This document shows positions 1-50,529 of a DNA stretch of 50,529 bases, piece by piece. Below the pieces are notes generated by a model. That model saw nothing but the letters and a program-made list of their open reading frames with translations. It did not search any database and was not told the origin of the DNA. A program made the translations under genes and the position numbers. How positions within the stretch are numbered: the stretch's first letter is position 1; each line of letters begins with the position of its first letter. Source of the stretch: Oscillospiraceae bacterium (GTDB lineage Bacteria > Bacillota > Clostridia > Oscillospirales > Oscillospiraceae). Where the stretch lies: positions 1 to 50,529 of the forward strand of contig JAJPYE010000026.1 of NCBI GenBank assembly GCA_021205095.1, in the 5' to 3' direction.

Positions 1-2
1 TT

Positions 3-3000
3 ATATTCCTGCCCTGGGAGGCGTTTACCTGCGCATCCGCCATGATAACGGCCCTGTGGCGCATGGGATTCAGCCACCGGCATATGCTCCAGTGGATACC
101 GGCGGCCCAGTCGGAGGGCCTGAAAAAATGGCCCGCCGCCATGTGGTTTTCCGTGGCGGGGGGACTGGCCCTGATGCTTTTCGCCCCCGGCCCGGCGGGG
201 AAGGCCAGCGGGGTGGTGTGGCTGTGCGCGCCCCTGTTCGCCTATCTCACCGGCCAGCCCCAAAAGCCCCAAAACGACCTGACCGGGGCCGACCGAGCCT
301 TTCTGCAAAACAGCGTCCAGGCCATCTGGGGCTACTTCGCCCAGTATTGCAATCGGGAAAACCACTGGCTGCCCCCGGATAACGTGCAGGTGCAGCCCCC
401 CAAGGGGGCGGCCCGGCGCACCTCCCCCACCAACATTGGCATGGCCCTGGCCTCCGCCCTGGCGGCGGCGGAGCTGGGTCTGGCCCCGGAGACGGAGGCC
501 ATGGCCCTGATTGAAAGAATTATGTCAACTATCGAGCGGCTGCCCAAGTGGCGGGGCCACCTGTATAACTGGTACGACACCGGCACCTGCGCTCCCTTGC
601 AGCCGGCCTATGTTTCCACCGTGGACAGCGGGAACCTGTGCGCCAGCCTTGTCTGCCTGTCCCACGGCCTGAAGGCTCATGGCCGCCCGGATTTGGCGGA
701 GCGGGCGGGAGTCCTGGCGGCGAACATGGAGCTGGGGGCGCTGTATGACGAAAAGCGGCGGCTGTTCCGCATTGGCATCGACCCGGCGTCGGAGACCGTT
801 TCTCCCGGCCACTATGACCTGATGGCCTCGGAGGCAAGGCTTACAAGCTATCTGGCCTGCGCCAGAGGGGAGGTTCCCCTTCGTCACTGGCAGGCCCTGA
901 GCCGGGCGCGGCTGTCCCTGGACGGATGGCGGGGCCTGGCGAGCTGGTCGGGGTCTATGTTTGAGTATTTAATGCCGGAGCTGTTTCTGCCGCTGATAAA
1001 CGGCTCCATGCTGTGGGAGACCGGGCGCTTTTGCCTTTACGCCCAGCGGCGGCGGGGGGCGCGGGCGGACGCCCCCTGGGGCAATTCGGAGAGCGCCTTT
1101 TTCTCCCTGGACGCGGGGATGGACTACCGCTATAAGGCCCACGGAACGGAGGCCCTGGCCCTGCGCCGGGATATGGACGGGGAGCTGGTCGTCGCCCCTT
1201 ATGCCAGCTTCCTGGCCCTGTGCGTCCACCCCAAGGCGGCGGTGAAGAACCTGCGCCGCCTGAAGCGGATGGGTATGTATGGGGAGTTCGGCTTTTACGA
1301 GGCCCTGGACATGACCCCTGGCCGCACAGGGAAGAAGGGGGAGCCGGTGGCCTGCTTTATGAGCCATCACCTGGGCATGAGCCTTTGCGCGGCGGCCAAC
1401 TGTCTGGCCGGAGGCGTTATGCGGAAGTACTTCATGGCGGAGCCTGCCTGCGCCGCCTTCCGGCCCCTGCTGGCGGAACGGGTACCCCTGGGCGGGGCCG
1501 TGCTGCGCCGGGACAGAAGCCCTGTGACCCGCCCGCCGGAGAGCCGCCAGGAGCGGCCCGTGTTCACCTGGGAGGGCCGGGGAGCCGACCCCCATGCCCC
1601 TGCCTGGATGCCCCTTTCCAACGGGGTCTATTCCCTGCGGGTGTGCGACGACGGGCAGTGCCTGGCCCAGACCGCCGGACTTCTCATGTACAGGCCGGAG
1701 GGGCTGGCCCTTTCCGTGGACGGCGTCCCCTTAAACCCCTCCCGGCAGGCGGCGGTATTCCGCCCCTGGCGGTATGAGGCCGGAGCCGTCACCTTCACGG
1801 CCCGGCAGGGAGACAAAATTATGTCAACTACCATGGCGGCGGCCTCCGGGGAGTGCGGAGAGCTGCGCCGCGTCACCGGGCCGAGCGGCGGAGTTTTGGA
1901 GATCCGCTTTGAGCCGGTGCTGGCCAGGGAGTCGGACTATGCCGCCCATCCTGCCTTCTGGCGGCTGGGATTAGAGGTGCTGGGTCGCTCCGGGTCGGTG
2001 CTGGTGCGGCGGCTGGCCCGCGGCAGTCTGCCGGAGGTATGGCTTTGCATGACGGCCACCATGGAACTGAAAATCGCGAAGGGAGCCGGATGGCAGATGA
2101 CCGACGCCGTCATCCTCCGGGCCACGCTGCCGGAGGGCGGCTGCGGGGCGCTGGCGCTGTGCTTTGGCCGCAGCCGGGAGGAGGCTATGGCCGGGGCGCG
2201 GCGGATCCTGGCCGGAGGCGGCGCGGATATGGCCGCATCCATGGCGGCCCTTCTGGGCATGGGAGCGGAGGGCATCGGGGCGGCCTTCGCCCTCTGCGGG
2301 AGCATATGCGCCCCCCGCGTCCGGGCGGATGAGGACTGCACCCGCGAGGCGCTGTGGAAGCAGGGACTCAGCGGCGACCTGCCCATTTTATACGTCCGGG
2401 CGGACAAGGAGCTGGACGAGGCCCGCCGGATGGTAAAGCGCCACGCCCTGCTGGCCGCCTGCGGCGTTAAGGCGGATTTGGTGATAGACACCGGGGAGGA
2501 AGGGGCCTACCTCCGCCCCAATATGGAGGCCCTGCGCCGGTATTTGGAAAAATACGGCCTGGCCGGGTTTGAGGGCGTCAAGGGCGGCGTCCACTTTGCC
2601 GGAGGCGAGACCGTGGTCGCGTCGGCGCTGCTGCCCGCCCCCAAGCGGGAGCGGGAGAGCGTGCGTCTGCCCGCCCTGCGCCCGGCGGCGGAGCGGGGGG
2701 AGGCCGCGCCGGACATTTCTTATCTCACCGGGGGTGCGGCGGCCTTCAATACCCCGCCCCTGCCCCCAAGGGCCTGGTGCAATGTGATCTCCAACGGGGC
2801 CTTCGGCTTTCTGGCCTCGGACTGCGGCGTGGGCTTTATGTGGCGGGAAAACGCCAGGGAATGTCCCGTGAACCCGTGGAAAAACGACCCCACGGCCACT
2901 CAGGGCGGGGAGACCCTGGAGCTTGTCGCCGCCCAGGGGCGGCGGAGCCTGTTCGCCGACGGTCAGACCCCCTGCCGGGTGATACACGGCTTCGGCTGGA

Positions 3001-4823
3001 GCCGCTGGGAGCGGGAGGGGTGCGCCGTCACCGCCTTCGTCCCGGCGGGATATAAGGCCCGCGTTTTGCTGATAGAGGGCGGGGAGCAGGCGTATATCGG
3101 CTGGCATCTGCCCCTGGCCCTTGCGCCGGAGGCCATAGATGCCCCCTGTACCATCACCGGCTTTGAGGAGGGCTGCCTCACGGCGGAAAATCCCCGGAGC
3201 CTTTATCCCAACGACATCTTCCGCGCGGCCTTCAGCGCCAAGCTATCCGGCTTCACCGGGGATGAGGCCGCCTGGCTGGAGGGCCGTCTCACCGGCGTCA
3301 CCGGGGCCGGGCTGCGGCCCTGCTTCGGGGCGCTGTGGAAGGGGGGCGGCGTCAGCGCCGTGGCCTGCGGCTATGAAAGCGCGGACACCCTGAAAGCCCT
3401 GGCGAACCCAGACCGGGCGGCCCAGGAGCTTCTGCGGGTGCGGGACGGCTGGCGCACCACCCTGGGCCGGGTGCGCGTGAAGACCCCGGACGAGGACTTA
3501 AACCGCCTGATGAACGGCTGGGCGGCCTATCAGGCCCTGTCCTGCCGGGTGCTGGGCCGAACCAGCATTTACCAGAGCGGCGGGGCCTACGGCTTCCGGG
3601 ATCAGCTCCAGGATGTGGTGAACCTGCTGGTCATCGACCCGGCCTGGGCCAGGGAGCATATCGTCCGCTGCTGCGCCCGCCAGTTCCGGGAGGGGGACGT
3701 GCTGCACTGGTGGCATGAGACCCCGGCGGGGCCGAAGGGGGTTCGCACCCGCTGCTCAGACGATCTGCTGTGGCTGCCCTGGGCGCTGTGCGAGTATACG
3801 GAAAAGACCGGCGACCAGGCCCTCTGCCAGCGAAAGGCCCCCTGGCTGGAGGGAACGGCTCTCCGCCCGGAGGAGTCGGACAGGTACTTCACCCCCGTCC
3901 TCACGGGGACGGAGGGAACCGTCCTGGAACACGCCGTCCGGGCCATGGACTGCGTCCTGGGCCGGGGCGCAGGCCCCCACGGGCTGCTGCTCACCGGCTC
4001 CGGGGACTGGAACGACGGCATGGATAAGGTGGGCGGCGAGAGCGTGTGGCTGACCTGGTTTTTTGTCCACACTGCCGGACGCATGGCGGAGCTTATGAAA
4101 AAGCAGGGCCGGAAGGATTCCGAACCATACGCCCAGGCCGCCGCGAAATACGCCCAGGCGGCAGACCACGCCTGGGACGGGAGCTGGTACCTCCGGGGCT
4201 GGTGGCAGGACGGCGCGCCCCTGGGGACTGTGGGTTCCCCCGCCTGCGCCATCGACTCCATCGCCCAGAGCTGGGCCGCCTTCTGCCCCCAGGCGGAGCG
4301 GGGGCGGGTACGCACGGCGCTGATGAACTGCGTGGAGCGGCTGTACGACCCGGCCCACGGCATTACCAGGCTGTTCGCCCCGCCCTTCGGGGACGAGGGG
4401 CGCGACCCCGGCTATATCCGGGCCTGTGGCCCCGGCTTCCGGGAAAACGGTGGCCAGTATACCCACGGGGCGCTGTGGCTGGCCTCCGCCCTCCTGCGGG
4501 AGGGCTTCACCGAGGAGGGCAGCGCCATCCTCCTGAACGCCATGCCGTCCCGGCACCCCGCCGCCCAGTGGCAGGCGGAGCCGTATGTCCTGGCGGCGGA
4601 CGTCTCCGCAAACGCCGATCACTACGCCCAGGCCAACTGGAGCTGGTACACCGGCGCGGCGGGCTGGTTCTTCCGGGTGGTGCTGGAGGATCTGCTGGGA
4701 ATTCATTTAAATAATGGCCGCCTGACCGTAAGCCCCAGGCTCCCCGCCGGATGGGAGGGCTACGAGGCCGACGTCTGCGGACGGCATATCAAGGTGTGGT
4801 GCGGCAAGGTCACAATCACATGA
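3..4823 (+). CDS. Cyclic beta-1,2-glucan synthase (GT84/GH94), 3' part
   Basis: The reading frame is open back to base 3, so the 5' end lies outside the window and the ATG at 42 is internal. About 1606 residues are visible; full-length family members are near 2800. The first residues (LPWEAFT, then ISRR-like FSHRHMLQW) match the end of the GT84 transferase region, followed by hydrophobic segments. A glycoamylase-like domain follows (TSPTNIGMALASALAAAELGL region near 413-480, and SLDAGMDYRY). The C-terminal GH94 phosphorylase domain has GFRDQLQDVVNL near 3590 and GSGDWNDGM near 4000, where the Asp of WND is the family's general acid. The family makes cyclic beta-1,2-glucans at the inner membrane of Proteobacteria; in Firmicutes the product is less clear. 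A soluble 1,2-beta-oligoglucan phosphorylase is less likely given the GT84 remnant and the length. Confidence 0.9.
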   Translation: MFLPWEAFTCASAMITALWRMGFSHRHMLQWIPAAQSEGLKKWPAAMWFSVAGGLALMLFAPGPAGKASGVVWLCAPLFAYLTGQPQKPQNDLTGADRAFLQNSVQAIWGYFAQYCNRENHWLPPDNVQVQPPKGAARRTSPTNIGMALASALAAAELGLAPETEAMALIERIMSTIERLPKWRGHLYNWYDTGTCAPLQPAYVSTVDSGNLCASLVCLSHGLKAHGRPDLAERAGVLAANMELGALYDEKRRLFRIGIDPASETVSPGHYDLMASEARLTSYLACARGEVPLRHWQALSRARLSLDGWRGLASWSGSMFEYLMPELFLPLINGSMLWETGRFCLYAQRRRGARADAPWGNSESAFFSLDAGMDYRYKAHGTEALALRRDMDGELVVAPYASFLALCVHPKAAVKNLRRLKRMGMYGEFGFYEALDMTPGRTGKKGEPVACFMSHHLGMSLCAAANCLAGGVMRKYFMAEPACAAFRPLLAERVPLGGAVLRRDRSPVTRPPESRQERPVFTWEGRGADPHAPAWMPLSNGVYSLRVCDDGQCLAQTAGLLMYRPEGLALSVDGVPLNPSRQAAVFRPWRYEAGAVTFTARQGDKIMSTTMAAASGECGELRRVTGPSGGVLEIRFEPVLARESDYAAHPAFWRLGLEVLGRSGSVLVRRLARGSLPEVWLCMTATMELKIAKGAGWQMTDAVILRATLPEGGCGALALCFGRSREEAMAGARRILAGGGADMAASMAALLGMGAEGIGAAFALCGSICAPRVRADEDCTREALWKQGLSGDLPILYVRADKELDEARRMVKRHALLAACGVKADLVIDTGEEGAYLRPNMEALRRYLEKYGLAGFEGVKGGVHFAGGETVVASALLPAPKRERESVRLPALRPAAERGEAAPDISYLTGGAAAFNTPPLPPRAWCNVISNGAFGFLASDCGVGFMWRENARECPVNPWKNDPTATQGGETLELVAAQGRRSLFADGQTPCRVIHGFGWSRWEREGCAVTAFVPAGYKARVLLIEGGEQAYIGWHLPLALAPEAIDAPCTITGFEEGCLTAENPRSLYPNDIFRAAFSAKLSGFTGDEAAWLEGRLTGVTGAGLRPCFGALWKGGGVSAVACGYESADTLKALANPDRAAQELLRVRDGWRTTLGRVRVKTPDEDLNRLMNGWAAYQALSCRVLGRTSIYQSGGAYGFRDQLQDVVNLLVIDPAWAREHIVRCCARQFREGDVLHWWHETPAGPKGVRTRCSDDLLWLPWALCEYTEKTGDQALCQRKAPWLEGTALRPEESDRYFTPVLTGTEGTVLEHAVRAMDCVLGRGAGPHGLLLTGSGDWNDGMDKVGGESVWLTWFFVHTAGRMAELMKKQGRKDSEPYAQAAAKYAQAADHAWDGSWYLRGWWQDGAPLGTVGSPACAIDSIAQSWAAFCPQAERGRVRTALMNCVERLYDPAHGITRLFAPPFGDEGRDPGYIRACGPGFRENGGQYTHGALWLASALLREGFTEEGSAILLNAMPSRHPAAQWQAEPYVLAADVSANADHYAQANWSWYTGAAGWFFRVVLEDLLGIHLNNGRLTVSPRLPAGWEGYEADVCGRHIKVWCGKVTIT

Positions 4824-4830
4824 AACCGAG

Positions 4831-4866
4831 AACAATTCTGCCGGAAGGTTTTCCGGCAGAATTGTT
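4831..4866 (+). terminator. Perfect 16-bp hairpin after the glucan synthase
   Basis: Arms AACAATTCTGCCGGAA (4831-4846) and its exact complement (4851-4866) enclose the loop GGTT. It begins 7 bases after the glucan synthase stop, as a terminator would, although no long T run follows. Its CTGCCGGA core recurs in the hairpin at 9153-9185. Confidence 0.7.
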
Positions 4867-4885
4867 ATATATTGCTTGCGGTCGC

Positions 4886-4914
4886 TTGCGTTTGCTGGCA
4901 AAATGGAGTATAAT
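4886..4914 (+). promoter_or_regulatory. Sigma-A promoter of the relB/relE pair
   Basis: TTGCGT (4886-4891), a 17-base spacer and a perfect TATAAT (4909-4914) stand 30 bases before the antitoxin start. Confidence 0.7.
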
Positions 4915-4943
4915 AAGAAAAAACGATAAAGGAGATGCTTCTC

Positions 4944-5249
4944 ATGGCAAACACAACCGCCGTTTATGCAAGAATAGATACAGAGCTGAAAGAGAACGCG
5001 GAGGGGATCCTTGCCCAGCTTGGCATCACGCCGTCCAGCGCAATCCAAATGCTTTACAGTCAAATCGTCCTTCGCGGCGGGATGCCCTTCGACCTGCGCC
5101 TGCCGTCCAGAAAGCCACTGGCCGTTGGCGCAATGACAAGGGAACAGCTAGATACAGAGCTTGAAAAGGGCATCGCGTCCGCTGCGTCCGGCAGAACATA
5201 CACCGCAGACGAGGTGGATGAGGAGCTGCGCAGGAGGTACGGCATATGA
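4944..5249 (+). CDS. RelB/DinJ family antitoxin
   Basis: This 101-residue protein is the likely antitoxin of a type II toxin-antitoxin pair, binding and neutralising the toxin encoded next and repressing its own promoter. The N-terminal half follows the DinJ pattern: ARIDTELKENAEGILAQLG, SAIQMLY, and GGMPFDLRLP, which form the ribbon-helix-helix. The acidic C-terminus (TADEVDEELRRRYG) would be the toxin-wrapping part. I chose the ATG at 4944, nine bases after GGAG (4931-4934); the in-frame ATG at 4935 directly abuts that site and cannot use it. The gene overlaps the toxin by ATGA, the usual coupling for such pairs. Confidence 0.9.
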   Translation: MANTTAVYARIDTELKENAEGILAQLGITPSSAIQMLYSQIVLRGGMPFDLRLPSRKPLAVGAMTREQLDTELEKGIASAASGRTYTADEVDEELRRRYGI

Positions 5250-5578
5250 CCGGGCGCTACAAGGTCGTCTATTCTCCGGCGGCGTTAGACGACCTTGACG
5301 CCATATACTCCTATATTGCCTATGAGCTTGCGGCTGAACCGACCGCACGGAATCAGGTGAACCGCATACGAAAGGAAATCCGTTCTCTGGACGTATTCCC
5401 CGGACGCTATGCAAAAGCCGACTGGGAGCCTTGGGCGTCTGCCGGAGTACACAAGGTTTCTGTTGACAACTTTGTTGTATATTACCTTATTGATTCAGAT
5501 ACAGAGATGGTGACGGTAATCCGTATTTTTTATGGCGGTCGAGATGTGGAAAGCATCATAGATTCAGAGAAACCGTGA
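5246..5578 (+). CDS. RelE/ParE family toxin
   Basis: A 110-residue RelE/ParE-superfamily protein, either an mRNA-cleaving or a gyrase-poisoning toxin; sequence alone does not decide. Visible family features are the N-terminal strand and helix YKVVYSPAALDDLDAIYSYI, the central basic helix NQVNRIRKEIRSLDVFPGRYAKA, and the C-terminal strands HKVSVDNFVVYYLID and VTVIRIFYGGRDVESII, whose GRD turn carries the conserved arginine. It starts inside the antitoxin stop (ATGA), giving translational coupling. It looks intact. Confidence 0.9.
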   Translation: MTGRYKVVYSPAALDDLDAIYSYIAYELAAEPTARNQVNRIRKEIRSLDVFPGRYAKADWEPWASAGVHKVSVDNFVVYYLIDSDTEMVTVIRIFYGGRDVESIIDSEKP

Positions 5579-5708
5579 ACGCCTCAAAGCGGCGTTATGC
5601 CAAATATTTCCGCGCAAATGAAACAGGGTCTGTCTTCCGTGGGGAGGGCGGGCCCGTTTTCTATACTTTTTAGGGCAATTTCAACAAAAGTTTTATTGAC
5701 GCAAAATA

Positions 5709-5737
5709 TTGACTTATCATTCAATGGAGTTTATAAT
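5709..5737 (+). promoter_or_regulatory. Strong sigma-A promoter of the surface protein
   Basis: TTGACT (5709-5714), 17 bases, TATAAT (5732-5737). The leader to the start at 5863 is about 120 bases, AT-rich, and contains a small hairpin, CGGAAT-AATC-ATTCCG (5805-5820). AAGGAGG lies at 5846-5852. The rest of 5579-5708 shows nothing recognisable. Confidence 0.85.
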
Positions 5738-5862
5738 GAATAGAATGAAAGGTTGAATGTTGTTTTGTAAACAAGGCAAAACATTTTTTTGCGCGCGTAA
5801 ACCCCGGAATAATCATTCCGCGGTAAAAAATAAAGTGAATGTTTTAAGGAGGACAATCAGGT

Positions 5863-8685
5863 ATGTGTAAGCGGTTGATAAGCCTGCTGCTTGCAGTGGT
5901 GATGGTGCTGTCCCTGGCGGGACTGTCCACAGCCTTCGCGGTGGAAGTGGACGACGGCAACGAAGTAACCACTACGGCGGAAACAACGGATCAGACTCAA
6001 ACGGAAAACCCGGAGGAAACGGGAACCGGCGAAGATGAGGAACCCGCCGAGGAGGCGGAGACCAACGGGGACGAGGAACCCGCCGAGGAGCCGGAGACCG
6101 ACGAGGACGAGGAACCCGCCGGAGAGCCGGGAACCGGCGACGCCGAGGAACCCGTCGAGGAGACGGGAACCGACGAGGACGAGGAACCTGCCGAGGAGAC
6201 CACGACGCCCGACGAGTCCGAAGCTGCCATTGCAAGCCTGACCGCCGTAGCGGAGGAGGAATTGGAGGAGACTGAGGAAGAATCCATCGGCGTGGCGAAT
6301 GAGCTGACCTGTGAAACGGAAGAGTATACCGTCACCGCTTCCTATGAGAAAGATGCGGGGCTTCCCGAAGGTGCGGAGCTGACCGTCGTGGAGTACGACG
6401 TGGATTCCGCTGAATATCAAAGCTATTATACACAGATCGCAGAGATATACGGCTGGGAGGAGGACAACACCGAGAACGTCCGCATATTTGACATCAGCCT
6501 TTCTGTGGACGGCGAGGAGACCGAACCCGAAGCCGCGGTGGAGGTGTCCATCACCTTCGCAGAGCAGGAGAATGTTTCAGATTATACGGTCATTCACTTC
6601 GCCGGAGAGGCAGAGGAGCCGGAGGATGTGGGAGCAGAGACTGCCGCCGAGGACGGCGAGCAGACAATCTCCTTCTCCGTGGAGAGCTTTTCGGCCATCG
6701 CAACGATAGCGGAGGAAGAGAAGATAAACAAGACGCTGACGGTGGATGCCAATGCTGATGAGGTCACGGGGCAGTCTTATAAAACTATCCAGGCGGCAAT
6801 CAACTATATCTGTGACACCTATTACGACCAAAAAACCGACTATACTTATACTGATGGTAAGCTAGATACAGTGGGCGACAACTGGTATCTACAGGCTCAA
6901 TATGGTACCACCTGGAAGTACAGAGAATACCCGGAGGAAATGTCCGGGTGGACGATTACAGTTGAAAGCGGTACCTATTCTCAGTTTTCTATCTATGAAG
7001 GCTTGGATGGTATTACAATAAAGGCCGCAGATGGTGCAGGTGTAACTATCAACACCTGGACAGGTACGACAAACGACGAAATCATCAGCACCTATGCGAC
7101 AAAGAACGCAAGTTACTACAGGCAATACACTGTAACGGTGGCTACTAGGAATATTACCATAGATGGCATAGACTTTACTGTTGGCACGGCTTGTGAAACA
7201 ACAGGAGGGGCAACTTGGTGTAGGGCTGCTATTACAAGCACCAGTGGAACTACTGGAACTGACAATACGGGACTGGCCGTTAGAAACTGCAACTTTAAAA
7301 ATCTCGGCGAACAGGGTTGCGGATCGGTTTATTTGACTGGTGAGATTGTTTGGAACATGGGCATAGTTGTCGGCTTTGATAGTGCAGTTATCGAGAATTG
7401 TACATTCGATAAGTTTGGTAATGCTGGAATCTATATTTGTGGAGACAATCGGATTGTGGATGATGCTGGAGTAATTATCAGAAACAACATTTTCACAAAC
7501 TGTGATTATGCGTTTAACTGCTACTACGGCGGAAACAGTTCGAACAATGGAACGCCGAAGGGAGAGAGTACTGGTACAGTATACTTTATCAATAATACAG
7601 TGACTGGCACAAAGGATCTTCGTTCGAAGGTTTGTGTTTTGGATCAGTATGTTGCGGGTTCTGTCGGTAGTTTTGTGATTTCAGGCAATAATTTCAGTTA
7701 TACTATGGTTGTCGTTGAAAATATGGATGAAAGCCCCTGCACGGTCAACGATGTGCTTGCGGAGAACACTTGGAGCAACGGCAGCTTTTATGTAGAAGCA
7801 GATGCTTATTATTGGGATAACGCATATCAGGGAACTTTGACTGTGGATATTCCTGATTATGTTTATTATGAATCTCCAGAGAGCGACGTCGGATACTGGG
7901 CGCTGAATGTTGAAAAACTTGAGGCCTACAGCAGCAGCACAAATACAGAGTTTGTGCGCCAGGTGATTGATGCGGCAAATACAACAGGTTCTCACACACT
8001 GTCGATCACGTTTGATGATGACGGCGATTTGGTTGACACCATTACGGCGCTCAAGGACTGCATCTACTGGGTTTCCATTGAGACCACCAGCGTCACTGTG
8101 ACCAAGACCTGGGACGACGCAGACGACCAGGACGGCAAGCGGCCTGAGAGCGTCACCGTGACCCTGGTGAAAAACGGCGAGGCCACGGAGCAGACCGTTA
8201 CCCTGAACGCTGAGAACAACTGGACGGCCAGCTTCACTGCTCTGGATGAGTACACGAGCGGGGAGAAGAACGTCTATACCGTCCAGGAGGCGGCCACAGA
8301 GGGCTATACCAGCGTCGTGACCGGGGACGCGGCCACGGGCTTTGTGATCACCAACACCCACACCCCGACGGTGACGCCTCCCCCGGAGGAGACCGAGACG
8401 CCGGAGGAGTCCACAACGCCGACGGAGACCGAAACCCCGGAGGAGTCCACAACGCCTACAGAGACCGAGACACCGACCGAGACTGAGACGCCCACGGAGT
8501 CCGCAACACCCACTGACCCGGACGCGACCGCCTCAACCGTGGTGATCACCCCTGTTCCCACGACCACGGCCACTTCCCCGGATACGGGAGACGACAGCAA
8601 CGCCCTGCTGTGGCTGGTTCTGCTGCTCCTGTGCGCCGGCGGCGCTGCGGCAGTGCTGGTGGTAAGGAAACGGAAAGACCAGTAA
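5863..8685 (+). CDS. Sortase-anchored beta-helix surface protein with Cna-B domain
   Basis: A 940-residue surface protein. Order: signal peptide (about 1-27, ending AFA); a Glu/Pro/Thr-rich stretch of imperfect EEPAEE-type repeats (to about 120); a beta-rich domain (about 145-290) common in Firmicute surface proteins; a long right-handed beta-helix-like region (about 300-700) rich in Asn and aromatic residues, with runs such as NITIDGIDF and AVIENCTFDKFGNAGIYI; a Cna-B domain (about 743-832, beginning VTVTKTWDDADDQDGKRP); a Thr/Glu/Pro stalk of TETETP repeats; and a cell-wall sorting signal SPDTG (905-909), membrane helix and KRKDQ tail. SPDTG is a variant of LPXTG; no sortase gene is in the window. 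A role in adhesion or glycan binding is inference. The beta-helix part is visibly more AT-rich than both ends. The stop overlaps the next start (TAATG). Confidence 0.9.
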   Translation: MCKRLISLLLAVVMVLSLAGLSTAFAVEVDDGNEVTTTAETTDQTQTENPEETGTGEDEEPAEEAETNGDEEPAEEPETDEDEEPAGEPGTGDAEEPVEETGTDEDEEPAEETTTPDESEAAIASLTAVAEEELEETEEESIGVANELTCETEEYTVTASYEKDAGLPEGAELTVVEYDVDSAEYQSYYTQIAEIYGWEEDNTENVRIFDISLSVDGEETEPEAAVEVSITFAEQENVSDYTVIHFAGEAEEPEDVGAETAAEDGEQTISFSVESFSAIATIAEEEKINKTLTVDANADEVTGQSYKTIQAAINYICDTYYDQKTDYTYTDGKLDTVGDNWYLQAQYGTTWKYREYPEEMSGWTITVESGTYSQFSIYEGLDGITIKAADGAGVTINTWTGTTNDEIISTYATKNASYYRQYTVTVATRNITIDGIDFTVGTACETTGGATWCRAAITSTSGTTGTDNTGLAVRNCNFKNLGEQGCGSVYLTGEIVWNMGIVVGFDSAVIENCTFDKFGNAGIYICGDNRIVDDAGVIIRNNIFTNCDYAFNCYYGGNSSNNGTPKGESTGTVYFINNTVTGTKDLRSKVCVLDQYVAGSVGSFVISGNNFSYTMVVVENMDESPCTVNDVLAENTWSNGSFYVEADAYYWDNAYQGTLTVDIPDYVYYESPESDVGYWALNVEKLEAYSSSTNTEFVRQVIDAANTTGSHTLSITFDDDGDLVDTITALKDCIYWVSIETTSVTVTKTWDDADDQDGKRPESVTVTLVKNGEATEQTVTLNAENNWTASFTALDEYTSGEKNVYTVQEAATEGYTSVVTGDAATGFVITNTHTPTVTPPPEETETPEESTTPTETETPEESTTPTETETPTETETPTESATPTDPDATASTVVITPVPTTTATSPDTGDDSNALLWLVLLLLCAGGAAAVLVVRKRKDQ
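6001..6210 (+). repeat. Coding repeats, EEPAEE type
   Basis: Imperfect repeats built on GAC GAG GAA CCC GCC GAG GAG encode a highly acidic segment with a period of roughly 12-16 residues. They are likely to vary in copy number. Confidence 0.75.
8384..8515 (+). repeat. Coding repeats of the wall-spanning stalk (TETETP/EESTTP)
   Basis: Short tandem units encoding TETETP, EESTTP and TESATP lie just before the sorting signal. This is typical of a wall-spanning stalk. Confidence 0.8.
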
Positions 8686-9068
8686 TGGCGGAATCCGGCG
8701 ACTATGAAAAGCTTCTGACCGATTTGCAGGCAGTTCGCGCCGCGCTGGCCCGCACCGACCCCGCCTCGGCGGAGTCGGTGGCGGAGGCCGCGGAGCTGAT
8801 ACCCGCCCTGGCCCACCGCGTTGTCGAGCTGGAAGAGAAGCTGGCCGCCGTGGAGGATCGGAAAGAGTGGCGCAAGGAGCGCCAGCACGAGGGCATCGTG
8901 GCCGCCCAGGATCGGGGCGTGACCTTTGGACGTCCCCTCAAGGCCCTGCCGGACGACTATGAAGAGGTGAAAAACCTCTGGTTCACCCGGCAAATATCCT
9001 CCCGCGAGGGAGCCAGAAGACTGGGCATCAGCCAGGACACCTTTCTCCGCTGGTGCCGGACAAGATAA
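8685..9068 (+). CDS. Recombinase-derived HTH protein, coupled to the surface protein
   Basis: A 127-residue protein. The C-terminal half resembles the tail of serine recombinases: a KERQHEGIVAAQDRGVTFGRP-like linker, then LPDDYEEVKNLWFTRQISSREGARRLGISQDTFLRWCR, a Hin/resolvase-type helix-turn-helix. The recombinase catalytic domain is absent. In its place is a short Ala/Glu-rich, probably coiled-coil segment (residues 1-65) containing LVELEEKLAAVEDRKEW-like heptads. I place the start at the ATG overlapping the surface-protein stop (TAATG), which implies translational re-initiation. It is probably a DNA-binding protein rather than a recombinase; regulation of the surface locus is inference. 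A terminator follows 3 bases after the stop. Confidence 0.75.
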   Translation: MAESGDYEKLLTDLQAVRAALARTDPASAESVAEAAELIPALAHRVVELEEKLAAVEDRKEWRKERQHEGIVAAQDRGVTFGRPLKALPDDYEEVKNLWFTRQISSREGARRLGISQDTFLRWCRTR

Positions 9069-9071
9069 ATC

Positions 9072-9107
9072 AATCCCCCTCGCCGGAAAAGGCGAGGGGG
9101 ATTTTTA
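9072..9107 (+). terminator. Rho-independent terminator of the surface-protein operon
   Basis: AATCCCCCTCGCC (9072-9084), loop GGAAAA, exact complement (9091-9103), then T residues. Confidence 0.92.
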
Positions 9108-9152
9108 CAGTATGCGCGGCTGGTTGCAGCGGACACAGAGCGCGCAAGACAG

Positions 9153-9185
9153 AAAAATCTGCCGGAGTTTTTCCGGCAGATTTTT
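9153..9185. terminator. Bidirectional terminator between convergent genes
   Basis: AAAAATCTGCCGGA (9153-9166) and its exact complement (9172-9185) with a 5-base loop. T runs appear on both strands. It overlaps the stop of the minus-strand toxin. Confidence 0.88.
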
Positions 9186-9516
9186 ATTTCAGCGTAAAGT
9201 CCTGTTTCAAAATCTGGATCCAGTCGCGCCGACCGTGGAGAAAGCGGATCACATGAACCCTTTTGTCCGCCTCGGATACGACATAAAACGCAAGATAACC
9301 CTGAATCACGATAAAACGAACGCCCCAGGAGGAAAGAATAGGGTCGTCAACAGGAGGGTTTCTTTTCGGAAAATCGGCCAGAGAATCAATGTCCTCTCTG
9401 GCCTTCACCAGCAGGCGGAAGGCGGCGTCCGGATTTAAAAGCGTGAATCGGATATAGCTGGCGGCGTCGTCCATATCCTGCAAGGCCCGGTTTGTTATGC
9501 GGATGCTGTAGCTCAT
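9184..9516 (-). CDS. RelE/ParE family toxin of the second TA pair
   Basis: A 110-residue RelE/ParE-fold protein (SIRITNRALQDMDDAASYIRF at the start, FPKRNPPVDDPILSSWGVRFIVIQGYLAFYVV in the middle, HVIRFLHGRRDWIQIL at the end). The HGRRDW turn is the usual position of conserved basic residues. The start overlaps the antitoxin stop by four bases. Paired with a Phd-type antitoxin, it matches the common YefM-YoeB/Phd-ParE arrangement. The sequence is clearly different from the toxin at 5246, so this is not a recent duplication. Confidence 0.9.
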   Translation of the reverse strand: MSYSIRITNRALQDMDDAASYIRFTLLNPDAAFRLLVKAREDIDSLADFPKRNPPVDDPILSSWGVRFIVIQGYLAFYVVSEADKRVHVIRFLHGRRDWIQILKQDFTLK

Positions 9517-9776
9517 GCCTGATATTTCCGCGTGAGTTCGTCCATCGCCTCCGGGAAGGGCTGTGTCCGTCCAGCGGCCACATCGTCCAAACCCTCCTGG
9601 AGAAGCCCATAAAGCTCCAGGCGGCCTGTGAGCCGCTCATAGGTTTCAACGCTCATTACTGCCAGATCCCCCTGGCCGTTCTTCGTGATGAAGACGGGTT
9701 CATGGTAAGTGTGGCAAAAGGTTGAAATCTCATTGTAGTTGTTTCTCAGGTCTGTGCTTGATTTGATGGTAGGCAT
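9513..9776 (-). CDS. Phd/YefM family antitoxin
   Basis: An 87-residue antitoxin. The N-terminal Phd/YefM domain is clear: MPTIKSSTDLRNNYNEISTFCH, then EPVFITKNGQGDLAVMSVETYERL. This domain forms the DNA-binding dimer. The tail (GLDDVAAGRTQPFPEAMDELTRKYQA) is the expected toxin-binding part. A strong GGAGGTGC site (9781-9788, read on the minus strand) precedes the start. An inverted repeat over the promoter is a plausible autoregulatory operator. Confidence 0.92.
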   Translation of the reverse strand: MPTIKSSTDLRNNYNEISTFCHTYHEPVFITKNGQGDLAVMSVETYERLTGRLELYGLLQEGLDDVAAGRTQPFPEAMDELTRKYQA

Positions 9777-9794
9777 AGATGCACCTCCTGTGGA

Positions 9795-9821
9795 TAAAGA
9801 AATTATACCCGAATTTCTTTA
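9795..9821. repeat. Operator-like inverted repeat at the Phd promoter
   Basis: TAAAGAAATT (9795-9804) and its exact complement (9812-9821), with 7 bases between. It covers the -10 box and spacer of the antitoxin promoter and is a likely site for antitoxin autorepression. Confidence 0.65.
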
Positions 9822-9830
9822 GTGTGTCAA
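9802..9830 (-). promoter_or_regulatory. Consensus sigma-A promoter of the Phd/RelE pair
   Basis: On the minus strand TTGACA (9830-9825), a 17-base spacer and TATAAT (9807-9802): a perfect consensus promoter. Just upstream is a second hairpin, ACACAGA-CTGT-TCTGTGT (9848-9865). Confidence 0.9.
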
Positions 9831-9921
9831 GACGGCGAGCTGATATTACACAGACTGTTCTGTGTCCGCCGCCGGGTTTTGAATATTTTACAATCTTGAC
9901 ATTTTCAGCGGTGGTTCAATG

Positions 9922-9951
9922 TGTTATAATAACGGCAGGACGTTATTATAA
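9922..9951 (+). promoter_or_regulatory. Extended -10 promoter within an 11-bp inverted repeat, before yfmF
   Basis: TGTTATAAT (9922-9930) is an extended -10 box. TTATAATAACG (9924-9934) and its exact complement (9941-9951) form an inverted repeat over it. TTGACA at 9896 is 23 bases away, too far for a standard -35. A second extended -10 (TGATATAAT) ends at 10019. Between them a hairpin is closed by CTTGC (9967-9971) and GCAAG (9993-9997), with GCCC-TTC-GGGC inside. Otherwise 9831-10086 holds nothing I recognise. Confidence 0.55.
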
Positions 9952-10086
9952 TTGGATTATAATCATCTTGCTCCTGCCCTTCGGGCGGAACCGCAAGACA
10001 TGATACAACATGATATAATAAACTACAAGTAAGCTTAAAGCGGGCGGGACGGCTGCGACGGGTTCCGCCGTGCGGGAGGAGATACT

Positions 10087-11382
10087 ATGCAGCGAACGCG
10101 CAAGGAAATCCTGCCGGGCGTATACCTGACGGGTTTGCAAACGGATAAATTCAAAACGGGGCTTATCACCATCAGCTTTCTGACCCGGCTGAACCGGGAG
10201 AACGCGGCCATGAACGCGCTGATTCCCAGCGTTTTGCGCCGGGGGACGGCGCGGCACCCGGATATGGACGCCCTGGCCGCCCGGCTGGACGGGCTTTATG
10301 GGGCGCGGCTGGAGCCGATCGTCCGCAAGCTGGGGGAGATCCAGTGCGTGGGCTTCTGGGCCGATTTCGTGGACGGGGCCTATTTGCCGGAAAATGCCGG
10401 GGCGGATCAGTTGGAGCAGATGACGGAGCTGCTGGGAGAGGTAATCCTGGCCCCCAACACCAGGGGCGGCCTGCTGCGGCCTGAATATGTGGAGGGGGAA
10501 AAGGAAAAGCTTTTAGAGTGTATCCGCGGTCGCGTCAACGATAAAATCGAATACAGCCGCTATCGGCTGACGGAGCTGATGTGCGCGACGGAAGCATACG
10601 GCGTGGACACCCTGGGAACGGAGGATACGGCGGAGAATATCCGCTATGAGACCCTGACCCGGCGGTATAAGGCCCTGCTGGCCACGTCCCCGGTGGAGAT
10701 TTTCTATTGTGGCCGGGAGGACTTCGACCGGGTGGCCCAGGCCATGAGGCGCGCGCTGGACGCCCTGCCCCGCGGGGAGATCGATTACGACATGGGTACG
10801 GACATCCGCATGAACGCCCTGGAGGATCATGTGCGGGTGTATACGGAGACCATGGACGTGGGCCAGGGAAAGCTGGCCATCGGCTATCGGCTGGGTTCCT
10901 GCATGGAGGAGCCGGATATGGCTGCCATCCATGTGATGAACGGGGTGTTCGGCGGGGGCGTGTCCTCCAAGCTCTTCATGAACGTGCGGGAGCGGCTTCA
11001 CCTGTGCTACTTCGCCAGCTCCGGGGTGGACGTGCATAAGGGCCTGATGTATGTCATCAGCGGCATCGACCCGCAAAATTACGAGACCGCCCTGGGAGAA
11101 ATCAACCGTCAGCTCCAGGATATGCGGGACGGAAACATTACGGAGGAGGAGCTGTCCTCCGCCAAGCTTACCCTTGTCAGCGACCTGAAAAGCGTGACGG
11201 AAAGCGCCGCCCAGATGGAGGGCTTTTGGCTGGGCCAGAATCTGCGGGGCCTGGACTACGGGCCGGAGGAGCTGGCAGCCCTGGTGGAGATGGTGACGCG
11301 GGAGGATGTGGTAAACGTGGCCTCCGGCATCGAGTGCGACATGGTGTATTTCCTGCGGGACGAGGAGGACGAGCATGAATAA
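10087..11382 (+). CDS. yfmF: M16-family peptidase-like protein YfmF
   Basis: A 431-residue M16 (insulinase/pitrilysin-like) protein lacking the HxxEH zinc motif. It is the inactive-type partner of the next gene's product. Family features include NALIPSVLRRGTARHPDMDALAARLDGLYGARL near the start and the second M16 half, HVMNGVFGGGVSSKLFMNVRERLHLCYFASS. In Bacillus subtilis the YfmF/YfmH pair is linked to the 5-aminopentanol modification of EF-P; whether that pathway exists here is not visible. The start is backed by GGGAGGAG 7 bases upstream. It overlaps yfmH by 8 bases. Confidence 0.9.
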   Translation: MQRTRKEILPGVYLTGLQTDKFKTGLITISFLTRLNRENAAMNALIPSVLRRGTARHPDMDALAARLDGLYGARLEPIVRKLGEIQCVGFWADFVDGAYLPENAGADQLEQMTELLGEVILAPNTRGGLLRPEYVEGEKEKLLECIRGRVNDKIEYSRYRLTELMCATEAYGVDTLGTEDTAENIRYETLTRRYKALLATSPVEIFYCGREDFDRVAQAMRRALDALPRGEIDYDMGTDIRMNALEDHVRVYTETMDVGQGKLAIGYRLGSCMEEPDMAAIHVMNGVFGGGVSSKLFMNVRERLHLCYFASSGVDVHKGLMYVISGIDPQNYETALGEINRQLQDMRDGNITEEELSSAKLTLVSDLKSVTESAAQMEGFWLGQNLRGLDYGPEELAALVEMVTREDVVNVASGIECDMVYFLRDEEDEHE

Positions 11383-12649
11383 GACAGAATATGCCTCCCT
11401 CGGCGAGGTATTATATACGGGAACGCTTCCCAACGGCCTGCAAATCCGCGTGCTGCCAAAGCCGGGGTTCAGCCGCCGCTTCGCGGTGTTCGCCACGAAT
11501 TACGGCGGGGCCGACCGGCGCTTCGTTCTGAACGGGCAGACGGTGGATACCCCGGCGGGCGTGGCGCATTATCTGGAACACAAGATGTTCGACACCCCGG
11601 AGGGGGACGCCCTGATGAAGATGAGCGCCACCGGGGCCAATCCCAACGCCTTCACCTCCACGTCCATGACCGCCTATCACTTCGATTGCACCCAGCGGTT
11701 TGAGGAAAATCTGAAAACCCTGCTGTCCTTTGTGTCGGTTCCCTATTTCACGGAGGAGAGCGTGGAAAAGGAGCGGGGCATCATCGGCCAGGAGATCCGT
11801 ATGTGCGAGGATGGCCCGGATTATGCCATATATATGGATCTGATGCGGCTGCTGTTCGCCGACGGCCCCCTGCGGGATTCCGTGGCGGGAACGGTGGAAT
11901 CCATCCAGCATATCACGCCCCAGGTGCTGTATGACTGCCATAAGGTGTTTTATCACCCCTGCAATATGGCGCTGTGTGTGGTGGGGGACGTAGACCCGGA
12001 GCAGGTGGAGCGCCTGGCCGGGGAGATCCTGACCGCAGAGACCGCCGTGCCGCCTGGCCGGGATTACGGCCCGGAGGAGGGCCTGGAGCCGACCGAGCTT
12101 TATCACGAGCGGGTCATGGAGGTCTCCGCGCCCCAGTTTCTGGCGGGGCTGAAGCTTGGCCCTCACGGGCGGGGGCCGGAGGAGCTGCGGGATCGGCTGA
12201 CCGGGGCGCTGGCGCTGCGGTGCCTGTGCGGGCGCAGCTCGCCCCTGTATCTGCGGCTGTATGCTGAGGGGCTGCTGAACGATACCTTTGATTACAGCAT
12301 CGAGCAGGCCGCCGGGCAGAGCATCCTGTCCCTGGGCGGCGAGAGCCGGAGCTGGCAGACCGTGTTGGAGGAGCTGAACGGGGAACTGGAGCGCGTTGAT
12401 GCCGGGGGGCTTGACGAGGAGCTGTTCCAGCGGCAGAAACGGGCCTCCATCGGCGGTCATGTCCGGGCGCTGAATAATTTCTACTCCATGGCGGTCGGCC
12501 AGGCGGAGGGCTGCTTCGTGGGATACCAGCCCCTGGACATAACGTCTGTGCTGAACACCATCACCTGTCAGGATGTTTCCGGCTGGCTGACAGATCATCT
12601 GGCCGGGCGGCCTATGGCCGTGTCCGTCATTAAACCGAAGGAGGACTGA
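11375..12649 (+). CDS. yfmH: M16-family metallopeptidase YfmH
   Basis: A 424-residue M16 peptidase with the active HxxEH motif, GVAHYLEHKMFD near residue 61. It continues ANPNAFTSTSMTAYHFDC, the usual substrate-cleft region, and the downstream glutamate in VEKERGIIGQEIRM. It presumably forms a heterodimer with YfmF, with which it overlaps. The next gene, lgt, follows after 6 bases, so all three are one operon. Confidence 0.92.
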   Translation: MNKTEYASLGEVLYTGTLPNGLQIRVLPKPGFSRRFAVFATNYGGADRRFVLNGQTVDTPAGVAHYLEHKMFDTPEGDALMKMSATGANPNAFTSTSMTAYHFDCTQRFEENLKTLLSFVSVPYFTEESVEKERGIIGQEIRMCEDGPDYAIYMDLMRLLFADGPLRDSVAGTVESIQHITPQVLYDCHKVFYHPCNMALCVVGDVDPEQVERLAGEILTAETAVPPGRDYGPEEGLEPTELYHERVMEVSAPQFLAGLKLGPHGRGPEELRDRLTGALALRCLCGRSSPLYLRLYAEGLLNDTFDYSIEQAAGQSILSLGGESRSWQTVLEELNGELERVDAGGLDEELFQRQKRASIGGHVRALNNFYSMAVGQAEGCFVGYQPLDITSVLNTITCQDVSGWLTDHLAGRPMAVSVIKPKED

Positions 12650-12655
12650 ACTGCT

Positions 12656-13657
12656 ATGTCATCAGCGTCAATTTCCTTCCCCTTTCTGGGGGACTGGTCC
12701 ATAAACCCATCCAATTCCTTTGTGCTGTTCGGGCATACCTTCTATTGGTATGGGGTCATCATCGCCTGCGGTTTTTTGCTGGCGGTGGCCTATTGCTTTC
12801 ATCGGTGCCGGGAATTTGGCATCAGCCAGGACGACCTGACGGACAATCTGCTGTTCGCCGTTCCCATCGCCATCATCGGCGCCAGGGCATACTATGTGCT
12901 GTTTAACCTGGATAACTATCACTCCTTCTGGGACGCCTGCAAGATCTGGGAGGGCGGCCTCGCCATTTACGGCGGCGTCATCGCGGCGGTGATCACCGTG
13001 CTGGTGGTCTGCCGGGTGAAGAAAATCTCCCCGCTGGCGGTACTGGACACGGTCAGCTTCGGCCTTCTCATCGGCCAGAGCATAGGCCGCTGGGGAAACT
13101 TCATGAACCGGGAGGCCTATGGCTATGAGACGGATGCCTTCTGCCGCATGGGGCTGACCCTGAACGGGGAGACCATCTATGTCCATCCCACCTTCCTGTA
13201 TGAATCCCTGTGGAACGCCGTGGGCTTTGTGCTGCTGCACGTTCTGTCCAAAAAGACCAAGCGGAAATTCGACGGGCAGTATTTTCTGTATTATCTGGCC
13301 TGGTACGGCCTGGGCCGCTCCTGGATAGAGGGCCTGCGGACGGATTCGCTTTACATAGGCGGTACCGGCATCCGCGTTTCACAGCTTCTGGCTATTATGA
13401 CCTTCCTGGCCTCGGTGATTATCCTGGTGGTCGTACTCCGTTCCGGGCGCTGCAAGCCGGAAAACCTGTGGGTGAATAAGGTGTCCCTGGCTGCTGCCGG
13501 GGAGGCGGAGACTGCCGAGGCGGAGGCTCCCGTGCAGGAGACCGAGCCGTCCACGCCGGGTACAAACGTCATTCAGGAGATGGAGGACATTGTCTTTGGC
13601 GAGCAGGAGGATGAGGAGCTGCCGGAGCAGGAGAATGATGGAGAGCAGGAATCGTAA
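12656..13657 (+). CDS. lgt: Prolipoprotein diacylglyceryl transferase Lgt
   Basis: An inner-membrane enzyme that moves diacylglycerol from phosphatidylglycerol to the lipobox cysteine of prelipoproteins. It is a multi-pass protein with the Lgt signature GRWGNFMNREAYG near residue 144, the early HTFYWYGVIIACGFL segment, and a family-typical HPTFLYESLWN region. At 333 residues it is longer than usual. The last 65 or so residues are an added cytoplasmic acidic tail (EAETAEAEAPVQETEP, then EDEELPEQENDGEQES). GGAGGA lies upstream inside the end of yfmH. The lipoprotein phosphatase at 21568 is one likely substrate. Confidence 0.95.
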   Translation: MSSASISFPFLGDWSINPSNSFVLFGHTFYWYGVIIACGFLLAVAYCFHRCREFGISQDDLTDNLLFAVPIAIIGARAYYVLFNLDNYHSFWDACKIWEGGLAIYGGVIAAVITVLVVCRVKKISPLAVLDTVSFGLLIGQSIGRWGNFMNREAYGYETDAFCRMGLTLNGETIYVHPTFLYESLWNAVGFVLLHVLSKKTKRKFDGQYFLYYLAWYGLGRSWIEGLRTDSLYIGGTGIRVSQLLAIMTFLASVIILVVVLRSGRCKPENLWVNKVSLAAAGEAETAEAEAPVQETEPSTPGTNVIQEMEDIVFGEQEDEELPEQENDGEQES

Positions 13658-13724
13658 AAGGGGACGGCCCCTATCAAAGACGAAGGTTTTTAGCGACAAA
13701 ATCACTATAAGGAGGCTTATGTTC

Positions 13725-14459
13725 ATGTCCGATTCTAATGATTTCAAGGGAAAAGCCGGCACGTTTGCGTCCAGAGCAGCCGGGATGGCGAGGGGCCTTG
13801 CGGCCCGCACCAAGCAGCTTGGCCGGGCGGCCAAGCTGAACATGGACATTGCCAGCGAGAAGGACGCCATCCGCCGAACCTATGAGGAGATGGGGCGGCT
13901 GTATTATGAAAATCACCGGGACGCGCCGGAGGGCCTGCTGGCCCATGCCTGTCAGTCTATCGACGCCTCTATGGCCGCTATCGCCGCCATGGAGGAGGAG
14001 ATCGAACAGCTCCGGGAGAAGGGCGAGGAGACGCCTGCGGAGGATTTCCAGACCGTTGTAGACCAGACGGAGGCCGAGGCTGTCAGCCAGGAGCCGGAGG
14101 AGGAGTCCGAGGAGCCTGACATCGAGGTGGAGATCGAGATCGATCCGTCCTCCGATGCGTCCGGCGAGGGCCTGGAGATTGAGATCGAAGTTCCCGCTGA
14201 AGAGGAGCCTGCCGAGGAGGAACCCGTCGAGGAATCCGCCGGGGAAGAGTTTCTCGGAGAAGAATCCGCCGAAGAGGAACCTGCCGAAGAGGAGTTTTTC
14301 GAAGAGGAGTTCGTTGAGGAAGCACCGACCGAAGAGCCTGCTGTGGAGGAGGAGTTTGTCCCGCAGGAGGAAGACGCCGCCGAGGAGCCTTTCGGGGAGG
14401 AGGCTCCCGAAGAAATCCCCGCCGAGGACGAGCCGGTGGAACCGGCCATTGAGGAATGA
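13725..14459 (+). CDS. Unrecognised coiled-coil protein with a long acidic repeat tail
   Basis: 244 residues, no signal peptide or membrane helix. Residues 1-110 are helical: a basic, Ala/Gly/Arg-rich opening (KGKAGTFASRAAGMARGLAARTKQLGRAAKL), then heptad-like helices (EKDAIRRTYEEMGRLYYEN, MAAIAAMEEEIEQLREKGEE). The rest is almost wholly acidic repeats of PAEEEPVEE, EEEFFEEEF and EIEIE type. I chose the ATG at 13725, nine bases after AAGGAGG; the ATG at 13719 is only 3 bases from it. Helical YtxH/DUF-type Clostridial proteins look alike in the first half, but I assign no function. It follows lgt and shares with it a Glu-rich C-terminus. Confidence 0.75.
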   Translation: MSDSNDFKGKAGTFASRAAGMARGLAARTKQLGRAAKLNMDIASEKDAIRRTYEEMGRLYYENHRDAPEGLLAHACQSIDASMAAIAAMEEEIEQLREKGEETPAEDFQTVVDQTEAEAVSQEPEEESEEPDIEVEIEIDPSSDASGEGLEIEIEVPAEEEPAEEEPVEESAGEEFLGEESAEEEPAEEEFFEEEFVEEAPTEEPAVEEEFVPQEEDAAEEPFGEEAPEEIPAEDEPVEPAIEE

Positions 14460-14468
14460 AGCCTTTTC

Positions 14469-14495
14469 GCTCCCCTGTCGGACAGACAGGGGAGC
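14469..14495 (+). terminator. Strong hairpin after the acidic coiled-coil gene
   Basis: GCTCCCCTGTC (14469-14479), loop GGACA, exact complement (14485-14495). There is no T tract, so it may be a weak terminator or an mRNA 3' stabiliser. Confidence 0.55.
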
Positions 14496-14566
14496 AAGCT
14501 CTGATTCAGTTATAAAACCCATACGGTGTGGGATACTATAACAAAGAAACAGCGGAGGTATGCGTG

Positions 14567-16939
14567 ATGAATTATCATAAGGAATTTGCGCCCACGGAGA
14601 CCATGCTGGAGAGCATGGATATGTATTGGCGGGCGGCAAATTATCTGTCCGCAGGACAGCTTTATCTGCTGGACGACCCGCTGCTGCGGCGGCCATTGCA
14701 GGAGACTGACTTCAAAAAGAAAATCGTGGGTCACTGGGGTACCGTTCCCGGCCAGAACTTCATATACACCCATCTGAACCGGGTCATCCGGGCTTACGAC
14801 CTGGACATGATTTATCTCTCCGGCCCCGGCCACGGGGGCAACGCCATGGTGGCCCAGGACTGGCTGGACGGCAGCTATACAGAGGTATACCCCAACATCA
14901 CCCAGGACGAGGAGGGCATGGCGAAGCTGTTCCGCCAGTTTTCCTTCCCCGGCGGCATCCCATCCCATGTGGCCCCGGAAACCCCCGGTTCCATCCATGA
15001 GGGAGGCGAGCTGGGCTATTCCCTGGCCCACGCCTTTGGCGCGGTGGCGGATAACCCCGGCCTGATCGCCGCCTGCGTGGTGGGAGACGGGGAGGCGGAG
15101 ACCGGCCCCCTGGCAACCTGCTGGCATCTCAATAAATTCACCGACCCCCGCACCGACGGGGCGGTGCTGCCCATTCTGCATCTGAACGGCTATAAAATCG
15201 CAAACCCCACTGTGCTGTCCCGCATCTCCCACGAGGAGCTGGAGCAGTTCTTCCGGGGCTGCGGCTGGACGCCCCTTTTTGTGGAGGGGGACGACCCCGC
15301 CCAAATGCACCGGGCCATGGCGGAGACCCTGGACACGGCCATCGAGTCCATCCTGACTGCCCAGGAGCGGGCGCGCCGGAACGGGGACGGCAGCCGTGTG
15401 CGCTGGCCTATGATCGTGCTGCGCACGCCGAAGGGCTGGACAGGCCCGGCGGTGGTGGACGGCCAGCAGGTTGAGGGAACCTTCCGGGCCCATCAGGTAC
15501 CCATCCCGGCGGACACGCCGGAGCATCTGGCCCAGATTGAGAGCTGGCTCCGCTCCTACAGGCCGGAGGAGCTGTTCGACGACAGCGGCGCGCCCATCCA
15601 GCGGCTGAGGGATCTGCCCCCCAAGGGCAATGCCCGCATGGGGGCGAACCCCCACGCAAACGGCGGTCTGCTGCTGCACGATTTGCGCCTGCCGGATTTC
15701 CGGGACTACGGCGCGGAGGTTCCCGCCCCCGGCGCGGTGGAGGGGGAGGATATGCGGTACCTGGGCGCCTTCGTCCGGGACATCTTCGCCCTGAACCGGG
15801 AGAGCCGGAACTTCCGGGTATTCGGCCCGGATGAGACCATGTCCAACCGCCTGGGCGCGGCCTTCGAGGAGACGGGCCGGGACTGGAACGCGGACATCAT
15901 CGACGGGGACGAGTACCTTTCCCAGGATGGGCGCATCATGGATTCCATGCTGTCCGAGCACGTCTGCGAGGGTATGCTGGAGGGGTACCTGCTCACGGGC
16001 CGTCACGGCTTTTTCAACTCCTACGAGGCGTTTATCCGCATTGTGGACAGCATGGTCTCCCAGCACGCCAAGTGGCTGAAGGTCTGCCATCAGCTCCCCT
16101 GGCGGCAGAAAATCGCCAGCCTGAACTTCGTCCTGGCCTCCAACGTCTGGCAGCAGGATCATAACGGCTTCACCCATCAGGATCCCGGCTTTTTGGATCA
16201 TGTGGCCAACAAAAAAGCGGACGTGGTGCGGCTGTATCTGCCCCCGGACGGAAACTGCTTGCTGTCCGTGTTCGACCACTGTATACGGAGCAGAGATTAT
16301 GTAAACGTAATCGTGGCCTCCAAGCACCCCCGGCCCCAGTGGCTCACCATGGAGCGGGCGGTGAAGCACTGCACAGAGGGCATCGGCATCTGGCAGTGGG
16401 CCTCCACCGACGCGGGGCAGGAGCCGGACATCATCATGGCCTGCTGCGGGGAGACGCCCACCCTGGAGACCCTGGCCGCGGTCACCATTTTGCACAACGC
16501 CTTCCCGGAGCTGAAAATCCGGGTGGTGAACGTGGTGGATCTAATGCGCCTGCAATCCGACACCCAGCACCCCCACGGCCTGTCCGACCGGGATTATGAT
16601 ATGCTGTTCACCACCGACCGGCCTATCGTGTTTGCCTTCCACGGCTATCCCAGCCTGATACACGAGCTGACCTACCGCCGGAAGAACAAGCACCTCCACG
16701 TCCGGGGTTATATCGAGGAGGGTACCATCACCACCCCCTTTGATATGCGGGTGCTGAATAACATTGACCGCTTCCACCTTGTGCTGACCGCCCTGCAAAA
16801 CCTGGACTGCCTCGGAAACCGCAGCGCGGCCCTGGCCCAGCAGATGAAGGATAAGCTGGTGGAGCATCGGCAGTATATCTCAAAGCATGGGATAGATATG
16901 CCGGAGATTATTGACTGGAAATGGCAGGCGCTGACTTAA
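14567..16939 (+). CDS. xfp: Phosphoketolase (xylulose-5-P/fructose-6-P)
   Basis: A 790-residue thiamine-diphosphate enzyme splitting xylulose-5-phosphate (and often fructose-6-phosphate) with phosphate into acetyl-phosphate and glyceraldehyde-3-phosphate or erythrose-4-phosphate. Signatures: [18 protein letters not shown] and [19 protein letters not shown] at the start, [15 protein letters not shown], the ThDP/Mg motif [11 protein letters not shown], and later [19 protein letters not shown] and [14 protein letters not shown]. The length is typical. I start at ATG 14567, 8 bases after GGAGG; an in-frame ATG 13 codons earlier has no such site. It gives acetyl-phosphate (then ATP or acetate) from pentoses. 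Confidence 0.97.
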
Positions 16940-16971
16940 CAGACAAACTGGAATGAACGAGGTAAACAGAT

Positions 16972-17895
16972 ATGGACTGGCTTGAAATCTCCATTGACGC
17001 CCACGGGGAGCCGGAGGCGGTGTGCGACACTCTGACCGGCCTGGGGGCGGAGGGCTTTGTCATTCAGGACGAGGCGGACTTTCACAGCTTTCTGGAAAAC
17101 AACACCCAATACTGGGACTTCGTGGACGACGACCTGGCCCAGTCCTTTTCCGGCGCCAGCCGGGTGAAGCTGTGGCTTTCCGACGACGAGGAGGGCCGGG
17201 CCATGATCGCCCAGATGGAAAAGCTGGGTCTGGCCCCCGCCGTGCGCCAGGTCTCCGACGCAGATTGGGAGAACAACTGGCGGGACTATTACCGCCCCAT
17301 CGAGATTGGGGAGCGGCTGGTGATCGTCCCCCAGTGGCAGGAATATGACGGCGACCGCACCCCGGTGCTGCTTGACCCCGGCCTGCTCTTCGGCACGGGA
17401 GATCATCCCACCACCAAGCTGTGTCTGACCGCCGTGGAGCGGTACGCTGTCCCCGGCTGCCGGGTGCTGGATCTGGGCTGCGGCAGCGGGATATTGGGCA
17501 TCGCCGCCGCCGTGCTGGGGGCCGGGCCTGTGACGGCGGCGGACGTGGACGAAAAGGCCCCGGACATCGTCCGTTCTAACGCCGCCTTAAACGGCGTGGA
17601 GGGCGCCTTCACGATTTATGTGGGGGACGTGGTGGCAAGCGGACGCCTGCGGCAGAAGCTGGGAACAGGCTTCGGCCTGGTGCTGGCGAACATCGTGGCG
17701 GATGTGATCATTCCCCTGGCCCCCTTCGTCCCGGCGCTTCTGGCGTCGGACGGGGTGTTCGTCTGCTCCGGCATCATCGACGGAAGGGAGGAGGACACTG
17801 CCGCCGCCCTGACCGAAGCGGGGCTTCAAATACAGGAGCATCGGCAGGAGCAGGAATGGCACTGCTTCATCTGCACAAAGGAGAACGACCAATGA
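16972..17895 (+). CDS. prmA: Ribosomal protein L11 methyltransferase PrmA
   Basis: A 307-residue SAM-dependent methyltransferase that trimethylates ribosomal protein L11. The N-terminal substrate-binding domain (WLEISIDAHGEPEAVCDTLTGLGAEGFVIQD, EDWEN-like DADWENNWRDYYRPIEIG) is followed by the Rossmann domain: LLFGTGDHPTTKLCL, motif I VLDLGCGSGILGIAAAVLGA, acidic AADVDEKA, and the NPPY-like VLANIVADVI. It overlaps the next gene by ATGA. Confidence 0.95.
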   Translation: MDWLEISIDAHGEPEAVCDTLTGLGAEGFVIQDEADFHSFLENNTQYWDFVDDDLAQSFSGASRVKLWLSDDEEGRAMIAQMEKLGLAPAVRQVSDADWENNWRDYYRPIEIGERLVIVPQWQEYDGDRTPVLLDPGLLFGTGDHPTTKLCLTAVERYAVPGCRVLDLGCGSGILGIAAAVLGAGPVTAADVDEKAPDIVRSNAALNGVEGAFTIYVGDVVASGRLRQKLGTGFGLVLANIVADVIIPLAPFVPALLASDGVFVCSGIIDGREEDTAAALTEAGLQIQEHRQEQEWHCFICTKENDQ

Positions 17896-18155
17896 AAATC
17901 AAGGAACAATACGTCCTGCGCTACGACATGGACGAGATTTACATCGCGGAAAAGACCACGGAGGGGCTGCGGGACATCTGTCCCATCAGCGAGACCGCCG
18001 CCATGGCCTGGGAGGGCCTGGAGCGGGGCATGGAGAAAAAGGAGCTGGCCCGCCGCATAACCGACGAGTTTTCCGGCGCGGAGCTGGCTCAAGTAGAGCA
18101 GGACTTGGACGCCCTGATCGTCCAGCTTGCGCAGCTTGGGTACATAGAGGAATAA
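17892..18155 (+). CDS. PqqD-like orphan peptide-recognition protein
   Basis: An 87-residue PqqD-family protein. The N-terminal strands (QYVLRYDMDEIYIAEKT) and the helical half (ISETAAMAWEGLERGMEKKELARRITDEF, then VEQDLDALIVQLAQLGYIEE) match the winged-helix fold used as a RiPP recognition element. PqqD proteins hold precursor peptides for radical-SAM or other modifying enzymes, but neither a precursor nor a modifying enzyme lies nearby. I start at the ATG overlapping the prmA stop, 8 bases after AAGGAG (17878-17883). Confidence 0.8.
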   Translation: MKIKEQYVLRYDMDEIYIAEKTTEGLRDICPISETAAMAWEGLERGMEKKELARRITDEFSGAELAQVEQDLDALIVQLAQLGYIEE

Positions 18156-18170
18156 AGAATTTCCAAATGA

Positions 18171-18198
18171 AAACCGCCGCCCAACCGGGCGGCGGTTT
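18171..18198. terminator. Terminator between convergent pqqD-like and STAND genes
   Basis: AAACCGCCGCCC (18171-18182), loop AACC, exact complement (18187-18198). AAA/TTT ends on both sides make it usable in both directions. Confidence 0.85.
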
Positions 18199-18234
18199 CG
18201 CTGTTTTATTGGTTCTCGTTTATCGTGGGTTTTG

Positions 18235-21200
18235 TTATTCCGCCATGGCCTTCAGGTTTTCCAGCAGCGGGTTCAAAACCCCAACGGCGGCCTTGGCATT
18301 TGAACAGGGGAAAGGAAGCTGGAGACCGTCGGTGGATTGAAGGACAAGGTAGATCCCATCCACGGTGAAGGAATCTATATCCTCCAAAAGCACCTCTGTA
18401 GTCTGATTGGATAGGCGAAGCACCATGCCGGAGGAGACCAGCAGGAAGCCGCTTTTGGCGCTACCCATCACTGTGGCGTCGAACAGGGCATAGATTTGAT
18501 TCGGCTCCAGGCCATTCCCATAGGTGCGAAGGGCATTTTTCATTTTCTTGTCGGGGATGCCTGTGAACGCGGTGAAAAGGTCTTTGGGCTGGTATTTCTC
18601 CATCAGGCAGGTAATGTATTCAGCCAAAGTCATCGCGTCCTCGCCCGCGTCTTCCTCTTCCTCTTCGCTTTCCTGAGACTGTTTCAGGAGATAAGCTGAA
18701 ATGACTGCGGCAGCATCCTCCATGGGCCTGTCCTCCCATTCAGGGGAAAGGATGTCCAGCATATCCTCCCTCACGGACTGGGCAAGGCCCTCCATATAGA
18801 CATCTGAGTTAGGCTCTATTTGATCCAGTTGCGCCCGGTATTCGCTGACAGTCAGACCTGAAAAATCCAGAATTGTAAAAAATGACTCAGGTATGAAATC
18901 GCCGACAATGGAGGGGCAATGCTTTTTGCCAAGCTCGTAAGCCGGTCGCATGGCCGCCGCCCTTTCCGGCCAGCGAGGCATGTTCTGGTCGGGCTGGCAC
19001 ATATCTGAAGCTATGTCTGCATATACCCGTGCGCAGTGCATCAAGGCGGTCAGGCCGCAGTTTTCCCCGCGGGTTTGCCGGGCCAGTTCCTCTGCCTGAA
19101 TGGCCTCTGCTACACAGTCTTCCACCCGCTCTTCCTGTATAAGGAAGAAAAAGCGATTCATATAGCAGTAGGTAAAGTGAATATTTCCCTCCCCGTAAAG
19201 TTCCTTGGTCAGAGCCAGATGCTCCAGGGTCAGGTTGTCCAGGCGATCCGCCTCCTCCGGGGAGAAGGATTCCTGTTCCATAAGGGCTGATACCTCGCTG
19301 TTCATTGACCTCCAGCGGGCCACTTTCTCTGATGGTTCCCTGGCAGCCTTTGCGGCACTTTCGGCCTTGCTGTCATGGGCGGGGCAACGGCTGTCCCACA
19401 GGGCTTTTTCCTCCGGCTGTTGCTTGTCATCGTATATATCTGCGATATTTTTTGCTGCTCGCTCGGCATAAGTTGTCTCCCCAGCGGCGGTGAACCGCTC
19501 CCACGCCCGTTTGCCGATGGGCAGATAATCCAGCCAGTTCAGGGTATTCATACATACCATATGGTAATTCCACAGCGCGGCGTCCAGCACGGCCATATTG
19601 TCCCTGTCCAGCAGGGCGTTTACTGCCGCCTCCAGCCGGAGGAGGGCTTTTTCTCCCTGGCCGGCATAAAACAAACCGTAGGCGTCCAGCGCCTCCGTCC
19701 AGAGCGACAGAATGCCATTGGGGCGGGTCTCCTGCGCCCACTGACGTATGGGGCCGAGGATGGCAAAAAAGGTTTCCGTTTCCAGACTGAAAGCAAAGAC
19801 ATCAAGCTGCGCGTCAAGCTCCTCCAGTACCCAGGCGATACACGCCTCCTCTGATTCCATCCCGGCCAGGTGCAGGCGGACGTATTCCTCCGGGTTGTTT
19901 TCCAGGGTGATGACCGGGGCGGCGCTCTTTTCCTTTTTCTCCGTTTCCTCTTTATTCGTTCCCAGCAGGGCCTGGCGGATGGCGGGCGGGCAGTGTTGCT
20001 TCAGTGTTTCTCCCACCTGGCGCAGCAGATGATAGGTCTCCCCGTCCTCCGTCAGTACGAAGGAGAAGCCGCACAGCTTGTCATACAGGACGGGGGAGAG
20101 AGGCACCCCGGCGGCGGCAGCGGCGTCAAGGGCCTGAGCGCGCGTCCACTGCCCCAGACAGGCCAGCAGGTAGAACACATTCTTTTCCTCGTCGGACATA
20201 TACCGCACGACCCGTTCGTGGAGGGCGGCGGGGGCCGTCCCGTCGGGAAGCGTTCCCTCCCGCCGGTACTGCTCCACATACAAATCCAGGCTGACGGGCA
20301 GACCGCCGCTCAGCTCCCATATCTGCCGCCGGGCGGCGGCTTCGTTCACGCCGGAGGCAGCGAGAAATTCCTCTGAATCTGTCTGGCTGAGCGTACCCAG
20401 CAGATACTGCCGCAGTACCCCGTCCCACTGGGGGCCGTCCAGCTCCGGCCATTTCAGCCGCTCCCGGCCTCCAATGACCCATATAATCCCCGGTATGCGC
20501 TGGATAAGCCCGCCGGAACCGCGAAGCCACAGGTCGTTTTGCAGCGGATCGCCCACGGCGGCCAGCTCATTCACCAGCTTTTCATAGGTGTCCAGACACA
20601 GAACAAAGGGTTCGCGCTCTCCCTTCAGATTATCCCGCATATCCGATGCGAAGTATATGGGAAGCTGATCCCGCAGCAGGCGCATATCCATGGTTTCCAT
20701 CCGGCGCAAAAGCTGCTTCCGCTCCCCGAACTGATTGCGGACCAGGGATACTCCCTGGTCTACCAGCTTCAGGATGCCCGCCACAGCACTGGCGCCCGGA
20801 ATGATGTCCGCCGCATCGCACAGCATGGACAGTAACGGGCTGTCGCTGACCAGGGCCTTGGCCTCCCGCTGCTCCGCATCCTCCCCCATGCGGATGAGAA
20901 AGGTATAATAGGCCACCTCGAACAGGGGAAACTGGAACCCCCAGCTGTCCTCCAGCCGTTTTTTCAGCAGGGCCATGACCCGATACGGCTCCCGCCGCTC
21001 CACAAAGTCGAAGTCCAGCGCCCCATATTTTGCCGCCGGACGCCGCCCCTTCAGCTCCTTTATAAGCCTGGCGCTCAGAGTGGATTTGCCCACGCCGCCT
21101 ACGCCGTAATAGCACAGCACCACCGGCTCCTCCATAGACTTCTCCGCCGTCTCATAGGCGTCCCAGAAAACCCGCCTCGGCTCTATTCGGTCAACGAACA

Positions 21201-21249
21201 GAGTCTCCGCCCCCTGAGGACTTTCAAAATCGTCCAGGATAAATTTCAT
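18235..21249 (-). CDS. STAND-type P-loop NTPase with helical repeats and PH-like C-terminus
   Basis: 1004 residues. Walker A is GVGGVGKST (49-57), in the NB-ARC style. Walker B is FVLCLDTYE, and a GGRERLKW motif resembles the sensor arginine of STAND ATPases. Next come a winged-helix-like segment (LSGGLPVSLDLYVEQYRR) and about 500 residues of helical, TPR-like sequence. The last 100 residues (NQIYALFDATVMGSAKSGFLLVSSGMVLR, then beta-rich) resemble bacterial PH-like domains. There is no signal peptide, membrane helix or obvious nuclease, protease or TIR effector. STAND proteins usually sense a ligand with the repeats and oligomerise; some (Avs) are anti-phage. That role is inference. It is monocistronic with its own promoter. 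Confidence 0.8.
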   Translation of the reverse strand: MKFILDDFESPQGAETLFVDRIEPRRVFWDAYETAEKSMEEPVVLCYYGVGGVGKSTLSARLIKELKGRRPAAKYGALDFDFVERREPYRVMALLKKRLEDSWGFQFPLFEVAYYTFLIRMGEDAEQREAKALVSDSPLLSMLCDAADIIPGASAVAGILKLVDQGVSLVRNQFGERKQLLRRMETMDMRLLRDQLPIYFASDMRDNLKGEREPFVLCLDTYEKLVNELAAVGDPLQNDLWLRGSGGLIQRIPGIIWVIGGRERLKWPELDGPQWDGVLRQYLLGTLSQTDSEEFLAASGVNEAAARRQIWELSGGLPVSLDLYVEQYRREGTLPDGTAPAALHERVVRYMSDEEKNVFYLLACLGQWTRAQALDAAAAAGVPLSPVLYDKLCGFSFVLTEDGETYHLLRQVGETLKQHCPPAIRQALLGTNKEETEKKEKSAAPVITLENNPEEYVRLHLAGMESEEACIAWVLEELDAQLDVFAFSLETETFFAILGPIRQWAQETRPNGILSLWTEALDAYGLFYAGQGEKALLRLEAAVNALLDRDNMAVLDAALWNYHMVCMNTLNWLDYLPIGKRAWERFTAAGETTYAERAAKNIADIYDDKQQPEEKALWDSRCPAHDSKAESAAKAAREPSEKVARWRSMNSEVSALMEQESFSPEEADRLDNLTLEHLALTKELYGEGNIHFTYCYMNRFFFLIQEERVEDCVAEAIQAEELARQTRGENCGLTALMHCARVYADIASDMCQPDQNMPRWPERAAAMRPAYELGKKHCPSIVGDFIPESFFTILDFSGLTVSEYRAQLDQIEPNSDVYMEGLAQSVREDMLDILSPEWEDRPMEDAAAVISAYLLKQSQESEEEEEDAGEDAMTLAEYITCLMEKYQPKDLFTAFTGIPDKKMKNALRTYGNGLEPNQIYALFDATVMGSAKSGFLLVSSGMVLRLSNQTTEVLLEDIDSFTVDGIYLVLQSTDGLQLPFPCSNAKAAVGVLNPLLENLKAMAE

Positions 21250-21281
21250 TTCCGCGCCTCCCTGCAGTTCATGTTGAGGTT

Positions 21282-21310
21282 ATTATAACAAATCGTGGGA
21301 TATTGTACAA
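21282..21310 (-). promoter_or_regulatory. Sigma-A promoter of the STAND NTPase
   Basis: On the minus strand TTGTAC (21310-21305), 17 bases, TATAAT (21287-21282), with TG one base before the -10. CCTCCC at 21257-21262 is the complement of its ribosome binding site. Confidence 0.88.
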
Positions 21311-21318
21311 GTGATAAA

Positions 21319-21355
21319 GCCCCGGCCAACCAGTATAAGAAGGTTGAGACCGGGC
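21319..21355 (+). ncRNA. Structured leader element before the phosphatase gene
   Basis: GCCCCGG (21319-21325) pairs with CCGGGC (21350-21355) around an inner CAACC/GGTTG stem (21327-21331, 21342-21346). This two-tier hairpin opens a 250-base gene-free stretch that ends in a terminator. No known riboswitch consensus was recognised, and no + strand promoter is obvious. Confidence 0.35.
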
Positions 21356-21478
21356 AGCGATGGAGAAGAAAATGGGTACGCGGAATTCCCTTGTGCGCCT
21401 AATGTTAGCTTACTGTCTGGTTGTTTTAAGGGATGTCGGCATGATCATTCTCATTCCAGGATTTTACTAACATTTTAC

Positions 21479-21507
21479 GCCCGCCCTGTGGCGGGCTTTA
21501 CGTTTTT
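21479..21507 (+). terminator. Rho-independent terminator upstream of the phosphatase
   Basis: GCCCGCC (21479-21485), loop CTGT, GGCGGGC (21490-21496), then TTTACGTTTTTT. It lies 60 bases before the phosphatase start and has no complete + strand gene before it, so it could be an attenuator or the end of a small RNA. Confidence 0.75.
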
Positions 21508-21567
21508 TCTGGCAGAATAGAGGCGTCCCATCGGGGACAAAATTATTTTGGAGGAATATCAGAGATT

Positions 21568-23169
21568 ATGAAAAAAGCGATCTCCCTTTTGCTGGCCTTT
21601 GTGCTGCTGCTGGGCCTGATGGCCGGATGCAGCAACGCCAGCGTCGAAACCCAGACGGAGTCTGCCTCTGCCACGGCTGCGGCCACCGCCGCCCTGGTGG
21701 CGGAGAGTCTTTCCGTTTCATCCGAAGACGTGACCGACGACACCGCTGAGACCACCGTTCCCAAGTATGTGTTCCTGTTCATCGGCGACGGCATGAGTTA
21801 TCCCCAGATTCAGGCCACCGCCGACTATCTGGGCGCCCTGGACGATGAGGACTACTTCCAGGCCGAACCCAGCCTGGACGACAACGAGGGCGCGACCCTG
21901 GACGGCCCGGAGTATCTGAACTTCATGAACTTTGAAGCCGCCGGCTCCGCTGTGACCTACGACTCCAACAGCTTCTGCCCGGACTCCGCCTCCACTGCCA
22001 CGTCCATCTCCACTGGCAACAAGACCTATTCCGGCACCATCAACATGGATGAGACTGGCACCGTGGCCTACACCACTATTGCCGAGCAGCTCCGGGACAT
22101 GGGCTATGACATCGGCATCGTCACCTCCGTGAACCTGAACCATGCCACCCCCGCCGCCTTCTACGCCCATCAGGCCAGCCGTTCCAGCTATTATGAGATT
22201 GGCCTGGAGCTGATTGCCTCCGATTTCGAGTACTTCGCCGGCGGCGGCCTGCTGAAATACACCGGCTCCGACGGAGACCAGGAGAGCCTGTACGACCTTG
22301 CTGCCGAGGCCGGTTACACCGTGGTCATGACCCAGGAGGAGGCCGAGGCCATTACCTCCGACGACGAGAAGGTCATCATCATCGACGAGAACCTGGCCGA
22401 TTCCGACGCCATGGCCTATGAGCTTGACCGCACCGACGATATGTGGTCTCTGGCCGACATGGTGAAGAAGGGCATCGAGGTGCTGGACGAGGAAAACGGC
22501 TTCTTCATGATGTGCGAGGGCGGCAAGATAGACTGGGCCTGCCACGCCAATGACGCCGCCTCCACCATCAACGACACCATCGCCTTTGCCGAGGCCGTGC
22601 AGGTGGCCATCGACTTCGCCGCCGAGCATCCCGACGAGACTCTTATCATCGTCACCGGCGACCACGAGACCGGCGGCCTGACCATTGGCTTCGCCGGCAC
22701 GGACTACGACACCTACATCACCCTGCTCCAGAACCAGACTATCTCCTTCGCCAAGTATGACAGCGACTATGTCGCCGCCTACAAGGAAAACCAGACCTCC
22801 TTTGAGGACGTGCTGGCCGACATCGAGACATTGTTTGGCCTCAAGACCGAGGGCGACGAGGACGACAAGCTTGTGCTGACCGACTATGAGCTGAGCGAGC
22901 TGGAGGCCGCTTATGAAAAGAGCATCAACGGCACGGCAGCCAGCGAGTACGAGCAGGAGGAATACGTCCTCTACGGCACCTATGAGCCGCTCACCGTCAC
23001 CATCACCCACATCATCAACAACAAGTCCGGCATAAGCTTCACCTCCTACAGCCACACCGGCCTGCCCGTGGCCGTATTCGCCGATGGCGTGGGAGCCGAC
23101 CTGTTCAATGGGTATTATGACAACACGGAAATCTACTATAAGCTCGCTGGTCTGCTTGGCATCGAGTAA
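21568..23169 (+). CDS. Alkaline phosphatase, lipoprotein
   Basis: 533 residues. A type II signal peptide with lipobox LMAGC (Cys21) predicts a membrane-anchored lipoprotein outside the cell. The alkaline-phosphatase fold shows the metal site FIGDGMSYPQ (about 72), the active-site region DSASTATSISTG (about 138, nucleophilic Ser/Thr cluster) and TGDHETGG near residue 365. It releases phosphate from phosphomonoesters. A linker rich in Ala, Ser and Thr follows the lipid anchor. The next gene, 15 bases on, is an exported glycerophosphodiesterase, so the two form a phosphate-scavenging pair. GGAGGA at 21550-21555 is 12 bases from the ATG. Confidence 0.93.
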   Translation: MKKAISLLLAFVLLLGLMAGCSNASVETQTESASATAAATAALVAESLSVSSEDVTDDTAETTVPKYVFLFIGDGMSYPQIQATADYLGALDDEDYFQAEPSLDDNEGATLDGPEYLNFMNFEAAGSAVTYDSNSFCPDSASTATSISTGNKTYSGTINMDETGTVAYTTIAEQLRDMGYDIGIVTSVNLNHATPAAFYAHQASRSSYYEIGLELIASDFEYFAGGGLLKYTGSDGDQESLYDLAAEAGYTVVMTQEEAEAITSDDEKVIIIDENLADSDAMAYELDRTDDMWSLADMVKKGIEVLDEENGFFMMCEGGKIDWACHANDAASTINDTIAFAEAVQVAIDFAAEHPDETLIIVTGDHETGGLTIGFAGTDYDTYITLLQNQTISFAKYDSDYVAAYKENQTSFEDVLADIETLFGLKTEGDEDDKLVLTDYELSELEAAYEKSINGTAASEYEQEEYVLYGTYEPLTVTITHIINNKSGISFTSYSHTGLPVAVFADGVGADLFNGYYDNTEIYYKLAGLLGIE

Positions 23170-23184
23170 GAGAGGATACTGAAA

Positions 23185-25155
23185 ATGAAAAAAATTCTTT
23201 CCCTTCTTCTGGGACTTTCCCTGGTGCTGGGGTGCAGCGCCGGCGCCTTCGCAAGCTCTGAGGAGCCGGAGGAAGCCGTCTCCCTCAGCGACTGGGCGGA
23301 CGACCTCTATGAGCCGGACACCACCGTGGCCCTGCCCGCCACCATCGTCTGGCCCGCCGACGAGACGGCGGAGGCCGTCGCCACTGCGGACGTGCGGCCC
23401 AACACCATGATCGTCTCCATCGACGCAGAGCTGAATGTCTCCACCCTGGACGGCGAGACTATCTCCGACGACCTGACCGCCTATCTCACCGCCACTAAGA
23501 ACACCGCCCTGACCGCCTTCTATCTGAGCGACGGGGAGACCGCCTCCGCCTTTTCCGACTTCTGCGCGGAAAATGAGGTGAACGACGTCATCGTCATTGC
23601 CAGCGCGGAGAACGCTTATCTGGTGCAGACCGTCTGCACCGCCAACACCGGGGTCATCGGGGCCATCGACTTCACGGACGCGGGCCTTGATACCAGCACC
23701 GAATCCCTTTACAGCGTCGTGACCACCACCAACTCCGCCCACTGCAAGATTGCCATTCTGCCGGAGGATGTGGCCGATTATGATTCCATCGACTACCTGC
23801 ACGGCATGGTCATCTCCGTCTGGGTGGAGACAGAGGCCACCGATGAGGCCATCTACACCACCCTGACCAATGGGGCCAACGGCATCGTCTGCGCGGACTA
23901 TCAGGCCGTGAACGACGCCCTGGAATCCTTCGACGACGTGACCACCCTTCTGCGCCACACCCTCATTTCCGGCCACCGGGGTCTGCCCAGCGAATATGTG
24001 GAAAACACCATCCGGGGCACCCAGGCCGCCATTGACGCGGGCGCGGACGTGGTGGAGTGCGACATCCAGCTCAGCGCCGACGGGGAGATATTCATTCTCC
24101 ACGACGATGACGCCGCCCGTCTGTTCGACCGGGAGGACATCACCGACATCGAGGCCCTGACCATGGACGAGATCCGCGCCCTGGCTTTCGACATGACCGA
24201 CGACACGGCGGAGAACGCCCCCAACTCCGTTCTCAACTCCAACAACACCAACCGCACCACCGCGAACCGGGAGGACACCGTGCTGGATTACGACGCGGAC
24301 GAGGATTACATTCCCACCCTGCGGGAGTATCTGGAGGCCCTGGGCGATGAGGACGTTATCTTCTTCATCGAGATCAAGACCGAGAACCCCGACATCGTGG
24401 AGCCGTTCAAGGCCCTCTGCGAGGAGATGGGCGTGATGGACAAGGTGGTGGTCATCACCTTCCAGGACGGTTGGTGCAACAATGGCTATGAATACTACTC
24501 CATCGACAGCGACGTGCTGGCCGAAATGCAGCGCGTCTGGCCGGAGTGCTCCCTGGGCTACCTGGGCTATGACGGCGGCTCCAACGCCGACCTGACCGCC
24601 ATCATCGAGGAAAACGACGGGGCCGTGGGCGAGGCCGTGGGAACCCTGCTGACCCAGCTCAACGTATACAACAGCACCTATCACAACTCCCACAACGCCA
24701 TGAGCTATGAGGTCATCAGCGCCGCCCGTCACCGGGGCCTGCTGGCAAACCCCTGGACGTATAACACCGAGACCGCCTTTGCCACCGGGTATCTGACCGG
24801 CATCTACTCTCTGACCACCAACTTCTCCACCTGGGCTACCGACCTGCCCGTGCAGATTCAGGTGGAGGACGCCACCGTCAGCGCCGACGGCGGGGAGATA
24901 AGCTTCTCCGTTATCGCCCAGAACGGCGAGACCATTGAAAATCCGAAGGGCATCTCCCTCGTGACCATCAGCGGCCCGGAGGTATCCTATGACGCCGAGA
25001 CCGGCGCCGTCACCGCCGATGGAACCGGCGAGGCCCTGGTCATGGTTCGCATGGACTGCGAGCTGGACGTGAACGGCTATGACCTGGAGGCCGAGGGCAT
25101 TGATACCGCCTACGCCATCTACTCCAACCCCTTCACTATTACCGTCACCGAGTAA
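23185..25155 (+). CDS. Exported glycerophosphodiester phosphodiesterase
   Basis: 656 residues, hydrolysing glycerophosphodiesters (deacylated phospholipid or teichoic-acid fragments) to glycerol-3-phosphate. The signal peptide ends GAFA-SS; a lipobox-like VLGC also occurs, so lipoprotein or free secretion is undecided. A unique N-terminal part (about 30-255) precedes the GDPD domain: GHRGLPSEYVENT near 262, VECDIQLSADGEIFILHDD near 288 (metal Glu/Asp and catalytic His) and FFIEIKTE near 392. After the barrel is a beta-rich Ig-like module (about 555-656, ISGPEVSYDAETGAVTADGTGEA). It is coupled to the upstream phosphatase, which can strip the released phosphate. Confidence 0.92.
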   Translation: MKKILSLLLGLSLVLGCSAGAFASSEEPEEAVSLSDWADDLYEPDTTVALPATIVWPADETAEAVATADVRPNTMIVSIDAELNVSTLDGETISDDLTAYLTATKNTALTAFYLSDGETASAFSDFCAENEVNDVIVIASAENAYLVQTVCTANTGVIGAIDFTDAGLDTSTESLYSVVTTTNSAHCKIAILPEDVADYDSIDYLHGMVISVWVETEATDEAIYTTLTNGANGIVCADYQAVNDALESFDDVTTLLRHTLISGHRGLPSEYVENTIRGTQAAIDAGADVVECDIQLSADGEIFILHDDDAARLFDREDITDIEALTMDEIRALAFDMTDDTAENAPNSVLNSNNTNRTTANREDTVLDYDADEDYIPTLREYLEALGDEDVIFFIEIKTENPDIVEPFKALCEEMGVMDKVVVITFQDGWCNNGYEYYSIDSDVLAEMQRVWPECSLGYLGYDGGSNADLTAIIEENDGAVGEAVGTLLTQLNVYNSTYHNSHNAMSYEVISAARHRGLLANPWTYNTETAFATGYLTGIYSLTTNFSTWATDLPVQIQVEDATVSADGGEISFSVIAQNGETIENPKGISLVTISGPEVSYDAETGAVTADGTGEALVMVRMDCELDVNGYDLEAEGIDTAYAIYSNPFTITVTE

Positions 25156-25171
25156 TCGGTACCTTTTCTGG

Positions 25172-25204
25172 GGCAGTATCAAAACCGTTGGTTTTGATAC
25201 TGCC
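25172..25204 (+). terminator. 15-bp perfect hairpin after the phosphodiesterase
   Basis: GGCAGTATCAAAACC (25172-25186), loop GTT, exact complement (25190-25204). There is no T tract downstream. Position right after the stop suggests termination or 3' protection. Confidence 0.65.
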
Positions 25205-25348
25205 TCCGTGTATACCAACTGGCCGGGTCTTTTGCCCCCTGGACTTCGTTGGGCCTCCTCAACGTACCCCATGGCCTGCATAATCCGACCGTCTTTTTTA
25301 AACAAACCGAACCTTCATTCTCCATATATCGGGCAGGAGGCCCGCACC

Positions 25349-26506
25349 ATGAAAAAACGAATTTCCCGAATCAATATACGCTATAGTCTGCCGGTCTGGG
25401 TGTGTCTCGCCCTTATCGCCGTGCTGCTGGTCATCCCCACGGGGTACGAGGACCAGCTCCAATACACGGAGGCGGACCGCTGCCGCGCCCTGGTGCTGGA
25501 AACAGACGAGTCCGCCGTCATCGACACCGGCCTCGTCCGCTCCGGGGAGCAGCTTTGTACCCTGGAGCTTCTGGGCGGCAAATTCAAGGGCCAAATTGTC
25601 ACCGGGGTGAATATGCTCAACGGCTCTCTTGAGCAGGACAAGCTCTTTTCCGCCGGGGACACGGCCATGGTGGTGGTCAGCTATTCCGGGGACACGGTGA
25701 CGAACGTCACCATGTCCGACCATTACCGCCTGGGCTGGGAGCTGGTGCTGGCTCTGGCCTTCGTAGGGCTTCTTATCGCCTTCGCGGGCCGGACGGGAGT
25801 GCGGGCCATTCTCTCCTTCGTGCTGACCATCCTGGCCCTGTGGAAGCTGCTGATACCCCTGTATCTCAAGGGCTATAACCCCATCTGGGCGGGCCTTGCC
25901 TGGTGTCTGCTGCTGACCGTGCTTATCATCGCCCTGGATTACGGCTTTGACCGCCGGTGCGCCGCCGCCGTGGCCGGAGCCTTTCTGGGCATCGCCGTCA
26001 CCTGTGCCCTGGGAGCGCTGTTTACGGATCTGTTCAAAATCCACGGGGCGGTCATGGCCTATTCGGAGAGCCTGCTGTATTCCGGGTATCAGGATTTGAG
26101 CCTGACCCAGATTTTCATGGCCTCCATCTTCATTGGGGCCTCTGGGGCGGTGATGGATTTGAGCGTGGACATCACCTCCGCCGTGTATGAGGTGGCGGAA
26201 AAGCGCCCTGACCTCTCCTGGCGGGAGGCCGCCCGCTCCGGCATGAACGTGGGCCGGGCCGCCATGGGCACCATGACCACCACCCTGCTACTGGCCTATT
26301 CCGGGGGCTATGTGGCCCTGCTCATGGTGTTCATGGCCCAGGGGACGCCGCTCTACAACATCTTCAACTATAAATATGTGGCCGCGGAGCTTCTCCACAC
26401 CGTGGTCGGCTCCTTCGGCCTCGTCACCGTGGCCCCCTTCACGGCCCTGACCGCCGCCCTCTTTCTGGTGAAAAAAACACAGGGAGGACAAAAGCCCTCC
26501 CTGTGA
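25349..26506 (+). CDS. YibE/F family membrane protein
   Basis: 385 residues. An N-terminal membrane helix and an extracytoplasmic beta-domain (about 35-125) come first. Then come about seven to eight hydrophobic helices with the family's conserved loop IGASGAVMDLSVDITSAVYEVAEKRPDLSWREAARSGMNVGRAAMGTMTTTLLLAYSGGY. The family's function is not established; transport is assumed. I start at ATG 25349, 8 bases after GCAGGAGG; longer in-frame reading would run back through the upstream hairpin. The 3' end of the gene doubles as a minus-strand terminator. Confidence 0.88.
   Translation: MKKRISRINIRYSLPVWVCLALIAVLLVIPTGYEDQLQYTEADRCRALVLETDESAVIDTGLVRSGEQLCTLELLGGKFKGQIVTGVNMLNGSLEQDKLFSAGDTAMVVVSYSGDTVTNVTMSDHYRLGWELVLALAFVGLLIAFAGRTGVRAILSFVLTILALWKLLIPLYLKGYNPIWAGLAWCLLLTVLIIALDYGFDRRCAAAVAGAFLGIAVTCALGALFTDLFKIHGAVMAYSESLLYSGYQDLSLTQIFMASIFIGASGAVMDLSVDITSAVYEVAEKRPDLSWREAARSGMNVGRAAMGTMTTTLLLAYSGGYVALLMVFMAQGTPLYNIFNYKYVAAELLHTVVGSFGLVTVAPFTALTAALFLVKKTQGGQKPSL
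26471..26505 (-). terminator. Minus-strand terminator inside the yibE/F 3' end
   Basis: CACAGGGAGG (26478-26487) pairs exactly with 26496-26505. On the minus strand it is followed by seven T residues (26477-26471). It ends the minus-strand operon starting near 29685. Confidence 0.88.
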
Positions 26507-26552
26507 TGGGATCTGTTATTCGGAATCCCCGTTTCAGCGCAGGGGATTCGCC

Positions 26553-27650
26553 TTACCCGACGACCTCTGCGGCGTCCTCCCCGGCGGTAGCCTCCGTTTC
26601 GGTTTCCACCTCTGTAACGGCTTCCGTTTCTGCTTCAACCTCCGCCTCCGATTCCGCTTCGGTTTCGGTGGCGGTTTCTGTTTCCACCTCATCAGCGGCT
26701 TCATCCGTATCCGTCGCGGTTTCCGTGTCGGTCACGTCCTCGGTGGGTTCCGGCTCCTCCTCATCGTCGCCGCCGCCGAAAATACTGGTGAAGGCGTCGA
26801 TAATTTTCTGGAAGAATTGGACGATTTTTTGTCCGAAGGTCAGGGCCTCCTGGGCGTATTCCTCGGCGGTGGCGAGAGTCTCCTGGAGGGCCTGCACCTT
26901 TTCCTGGAGCTGGGACACGTCTAGCTGCTCCAGGCTGCGGACAAGCTCTATGATTTTGTCCAGCAGATCCTGGTCGAGGGTATAGCCGTAGTCGTCGGCG
27001 ATGGTCTCAATCTCCTCCTGAAGCTCCTCGTCCGTCATGTCCTCGGTCTCGTCCACAATCATTTTCACGTCGTTCACGATGGCGACGGCGGCTTCCTCGT
27101 CCTCCAGCTCGTCGGCCAGCTCTGCCGTCACCACCAGCTCATCGGCGGCGGCGGACTTGGCCTCCTCCTCCAGCTCCTCGCCGGTGATGTCCTCATAGGC
27201 CTTATAGATGCCGGTCAGGGCGGCAGTGCCGGACACGGAATAGGGTGCGCCTACCATGACCTCCGCGTCATAGATACCGGCGGTGGTCATGGCGGAGCGA
27301 TACATATCCTCCGTACACCAGCTAATGTTATTGGTGGTGACGGTCAGACCTGCGTCCTCCTCCAGGATTTTAATGTACACACAGGAGATGCTCCGGGTGC
27401 CGATCACGCTGTCGGACACAATGCCCTCCAGATAGGTGCGCTCCTCTGCATTGGTAACGGTCAGCTCCGTTACGGAACCCCGCAGCAGACCGAACTGGGC
27501 GTATACAGTCAGGATCTGATCCTCTGTCAGATCGGCGCCGATGACAACGCGTTCCTCCCCGGCGTCTACGGCCAGGGCGGCGGGTGCGGCCATCGCCGTC
27601 AGCATACACAGGGCCAGCGCCAGACTTATCAGCTTCTTGCAGCGCTTCAT
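26553..27650 (-). CDS. Secreted DUF1002 protein with acidic tail
   Basis: 365 residues. The signal peptide is MKRCKKLISLALALCMLTAMAAPAALA. The DUF1002 domain follows (about 30-270): VVIGADLTEDQILTVYAQFGL, LTVTNAEERTYLEGIV, VIGTRSISCVYIKIL, GAPYSVSGTAALTGIYKAYEDITG. A helical stretch (LLDKIIELVRSLEQLDVSQLQEKVQALQETL) leads to an acidic Thr/Glu/Ala repeat tail from about 295 (TETATETEAESEAEVEAE) with no anchor. The family is common in spore-forming Firmicutes and its function is unknown. It lies 9 bases after the phosphohexomutase gene, in the same operon. Confidence 0.87.
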   Translation of the reverse strand: MKRCKKLISLALALCMLTAMAAPAALAVDAGEERVVIGADLTEDQILTVYAQFGLLRGSVTELTVTNAEERTYLEGIVSDSVIGTRSISCVYIKILEEDAGLTVTTNNISWCTEDMYRSAMTTAGIYDAEVMVGAPYSVSGTAALTGIYKAYEDITGEELEEEAKSAAADELVVTAELADELEDEEAAVAIVNDVKMIVDETEDMTDEELQEEIETIADDYGYTLDQDLLDKIIELVRSLEQLDVSQLQEKVQALQETLATAEEYAQEALTFGQKIVQFFQKIIDAFTSIFGGGDDEEEPEPTEDVTDTETATDTDEAADEVETETATETEAESEAEVEAETEAVTEVETETEATAGEDAAEVVG

Positions 27651-27659
27651 AAAAAAGCG

Positions 27660-29393
27660 TCACTCCTTTCCTAATTGTCCGGCCCAGGCAGCCAGCACCT
27701 CCGCCTTCCGGCGGCAGGCGTCCCGCTCCTTGTCGCGGGCCAGGATATAGACCTTGATCTTCGGCTCCGTCCCGGAGGGGCGGATGATAAGATTCACGTC
27801 GTTTGCCAGCTCGAAATACAGCACGTTCGACCCGGAAAGCTCCGTCCGGCCCACAGGGCCAAGCTCCGGCACGGTGATGGTGCCGTCCTTGTAGTCCCGA
27901 AGGCGGACGATGCGATGCCCGCCCAGGTCGGTGGGCGTATGCTCCCGCATATTGGCCATCAGGGCGGCCATGCGCTCCGGCCCGTCCACCCCGGCCATAT
28001 AGATGTTCACAGTGCGTTCCTCAAAGCAGCCGTATTTTTCGTACAGGGCGTCCAACGCGTCCAGCAGGGTCATGCCCTTGGCGTCGTAATGGGCGGCCAT
28101 CTCTGCGATCATCATGCTGGCGGTGACGGCGTCCTTGTCCCGGACGTAGTCTCCCAGCATATAGCCGTAGCTCTCCTCAAAGGCCAGAATATATTCGTAG
28201 CTGCCCTGGGCCTTATACTGGGCCAGCTTTTCCGCCATGAATTTGAAGCCGGTGAAGGTCTCCTCAAAGTGGACGCCGTTGGCCTCGCAGATGGTGCGGG
28301 TCATGGAGGTGGACACGATGGTGGAGAGGATGGCGGCGTTTTTCGGCAGCGTCCCGGCGGCCCGCCGTGCGGTGATGATGTAGTCCGCCAGCAGCGCGCC
28401 CATCTGGTTTCCCGTGATGGTGTGGTATTCCCCGTCCCGGCCACGGGCCATCACGCCCACCCGATCGGAGTCCGGGTCAGTGCCGATGATCAGGGTGCTG
28501 TTTACCTTCTTTGCCAGATCCACGGCCAGATAGAACCCTTCCGGGTTTTCCGGGTTGGGGCTTTCCACGGTGGGGAAGTTCCCGTCCAGCACCATCTGTT
28601 CCGGCACGGGGTGAATGTGCTTGACGCCCAGACGCTTCAGTGCCTCCGGCACCAGGGCGTGGCCCGCCCCGTGGAAGGGGGTATAGACAATCTGAAGCCG
28701 GTCAGCCGCCTGGCGGACGCAGTCCCTGTCGATGGCCTGGGTCAGCACGCTCTGCAAAAACAGCTCGTCCGTCTCTGCGCCTATGTATTCGATGAGGCCG
28801 TCCTTCAGCGCCTCCTTGAAGGGCATGGTGGAAACGCCGGTGAAGATGTCCGTCTCCGCCATGCCTCTGGCTACCGCCTCCGCGTGCTGGGGAGGAAGCT
28901 GGGCGCCGTCAGACCAATAGACCTTATAGCCGTTATATTCCTTGGGGTTGTGGCTCGCGGTGATGTTGATGCCAGCCGTGGCCCCGTAGTGGATGACGGC
29001 GAAGGACAGCTCCGGTGTGGGACGCAGCGCGTCGAACAGACGCACATGAACGCCGTTGGCCGCGCAGACGCAGGCCGCCTCAATGGCAAATTCCTGGCTG
29101 TGGTTCCGGCAGTCGTAGCAGATAACGACGCCCTTCCGCCGCGCCTCGTCCCCCTCCTTCGCCACAAGAACGGCAAAGGCCTGGGTGGCCCAGCGGATCA
29201 CATGGACGTTCATCCGGGCAAGACCGGCCCCCATAACGCCCCGAAGACCGGCGGTGCCAAATTCCAGCGGAGCGCGGAAGCGGCTTTTTATCTCGTTATC
29301 ATCGCCCCGTATGGCGTCCAGCTCCTGCCATTCCTCGTCAGAAAGGGAGGGACTGTCCAGCCACCGCTCATATTCACGCCTGTATTCCGTCAT
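27660..29393 (-). CDS. Phosphohexomutase (phosphoglucomutase/phosphomannomutase family)
   Basis: 577 residues, interconverting hexose 1- and 6-phosphates in the cytoplasm. All four family blocks are present: GTAGLRGVMGAG near residue 47, the phosphoserine loop TASHNPKEYNGYKVYWSDG near 144, the metal loop GTDPDSDRVG near 301, and the substrate-phosphate loop RPSGTEPKIKVY near the end. The length fits the PgcA-type Firmicute enzymes that supply glucose-1-phosphate for wall polymers. A supply of glucosyl donor for the glucan synthase is possible but not shown. The start overlaps the DUF2007 gene by 20 bases. Confidence 0.95.
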   Translation of the reverse strand: MTEYRREYERWLDSPSLSDEEWQELDAIRGDDNEIKSRFRAPLEFGTAGLRGVMGAGLARMNVHVIRWATQAFAVLVAKEGDEARRKGVVICYDCRNHSQEFAIEAACVCAANGVHVRLFDALRPTPELSFAVIHYGATAGINITASHNPKEYNGYKVYWSDGAQLPPQHAEAVARGMAETDIFTGVSTMPFKEALKDGLIEYIGAETDELFLQSVLTQAIDRDCVRQAADRLQIVYTPFHGAGHALVPEALKRLGVKHIHPVPEQMVLDGNFPTVESPNPENPEGFYLAVDLAKKVNSTLIIGTDPDSDRVGVMARGRDGEYHTITGNQMGALLADYIITARRAAGTLPKNAAILSTIVSTSMTRTICEANGVHFEETFTGFKFMAEKLAQYKAQGSYEYILAFEESYGYMLGDYVRDKDAVTASMMIAEMAAHYDAKGMTLLDALDALYEKYGCFEERTVNIYMAGVDGPERMAALMANMREHTPTDLGGHRIVRLRDYKDGTITVPELGPVGRTELSGSNVLYFELANDVNLIIRPSGTEPKIKVYILARDKERDACRRKAEVLAAWAGQLGKE

Positions 29394-29685
29394 CGTCTGG
29401 TTCTCCTTTCATAAGCTCCTGGGCCTGGGCAAGGCTGCTCTTCGGCACATAGATGTCAATGCCGCTGCCGCTCATGCCAACGATAAGCTCCCCGAAGGCC
29501 CCATCCCCCGGCAAACGCCGGAAGCTGGGTATGCCATAGGCCTCCAGCATGGACTGCACCATCTGCGCCTCAAAATCCAGAGGGGAGCAGGTGGTCAGAA
29601 GCGCCGGTTCCTCCGGCTGTCCCTGACCGTCCTTCGGCCAGACATCGTATAGCTTGCCGTATTCATGGCGACCCCAAGCGCCCAT
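29374..29685 (-). CDS. DUF2007-like small protein
   Basis: 103 residues. The core matches the DUF2007 pattern: CSPLDFEAQMVQSMLEAYGIPSFRR, a short beta segment GELIVGMSGSGIDIYVPKSSLAQAQELM. Such proteins have a ferredoxin-like fold; some annotations call them signal-transducing, without firm evidence. It opens the operon and overlaps the phosphohexomutase gene. AAGGGG lies 8 bases upstream. The 87 bases to the rlmH stop (29686-29772) are AT-rich and probably hold the promoter, but no convincing boxes could be fixed. Confidence 0.72.
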   Translation of the reverse strand: MGAWGRHEYGKLYDVWPKDGQGQPEEPALLTTCSPLDFEAQMVQSMLEAYGIPSFRRLPGDGAFGELIVGMSGSGIDIYVPKSSLAQAQELMKGEPDDDGIQA

Positions 29686-29772
29686 ATATCATACCCCTTT
29701 ATGATGAAAAATCAAGATAATTTTTGGAAATTTTCAATTACAATGTGTTTAAAATTGTATTAAGATACCACG

Positions 29773-30198
29773 CTATTTGTGGTATTTGGCCCCGGCGGTG
29801 ATGGACATAGCCCTGTAAAGCTGTTCCAGGAGCATAACGCGGGCCAGGTGATGGGGAAAGGTCATGTCCGACATGGAAAGCTTCCAGTCCGCGCGGGCCT
29901 TGGCTGCGGGGGGCAGACCCTCCGACCCGCCGATCAGAAGGCAGATCCGGCTGCGTCCCTGGTTTGCAAGCGTTTCCAGCCGGGCGGCCAGACCGGGACT
30001 GTCGGTCTTTTCCCCTTCGATGCAGAGGGCGATCACATAAGCTCCCTTGGGAATCTTTCCCACAATGTCTCCGTCCTCCGGCAGCTCAGTAATATCCAGG
30101 CGGCAGTAGGCGGTGAGACGCTTTTGATACTCCCGACAGGCGGCGATGTAGTATGGCTCCTTCAGCCGCCCCATGCAAAGGATGGTCAAATGCAGCAT
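29773..30198 (-). CDS. rlmH: 23S rRNA (pseudouridine1915-N3)-methyltransferase RlmH
   Basis: 141 residues, a SPOUT-class enzyme methylating pseudouridine 1915 in helix 69 of 23S rRNA. Hallmarks are LTILCMGRLKEPYY at the start, the SAM-knot LLIGGSEGLPPAAKARADWKLSMSDMTFPHHLARVMLLEQLYRAM and the C-terminal KYHK, whose Tyr-His contact rRNA. I start at the ATG at 30198; an upstream in-frame start would give an unrelated 61-residue extension. The start overlaps the walJ-type gene by 13 bases. Confidence 0.95.
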   Translation of the reverse strand: MLHLTILCMGRLKEPYYIAACREYQKRLTAYCRLDITELPEDGDIVGKIPKGAYVIALCIEGEKTDSPGLAARLETLANQGRSRICLLIGGSEGLPPAAKARADWKLSMSDMTFPHHLARVMLLEQLYRAMSITAGAKYHK

Positions 30199-30962
30199 GG
30201 CGTGCCGTCCACCTCCAAACACCCCAGCTCCGGGGCCACGAAAAGCTGCACGTCGGTGTCCTCCAATCCCCGGCTGACCGTTTTCATGGCCAGGTCGGGC
30301 AGATTGTTCTGCCGGGAGAGGTGGCCCAGCACGATGCGCTCCGCGCCGCGGTGGGCCAGCACAGAGGCAAGCCATGTACATTCGGCGTTGGAAAGATGCC
30401 CCCGATCAGAGAGAATACGCCGTTTTAAATACGCGGGGTATGGCCCGCGGCGGAGCATATCCTCGTCGTGGTTTGCCTCGATCAGCGCGGTTTCCGCCCC
30501 GGAGAGGTAATCGAGCATTACGTCCGTCACGCAGCCGGTGTCGGTGGCCAGGGCGAAGGACTGTCCCTCCGCCTCCAGGCGATAGCCTGCGCTGGGCGCG
30601 TCGTGCGGGGTGGGGAAGGCGGTCGCGGTCAGACCGCCCAGAATTACAGGTCGCTCCATGGGAATGTCCTGTATATAAGCGTCGGCCCCTGGAACAGACT
30701 GACGCAGTGCCTCAGCCACAATCCCAGGGGCATAGACCGGCACGGGAAACTGCTTCAAAAGCACGGCAAGCCCCGCAATGTGATCTGAATGTTCATGTGT
30801 GATGAAAATGCCGTCCAGCCCGTCCGGGGTCAGGCCCTCGGCAGCCAGAGCGTTTTTTATCCGCCTGGCGGAGATGCCCGCGTCCAGCAAAACCCGTCGT
30901 CCCCCGCCCTGGAGCAGGGAGCAGTTCCCGGAAGACCCGCTGGCAAACACCGTCAGATGCAT
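30186..30962 (-). CDS. WalJ/YycJ-type MBL-fold hydrolase
   Basis: 258 residues. Metallo-beta-lactamase fold: FASGSSGNCSLLQ, VLLDAGIS, the zinc motif THEHSDHIAGL (HxHxDH), PHDAPSAGYRLE, ATDTGCVTD, EANHDEDML, and LGHLSRQNN. In Bacillus the orthologue WalJ is encoded with the WalRK cell-wall sensor system and resembles 5'-3' exonucleases; here the two-component genes are missing. One base separates it from murA, with rlmH next. The shared operon fits coordination of cell-wall and ribosome functions. Confidence 0.9.
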   Translation of the reverse strand: MHLTVFASGSSGNCSLLQGGGRRVLLDAGISARRIKNALAAEGLTPDGLDGIFITHEHSDHIAGLAVLLKQFPVPVYAPGIVAEALRQSVPGADAYIQDIPMERPVILGGLTATAFPTPHDAPSAGYRLEAEGQSFALATDTGCVTDVMLDYLSGAETALIEANHDEDMLRRGPYPAYLKRRILSDRGHLSNAECTWLASVLAHRGAERIVLGHLSRQNNLPDLAMKTVSRGLEDTDVQLFVAPELGCLEVDGTPCCI

Positions 30963-30963
30963 A

Positions 30964-32280
30964 TTATATAACGGCCCAGCGGACGGGGCCTCTGGCGCTG
31001 GGTGTCTCCGGCTCGTCGATGCAGCGGATGTCCGCGCCCAGGGCCTGGAGCTTGCCCACAAGATTTTCATAGCCCCGCTCGATATAGAAGATGTCCTCGA
31101 CCTTGGTGACGCCATGCGCCGCCAGTCCGGCCACCACCACGGCGGCCCCGGCCCGCAGGTCGCAGGCCTTCACGGTGGCCCCGGTCAGATGGCCGACGCC
31201 CTGGATAAAGGCGGCCTGATCCTCCACCTGGATCTGCGCGCCCATTTTTTTCAGCTCCGCTACATATTTATAACGGCTGTCCCATACGCCCTCCGTCACT
31301 ACGCTGACGCCGGGGGCGCAGCATAATACCGCGCATATCTGGGGCTGCATATCTGTGGGGAAGCCGGGGTAGGGCATGGTCTTGACGTTCGTGTGGCGCA
31401 ACATTCCCTCCCGGCTGACCAGGACGAAATCGTCCCCTTCCTCCACCTGAACGTTCATTTCCCGCAGCTTGGAGGAGATGCACTCCAAATGCTTGGGGAT
31501 GACGTTCGCCACCTGAACGCTGCCCCCGCAGGCGGCCACGGCGGCCATATAGGTACCGGCCTCGATCTGGTCGGGAATCAGAGCATAGGTGCCGCCGTGG
31601 AGATGCTTCACGCCCCGGATCTTGATAACGTCTGTTCCCGCACCCCGGACGTCTGCGCCCATGGAGTTTAAGAAGTTTGCCAGGTCGACGATGTGAGGCT
31701 CCCTGGCCACGTTTTCAATGACAGTGCGGCCCTCCGCTGTGGCGGCGGCGATCATGATGTTCACCGTGGCGCCCACGGACACTTTATCTAAATAAATGGT
31801 CGTTCCCTTCAGACGGCCTGTTTTGGCTCTAGCGTTGATAAAGCCGCCGGAAACATCCACCTCTGCCCCCAGGGCCGTAAGCCCCTTGACGTGCTGGTCG
31901 ATGGGCCGAACGCCGAAGTTGCAGCCGCCGGGCATGGTGCTGTAAGCCTCTCCAAAGCGACCGAGCATGGCCCCGATGAGGTAATAGCTGGCCCGAATAC
32001 GCCGGGTCAGCTCCCACATTTCCTCCGGCAGATTGTCAATCTGTACGTTGGTACAGTCCAGCTCCATGGTGGAAGGGTTTATCATCTTCACCTTGGCGCC
32101 CATATAAGTCAGAATACGAAGCTGGGTATCCACATCGCTGATCTGCGGCAGATTTTCCAGCCGACACACGCCCCGCACCATCAGAGCAGCTGGGATGATT
32201 GCCACGGCGGCGTTTTTCGCCCCGGAAATCTCCACTCTGCCGTGAAGGGGTTGGCCTCCGTGTATTACATACTTTTCCAT
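30964..32280 (-). CDS. murA: UDP-GlcNAc 1-carboxyvinyltransferase MurA
   Basis: 438 residues, first committed step of peptidoglycan synthesis: enolpyruvyl transfer from PEP to UDP-GlcNAc. Present are SGAKNAAVAIIPAAL near the start, the active-site loop MPGGCNFGVRPIDQHVKGL with the catalytic Cys that fosfomycin attacks, FLNSMGADV, IPDQIEAGTYM, PGFPTDMQPQ, and the C-terminal ERGYENL. I start at ATG 32280; the longer reading frame adds 40 residues that overlap hairpins and a promoter. Confidence 0.96.
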   Translation of the reverse strand: MEKYVIHGGQPLHGRVEISGAKNAAVAIIPAALMVRGVCRLENLPQISDVDTQLRILTYMGAKVKMINPSTMELDCTNVQIDNLPEEMWELTRRIRASYYLIGAMLGRFGEAYSTMPGGCNFGVRPIDQHVKGLTALGAEVDVSGGFINARAKTGRLKGTTIYLDKVSVGATVNIMIAAATAEGRTVIENVAREPHIVDLANFLNSMGADVRGAGTDVIKIRGVKHLHGGTYALIPDQIEAGTYMAAVAACGGSVQVANVIPKHLECISSKLREMNVQVEEGDDFVLVSREGMLRHTNVKTMPYPGFPTDMQPQICAVLCCAPGVSVVTEGVWDSRYKYVAELKKMGAQIQVEDQAAFIQGVGHLTGATVKACDLRAGAAVVVAGLAAHGVTKVEDIFYIERGYENLVGKLQALGADIRCIDEPETPSARGPVRWAVI

Positions 32281-32323
32281 AAATTTCTCCACTTCCAGTT
32301 TTGGATAGGGATGCGCTGGCCGA

Positions 32324-32379
32324 TCCCAGCGGCGTTTTGCCGCCTGGGACAGCGTCGGTCGCAAGTTGGGTCTGCGACC
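32324..32379 (-). promoter_or_regulatory. Two leader hairpins upstream of murA
   Basis: In the minus-strand leader, the first hairpin pairs GGTCGCA with TGCGACC (32357-32379). The second pairs TCCCAG plus flanking GGCGGC-type bases around TTTT (32324-32349). Neither has a T tract. A role in murA regulation is inference. Confidence 0.5.
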
Positions 32380-32390
32380 AATTAAAGAAC

Positions 32391-32419
32391 ATTGTACCAC
32401 ATACGTGGGAAAAAATCAA
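32391..32419 (-). promoter_or_regulatory. Sigma-A promoter of murA
   Basis: On the minus strand TTGATT (32419-32414), 17 bases, TACAAT (32396-32391), with TG one base before the -10. It overlaps the last codons of the NUDIX gene. Confidence 0.8.
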
Positions 32420-32955
32420 ATTGTCCCCATAGCGCTGGCGGCGCGCAGGCCGCCGACTACGGTTTTCGCGTCCCGTATCTCCCCGGTGGCGATGCGGGAA
32501 AGAAGGGTATCCATCGGCCATTTTTCCACGTCCAGAAACTCGTTAGGGTCAGGATGGGCCGCGCCCTGATGCAGGCCGGTGGCGAGATAGATATACAGCG
32601 TCTCCGTGGAGAAGCCGGGGCTTGTGTATATCTGGCCCAGGAGCTGCCAGTTTTCCGCCTCCAGGCCGGTCTCCTCACTCAGCTCCCGCTTGGCGGCGGG
32701 GAAAGGCTCCTCGCCCGGCTCCAGCTTTCCGGCAGGCAGCTCCCACAGGTGTGTCTGAAAGGGATAGCGGTACTGCCGCACCATGGACACCAGCCCGGCC
32801 TCGTCCACCGCCGCGATGCACACGCCTCCCGGATGATGAACGACCTCCCGCATGGTCACGGCCCCGTTGGGGAGCTTTACCATATCTACGTCTACGTCCA
32901 CGATAATGCCGCCGTATGTGTTCACATGGCGGACGGCTTTTTCTGTATAGTCCAT
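32416..32955 (-). CDS. NUDIX hydrolase, ADP-ribose pyrophosphatase type
   Basis: 179 residues. Probably cleaves ADP-ribose or a similar nucleoside diphosphate sugar. The NUDIX box is GKLEPGEEPFPAAKRELSEETGLEAENW (Gx5Ex7REUxEEx2GU). Upstream lies VCIAAVDEAGLVSMVRQYRYPFQTHLWELPAG, typical of the NudF group. I start at 32955, where GAGG lies 6 bases upstream; a start at 32967 lacks a site. It is followed by the murA promoter. Confidence 0.92.
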   Translation of the reverse strand: MDYTEKAVRHVNTYGGIIVDVDVDMVKLPNGAVTMREVVHHPGGVCIAAVDEAGLVSMVRQYRYPFQTHLWELPAGKLEPGEEPFPAAKRELSEETGLEAENWQLLGQIYTSPGFSTETLYIYLATGLHQGAAHPDPNEFLDVEKWPMDTLLSRIATGEIRDAKTVVGGLRAASAMGTI

Positions 32956-32997
32956 GCTTTGCCTCATACTATAAATTACTGAAATTACACAGCCTAC

Positions 32998-33003
32998 AGT
33001 ATA
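32998..33003 (-). promoter_or_regulatory. Extended -10 box of the NUDIX gene
   Basis: TGGTATACT on the minus strand, with TATACT at 33003-32998. No good -35 was found, as often with extended -10 promoters. Confidence 0.5.
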
Positions 33004-33105
33004 CCACGGCGCAGGGGAAATTACCACCATTTTATTCTGCTCGCCCTTTATCGCGGTTTTTGCCCTTGACAGCGGTGATATACTGTTATTACTGTCTCAA
33101 ACCGT

Positions 33106-33134
33106 TTGCATAACAGAGGCAAATGGTGTATAAT
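33106..33134 (+). promoter_or_regulatory. Sigma-A promoter of smpB
   Basis: TTGCAT (33106-33111), 17 bases, TATAAT (33129-33134), 32 bases before the smpB ATG. Confidence 0.75.
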
Positions 33135-33166
33135 ATACCTAAACCATAGAAGCGAGGTGAATCCCC

Positions 33167-33634
33167 ATGCCGGCCAAGAGCGGCACAAAGCAGATTGCGG
33201 CAAACCGCAAGGCGTTCCACGATTATTTTGTCATGGAAAAATTCGAGGCCGGCATTGAGCTGACCGGGACGGAGGTCAAGTCCATCCGGGCCGGGACGGT
33301 GAATCTCAAGGACTGCTACGCCCAGGTGAAGGACGGGCAGCTTTGGGTCAAGGGGATGCACATAAGCCCCTATAAGCAGGGCAGCTACTTTAACGCCGAC
33401 CCGGACAGGGATCGCCGCCTTCTCATGCACAAGCGGGAGATCAACCGCCTGGGTGGGCGGGTGAAGCAGGAGGGCCTGACATTGGTGCCTCTGAGCCTGT
33501 ATTTCCGGGACAGCCTGGTGAAGGTGGAGCTGGGCCTCTGTAAGGGCAAAAAACTCTATGACAAGCGGGACGCGGCGGCGGAAAAGAGCGCCCGCCGCGA
33601 AATGGATCGCAAGCTGAAGGAGGCAAACGCATGA
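33167..33634 (+). CDS. smpB: SsrA-binding protein SmpB
   Basis: 155 residues, the tmRNA partner in ribosome rescue. Features: [37 protein letters not shown], the KGMHISPY block, [11 protein letters not shown], and the basic C-terminal tail [24 protein letters not shown] that enters the decoding centre. GAGGTGA lies upstream. It overlaps the cyclophilin gene by ATGA; its RNA partner lies 650 bases downstream. Confidence 0.97.
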
Positions 33635-34149
33635 GCAATCCCATCGTTACCATCAAAATGTTCGACGGCGGCGTCATCAAGGCGGAGCTGTACCCGGACA
33701 TCGCGCCCAACACGGTGAACAACTTCATCTCTCTGGTGAACGCGAAATTTTACGACGGCCTGATTTTCCACCGGGTTATTCCCGGCTTTATGATTCAGGG
33801 CGGCTGCCCGCAGGGCAACGGTACCGGCGGCCCCGGCTATCAGATCCCCGGCGAGTTTGCCGCCAACGGCTATCAGAACGACCTGCGCCACACCCGCGGC
33901 GTTCTCTCCATGGCCCGCGCCATGGATCCGGATTCCGCCGGGAGCCAGTTTTTCATCATGCACCAGGACGCGCCCCATCTGGATGGGCAGTACGCCGCCT
34001 TCGGCCAGGTGCTGGAGGGAATGGACGTGGTGGACAAAATCGCCGAGACCAAGACCGGCTGGGGGGATAAGCCCCTGACGCCGCAGATTATGAACAAGGT
34101 CACGGTGGATACCATGGGCGTGGATTATCCCGCGCCGAAGAAGTCTTAA
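33631..34149 (+). CDS. Cyclophilin-type peptidyl-prolyl isomerase
   Basis: 172 residues, cytoplasmic (no signal peptide). It has the cyclophilin active-site string [40 protein letters not shown] and [21 protein letters not shown]. It catalyses cis-trans isomerisation at proline. It is translationally coupled to smpB. An insert-free short form of the fold, of usual bacterial length. Confidence 0.95.
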
Positions 34150-34162
34150 GTTTACCAAAAAA

Positions 34163-34191
34163 CCGCCCGGCTTGACAGTCGGGCCGGGCGG
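34163..34191. terminator. Hairpin after the cyclophilin, T run on the minus strand
   Basis: CCGCCCGGC (34163-34171) and its exact complement (34183-34191). On the + strand it is followed by AAAATGG rather than T residues; the T run (from AAAAAA at 34157-34162) is on the minus strand. It may still end smpB transcripts weakly. Confidence 0.5.
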
Positions 34192-34233
34192 AAAATGGAA
34201 ATATTCTCCTGGCATGGCCGGGGAAATATGAGA

Positions 34234-34239
34234 TACAAT
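34234..34239 (+). promoter_or_regulatory. Candidate -10 box for tmRNA
   Basis: TACAAT with a short palindrome, TACAA-N6-TTGTA (34235-34250 region). No clear -35; the box fits a start about 40 bases before the mature tmRNA end. Confidence 0.35.
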
Positions 34240-34284
34240 ATATGTTGTAATCCAGCAGAGCGTCATTGCCTGCCATAAACCTAT

Positions 34285-34649
34285 GGGGCTGTAATGGTTT
34301 CGACGGGGGTGTGGGGGCGAGATAAGCGGGCGGATGACCCGGCCATCCTTAAAACCGGGAACTTTAAAAATTAACTGAGAACGATAATTTCGCTCTGGCC
34401 GCCGCTTGAGGCGAGCCCGTCCAGCCTAGGAGCGCTGCGGCCTAGGATCTGGGCGTGGATTAGCAGCGTCCGTGCGTGCGTGTTGCTTCGAGCGCACCAT
34501 GAAAAAGAAGCTACCTGACCTGAAGGGCCTGCTGGCTAGCCCCCAGGAAAGGGAATCGCGCTGAAAGGCGCAAAAATAACCACCTGCGCCCGGAGAAGGT
34601 TTCGCTGAAATGCTTTCGGACAGGGGTTCGATTCCCCTCAGCTCCACCA
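34285..34649 (+). ncRNA. ssrA: Transfer-messenger RNA (tmRNA)
   Basis: The 5' end GGGGCTGTAATGGTTTCGACGGGG and the 3' end GGGGTTCGATTCCCCTCAGCTCCACCA pair as the tRNA-like acceptor and T arm; CCA is encoded. The tag frame at 34377-34409 reads E-N-D-N-F-A-L-A-A-A-stop, so the tag ends LAAA; its first residue may be the Thr or Glu codon before Asn. The pseudoknot region follows the tag. Length 365 is normal. It rescues stalled ribosomes together with SmpB. Confidence 0.97.
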
Positions 34650-34689
34650 AAATCGAGGATCAAAGGATTACCGATGATTCTCGATTTTT
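34649..34689 (+). terminator. tmRNA terminator
   Basis: AAAATCGAG (34649-34657) pairs exactly with CTCGATTTT (34680-34688), followed by T-rich sequence. It starts at the last base of the encoded CCA. Confidence 0.75.
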
Positions 34690-34768
34690 CCTTATTTTTC
34701 AATGGCTTGAAGGATTCAATTATCGCACCTGAAAGGCGATAAACAAACCTGAAAAGCGGGATCAAATT

Positions 34769-34797
34769 GCTAGTTTTGCTAGTAGTTTTGCTAGTAG
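34769..34797 (+). repeat. Short direct repeats GCTAGTAGTTTT
   Basis: GCTAGT occurs three times in 29 bases, twice as GCTAGTAG. The rest of 34690-34913 has no gene, tRNA or att-like copy of the tmRNA 3' end that I can see. Confidence 0.5.
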
Positions 34798-34913
34798 TTC
34801 TGGCGCATTAGCTGTATTTTTATATCTTTCGATGAGAAGCAAGCGCGCTCTGTGATTCTGTGTGTGTGTGGCGAACCTGTTAGTAGCAAAATTTCATGTT
34901 AGTTAGCATAAAA

Positions 34914-34939
34914 GCGGCGGCCTCAAAAGAGACCGCCGC
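34914..34939 (-). terminator. Terminator of the small zinc-ribbon operon
   Basis: GCGGCGG (34914-34920) pairs with CCGCCGC (34933-34939); an inner CTC-AAAA-GAG extends it. TTTT follows on the minus strand. Confidence 0.7.
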
Positions 34940-35015
34940 AAAGTTGTATTTAACTGGCGTTCGGGTTATCGTAGTAGAAACGCATTGAACCAGATATAGA
35001 AATACTGATACCTGA

Positions 35016-35306
35016 TTATTTTTGCTTTTTCTTTTGAACTGGTGGAGTCTGGTTCAGCGGCCAACTGCATTGGGGGCAGTTTTTCATGCCGATGATGTTT
35101 TTGAAAATCGGGTAGCCGCATTTGGGGCATCGGCACCAGGTGCATACAATGATGAGCGCCAGCACGAGCAGCACCAGACTGACGACATACAGGGGGTCAC
35201 GCCAGCCGGTATCCTTAAGGGCAAGGGAGGCGACGGTGATAATGATAATTCCTGCCGCAATCAGGCCCTCTGCAATGGCGCGGGCAATTTGAAATCTTGT
35301 TTTCAT
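35016..35306 (-). CDS. Small membrane protein with zinc ribbon
   Basis: 96 residues, function unknown. Two hydrophobic segments (about 10-30 and 40-60) precede a cytoplasmic CPKCGYP-N12-CPQCSWP zinc ribbon and a KKKQK tail. It overlaps the upstream gene by ATGA, so the two are cotranslated. The name is descriptive only. Confidence 0.7.
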   Translation of the reverse strand: MKTRFQIARAIAEGLIAAGIIIITVASLALKDTGWRDPLYVVSLVLLVLALIIVCTWCRCPKCGYPIFKNIIGMKNCPQCSWPLNQTPPVQKKKQK

Positions 35307-35611
35307 TGGTCGGTTTCCCTTTCCTCATAGCGCAGGTTCAGCGGGATTTGGGGGAGATTAAACTCCACCTTATAGGCGGCCTGACGTCCCTCCGGGGAAT
35401 CTGCAAACCAGAAGTCCAGATAAACCACGTCCAGCCCGTCCGTCAGCATCTCGCGGAACACAAAATCATAATTCATGCGGCTTTCGGCGGCGAATTGCGC
35501 ATAGGGGACGGTGCGGGGGATGATTTCCTCCACGCCCAGGGCTTCGACCTTTTCGGATAATTCCCGGACGCGGGCTTGGGGCGCTTTGATGGTTGCGTGT
35601 AGCTGAAGCAT
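35303..35611 (-). CDS. Unrecognised 102-residue protein
   Basis: No family recognised. The sequence is soluble, with a helical start (KAPQARVRELSEKVEALGVEEI) and a mixed second half (MNYDFVFREMLTDGLDVVYLDFWFAD, YKVEFNLPQIPLNLRYEERE). There is no signal peptide. AGGGGT lies upstream. Codon use looks like its neighbours, and coupling to the zinc-ribbon gene supports it being real. Confidence 0.6.
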   Translation of the reverse strand: MLQLHATIKAPQARVRELSEKVEALGVEEIIPRTVPYAQFAAESRMNYDFVFREMLTDGLDVVYLDFWFADSPEGRQAAYKVEFNLPQIPLNLRYEERETDQ

Positions 35612-35680
35612 AGATGTCAGACCCCTTCCTGGTATTCAGTACTTGCGTTCATGCCCTTTATCATGCAATTTATGTGCCAA

Positions 35681-38449
35681 TCAGCGCATTTCATCCAGAG
35701 GCAGCGTCAGAAGAAAATAATAGACCTCTGAGGGCTGAAGCTCCAGGGACAGCTGCCGGCATGCGGTGTCCAGAATACTGCTGACCTGCTGATAAAACGT
35801 ATAGTTGTTGGTGATCAGATCCAAATCATCCTCAGGCATGGGCATGGCGTTTTCGTTGTTGAGCCGGTCGAACATGGCCGCAATATGGATATAGATGCGC
35901 ACCTGCAAATCCGAGGACAGGGCCTGGGTGCAGAGCTTTCGTATCTCCGCCACCACGAAATCTGCCTGAACGGCCACCGCCTCCGGGTCGAGCGTGGGGG
36001 CGAAATAATTGATTCGCTGGGCGAGCTGCTCAAAGCGGATATGCAGCGGCAGGTCGTCATGAGACCAGTGAGCCTCTAAATCTGCGGACTTCCAGCCCTT
36101 GAGCAGCAGCGTGACACGGTTGATGCCCTCCTGACTGGTGATGTTTTCCATGGTCAGAAACGGCACGCCCTTGATTTTGGGATCCGTAAAGCCAATCACG
36201 AGCTTCAGGCGGCTGCCGAGCTTCTGGGCCATTTCATAGATGTTTTCCTTTAACCCGATGGGAATGATCTCCGCGTTCATGTATACTGCGGGAAATTGTA
36301 GGAGATACTCCCGGATCCGTCGGGCGCAGCCGGTGCCGGTAATGCAGCAGGTCAGAATGACGCTCTTGCCGCCCGCTGTCTCGTCTTCCTCAGCCACATA
36401 CCGCAGGTAGCTGCCGGTCTGCCGGAGGATGCGAGTCATATATATCTGATAGGAGGCCAGGCTATTGCGGAAAATGGTGTCGATGTCGTCGTCCGTTGTG
36501 ATGATGGATTTGCAAAGCTCCAGAGCCATAGCTGTGCTCATACCGGGAATGACCCGGCAGCGGATGCCTGCGTCGTTTTTCAGGTGCTGCTCGTAGTATT
36601 CGATATTTTCTGAATCGGTCAGCACGATAACGCCTTTGCCCTCGTCGGTCTGTTTTGCGAGTGCGCAAAGTTGACTCATTGCCTGTTCCGGGGAGAGGCC
36701 GAAGTAGACGTCTACAGCATGGGCGATTTTTGTGAGAAGCACCTGGTTTACAAAATCCGCGATGCTGGACGCGGTGGATTTTCCGTGGCCCATGATGATG
36801 AGGCCAACCATTTTCTTGTCATCCGCTTTTTCGTAAGTCTCCAGGAGCATGGCTATCACGGTGGCTTCATCGTCGGTTATCGTGACGTTAAGCGCCCGTT
36901 CCAGCATGGGGACGATTTTTTTCACAAAACGAAGCTTTTCGGTGTATGCCTCCGCAAGGGAGTTGATGTCGGGAATAGGATAGGCTTGATTTACCTGATT
37001 ATGGAATTTAAGCTGCTGCAAAAACAGGGCCAGCGTCTCGTAAATAATCTCTGGATAGGTGCAGTTGAAGCGATTGGAAGCCAGTCGGATAAGCTCCTCC
37101 GCCGCGGCCCGCACTTTTGAGGTGACAGATTCAAAAATAGCAAACTGTTCCTGCGGCCCGGAGGACAGATTGGAAAAATTCCGAATCAGATCCATGGACA
37201 CAAGATAACCGATTTCCTGGGGCGGCAGGTTTTCGCTGCTGTATTTGCCGATGCGCTCCTCGATGAAGCCATAGAGATCGCCGGCGGACTTGGTATCCTG
37301 GGCGGAGGCATCCTGTTCGGGGGAGATGATAAGGCTGTGCTGCTGGATCCAGTTGTCCAGATACTCCTCCACCTCCGGGTCGGATTCAGTGTTTTGCAGA
37401 TTGCGGGAGAGGTTGCTGCTGCCAAATTCGATAAAGGGCGGTGGGCCTGATGGATTGCTGCGATAGTCCAGATAGCCTCTTGCGCAGCAGAGCTGGATCT
37501 CATTTTTCAGGTCGCCGATGTTGGCGTTGCTGTGGTATACAGCCAGAAGCCGCAGGGCATACGGGGAGATGCGAATGGGAAGATTTAGCCGCTGGGCCTC
37601 ATTTTGAATAAAGTGCAGAACCAATGCGAGTCGCTCCTTGATGGGGCGCTCCTGGAGTGTGGGGATCTCGATGACCATAGGGATGCGGCGACGGAAGGTA
37701 TTCAGAAGCGCCGCTTCCGGGTTTTCGGTCGTAGCGCCGATGACCATGAGGTTTGCGTATTTATCCTGGGAGCTGCCGAGGCTCCGATACATCCCGCGGT
37801 CGAGGAGCGTGAAAAGCATTTCCTGCCCAGTGGCAGGGAGACGGTGAATTTCGTCCAGAAAGAGAACGCCGCCGTCGGCCTCGCTGACAAGGCCAGGATG
37901 GTCGGTATCCGCCCCGGTGAACGCGCCGCGAATATAGCCAAACAGTTGGGACAGCAGAAACTGGGGATTTTCCGCGTATTCCGCGCAGTTGAATATGATG
38001 AAGGGCTTTTCCTTTGTGCCTGCCGGACGGTTTTGGTTCATGTAGCGCCAGATTTCTTCTGCCAGAAGAGTTTTGCCGACGCCGGATTCTCCTATCAGGA
38101 GCATATGCATTCCATTGGGAGGATAGGAGGCGCCGGCCTTGGCGAGCTGTATCTGTAAGGCCAGGCTGCCGGTAGCGCCGATGATGCGGTGAAAGGCAGG
38201 TTCCTCTATCGGCTCCTCCTGGCTGATGCTTTTGTCGGGAAGCGGCAGGCAGTAATGAATGGGACGGCTGCCCACCTTTCGAAGCATCTGGTCGGCGCAG
38301 AGGGAGTTTAGCGCCGCTGCCGCGTCGTTCTGCCAAATGCCCATACCCTCGGCAACCTGGCGGGCGGTCAGGCCGACGGCCTGCTCATCCTCTGACAGCT
38401 TTCCCAGGGTTTCGGAAACGTATTGCAAGGTTTGCTCTTTAACGCTCAT
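35681..38449 (-). CDS. LevR/MtlR-type sigma-54 activator with PTS domains
   Basis: 922 residues. An N-terminal winged-helix DNA-binding part (about 1-80) precedes the AAA+ domain: Walker A GESGVGKT (120-127), the sigma-54 contact loop GAFTGA (175-180) and Walker B VLFLDEI (about 195). Then come a PTS regulatory domain, an EIIA-mannose-like domain with GLIIMGHGKSTASS (about 555, phosphorylatable His), a middle EIIB-like segment (VILTCCITGTGCARRI) and a C-terminal PRD (HIRFEQLAQRINYF). This is the LevR class, in which PTS phosphorylation tunes activation of sigma-54 promoters. Its targets are probably the two -24/-12 promoters nearby. It overlaps rpoN by ATGA. Confidence 0.94.
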   Translation of the reverse strand: MSVKEQTLQYVSETLGKLSEDEQAVGLTARQVAEGMGIWQNDAAAALNSLCADQMLRKVGSRPIHYCLPLPDKSISQEEPIEEPAFHRIIGATGSLALQIQLAKAGASYPPNGMHMLLIGESGVGKTLLAEEIWRYMNQNRPAGTKEKPFIIFNCAEYAENPQFLLSQLFGYIRGAFTGADTDHPGLVSEADGGVLFLDEIHRLPATGQEMLFTLLDRGMYRSLGSSQDKYANLMVIGATTENPEAALLNTFRRRIPMVIEIPTLQERPIKERLALVLHFIQNEAQRLNLPIRISPYALRLLAVYHSNANIGDLKNEIQLCCARGYLDYRSNPSGPPPFIEFGSSNLSRNLQNTESDPEVEEYLDNWIQQHSLIISPEQDASAQDTKSAGDLYGFIEERIGKYSSENLPPQEIGYLVSMDLIRNFSNLSSGPQEQFAIFESVTSKVRAAAEELIRLASNRFNCTYPEIIYETLALFLQQLKFHNQVNQAYPIPDINSLAEAYTEKLRFVKKIVPMLERALNVTITDDEATVIAMLLETYEKADDKKMVGLIIMGHGKSTASSIADFVNQVLLTKIAHAVDVYFGLSPEQAMSQLCALAKQTDEGKGVIVLTDSENIEYYEQHLKNDAGIRCRVIPGMSTAMALELCKSIITTDDDIDTIFRNSLASYQIYMTRILRQTGSYLRYVAEEDETAGGKSVILTCCITGTGCARRIREYLLQFPAVYMNAEIIPIGLKENIYEMAQKLGSRLKLVIGFTDPKIKGVPFLTMENITSQEGINRVTLLLKGWKSADLEAHWSHDDLPLHIRFEQLAQRINYFAPTLDPEAVAVQADFVVAEIRKLCTQALSSDLQVRIYIHIAAMFDRLNNENAMPMPEDDLDLITNNYTFYQQVSSILDTACRQLSLELQPSEVYYFLLTLPLDEMR

Positions 38450-39786
38450 GTGTATTGCCTTTCCCGTATGCGGCTTTCTGGAATATGAAGCTGCTCACGA
38501 TATTTGGCGACTGTCCGGCGTGAGATGGGGATGCCCTCCTGACCGAGCAACTCGGCCAGTCTTTGGTCAGATAGCGCCCGCGTTTCGTTTTGAATCAGGG
38601 CGGCGATTTTTTGCTTGACTTCTACCGATGAGACGGCCCTGTCTGTGTCCAACGCATAGCCTGTAGAGAACATCCGTTTCAGTGGAACGACCCCCGCCCC
38701 AGTTTGAATATAGCGGTCGCTGACGCAGCGGGAAACAGTGGAAGGGTGTATATTCAGAGCCTCGGCGGCGGCTCGCATGGTGACAGGCTTCAATGCGCCG
38801 CCCAGAAAGTAGTCTGACTGGAGATGCAGAATATAGTGGAGCAGCCGCTCTACAGTGTTTTTTCGGATGGTCAGCTCCTGTATTAGATCCACGGCCTCCC
38901 GGTATTTTCGATGCAGATAGTATTCCGTGTCATTATCCAGCGCGTCCTGGGCCTGTATATACTGCAAAAGCCCGGCGTCGATGGAAAGAAGGTCGCAGCC
39001 GCTGTGGAAGGTGAAGTGCAGCTGCCCGTTTTCCGCTGTCACGGTGATTTCCGGCTGGATGTAATGCGTGACATAGCGGGAGGAAAATTCTGCGCCAGGG
39101 TATGGATTGAGCGAGGCGAGATGTTCCAGGTGACTGCGTACCTGCTGGGGCGTAGCCTTGCACTGGGCCGCTATTTTTTGATAGTTCCGGGAGGCCAGCA
39201 GGACTGGGTCAGTATGCAGAAGCCTGCGCAAAAGCGCTGGGTCGTATTTCGTCTGATTTGCCTGTAAAAGCAGACATTCTTCGAGATTTTCTGCGCCGAC
39301 GCCTGTCGGGGAAAAGGTCTTTATCAGACGCAGCGCGGCTTCTACATCCTCGGCGGGCAGGCCCTCAAGTCTTGAAATCTCGGCGGAGGATTCCCGACAG
39401 TAGCCGTTGTCATCCAAATAGTCGATGAGCCGGTAGCCTGCCCGGCGAACGACGGGGCTTGCGGGGGACTGTCCCAGCTGGAGCCGCAGATGCTCCCGCA
39501 GGGATGAGAGTGTATCAGAAGCGGCAAACACAGGGGTCGGCTCTGCGGTCTTCTTCTCTCGGCGGCTCTGCCAGGATAGGAGAGAATCCGCAGCATATAA
39601 TTGTGTGTGAATCTCCAGCTCACTGTGATATTCCAGGAAGGGATTTTCCAGGGACTGACGCTCCAGAAACTGTGAAAGGGCGGTATAGGACATGGGAAGA
39701 AGCTGGAGGCTTTTCATCATGACCGGGGCCATGACAGGCCGCTGTTCCTGTTTTTGTTTCGATGTTTGAGAAAAATAAAAATCCAT
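38446..39786 (-). CDS. rpoN: RNA polymerase sigma-54 factor
   Basis: 446 residues. Region I is glutamine- and leucine-rich (MAPVMMKSLQLLPMSYTALSQFL). The core-binding region (SLREHLRLQLGQSPAS; LIDYLDDNGYC; FSPTGVGAENLEECLLLQ) follows. The C-terminal HTH (MRAAAEALNIHPSTVSRCVSDRYIQT) and the RpoN box SRRTVAKYRE, which reads the -24 element, complete it. It starts at ATG 39786, just before its own operon partner's targets, and forms an operon with the LevR-type activator. Placing rpoN in a PTS cluster suggests a dedicated regulon. Confidence 0.96.
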   Translation of the reverse strand: MDFYFSQTSKQKQEQRPVMAPVMMKSLQLLPMSYTALSQFLERQSLENPFLEYHSELEIHTQLYAADSLLSWQSRREKKTAEPTPVFAASDTLSSLREHLRLQLGQSPASPVVRRAGYRLIDYLDDNGYCRESSAEISRLEGLPAEDVEAALRLIKTFSPTGVGAENLEECLLLQANQTKYDPALLRRLLHTDPVLLASRNYQKIAAQCKATPQQVRSHLEHLASLNPYPGAEFSSRYVTHYIQPEITVTAENGQLHFTFHSGCDLLSIDAGLLQYIQAQDALDNDTEYYLHRKYREAVDLIQELTIRKNTVERLLHYILHLQSDYFLGGALKPVTMRAAAEALNIHPSTVSRCVSDRYIQTGAGVVPLKRMFSTGYALDTDRAVSSVEVKQKIAALIQNETRALSDQRLAELLGQEGIPISRRTVAKYREQLHIPESRIRERQYT

Positions 39787-39800
39787 CGAATGACCCGCCT

Positions 39801-39817
39801 TTGGCACAGTAATTGCA
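39801..39817 (+). promoter_or_regulatory. Sigma-54 promoter (-24/-12) before ptsH
   Basis: TTGGCACAGTAATTGCA: GG at 39803-39804, ten bases, GC at 39815-39816, matching TGGCAC-N5-TTGC. It faces ptsH and lies in the rpoN 5' leader. The leader to ptsH is about 130 bases. A weaker sigma-A candidate (TTGCTA 39880-39885, 16 bases, TATAAA 39902-39907) may also serve ptsH. Confidence 0.82.
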
Positions 39818-39845
39818 TTTATTTTTGTAGAATCACGTCGAGTCA

Positions 39846-39873
39846 AGTATACCATTTGTATTATAAATGTCAA
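39846..39873 (-). promoter_or_regulatory. Sigma-A promoter of rpoN
   Basis: On the minus strand TTGACA (39873-39868), 16 bases, TATACT (39851-39846), with TGG before the -10. The predicted leader crosses the sigma-54 site at 39801-39817. Confidence 0.82.
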
Positions 39874-39955
39874 GTTTGTTTGCTAAAATTTGTGCAATTC
39901 ATATAAAAATCTGCGTTATATCTATAAGTTTAAACAAAATGAGAAGGGAGTTGCC

Positions 39956-40228
39956 ATGGAAGTTAGAAATGTAACCATTATCAATCCGACCGGTCTGCAC
40001 GCGAGACCTGCCTCGGAATTTGTCAAAAAAGCTGCCAGCTTTAAATCTACCGTGATGGTAAAAAACCTTTCCACGGGGCGCAGTGTGAACGCCAAGTCTA
40101 TCGTCATGCTGCTGACGCTGGCGTTGACGGAAGGCACGGAAATAGAAATCACCACGACGGGCGCAGATGAAGCGGAGGCGGCGGACACGTTGAAGGCGAT
40201 GGTAGAGGGTGGTTTCGGTGAAGTCTGA
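39956..40228 (+). CDS. ptsH: Phosphocarrier protein HPr
   Basis: 90 residues. HPr passes phosphate from enzyme I to IIA proteins. His15 sits in NPTGLHARPASEFVKKA. Ser48 in NAKSIVML corresponds to regulatory Ser46 of Gram-positive HPr, the HPr-kinase target, rather than a Crh/NPr form. AAGGGAG is 5 bases upstream of ATG 39956. It overlaps ptsI by 11 bases. Confidence 0.95.
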   Translation: MEVRNVTIINPTGLHARPASEFVKKAASFKSTVMVKNLSTGRSVNAKSIVMLLTLALTEGTEIEITTTGADEAEAADTLKAMVEGGFGEV

Positions 40229-41915
40229 AAGGGTTGCTGGCATCCCGGTATCGCGAGGCATCGGGATAGGGCCTGTGTTTTTGTTTCAGCCATACGAACC
40301 GAAGCGTTCTGAGAAAAAGGCTGAATCCGCGGCAGTGGAGGCCGAAGTGCTCGCGTCAGGCATGGCACAGGCGGAGGCGGAGCTTACGGCGCGCATTGAA
40401 AAATGCGAGGCTGGTTCCCCAGAGGCAGAAATTCTGGACGCACATATGGAGATCCTTCACGACCCATGTCTTGCGGAGGATATTCAGGCGCGCATTGACA
40501 GCGGCGTATGCTGCGCTGCTTCCGTCTGGGATGCATATCAGGCCATGATTGATATGCTGCTTGAGGTAGAAGACCCTGTGTTCCGGGGGCGGGCGACGGA
40601 TATGGTGGATGTGAGAAATCGTTTGCTTCGCTGCTGTGAAGGTTTGCAGGAAACGGATTTTTCCGCCCTGCGGGAGCCAATCGTGCTGGTGGCCAATGAG
40701 CTGACGCCATCGGATACCATATCGCTCCCCAGAGATATGCTGGTAGCCATCGCTGCGGAGACGGGTACGAACACCTCTCATGCGGCCATATTGGCCCGCT
40801 CGTGGGGAATCCCCGCTGTTTTGGGCGTGCCAGGGCTTGTAGCGGCGGCGCAAAACCGGGAGGGTGCAATCGTTGACGCGGTGGATGGGGCAGTGATATT
40901 TGACCCGGATGAGGAGACCCTTGCCCTATATGCGGCCCGGCGGCAGAATATGAACGCGGAGGCTGCTGCGGATGCCGCTGCCGTCCGGCAGCCCGTCGTC
41001 ACCACGGACGGAGTGGCTGTGGCCACGGAAATCAATGTGGGGAAGATAGAGGACATAGAAACAGACGCCGCCGGGTATGCCGACGGTGTGGGCCTGTTTC
41101 GTTCCGAATTCTTATTTATGCAGGCGGAGCAGCTGCCGGATGAGGAGGCACAGTACCGGGCGTATTCTAAGGTGCTGAAAGCCTTTGGAGAACGGCCTGT
41201 TATCCTGCGGACGCTGGATATTGGCGGGGATAAGGAGCTGAGCTATTTTTCCCTGCCTAAGGAGGAAAATCCGTTTTTAGGTCTGCGGGCTTTGCGGCTG
41301 TGCTTTGCCCATGAGGACATCTTCCGCACGCAGCTTCGGGCGGCGTGCAGAGCATCTGCCGAGGGGAACCTGTGGCTCATGTTCCCAATGGTGTCGAGCC
41401 TCGATGATTTCCGGCGGGCCAAGGCCATCCTGCGGGATGTGCAGAACGAGCTGGGGGCCGAAGGGATTTCCTGTGATCCGCAGATGAAGGTTGGCATTAT
41501 GATCGAGACTCCCGCCATTGCCCTGATGGCGGAGGCTGCGGCGAGGGAAACCGATTTTGCCAGCATTGGCACCAACGACCTGTGTCAATACACCTGTGCC
41601 GCCGACCGCATGAACACCACGGTCGCGCCGTATAACGCGCCGGAAAATCCCGGTTTCCTGCGGCTTGTGGCTCAGATTGCCAGGGCCTATACCCAAGAGG
41701 GAAAGCCCCTGGGCGTTTGCGGAGAGCTTGCGGCGGATCCCAGGCTGGGGCCGGTGTTGGTGGGTATGGGGATTCGCTCCCTCAGCGTCAACGGTGCTTC
41801 CCTGGGGTCGGTGCGCCGAAACCTTTCCGGCAAGTCCTGCGCGGATATGGCCGCCCTGTCGGAGCAGGTGCTGGCCTGTACCACCATCCAGGATGTGAAA
41901 GACATACTGGGATAA
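40218..41915 (+). CDS. ptsI: PTS enzyme I
   Basis: About 565 residues. It takes phosphate from PEP and gives it to HPr. The swivelling domain carries the active His in GTNTSHAAILARSWGIPAVLG. The PEP-binding barrel has GVGLFRSEFLFM, GGDKELSYF, FLGLRALRLCFAHEDIFRTQLRA, MVSSLDDFRRAK, IGTNDLCQYTCAADR and the C-terminal GVCGELAADP. The likely start is GTG 40218, 8 bases after GAGGG; GTG 40209 is an alternative. It overlaps ptsH by 11 bases. Confidence 0.95.
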   Translation: MKSERVAGIPVSRGIGIGPVFLFQPYEPKRSEKKAESAAVEAEVLASGMAQAEAELTARIEKCEAGSPEAEILDAHMEILHDPCLAEDIQARIDSGVCCAASVWDAYQAMIDMLLEVEDPVFRGRATDMVDVRNRLLRCCEGLQETDFSALREPIVLVANELTPSDTISLPRDMLVAIAAETGTNTSHAAILARSWGIPAVLGVPGLVAAAQNREGAIVDAVDGAVIFDPDEETLALYAARRQNMNAEAAADAAAVRQPVVTTDGVAVATEINVGKIEDIETDAAGYADGVGLFRSEFLFMQAEQLPDEEAQYRAYSKVLKAFGERPVILRTLDIGGDKELSYFSLPKEENPFLGLRALRLCFAHEDIFRTQLRAACRASAEGNLWLMFPMVSSLDDFRRAKAILRDVQNELGAEGISCDPQMKVGIMIETPAIALMAEAAARETDFASIGTNDLCQYTCAADRMNTTVAPYNAPENPGFLRLVAQIARAYTQEGKPLGVCGELAADPRLGPVLVGMGIRSLSVNGASLGSVRRNLSGKSCADMAALSEQVLACTTIQDVKDILG

Positions 41916-41936
41916 AATTTATCTTTTTTTGTCGCA

Positions 41937-41953
41937 TTGGCACGCTTTTTGCA
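41937..41953 (+). promoter_or_regulatory. Sigma-54 promoter (-24/-12) before the PTS permease
   Basis: TTGGCACGCTTTTTGCA: GG 41939-41940, ten bases, GC 41951-41952, a near-perfect match to TGGCACG-N4-TTGCA. The predicted start near 41964 is about 25 bases before the IIA gene, which has its own GGGGGAG site. Confidence 0.92.
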
Positions 41954-41988
41954 TATATTTTTATGAACGCAAAATGGGGGAGAAAGCT

Positions 41989-42438
41989 ATGATAGTTGTT
42001 TTTGACAGAGACCATATCGTCCCGGAACTGCCAGGCATCGTGTTGCTGTCCCATGGGCCGTTTGCCGGAGCCTGCGTGGAATCCGTTGCCATGCTCCAGG
42101 GGGCGCAGGAGAACCTGGCTGCCTTTGGACTTGAGCCGGCGGATGAACTTGCGGACTATACCGCCGCTGTGCTGGACGCGGTGCGGGCATTTCCTGACGG
42201 CAGCATTATTATGGTGGATTTATACGGCGGCACGCCCTGTAACCAGATGATGCTGGCGGCGTTGAAGGAGGGGCTGGACTTACACATTATCAGCGGGTTT
42301 GGCCTTCCTATGGTGGTGGATGCCTGCTCCCTGCGGAGTGCGGAGCTTAAGGGCGACGAGCTGCTCGCGCAGATTGAGGAGATTGCCAAGGCCGGTATCA
42401 TCAATGTTTCCGATATGATACATGGCAGAAACGCATAA
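41989..42438 (+). CDS. PTS mannose-family IIA component
   Basis: 149 residues. The phosphorylated His is His22 in GIVLLSHGPFAGACVES. A second hallmark is GSIIMVDLYGGTPCNQ. It is a free-standing IIA, whereas many mannose-family systems fuse IIA to IIB. It would receive phosphate from the HPr encoded upstream. The start is set by GGGGGAG at 41976-41982. Confidence 0.94.
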   Translation: MIVVFDRDHIVPELPGIVLLSHGPFAGACVESVAMLQGAQENLAAFGLEPADELADYTAAVLDAVRAFPDGSIIMVDLYGGTPCNQMMLAALKEGLDLHIISGFGLPMVVDACSLRSAELKGDELLAQIEEIAKAGIINVSDMIHGRNA

Positions 42439-42483
42439 CATAAAATTATTTTTCAATTTTTTTCTTTGGGAGGATACTTGCTT

Positions 42484-42969
42484 ATGAGAGAGCCCACGCT
42501 GATTCGTGTTGATTTTCGTTTGCTGCACGGAATGGTGGCGACAAAATGGGTGCGTTCCCTGAACATTGTGAATATTTATATCATAGACGACAGCGTCTAT
42601 GCGGACGAGTTTCTGCGTCAGGTATTCGATTTGGCAAAGCCTGTGGGTACGAAGCTGGAGTTTTTCACCGTAGAGCAGGCTGCCGCCAAGTGGATGGATG
42701 GAGGCTTTGAGGAAGACCCCAAGGAGCCGTCCCTGGTGCTGATTAAAAATGTGGACAGCGCCAAGCGTCTTTACGACGCGGGGATGAAGTTCAGCAAGCT
42801 GCTGATTGGAAACTCCGAGCCTGACCGCAAGAAAAAGCAGAAGCATTTTAATAACGTATATTATTTCGACGATAATGATGCCCGCACCATCAACAGCATG
42901 GCCGATGCCGGCGTTGAAATCACGCTACAGGAGCAGGAGGGCACCAAATCAACTACCTGGGTAAGGTGA
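42484..42969 (+). CDS. PTS mannose-family IIB component
   Basis: 161 residues. His15 in RVDFRLLHGMVATKW is the IIB phosphorylation site (family RIDDRLIHGQV). It passes phosphate to the incoming sugar. GGGAGGA (42468-42474) is 9 bases from ATG 42484. A small hairpin, AGAATGT-N8-ACATTCT (43008-43029), lies between it and the permease gene. Confidence 0.93.
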   Translation: MREPTLIRVDFRLLHGMVATKWVRSLNIVNIYIIDDSVYADEFLRQVFDLAKPVGTKLEFFTVEQAAAKWMDGGFEEDPKEPSLVLIKNVDSAKRLYDAGMKFSKLLIGNSEPDRKKKQKHFNNVYYFDDNDARTINSMADAGVEITLQEQEGTKSTTWVR

Positions 42970-43068
42970 GAGAGAAATACTTTAGCAAGGTATGAGCCGT
43001 GTGAGTGAGAATGTGGGTACGGACATTCTGATTCATATACTACTCTAAAACGAGGAGGAGACACGTTT

Positions 43069-44661
43069 ATGACAATTACAATCGTACAGGCATTGCTATT
43101 GGGATTCTACATCATGATAGTTTCTGCCATGGTTCCTGGTCCTGCGCTTTGGCACAATGCGCTGACCACCTCTCTTTGGGTCGGTCTGATAATGGGCGAT
43201 ATACCCGGCGCCATTATGATCGGCTCCACCCTGGCCCTGATTTACCTTGGCGCTACCGGCGCAGCCGGCGGCGTTGTGGTGCAGGATGAGGTGGCTGCCA
43301 CCCTGGTGACGGTTCCGCTTGTTCTGGCAACAGGCCTGGACATCACCGCCGGCATCGCTATCGCGATTCCTGTTGGCCTTGTCTGCGCCCAGCTGAACAA
43401 CCTTCAGGAGCTGGTTATGTCCATTCCTGCCCACATGGTTGACCGCTTCATCGAAAAAGGAAATGACAAGGGCATTGTGTTCTGCAACATTGCCATGCCT
43501 TACATCCTGCGTATCTTTGTCCGCTGGCTGCCTCTGAGCGCGCTCATCTTTGTGGGCGGCACCGTGGCCGAGGGCATTGCGGATGCAATTCCTGAGGTGC
43601 TGACCAATGCGCTGTCCGCTGTGGGCGGCGTGATGCCCTCCGTGGGTCTTGGCATTGTCATGTACACCATGGGCAACGCAATCTTCATCCCGTTCCTGAT
43701 TGCGGGCTTCTTCCTGGTGGAATACACCGGGGTGTCCACCATCGGTGCCGGACTTGTAGGCGCGTTCCTCGCATTCCTGTATTATATATTCGTCACGAAG
43801 CCCAAGCGGGACGCGAATCCCGTCCCTGCCGCAGAGGCAGTGGAGGTGCAGCATATCCTGACGAAGAAGGATGTGAACAAAACCTTCTGGACATGGATTC
43901 TCTTCGGTATCAACTGCGAATCCTGGGAGCGTAAACTTGGCATAGGCTTTGGCTCCGCTCTGAAGCCCAGCCTGAAAAAGCTCTATCCCGATCCTGAGGA
44001 TTACAAGGCGTCTCTGAATCGCGAGATGGAATTTTTCAACACCGAAAAATGCTTCGGCGCCTGCATTCCCGGCGTGGCTCTGGCTATGGAGGAGCAGAAG
44101 GCTCTGGGCGAGCCCATTACAGAGGACGCCATCCGCTCGGTCAAAACCGGTCTGATGGGCCCGTTCGCCGGCATTGGCGACTCTATCATGTGGGGGCCTG
44201 TCTACATCCTCTGCGTTGCCATGTGTGTTCCCGCCTGCGCCAGCACCGGCAGTTGGATCGCTGCGCTGATGCCCGTCATCGTCTTTGCGGCGGTGGGCAT
44301 TGTTATCGCATGGTTCATGTTCCGGCTTGGTTATAACAGCGGCGCTAAGTCCGCCACAACCCTGCTGCAAAACGGCATGTTTGCGGATATTCTCCCGCTG
44401 CTGACCATTTTGGGTATGTTCATGATCGGCGCTCTGGGTGCAAGCTATGTCACCGTTACCACGCCGCTGGAGTTCTCCAGCGCCACGGGTCTGAGCTTCT
44501 CGCTCCAGGATACCCTCGACTCCATCGCGCCGGGCATCCTGTCTCTCTGCACGCTGTTCATCTCTTACTTCGTCACCAAGAAGTTCAAGAACTTCCTGTG
44601 GACGTGCCTGATTATGCTCGCTATTGGCCTCGTGCTGGGCCTGCTGGGCATCATCGTGTAA
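43069..44661 (+). CDS. PTS mannose-family IIC-IID fusion permease
   Basis: 530 residues. Residues 1-255 are IIC (hydrophobic, VGLIMGDIPGAIMIGSTLALIYLGATGAAGG). Residues about 262-530 are IID (LTKKDVNKTFWTWILFGINCESWERKLGIGF, REMEFFNTEKCFGACIPGVALAMEEQKALG, GLMGPFAGIGDSIMWG). The family normally has separate IIC and IID proteins; there is no stop, frameshift or start between them here. It is followed by a hairpin and three catabolic-type genes. Confidence 0.94.
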   Translation: MTITIVQALLLGFYIMIVSAMVPGPALWHNALTTSLWVGLIMGDIPGAIMIGSTLALIYLGATGAAGGVVVQDEVAATLVTVPLVLATGLDITAGIAIAIPVGLVCAQLNNLQELVMSIPAHMVDRFIEKGNDKGIVFCNIAMPYILRIFVRWLPLSALIFVGGTVAEGIADAIPEVLTNALSAVGGVMPSVGLGIVMYTMGNAIFIPFLIAGFFLVEYTGVSTIGAGLVGAFLAFLYYIFVTKPKRDANPVPAAEAVEVQHILTKKDVNKTFWTWILFGINCESWERKLGIGFGSALKPSLKKLYPDPEDYKASLNREMEFFNTEKCFGACIPGVALAMEEQKALGEPITEDAIRSVKTGLMGPFAGIGDSIMWGPVYILCVAMCVPACASTGSWIAALMPVIVFAAVGIVIAWFMFRLGYNSGAKSATTLLQNGMFADILPLLTILGMFMIGALGASYVTVTTPLEFSSATGLSFSLQDTLDSIAPGILSLCTLFISYFVTKKFKNFLWTCLIMLAIGLVLGLLGIIV

Positions 44662-44682
44662 TTTGGCCTGCGCATCAACCGA

Positions 44683-44709
44683 ACAGGGCCGCTTTTTTAG
44701 CGGCCCTGT
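44683..44709 (+). repeat. Intercistronic hairpin after the permease
   Basis: ACAGGGCCGC (44683-44692) and its exact complement (44700-44709) around TTTTTTA. The T run is in the loop, so this is more likely a partial terminator or an mRNA processing point than a full stop of the operon. Confidence 0.6.
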
Positions 44710-44731
44710 ATGCTGAAAAGAGGCGAATGAA

Positions 44732-45724
44732 TTGGAAACAAATCGAAAGACTGCTGAACGGATTGCGTTTTCCCCTTTTTGGCGGACGGAATATTTTCCC
44801 CGGTATTTCACAGAGGATTTTACCATGGAGTTTCCGTTTGCCCCGCCGGGTATGCCCACATATTTTTCTGTTTGGGAGACAGAGCGCTGCTTCGAGTGGC
44901 TCAACCGTACCGTAAAGCGCTGGTCAGCGGAGGAAACGGCCTTTTATGGCACCCCTGACCCGGAGCAGTTCTGGGCCATCGGGCGCTGCCATGCGGAGGT
45001 TCTATGGGGCGGTCAGGAGGGGACGATGGAAAGCCAGTATTTCCTGCGGCTTCAAATGAGAGAAGGAAGGGCTGCGGCCCTGAAGCTCTGGACAGACCCG
45101 CTTTCCATGCTGCGTGCTGCCGGGCGAGAGGTTCCTGTCTTTCGCATGGATATACATGACGAAAAGGTGGACGAATATCTGGCCTCCCACCCAGCGAAGC
45201 CTGCGGCGGCGGAGCCGCCTCTGAATCATGATCCGGAGGCGAGAGAGGCCCGGATTCGCGCCAATCTTGACACAAATCGCTGCGGTGCGGAGCGGGAAAA
45301 ATACCGCGCCCTGGAAACCAATGCTCCGGCGTTCAGCGGCGGCGTGTGGTTTGTTCCAAAGGAAATGGACGGCATTGCTCATTTGCATACGCCGCAGCGC
45401 CTGGAGGGCGGTGATTTCCCGCCGGAGCTGGCCGGGCGGTGCTTTGCCTGGACAAAGGCAAGCAGCCCGTGGATGTATCGGGACACGCGCAGCGTTATCT
45501 ATCCCACGGAAAACCCTCGGTTTTATTTTGCGGAGCTGAACGGACACGGCCCCGGACGCTGGCGGGGAAACGGAGCGGACGACGGCCATTACCATCAGCC
45601 GTATCTGATGCTGATAGAGCTGGACGAGGAGGGACGCCTCCTGCGTCGGGATGAGATACTGAACCCGGTGAACAAATATAACAGCGTGAATCTGACGCTG
45701 CCTAGCTTCCCCTATTACTACTAA
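44732..45724 (+). CDS. Tandem NTF2-like (PhzA/PhzB-type) protein
   Basis: 330 residues, cytoplasmic. Two related halves: residues about 15-135 (FPRYFTEDFTMEFPFAPPGMPTYFS, then FWAIGRCHAEV) and about 185-330 (FYFAELNGHGPG, YHQPYLMLIELDEEGRLLRRDEILNPVNKYN). Each matches the PhzA/PhzB-type SnoaL-like fold, a cone with a small-molecule pocket. The start is TTG 44732, after GAGGCG; an ATG at 44825 would cut the first domain. Isomerase or binding roles for ring compounds fit, but the substrate is unknown. Confidence 0.72.
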   Translation: METNRKTAERIAFSPFWRTEYFPRYFTEDFTMEFPFAPPGMPTYFSVWETERCFEWLNRTVKRWSAEETAFYGTPDPEQFWAIGRCHAEVLWGGQEGTMESQYFLRLQMREGRAAALKLWTDPLSMLRAAGREVPVFRMDIHDEKVDEYLASHPAKPAAAEPPLNHDPEAREARIRANLDTNRCGAEREKYRALETNAPAFSGGVWFVPKEMDGIAHLHTPQRLEGGDFPPELAGRCFAWTKASSPWMYRDTRSVIYPTENPRFYFAELNGHGPGRWRGNGADDGHYHQPYLMLIELDEEGRLLRRDEILNPVNKYNSVNLTLPSFPYYY

Positions 45725-45726
45725 AC

Positions 45727-46476
45727 ATGATAAAATATGCGCTTTTCGATATGGACGGGACGCTGATTCCCATCCATCGAGCCGACTTTGAGGCGGAAAT
45801 GTTTCCGCTTTCCGAGCGTTATCTTCACCGGCATTTAAAAGACGCGGACGTGTGCCTTGCGGCCATGAAATATGCTGCGCTGCATGGCAGAGAGCATATC
45901 CGCGAGGGCGAGAGCAATGAGGATCGTTTTGAACGGTTGCTGCATGAGCAGCTTGGCGATGTACTTGCGAAAACGCTTATAGCTACACTGGAGCGATTTT
46001 ATGAGACGGACTATAACCAAATCGCTCATCTATGCCCCGATAACGGGCGCGGCAGGCGGATGCTGAACGCCGCGCTGCAAAGAAATCTGATACCGATTTT
46101 GGCCACCAACCCCGTGGCTCCGGCTGTTTGCCTGTTTGCAAGGCTTAGCTGGGCGGGGCTGCGCCCGGAGCAGTTTGCCTATTCCACCACGGCGGAAAAC
46201 AGCTTTCACATGAAGCCAAGCCCTGCGTATTATCAGGATTTACTGAATGTCGTGGGCGCGAAACCGGCGGAGTGTATTATGATAGGCAACGACACCCTGG
46301 AGGACATTCCCCCGGCGCAGGGCCTGGGCATCCGCACCTTTCTGGTGACGGATTACCTTGTGGACAGGGACGGCTCCGCGCCGACGCTTGGCCCACAGGG
46401 AGACGAAAACGACCTGCTCCGTTTTCTTGCGCAAATCAATCAAGAGGAGGAACCATCATGGCAAGAAAAGAACTGA
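45727..46476 (+). CDS. HAD-family phosphatase
   Basis: 249 residues. HAD motifs: DMDGTL (Asp nucleophile), ATN, the Lys of MKPSP and GNDTLEDI. A helical cap (YLHRHLKDADVCLAAMKYAAL) follows motif I. It probably dephosphorylates a phosphorylated metabolite, perhaps the PTS product. It begins 2 bases after the NTF2-like gene and overlaps the hydrolase by 19 bases, so all three are tightly coupled. Confidence 0.86.
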   Translation: MIKYALFDMDGTLIPIHRADFEAEMFPLSERYLHRHLKDADVCLAAMKYAALHGREHIREGESNEDRFERLLHEQLGDVLAKTLIATLERFYETDYNQIAHLCPDNGRGRRMLNAALQRNLIPILATNPVAPAVCLFARLSWAGLRPEQFAYSTTAENSFHMKPSPAYYQDLLNVVGAKPAECIMIGNDTLEDIPPAQGLGIRTFLVTDYLVDRDGSAPTLGPQGDENDLLRFLAQINQEEEPSWQEKN

Positions 46477-47297
46477 GCCTGGAGGAAAAGCTCCTGAGCT
46501 ATTCAAAATATTATTACATGGAGATGGCCCCGGCTAACCCCATCAAAATGCAGTTTATCAAGGCCGGCCCTATCGATCCGGCTCTGACCCTGCCGGCGGA
46601 GGAGATTGGCGAAAAAATGTTTGAGCCGGGCTATCTGCCCGCAGAGTTTGGCTACTGCATTTATCCGGATGGCCGCTCCTTTATGGCAAATTATGAGATC
46701 CTCCATGGCGTGACCCCGGAAATGCTGGACTGGTGGTTTGTCTGGCACTGGATTCGTCCCCGCGGCATTCCCAAGGAGCAGGGCAACCTGCGCTATAAAA
46801 TATGGTGCCCGTTGGATCACTGGGATACGGGGCGGGACGAGGAAACGGAGCGCGTGTTCAAGGATGAAAGCCTGCCCATCGCGGAGCGCAGAGCCAGGGG
46901 CAAAACCTGCTTTATCACGGAATCTCTGGATTTGGGCCAGGGGGACGAGCTGCATTATGGCAATTCCAGTGACCTGCACTATGAGGACTTCGGCCTGAGC
47001 TGGGAGAAGATAGCCCAGCTGGAGCGGCAGAACTGCAAGCTGTTTTGCGGGACCTCCAGCAATGGGACGAAAATCAATATGCACTTCGTTCGTCCACTGC
47101 TGGACGGCGTAGAGGTGCGGACGCGCTCCTGGACAGGCTACGGCGTGCGGGACGGCAAGGTCGTTAAGACGGAGATCCCCGCCATGAACGAGGAAAAGCT
47201 CATCAAAAATCTGGTTCACAACATCACCGAGTGGCAGCATTTGCAGCGGTTCCTGCCATCCCTTTACGCCGAGGAACACTGGAAGCCGGTGTACTAA
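46458..47297 (+). CDS. PhlG-type (DAPG/phloretin) C-C hydrolase homologue
   Basis: 279 residues of the DAPG-hydrolase fold. The family includes PhlG, which removes an acetyl group from 2,4-diacetylphloroglucinol, and phloretin hydrolase of gut Eubacterium. Visible: GYLPAEFGYCIYPDGRSFMANYEILHGVTPEMLDWWFVWHWIRP (His97), RYKIWCPLDHWDTG (His121), and HNITEW with His254 and Glu258 in the H-x3-E spacing of the family's zinc ligands. It may cleave an acyl-arene C-C bond. AGAGGAGGAA precedes ATG 46458. Other family substrates are possible. Confidence 0.82.
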   Translation: MARKELSLEEKLLSYSKYYYMEMAPANPIKMQFIKAGPIDPALTLPAEEIGEKMFEPGYLPAEFGYCIYPDGRSFMANYEILHGVTPEMLDWWFVWHWIRPRGIPKEQGNLRYKIWCPLDHWDTGRDEETERVFKDESLPIAERRARGKTCFITESLDLGQGDELHYGNSSDLHYEDFGLSWEKIAQLERQNCKLFCGTSSNGTKINMHFVRPLLDGVEVRTRSWTGYGVRDGKVVKTEIPAMNEEKLIKNLVHNITEWQHLQRFLPSLYAEEHWKPVY

Positions 47298-47368
47298 TGG
47301 TATCGTGGTATCGGTACACGACCAATTTATTACTATCTTGCTTGTAGGTATTCATGACATAACTCTCT

Positions 47369-47413
47369 AACGACTCCGGGTTGGTCTTTTTCGGAAGCTG
47401 GCCCGGAGTTGTT
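47369..47413 (+). terminator. Hairpin after the hydrolase gene
   Basis: AACGACTCCGGG (47369-47380) pairs with CCCGGAGTTGTT (47402-47413) with one G-T pair. No T run follows. It is the best candidate for the operon's end. Confidence 0.45.
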
Positions 47414-47620
47414 ATGTTATTGAAACAGTTTTCCTCTGAACGTTTTTTATGCACTTCTGCTGTGCGTTTTATACGGCGCTGTAATTTAATTTGCTGCTGA
47501 ACTGTAATACTCCCGCAGCAACCACCCCAACTCACGGTACTCAGGACACGAGGCGGCACTGTTATCCTCTCGGTCGGTGTGTTTGGCTTTAAGGTGGCGT
47601 GTCCCCTGTCGCGTGAATCT

Positions 47621-47668
47621 TCCATAGAGAACGCGCGCTCTCGCATGAGGGCGCGTGTTCTCTATGGA
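47621..47668. repeat. Long imperfect inverted repeat
   Basis: TCCATAGAGAA (47621-47631) pairs exactly with 47658-47668, continuing through CGCGCGC-type bases to a short loop. The rest of 47298-47733 has no convincing gene on either strand. Confidence 0.65.
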
Positions 47669-47733
47669 AGGAGCGGAGAGGGGCCGTATTCGAAAAGTTT
47701 TTCAAAATTTACTTACATTGGCCCGTTGGTTTG

Positions 47734-47742
47734 TGCTATTAT
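47734..47742 (+). promoter_or_regulatory. Extended -10 promoter of the DUF2798 gene
   Basis: TGCTATTAT with TTACAT 18 bases before the -10. A leader of about 135 bases follows. Confidence 0.5.
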
Positions 47743-47790
47743 ACGGTTGATAAAAGCTTATAAATGCGTGTAGCCATACATTGTGTTCGC

Positions 47791-47839
47791 AAGGCGTGTT
47801 GCCCTTTTCGGATGACGGAGAGGGGGATGCGCCTTTTTT
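47791..47839 (+). terminator. Leader terminator/attenuator before the DUF2798 gene
   Basis: AAGGCG (47791-47796) pairs with CGCCTT (47830-47835), enclosing an inner stem CCCTTTTC/GGAGAGGG. Six T residues follow (47834-47839). It lies in the leader, 44 bases before the start, so it is either an attenuator or the end of a short RNA. Confidence 0.7.
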
Positions 47840-47882
47840 GTTGTGGCGCGTTGGGCTTATTTTAGGAAAAGGAGAGATCATT

Positions 47883-48383
47883 ATGCCGAAAACGAAAAAG
47901 CAGGGAGTCATCTTTGGCCTTATCATGTCCTATGTCATGGCCTATGGGATGGAGGTCTACAACGTGGCCATCAAGGAGGGCGTGACGCTGGCCGCCGGAG
48001 GGCTTAGCAACATGACGAACATCGTCTTCTGGGACGCCCTGATCGAGGCGTCCTACATGGGGCTGTTCGTCTTTATTGTTTCCAATCTGTACGGCAACCG
48101 CTTCGGTGCCGCCTTTGCCGCGAAGCACAGCGACCCGGAAAAGGATAACCCCTATGTCTGTCAGCTTCTGCGTCAGGGGGCGACGGTGGCGGTCATGTGT
48201 CCGTCCATGAGCCTGATCGCGTCCGTGCTGTTTAACGTCATTCTTGCCGGTGCGCCTGTAGCGCAGCTTCCGGCCATTTGGGTGGGGACGGTGCTGAAAA
48301 ACTTCCCCATGGCCTTTTTCTGGAATTTCTTCGCCGCGGCTCCCTTCACCCACTGGATCTGCGGGAAGCTGTTTCGCTCATAA
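47883..48383 (+). CDS. DUF2798 membrane protein
   Basis: 166 residues with four predicted membrane helices. The opening MPKTKKQGVIFGLIMSYVMAYGMEVYNVAI is typical of the family, whose function is unknown. It ends with APFTHWICGKLFRS. AAAGGAGAGA at 47867-47876 gives the start at ATG 47883. A leader terminator precedes it and a bidirectional terminator follows. Confidence 0.82.
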   Translation: MPKTKKQGVIFGLIMSYVMAYGMEVYNVAIKEGVTLAAGGLSNMTNIVFWDALIEASYMGLFVFIVSNLYGNRFGAAFAAKHSDPEKDNPYVCQLLRQGATVAVMCPSMSLIASVLFNVILAGAPVAQLPAIWVGTVLKNFPMAFFWNFFAAAPFTHWICGKLFRS

Positions 48384-48398
48384 GCAGTATAACGACAA

Positions 48399-48426
48399 GC
48401 CGCCCTCCTGGAAACGGGAGGGCGGC
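48399..48426. terminator. Bidirectional terminator between convergent genes
   Basis: GCCGCCCTCC (48399-48408) and its exact complement (48417-48426), loop TGGAAACG. It separates the DUF2798 gene and the beta-helix gene. Confidence 0.85.
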
Positions 48427-48463
48427 TCGCTTTATGTTGGAAAGGAACGATGAAGAAGAAAGC

Positions 48464-50374
48464 TTATTTAACCAGGATGACGACCCCGGTGTACTCTCCG
48501 GCGGTCAGGGAATCCACCTGGGTGCCGGTGGTGTAGTCATAGGTGAGGTCTTCGTTATCCAGCTCGCAGTCTACATAGATCTCCAGCTCCTGGCCCTCGG
48601 CGGCTTCGATGACAGCGCCGTCGGCCACGGTCAGACTGTACAGGCTGGAATCGCCGGTGACGATCCAGGTGGAGTCGCCGTCGATGGTCATGCGGACGCC
48701 CCAAACGGTCTCATAGGTCTCGTCCGGGCAGAGGGTGGCGATGATGGTGTCAGCGTCCAGACCCAGCTCGTCGCACTCGTCAGACCAGTTCTCGGCCACC
48801 AGGGTGGTGATATAATCGACCCACCCGGCGCGGGTGCCGGAGACGACAGCGCCGGTCAGGGTGACGTTCTCCAGGGCCAGATCCATCTTGCGCTGGTAGT
48901 CCTGATGGAGGATGTCGCCGGTCAGCTCCATATCCTTAATGACCGTGTTGATGCCGTAATACTCCTCGCCGTCGGCTACCATGATGCCGCTGGCGTTGGT
49001 GTCATAGCCAACAACGGACTGAACGGCCACGCCGTTTCCGCTCTCCACAATGCAGTCGTCCAGGGTCAGATCCACGTTTTCGCTGCGGATGGAGATGGCG
49101 GAACCATGGAAGGACTTCAGGAAGAAGTAGGACGCGCCCACAGCCAGGTCGTCCAGATAATCAGAGGAATAGACCTCCAGGGTGTCAATCAGCTCGTTGC
49201 CGTCCCGATCCACCACGTTGGCGGAATCGAGAATGGTGTGATGGGCGTTGAAAATGCCAATCATGTCGGCGCTGGAGGAGTCCGCCTGCATAGTGATGGC
49301 GCTGGTCACGCCGCCAATATAGCTCCAGCCGTCCTCCAGAACGGTCTCAAGTTCTACACCGTCCGCACAGGCAAGAGCCTCGTCGGAGGCATCGTCCAGG
49401 TCGCCCACATACATGAACCCGGCGGCGCAAACGATGGAACCAAACTGGGCAGAGGCCGCATAGGAACCATAGAAATAAGCGGTGTTCTCCTGTCCAACAC
49501 GGCCAAGAGAATAGATGCTGTAGCCGCCTACTGTGTTCACGGAGTAGCTGCCCACAATGTAGACATTGGCGTTATAGCAGCCGTCCAGGGAGAAAGCGCC
49601 CCAGTCGCTGGAGATAACATCGTCGTTATAGAAATAGGTGGTGCCGGAGGACTCGATCAGGGTGGGCCGGGAGCTTGCGTACATACAAATCAGGCCCGGC
49701 GCGGAGGAACCCTCCCCCTCAGAGCCAACGGCGATGACGGTGGAGTTTTTGATGACAGCGGTGTTCAGGCTGGTGGTCAGGCGGATGCCGCTGCGCTTGT
49801 ACCCGGCGGTGTAGATGTAGGTGTTGTCGATGACGATGTCAGACACGCCCACATACAGGCCGACGCCCTCATAGCCCTCGGACACGTCCTGATAATCCCG
49901 CACGTCGCTGCCGGACAGAGCGTTCTCCTCGTCCGCGTCGTCGTTGTTCAGGATGATGACGGTGTTGTAGCCCTCGCCGTCTATCTCGTAAACGTCTTCC
50001 TCACCGCCGACGGTGAAGGCACTCTCCTCGTCGGAGGCAAGAATGACGCCGGACTGACCGAACACGGTGTCGCCGTCCCAGTCGCCGATCTCGTCATAGG
50101 AGACATAGGCTCCGGAAATGGAACTGTCCGTGATTTCACCCTCGATGCCGTCGTCCACGGTGACAGCGCCGTTTATCACGGAGATGCCAGCCGTTACCGC
50201 CAAGGTCTCCGGCTCATAGGAACCGGCGGGCAGAGGCATGGTGTCGCTCATTTCCCCGCTGGCGGTCTCGGTGGTCTCCGCCGCCTCTCCGCTGGCCTCG
50301 CTGGTAGCCAGGGCGGGTACAGCCATGGAGAAAACAAACACCAGGGCCAGCAAAAACGCGAAATATTTTTTCAT
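48464..50374 (-). CDS. Secreted right-handed beta-helix protein
   Basis: 636 residues. Signal peptide MKKYFAFLLALVFVFSMAVPALA, then a Glu/Thr/Ser-rich stretch. A long repetitive beta-helix follows (about 80-520): GVGLYVGVSDIVIDNTYIYTAGYKRSGI, TAVIKNSTVIAVGSEGEGSSAPG, NVDLTLDDCIVESGNGVAVQSV. The end carries YDYTTGTQVDSLTAGEYTGVVILVK and no anchor motif, so it is secreted or held non-covalently. The architecture (DVDL-x-C-IVESGNG steps) resembles polysaccharide-binding or lyase-like helices; no catalytic residues can be assigned. GGAGGTT precedes its ATG. Confidence 0.85.
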   Translation of the reverse strand: MKKYFAFLLALVFVFSMAVPALATSEASGEAAETTETASGEMSDTMPLPAGSYEPETLAVTAGISVINGAVTVDDGIEGEITDSSISGAYVSYDEIGDWDGDTVFGQSGVILASDEESAFTVGGEEDVYEIDGEGYNTVIILNNDDADEENALSGSDVRDYQDVSEGYEGVGLYVGVSDIVIDNTYIYTAGYKRSGIRLTTSLNTAVIKNSTVIAVGSEGEGSSAPGLICMYASSRPTLIESSGTTYFYNDDVISSDWGAFSLDGCYNANVYIVGSYSVNTVGGYSIYSLGRVGQENTAYFYGSYAASAQFGSIVCAAGFMYVGDLDDASDEALACADGVELETVLEDGWSYIGGVTSAITMQADSSSADMIGIFNAHHTILDSANVVDRDGNELIDTLEVYSSDYLDDLAVGASYFFLKSFHGSAISIRSENVDLTLDDCIVESGNGVAVQSVVGYDTNASGIMVADGEEYYGINTVIKDMELTGDILHQDYQRKMDLALENVTLTGAVVSGTRAGWVDYITTLVAENWSDECDELGLDADTIIATLCPDETYETVWGVRMTIDGDSTWIVTGDSSLYSLTVADGAVIEAAEGQELEIYVDCELDNEDLTYDYTTGTQVDSLTAGEYTGVVILVK

Positions 50375-50410
50375 GCTTTAACCTCCAATGTAGTATAGTA
50401 GCATGGTTAA

Positions 50411-50439
50411 AGTATAAACTAATTCGCCTGGTTTGTAAA
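50411..50439 (-). promoter_or_regulatory. Sigma-A promoter of the beta-helix gene
   Basis: On the minus strand TTTACA (50439-50434), 17 bases, TATACT (50416-50411). The remaining 50440-50529 is AT-rich with no recognisable gene. Confidence 0.85.
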
Positions 50440-50529
50440 ACAACGATTTCGAGAGAAAGTCACAACAGATTTTTTGTGCTTTAATGTTTTTTTAATATTA
50501 TTTTTGCGAAAAGAAGAAAAAAGTAAAGG

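Follow-up and report, generated by a model that had tools for sequence, protein, structure and literature searches.

The window analysed here (the whole stretch of 50,529 nucleotides, positions 1 to 50,529 of contig JAJPYE010000026.1 of an Oscillospiraceae bacterium) contains a cluster in which the genes for sigma-54 and a LevR-type activator adjoin those of a mannose-class phosphotransferase system (PTS). The initial annotation placed the left edge of this cluster at 38446; the locus in fact reaches to about 35016, taking in a third promoter-like site and two small ORFs beyond levR. Its features, in order along the window, are as follows.

34285-34649: ssrA, adjoining the locus
35016..35306, minus strand: small ORF of 96 aa, downstream of the 102-aa ORF (sequence reading)
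35303..35611, minus strand: ORF of 102 aa, the first gene past sigma-54 site P3
35664..35680, minus strand: candidate site P3, TTGGCACATAAATTGCA, immediately beyond the stop codon of levR, with the ATG of the 102-aa ORF following after about 53 bases
35681..38449, minus strand: levR, LevR-type sigma-54 activator (AAA+ with GAFTGA, PRD, EIIA-man)
38446..39786, minus strand: rpoN (sigma-54), three Pfam domains, 4-base overlap with levR
39801..39817, plus strand: candidate site P1, TTGGCACAGTAATTGCA, towards ptsH and within the rpoN leader
39873-39846, minus strand: near-consensus sigma-A promoter for rpoN-levR, TTGACA-16-TATACT with TG before the -10, opposing P1
39956..40228, plus strand: ptsH (HPr), by domain match
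40209..41915, plus strand: ptsI (Enzyme I), exact start uncertain
41937..41953, plus strand: candidate site P2, TTGGCACGCTTTTTGCA, ahead of IIA
41989..42438, plus strand: PTS mannose-class IIA, by domain match
42484..42969, plus strand: PTS sorbose/mannose-class IIB, by domain match
43069..44661, plus strand: fused PTS IIC-IID permease, by domain match

Domain annotation and the 4-base overlap bear out the earlier reading of rpoN and the activator as one operon that diverges from ptsH-ptsI-IIA-IIB-IICD. RpoN matches PF00309, PF04963 and PF04552, all above cut-off and together covering the activator-interacting, core-binding and DNA-binding domains, and scores 336 bits against TIGR02395 (cut-off 277); we prefer the ATG at 39786 as its start over an upstream TTG at 39873. 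LevR matches PF00158 at 135 bits, with GAFTGA read in the translation, as well as PF00874 in two stretches (PRD) and PF03610 (EIIA-man), while the approximately 80 residues before the AAA+ domain gave no Pfam DNA-binding match at E 0.001. The mannose-class PTS set is complete (PF03610, PF03830, PF03609 and PF03613), and since every NCBIfam match of the EII proteins falls below cut-off, no substrate is assigned in that way. The two small ORFs are less informative. The 96-aa product has a membrane-helix-like segment and a CxxC sequence that by eye resembles a zinc ribbon, with zero family matches in an NCBIfam search. The 102-aa ORF has no family assigned in Pfam or NCBIfam and no match in a plasmid search, and is present in only one of 35 genomes of the genus, that of the window itself. 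A single-sequence structure model of its product was unusable (pLDDT 42, pTM 0.29), and its hits among PDB sequences (adenylate kinase, E 0.07 and above) are at chance level.

Two -24/-12 promoters had been proposed, at 39801 and 41937, and both are found at exactly these positions, facing the PTS genes as described; the third, P3, had been missed, and points the other way. All three have GG-N10-GC within a near-consensus TTGGCAC-N5-TTGCA, are suitably spaced from a gene and fall outside the frame of the gene downstream, so that we regard them as candidate sigma-54 promoters from which transcription would start. Exact TTGGCAC-N5-TTGCA occurs three times in the window as against a mean of 0.01, and at most once, in 100 dinucleotide shuffles; when two to three mismatches are permitted, matches are fewer in the window than in the shuffles, and thus only the exact sites stand out. 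A search for a common activator site in the 260 bases upstream of each of P1-P3, with 30 mononucleotide shuffles for each width, gave no convincing candidate. For widths 12, 16, 18, 20 and 22 several shuffles did as well as or better than the sequence itself, and a motif of width 14, although as low as the best of the 30 shuffles, was set aside with its copies at the unlike distances of -64, -188 and -77.

The rpoN promoter agrees with the sigma-A consensus at 11 of 12 hexamer positions, in a region where the scan found 9 promoter-like sites as compared with 6.7 in shuffles. P1 does lie in the rpoN leader, as the initial annotation had placed it. Its end is 14 bases upstream of the ATG of rpoN and about 29 bases past the -10 of that gene's promoter, and the two start points predicted from the elements would face one another at a distance of about 11 bases. 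Interference between P1 and the rpoN promoter is therefore geometrically plausible, and RpoN-polymerase on P1 might both drive ptsH and block the opposing promoter, with sigma-54 limiting its own synthesis. The closeness of P1 to the rpoN ATG and -10 speaks for such an arrangement, as does conservation of both elements in the sister genome G016, where P1 (the one site compared between genomes) is identical and the rpoN promoter hexamers are unchanged, with a single change in the spacer. We nonetheless consider self-limitation doubtful, given that the overlap is common to these two genomes only, and is not general because the related modules on plasmids and in another Clostridia genome (see below) have their sigma-54 site ahead of IIA and not near the rpoN leader. 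The overlap does offer a natural test case for self-limitation by sigma-54.

The proposal that sigma-54 is a dedicated rather than a global regulator was followed through the 2.34-Mb draft genome (66 contigs, 97% complete), and a scan for TGGCAC-N5-TTGC sites and other GAFTGA activators returned neither another convincing promoter-like site nor a second strong activator. The pattern TTGGCAY-N5-TTGCW occurs exactly only at P1-P3; with up to one mismatch there are 24 sites compared with 22 for the reversed control, and of the 21 sites with one mismatch 20 fall inside ORFs of 120 codons or more, a filter that is imperfect in that it would flag P1 and P2 too (upstream-extended frames cover both), while the remaining one lacks the GG. 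The weakest near-miss case, L188, falls in a coding repeat, and the other two exact TGGCAC-N5-TTGC sites, on contigs 27 and 46, are inside coding frames. LevR is the one strong PF00158 match in the genome; five further matches pass the family cut-off at 20-30 bits (one at 34 with its neighbours) and are gone at E 1e-15. A single rpoN and a single full Enzyme I (EI) were found in the genome, both in this locus, along with a second HPr on another contig. It could be argued that sigma-54 is general here and that only its best promoters lie in the locus, the others being too degenerate for the pattern: natural -24/-12 sites do vary, our scans detect near-consensus promoters only, and 123 TGGCAC-N5-TTGC sites occur with up to one mismatch, about 100 of them listed and only those fitting the longer pattern examined. 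The reversed control, however, is commoner still (187 sites), there is no excess once flanking bases are included, the near-misses sit in ORFs and the strong activator is single, all of which makes a general regulator very improbable. By these sequence criteria, sigma-54 appears to serve this PTS alone.

We favour the interpretation that the locus is a self-contained sigma-54 module serving one mannose-class sugar PTS, with a probability of roughly 0.77. The sigma-A promoter would produce RpoN and LevR, and RpoN-polymerase would wait at P1 for ptsH-ptsI, at P2 for IIA-IIB-IICD and at P3 for the two small genes until, in the presence of the sugar, LevR opens all three. The control of LevR may be pictured by analogy with its Bacillus subtilis counterpart: without sugar, LevR would be turned off by phosphoryl transfer from phosphorylated IIB to H855, the histidine of PRD2, and phosphorylated HPr would stimulate it through the EIIA-like histidine H555. 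In an alignment of 30 rows including that of the window (two of 31 loci were left out as too short), H555 is conserved in 97% of 30 rows, C702 in every one of 29 and H855 in 86% of 29; judged by its position and motif, H855 would correspond to His-869 of B. subtilis. The proteins that signal the sugar to LevR would then themselves be products of the sigma-54 promoters. As no full EI was found in the genome apart from that of the module, this regulatory loop would be closed, and in a cell that lacks EI, LevR would be free of inhibition at the outset. The presence of all parts together would be explained if, with no sigma-54 or EI detected in most genomes of the genus, the module brought or kept its own.

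Comparison with known systems places these features in context. B. subtilis sigma-L is encoded away from levDEFG and serves several regulons, whereas the present module itself contains rpoN, ptsH and ptsI, has three candidate promoters and encodes IIC and IID as one fused protein. The B. subtilis LevR is nevertheless similar in having PRD and EIIA-man domains and two regulatory histidines, and in its mannose-class PTS target, and is described, in the passage available, as having an upstream activator site (PMC10864463). In Enterococcus faecalis, RpoN is needed for mannose use and the LevR-like MptR lies beside the Mpt PTS, as LevR adjoins its PTS here, but four activators, and a fifth that is disrupted, are each located upstream of a PTS of their own (PMC8262876), in contrast to the one strong activator found here. 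Passages on Lactobacillus plantarum likewise tie sigma-54 to the mannose PTS, directly according to Francke et al., who extend this to Pediococcus (PMC3162934, PMC3602190), a likeness drawn from the published descriptions. The proteobacterial rpoN cluster also has PTS phosphorelay genes nearby (ptsN and ptsO, and in Xanthomonadales ptsH-ptsI-IIAMan beside it), although that PTS is regulatory and the passage names no permease or activator (PMC2405797). For the Clostridiales, the portion of Nie et al. (2019) at hand gives 65% of activators as controlling one operon, mostly co-localized, with one to 28 regulons per genome and a presence of sigma-54 that does not follow phylogeny, and does not mention rpoN beside its activator (PMC6615313). 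Within the passages of the open-licence PMC literature available we met no description of a module of rpoN, LevR and PTS.

Independent modules with a LevR-type activator are nonetheless found in L053, a Clostridia metagenome-assembled genome, and on plasmids of three Lactobacillaceae species (NZ_CP099486.1, NZ_CP123582.1 and NZ_CP048004.1), the first two of which are near-copies with protein accessions in common and are treated as a single case. The plasmid modules resemble the present locus in having rpoN, a LevR-type activator, mannose-class IIA, IIB, IIC and IID and a TTGGCAC-N5-TTGC site, which starts 46-50 bases before the first PTS gene. They differ in having one promoter instead of three, other gene orders and sugar genes, a LevR 26-28% identical and, in the stretches shown, neither ptsH nor ptsI among the annotated genes. 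Fifteen records of 'phage' RpoN matches were not used, one being a 691-kb bacterial contig and several being unannotated.

Within the genus, and counting the genome of the window, rpoN is present in seven of 35 genomes, EI above 230 bits in three (one a partial frame) and a relative of the IIC-IID permease in three. Two members, one only 64% complete, have EI without rpoN, and thus PTS and sigma-54 are not obligatorily tied; six rpoN-free genomes gave zero activators at E 1e-15. In G016, a genome rated 97% complete, homology stops about 28 bases before ptsH, IIC-IID has no match and nothing scores above 41 bits against EI. It keeps rpoN and levR, the former with one in-frame TAG, as would be anticipated for an rpoN with no further role; this decay is known from one 7.3-kb metagenome contig, near the end of which the levR match stops, and a chimera or assembly error is possible.

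As to its origin, the locus could be an ancestral sigma-54/PTS region, passed down vertically and since lost from most of the genus, rather than a mobile module. Repeated loss can give a patchy pattern, tree counts cannot separate gain from loss, and RpoN occurs in several other genera of the family; moreover, no integrase is among the genes annotated at 35.0-47.3 kb, the module genes are little lower in G+C content (50-59%) than the left flank (60%), and ssrA, considered as an insertion site, matches in the window only at its own 3' end, with no second copy to mark an insertion. Against this, the seven RpoN proteins of the genus fall in three places in the RpoN tree and a single clade is rejected (AU p 0.002), albeit with a long stem for the pair of G000 and G016; the five readable rpoN contexts have LevR-, PAS- or PrpR-type activators alongside and four target operons; and the analogous modules are on plasmids typed as conjugative or mobilizable. 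We therefore think purely vertical descent rather unlikely, and tentatively suggest instead that rpoN is an exchangeable cartridge part in lineages normally without sigma-54, in which one rpoN, one activator and one target operon may form a single package, exchanged and lost as a whole both on chromosomes and on plasmids; once the operon has gone, rpoN would decay.

Sigma-54 is usually described as a stable, broad, genome-wide regulator; if the cartridge reading is true, it would be a locally carried operon switch, here controlling the only Enzyme I of the cell. With one rpoN, one activator and a closed target set, the minimal size of a sigma-54 regulon becomes testable, and a module of about 10 kb can be moved or deleted, so that the travelling of rpoN with its operon is open to direct test. 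The co-occurrence of sigma factor, activator, phosphoryl relay and permease had been thought rare, and in the stretches read we indeed found no second module with rpoN, LevR, permease, ptsH and ptsI; the combination of rpoN, LevR-type activator and mannose-class PTS, however, recurs in the plasmids and L053. Nor is the arrangement unique, an activator being beside rpoN in the five readable loci of the genus, and proximity of rpoN to an activator is frequent in activator-poor genomes of the order: of 24 rpoN genomes with one or two activators, 17 have an activator no more than 10 kb from rpoN (0.28 expected).

The window, contig 51 of a 2.34 Mb draft genome (66 contigs, 97% complete), carries rpoN and its activator gene on one strand, divergent from a set of PTS genes, with three -24/-12 sites among them.

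35664-35680, minus strand: P3, a sigma-54 -24/-12 site
35681-38449, minus strand: levR
38446-39786, minus strand: rpoN
39801-39817, plus strand: P1, a sigma-54 -24/-12 site
41937-41953, plus strand: P2, a sigma-54 -24/-12 site
39956-44661, plus strand: ptsH, ptsI (EI), IIA, IIB and fused IIC-IID

Both -24/-12 sites of the initial annotation, P1 and P2, were found exactly where it had placed them, and a third, TTGGCACATAAATTGCA, lies at P3, between a 102-aa ORF and the levR stop; exact TTGGCAC-N5-TTGCA occurs three times in the window, versus 0.01 in shuffled sequence. Pfam confirms RpoN, LevR, HPr, EI, IIA, IIB and the fused IIC-IID, and the NCBIfam search of all of these except HPr gave matches, those of IIA, IIB and IIC-IID scoring under the respective equivalog or subfamily cut-offs. 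The rpoN and levR frames share 4 bases, and a consensus scan of the plus strand between rpoN and ptsH gave no sigma-70-type promoter. Two small genes behind P3 (35016-35611) would belong to the regulon; the 102-aa ORF was not found in any other of 35 genus genomes. Convergent with the P3 unit is a tmRNA gene (34285-34649, tag ENDNFALAAA), preceded by two frames that look SmpB-like and peptidyl-prolyl-isomerase-like in our reading. Hairpin-like sequence 3' of IICD is followed on the same strand by PHZA/PHZB-domain, HAD hydrolase and DAPG-hydrolase (PhlG-type) genes (44732-47297), which may point to a phenolic or glycoside substrate.

The individual parts of the module are already known. The accessible text of the sources links LevR-type activators to sigma-54 and mannose-class PTS in Firmicutes (PMC3162934) and describes Clostridiales activators as usually regulating a single adjacent operon (PMC6615313); in Xanthomonadales rpoN lies close to ptsH-ptsI-IIAMan (PMC2405797). 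What is new is a module including ptsH and ptsI, with three promoters flanking rpoN-levR on both sides, and in the accessible text of the open-licence literature searched we found no description of a module in which LevR and a PTS are joined by rpoN itself.

The proposal that sigma-54 is dedicated rather than global here is supported by genome-wide scans for both activators and sites. One rpoN was found, and PF00158 gave one strong activator, LevR (135 bits), with five further frames that score 20-30 bits (one 34 with neighbours), above the low cut-off of the family; at E 1e-15 LevR alone is left. Exact TGGCAC-N5-TTGC occurs five times, at the three sites here and at two within coding frames, while up to one mismatch gave 123 sites (about 100 among the matches listed) against 187 for the reversed pattern, and there is thus no excess of such sites. 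With flanks included, TTGGCAY-N5-TTGCW is exact at P1, P2 and P3 only, and one-mismatch sites elsewhere number 21 (control pattern total, 22). ORFs of 120 codons or more cover 20 of these, and the one left uncovered (L186) is without the -24 GG; GG and GC are both kept in ten, nine of which sit in frames of at least 177 codons and the tenth (L188) inside a 131-codon frame whose product looks like a secreted protein with proline-rich repeats. Alternative-start upstream extensions of rpoN and IIA cover P1 and P2 too, and the ORF filter is therefore a guide, not proof.

The EI query found one full match in the genome; a further match is partial (32% across residues 331-467) and falls in a frame of 875 codons, taken from its size and family overlap to be pyruvate phosphate dikinase. 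The module thus holds the only full EI found. A second HPr, 50% identical to that of the module, lies on contig 66 between frames that we read as MutS2-like and UvrC-like, and the 10-kb stretch around it gave no EI match. Among 35 genus drafts, many of them incomplete (as low as 64%), EI matches above 230 bits occur in three (one a partial frame), IIC-IID relatives in three and rpoN in seven, own genome included each time. Neither G028 nor G005, the remaining EI/PTS genomes, has an rpoN match, and G028 has no sigma-54 activator at E 1e-15. At locus L122 this genus member, without rpoN or a strong activator, has a different mannose-class PTS, with matches to HPr-like, IIB, IICD and EI proteins.

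LevR residues H555 (an EIIA-type histidine), C702 and H855 are common to most homologues; by position and motif we take C702 to be the EIIB-type cysteine and H855 the PRD2 histidine. The counterparts of H555 and, on those same grounds, H855 in Bacillus subtilis LevR are His-585 and His-869, of which, in the accessible text of PMC10864463, the former is phosphorylated by P-HPr with stimulation and the latter by P-IIB with inhibition. A sigma-A promoter most likely supplies RpoN and LevR. If the B. subtilis scheme applied here, sugar would drain P-IIB, and LevR would be released to open P1, P2 and P3. Because EI and one HPr would be made from P1, we infer that the phosphate supply of the sensor depends on its own output. 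P1 overlies the leader of rpoN, some 29 bases away from its -10 element, and RpoN-polymerase there could thus slow rpoN.

In the sister genome (G016), nucleotide homology of 88% over window positions 36239-39928 ends some 28 bases short of the ptsH ATG, beyond which other genes are carried. Protein identity is 86% for RpoN and 94% for LevR (residues 1-737 of 922), and P1 and the rpoN -35/-10 hexamers are identical. In this genome, rated 97% complete, nothing matched IIC-IID and no match to EI exceeded 41 bits; its rpoN holds one in-frame TAG. This is as predicted for a sigma factor that has a single purpose and is under relaxed selection, judged from a single 7.3-kb metagenome contig near whose end the levR match stops.

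Readable rpoN contexts in the genus number five.

G000 (own genome): rpoN and LevR, with PTS
G016: rpoN and LevR, without PTS
G025: rpoN and PAS-type activator beside DctPQM transporter
G007: rpoN and PAS-type activator beside enoyl-CoA hydratase
G021: rpoN and PrpR-type activator beside MmgE/PrpD, PrpF and PEP-mutase-family genes

The last three each have a promoter-like site near the activator gene, directed at divergent genes (TTGGCAT-N5-TTGC in G007, TGGCAC-N5-TTGC in G021, and in G025 with A replacing the first T of TTGC). For G006 and G011, where rpoN sits at a contig end, the readable side showed no activator. The seven RpoN proteins of the genus fall in three places in a tree of 43 RpoN rows, and the label has to change at least three times along the starred branches, a count that does not separate gain from loss. 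One clade for all seven was rejected (AU p 0.002), and two smaller groupings, chosen after the tree was seen, gave p 0.0001 and 0.02; the placement of G000/G016 is less sure because their stem is long (1.65).

A first, nearer sample of 25 genomes outside the genus contained no rpoN over the family cut-off, and 30 of 394 sampled order genomes contained one. Positions of rpoN and activators (E 1e-15) were compared in 39 rpoN-bearing genomes, with counts that are descriptive because related genomes are not independent. In the 24 genomes with one activator or two, the nearest lies within 2 kb of rpoN in 10 (0.055 expected for random places) and within 10 kb in 17 (0.28 expected); all seven misses have the activator on a different contig, and in three (G006, G011, G390) rpoN begins no more than 0.3 kb from the end of its contig. 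In the 13 genomes that have at least three activators the figures are two (0.1 expected) and four (0.5 expected). Two genomes have rpoN without an activator at this threshold (L115 in G206, L117 in G311), where sigma-54 could be decaying or activated differently. Three further genomes of the order, G403 (L104, L105), G366 (L113, L116) and G372 (L111, L114), contain rpoN twice, both copies full-length or nearly so, with an activator about 0.5-14 kb from each, possibly two separate modules per genome.

Independent modules were also found. At L053, in an uncultured Clostridia MAG, a LevR-type gene is divergent from rpoN and is followed by TTGGCACGCTTTTTGCT, IIA, IIB, IIC, IID and a SIS-domain gene; HPr is matched only weakly (31%, E 1e-7), further along that strand, and EI not at all in the 11-kb stretch. 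At L120 rpoN is followed by a LevR-type gene, and the 9.7-kb stretch gave no match to PTS proteins. Among 72,556 plasmid records LevR matched 255, 18 covering at least 80% of its length, matches that can come from any sigma-54 activator; RpoN matched 222, mostly rhizobial. A P. megaterium plasmid rpoN, which adjoins glycolysis genes, does not form such a module. On plasmids from three species, L. sakei, L. curvatus and L. paracasei, rpoN occurs together with a LevR-type activator gene and a mannose-class PTS, whose first gene is annotated IIA in two and 'PTS protein' in the third, and the stretch read of each has one TTGGCAC-N5-TTGC site starting 46-50 bases 5' of that gene. As the modules from L. 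sakei and L. curvatus have several protein accessions in common, we count them as one case; these two plasmids were typed as conjugative and that of L. paracasei as mobilizable.
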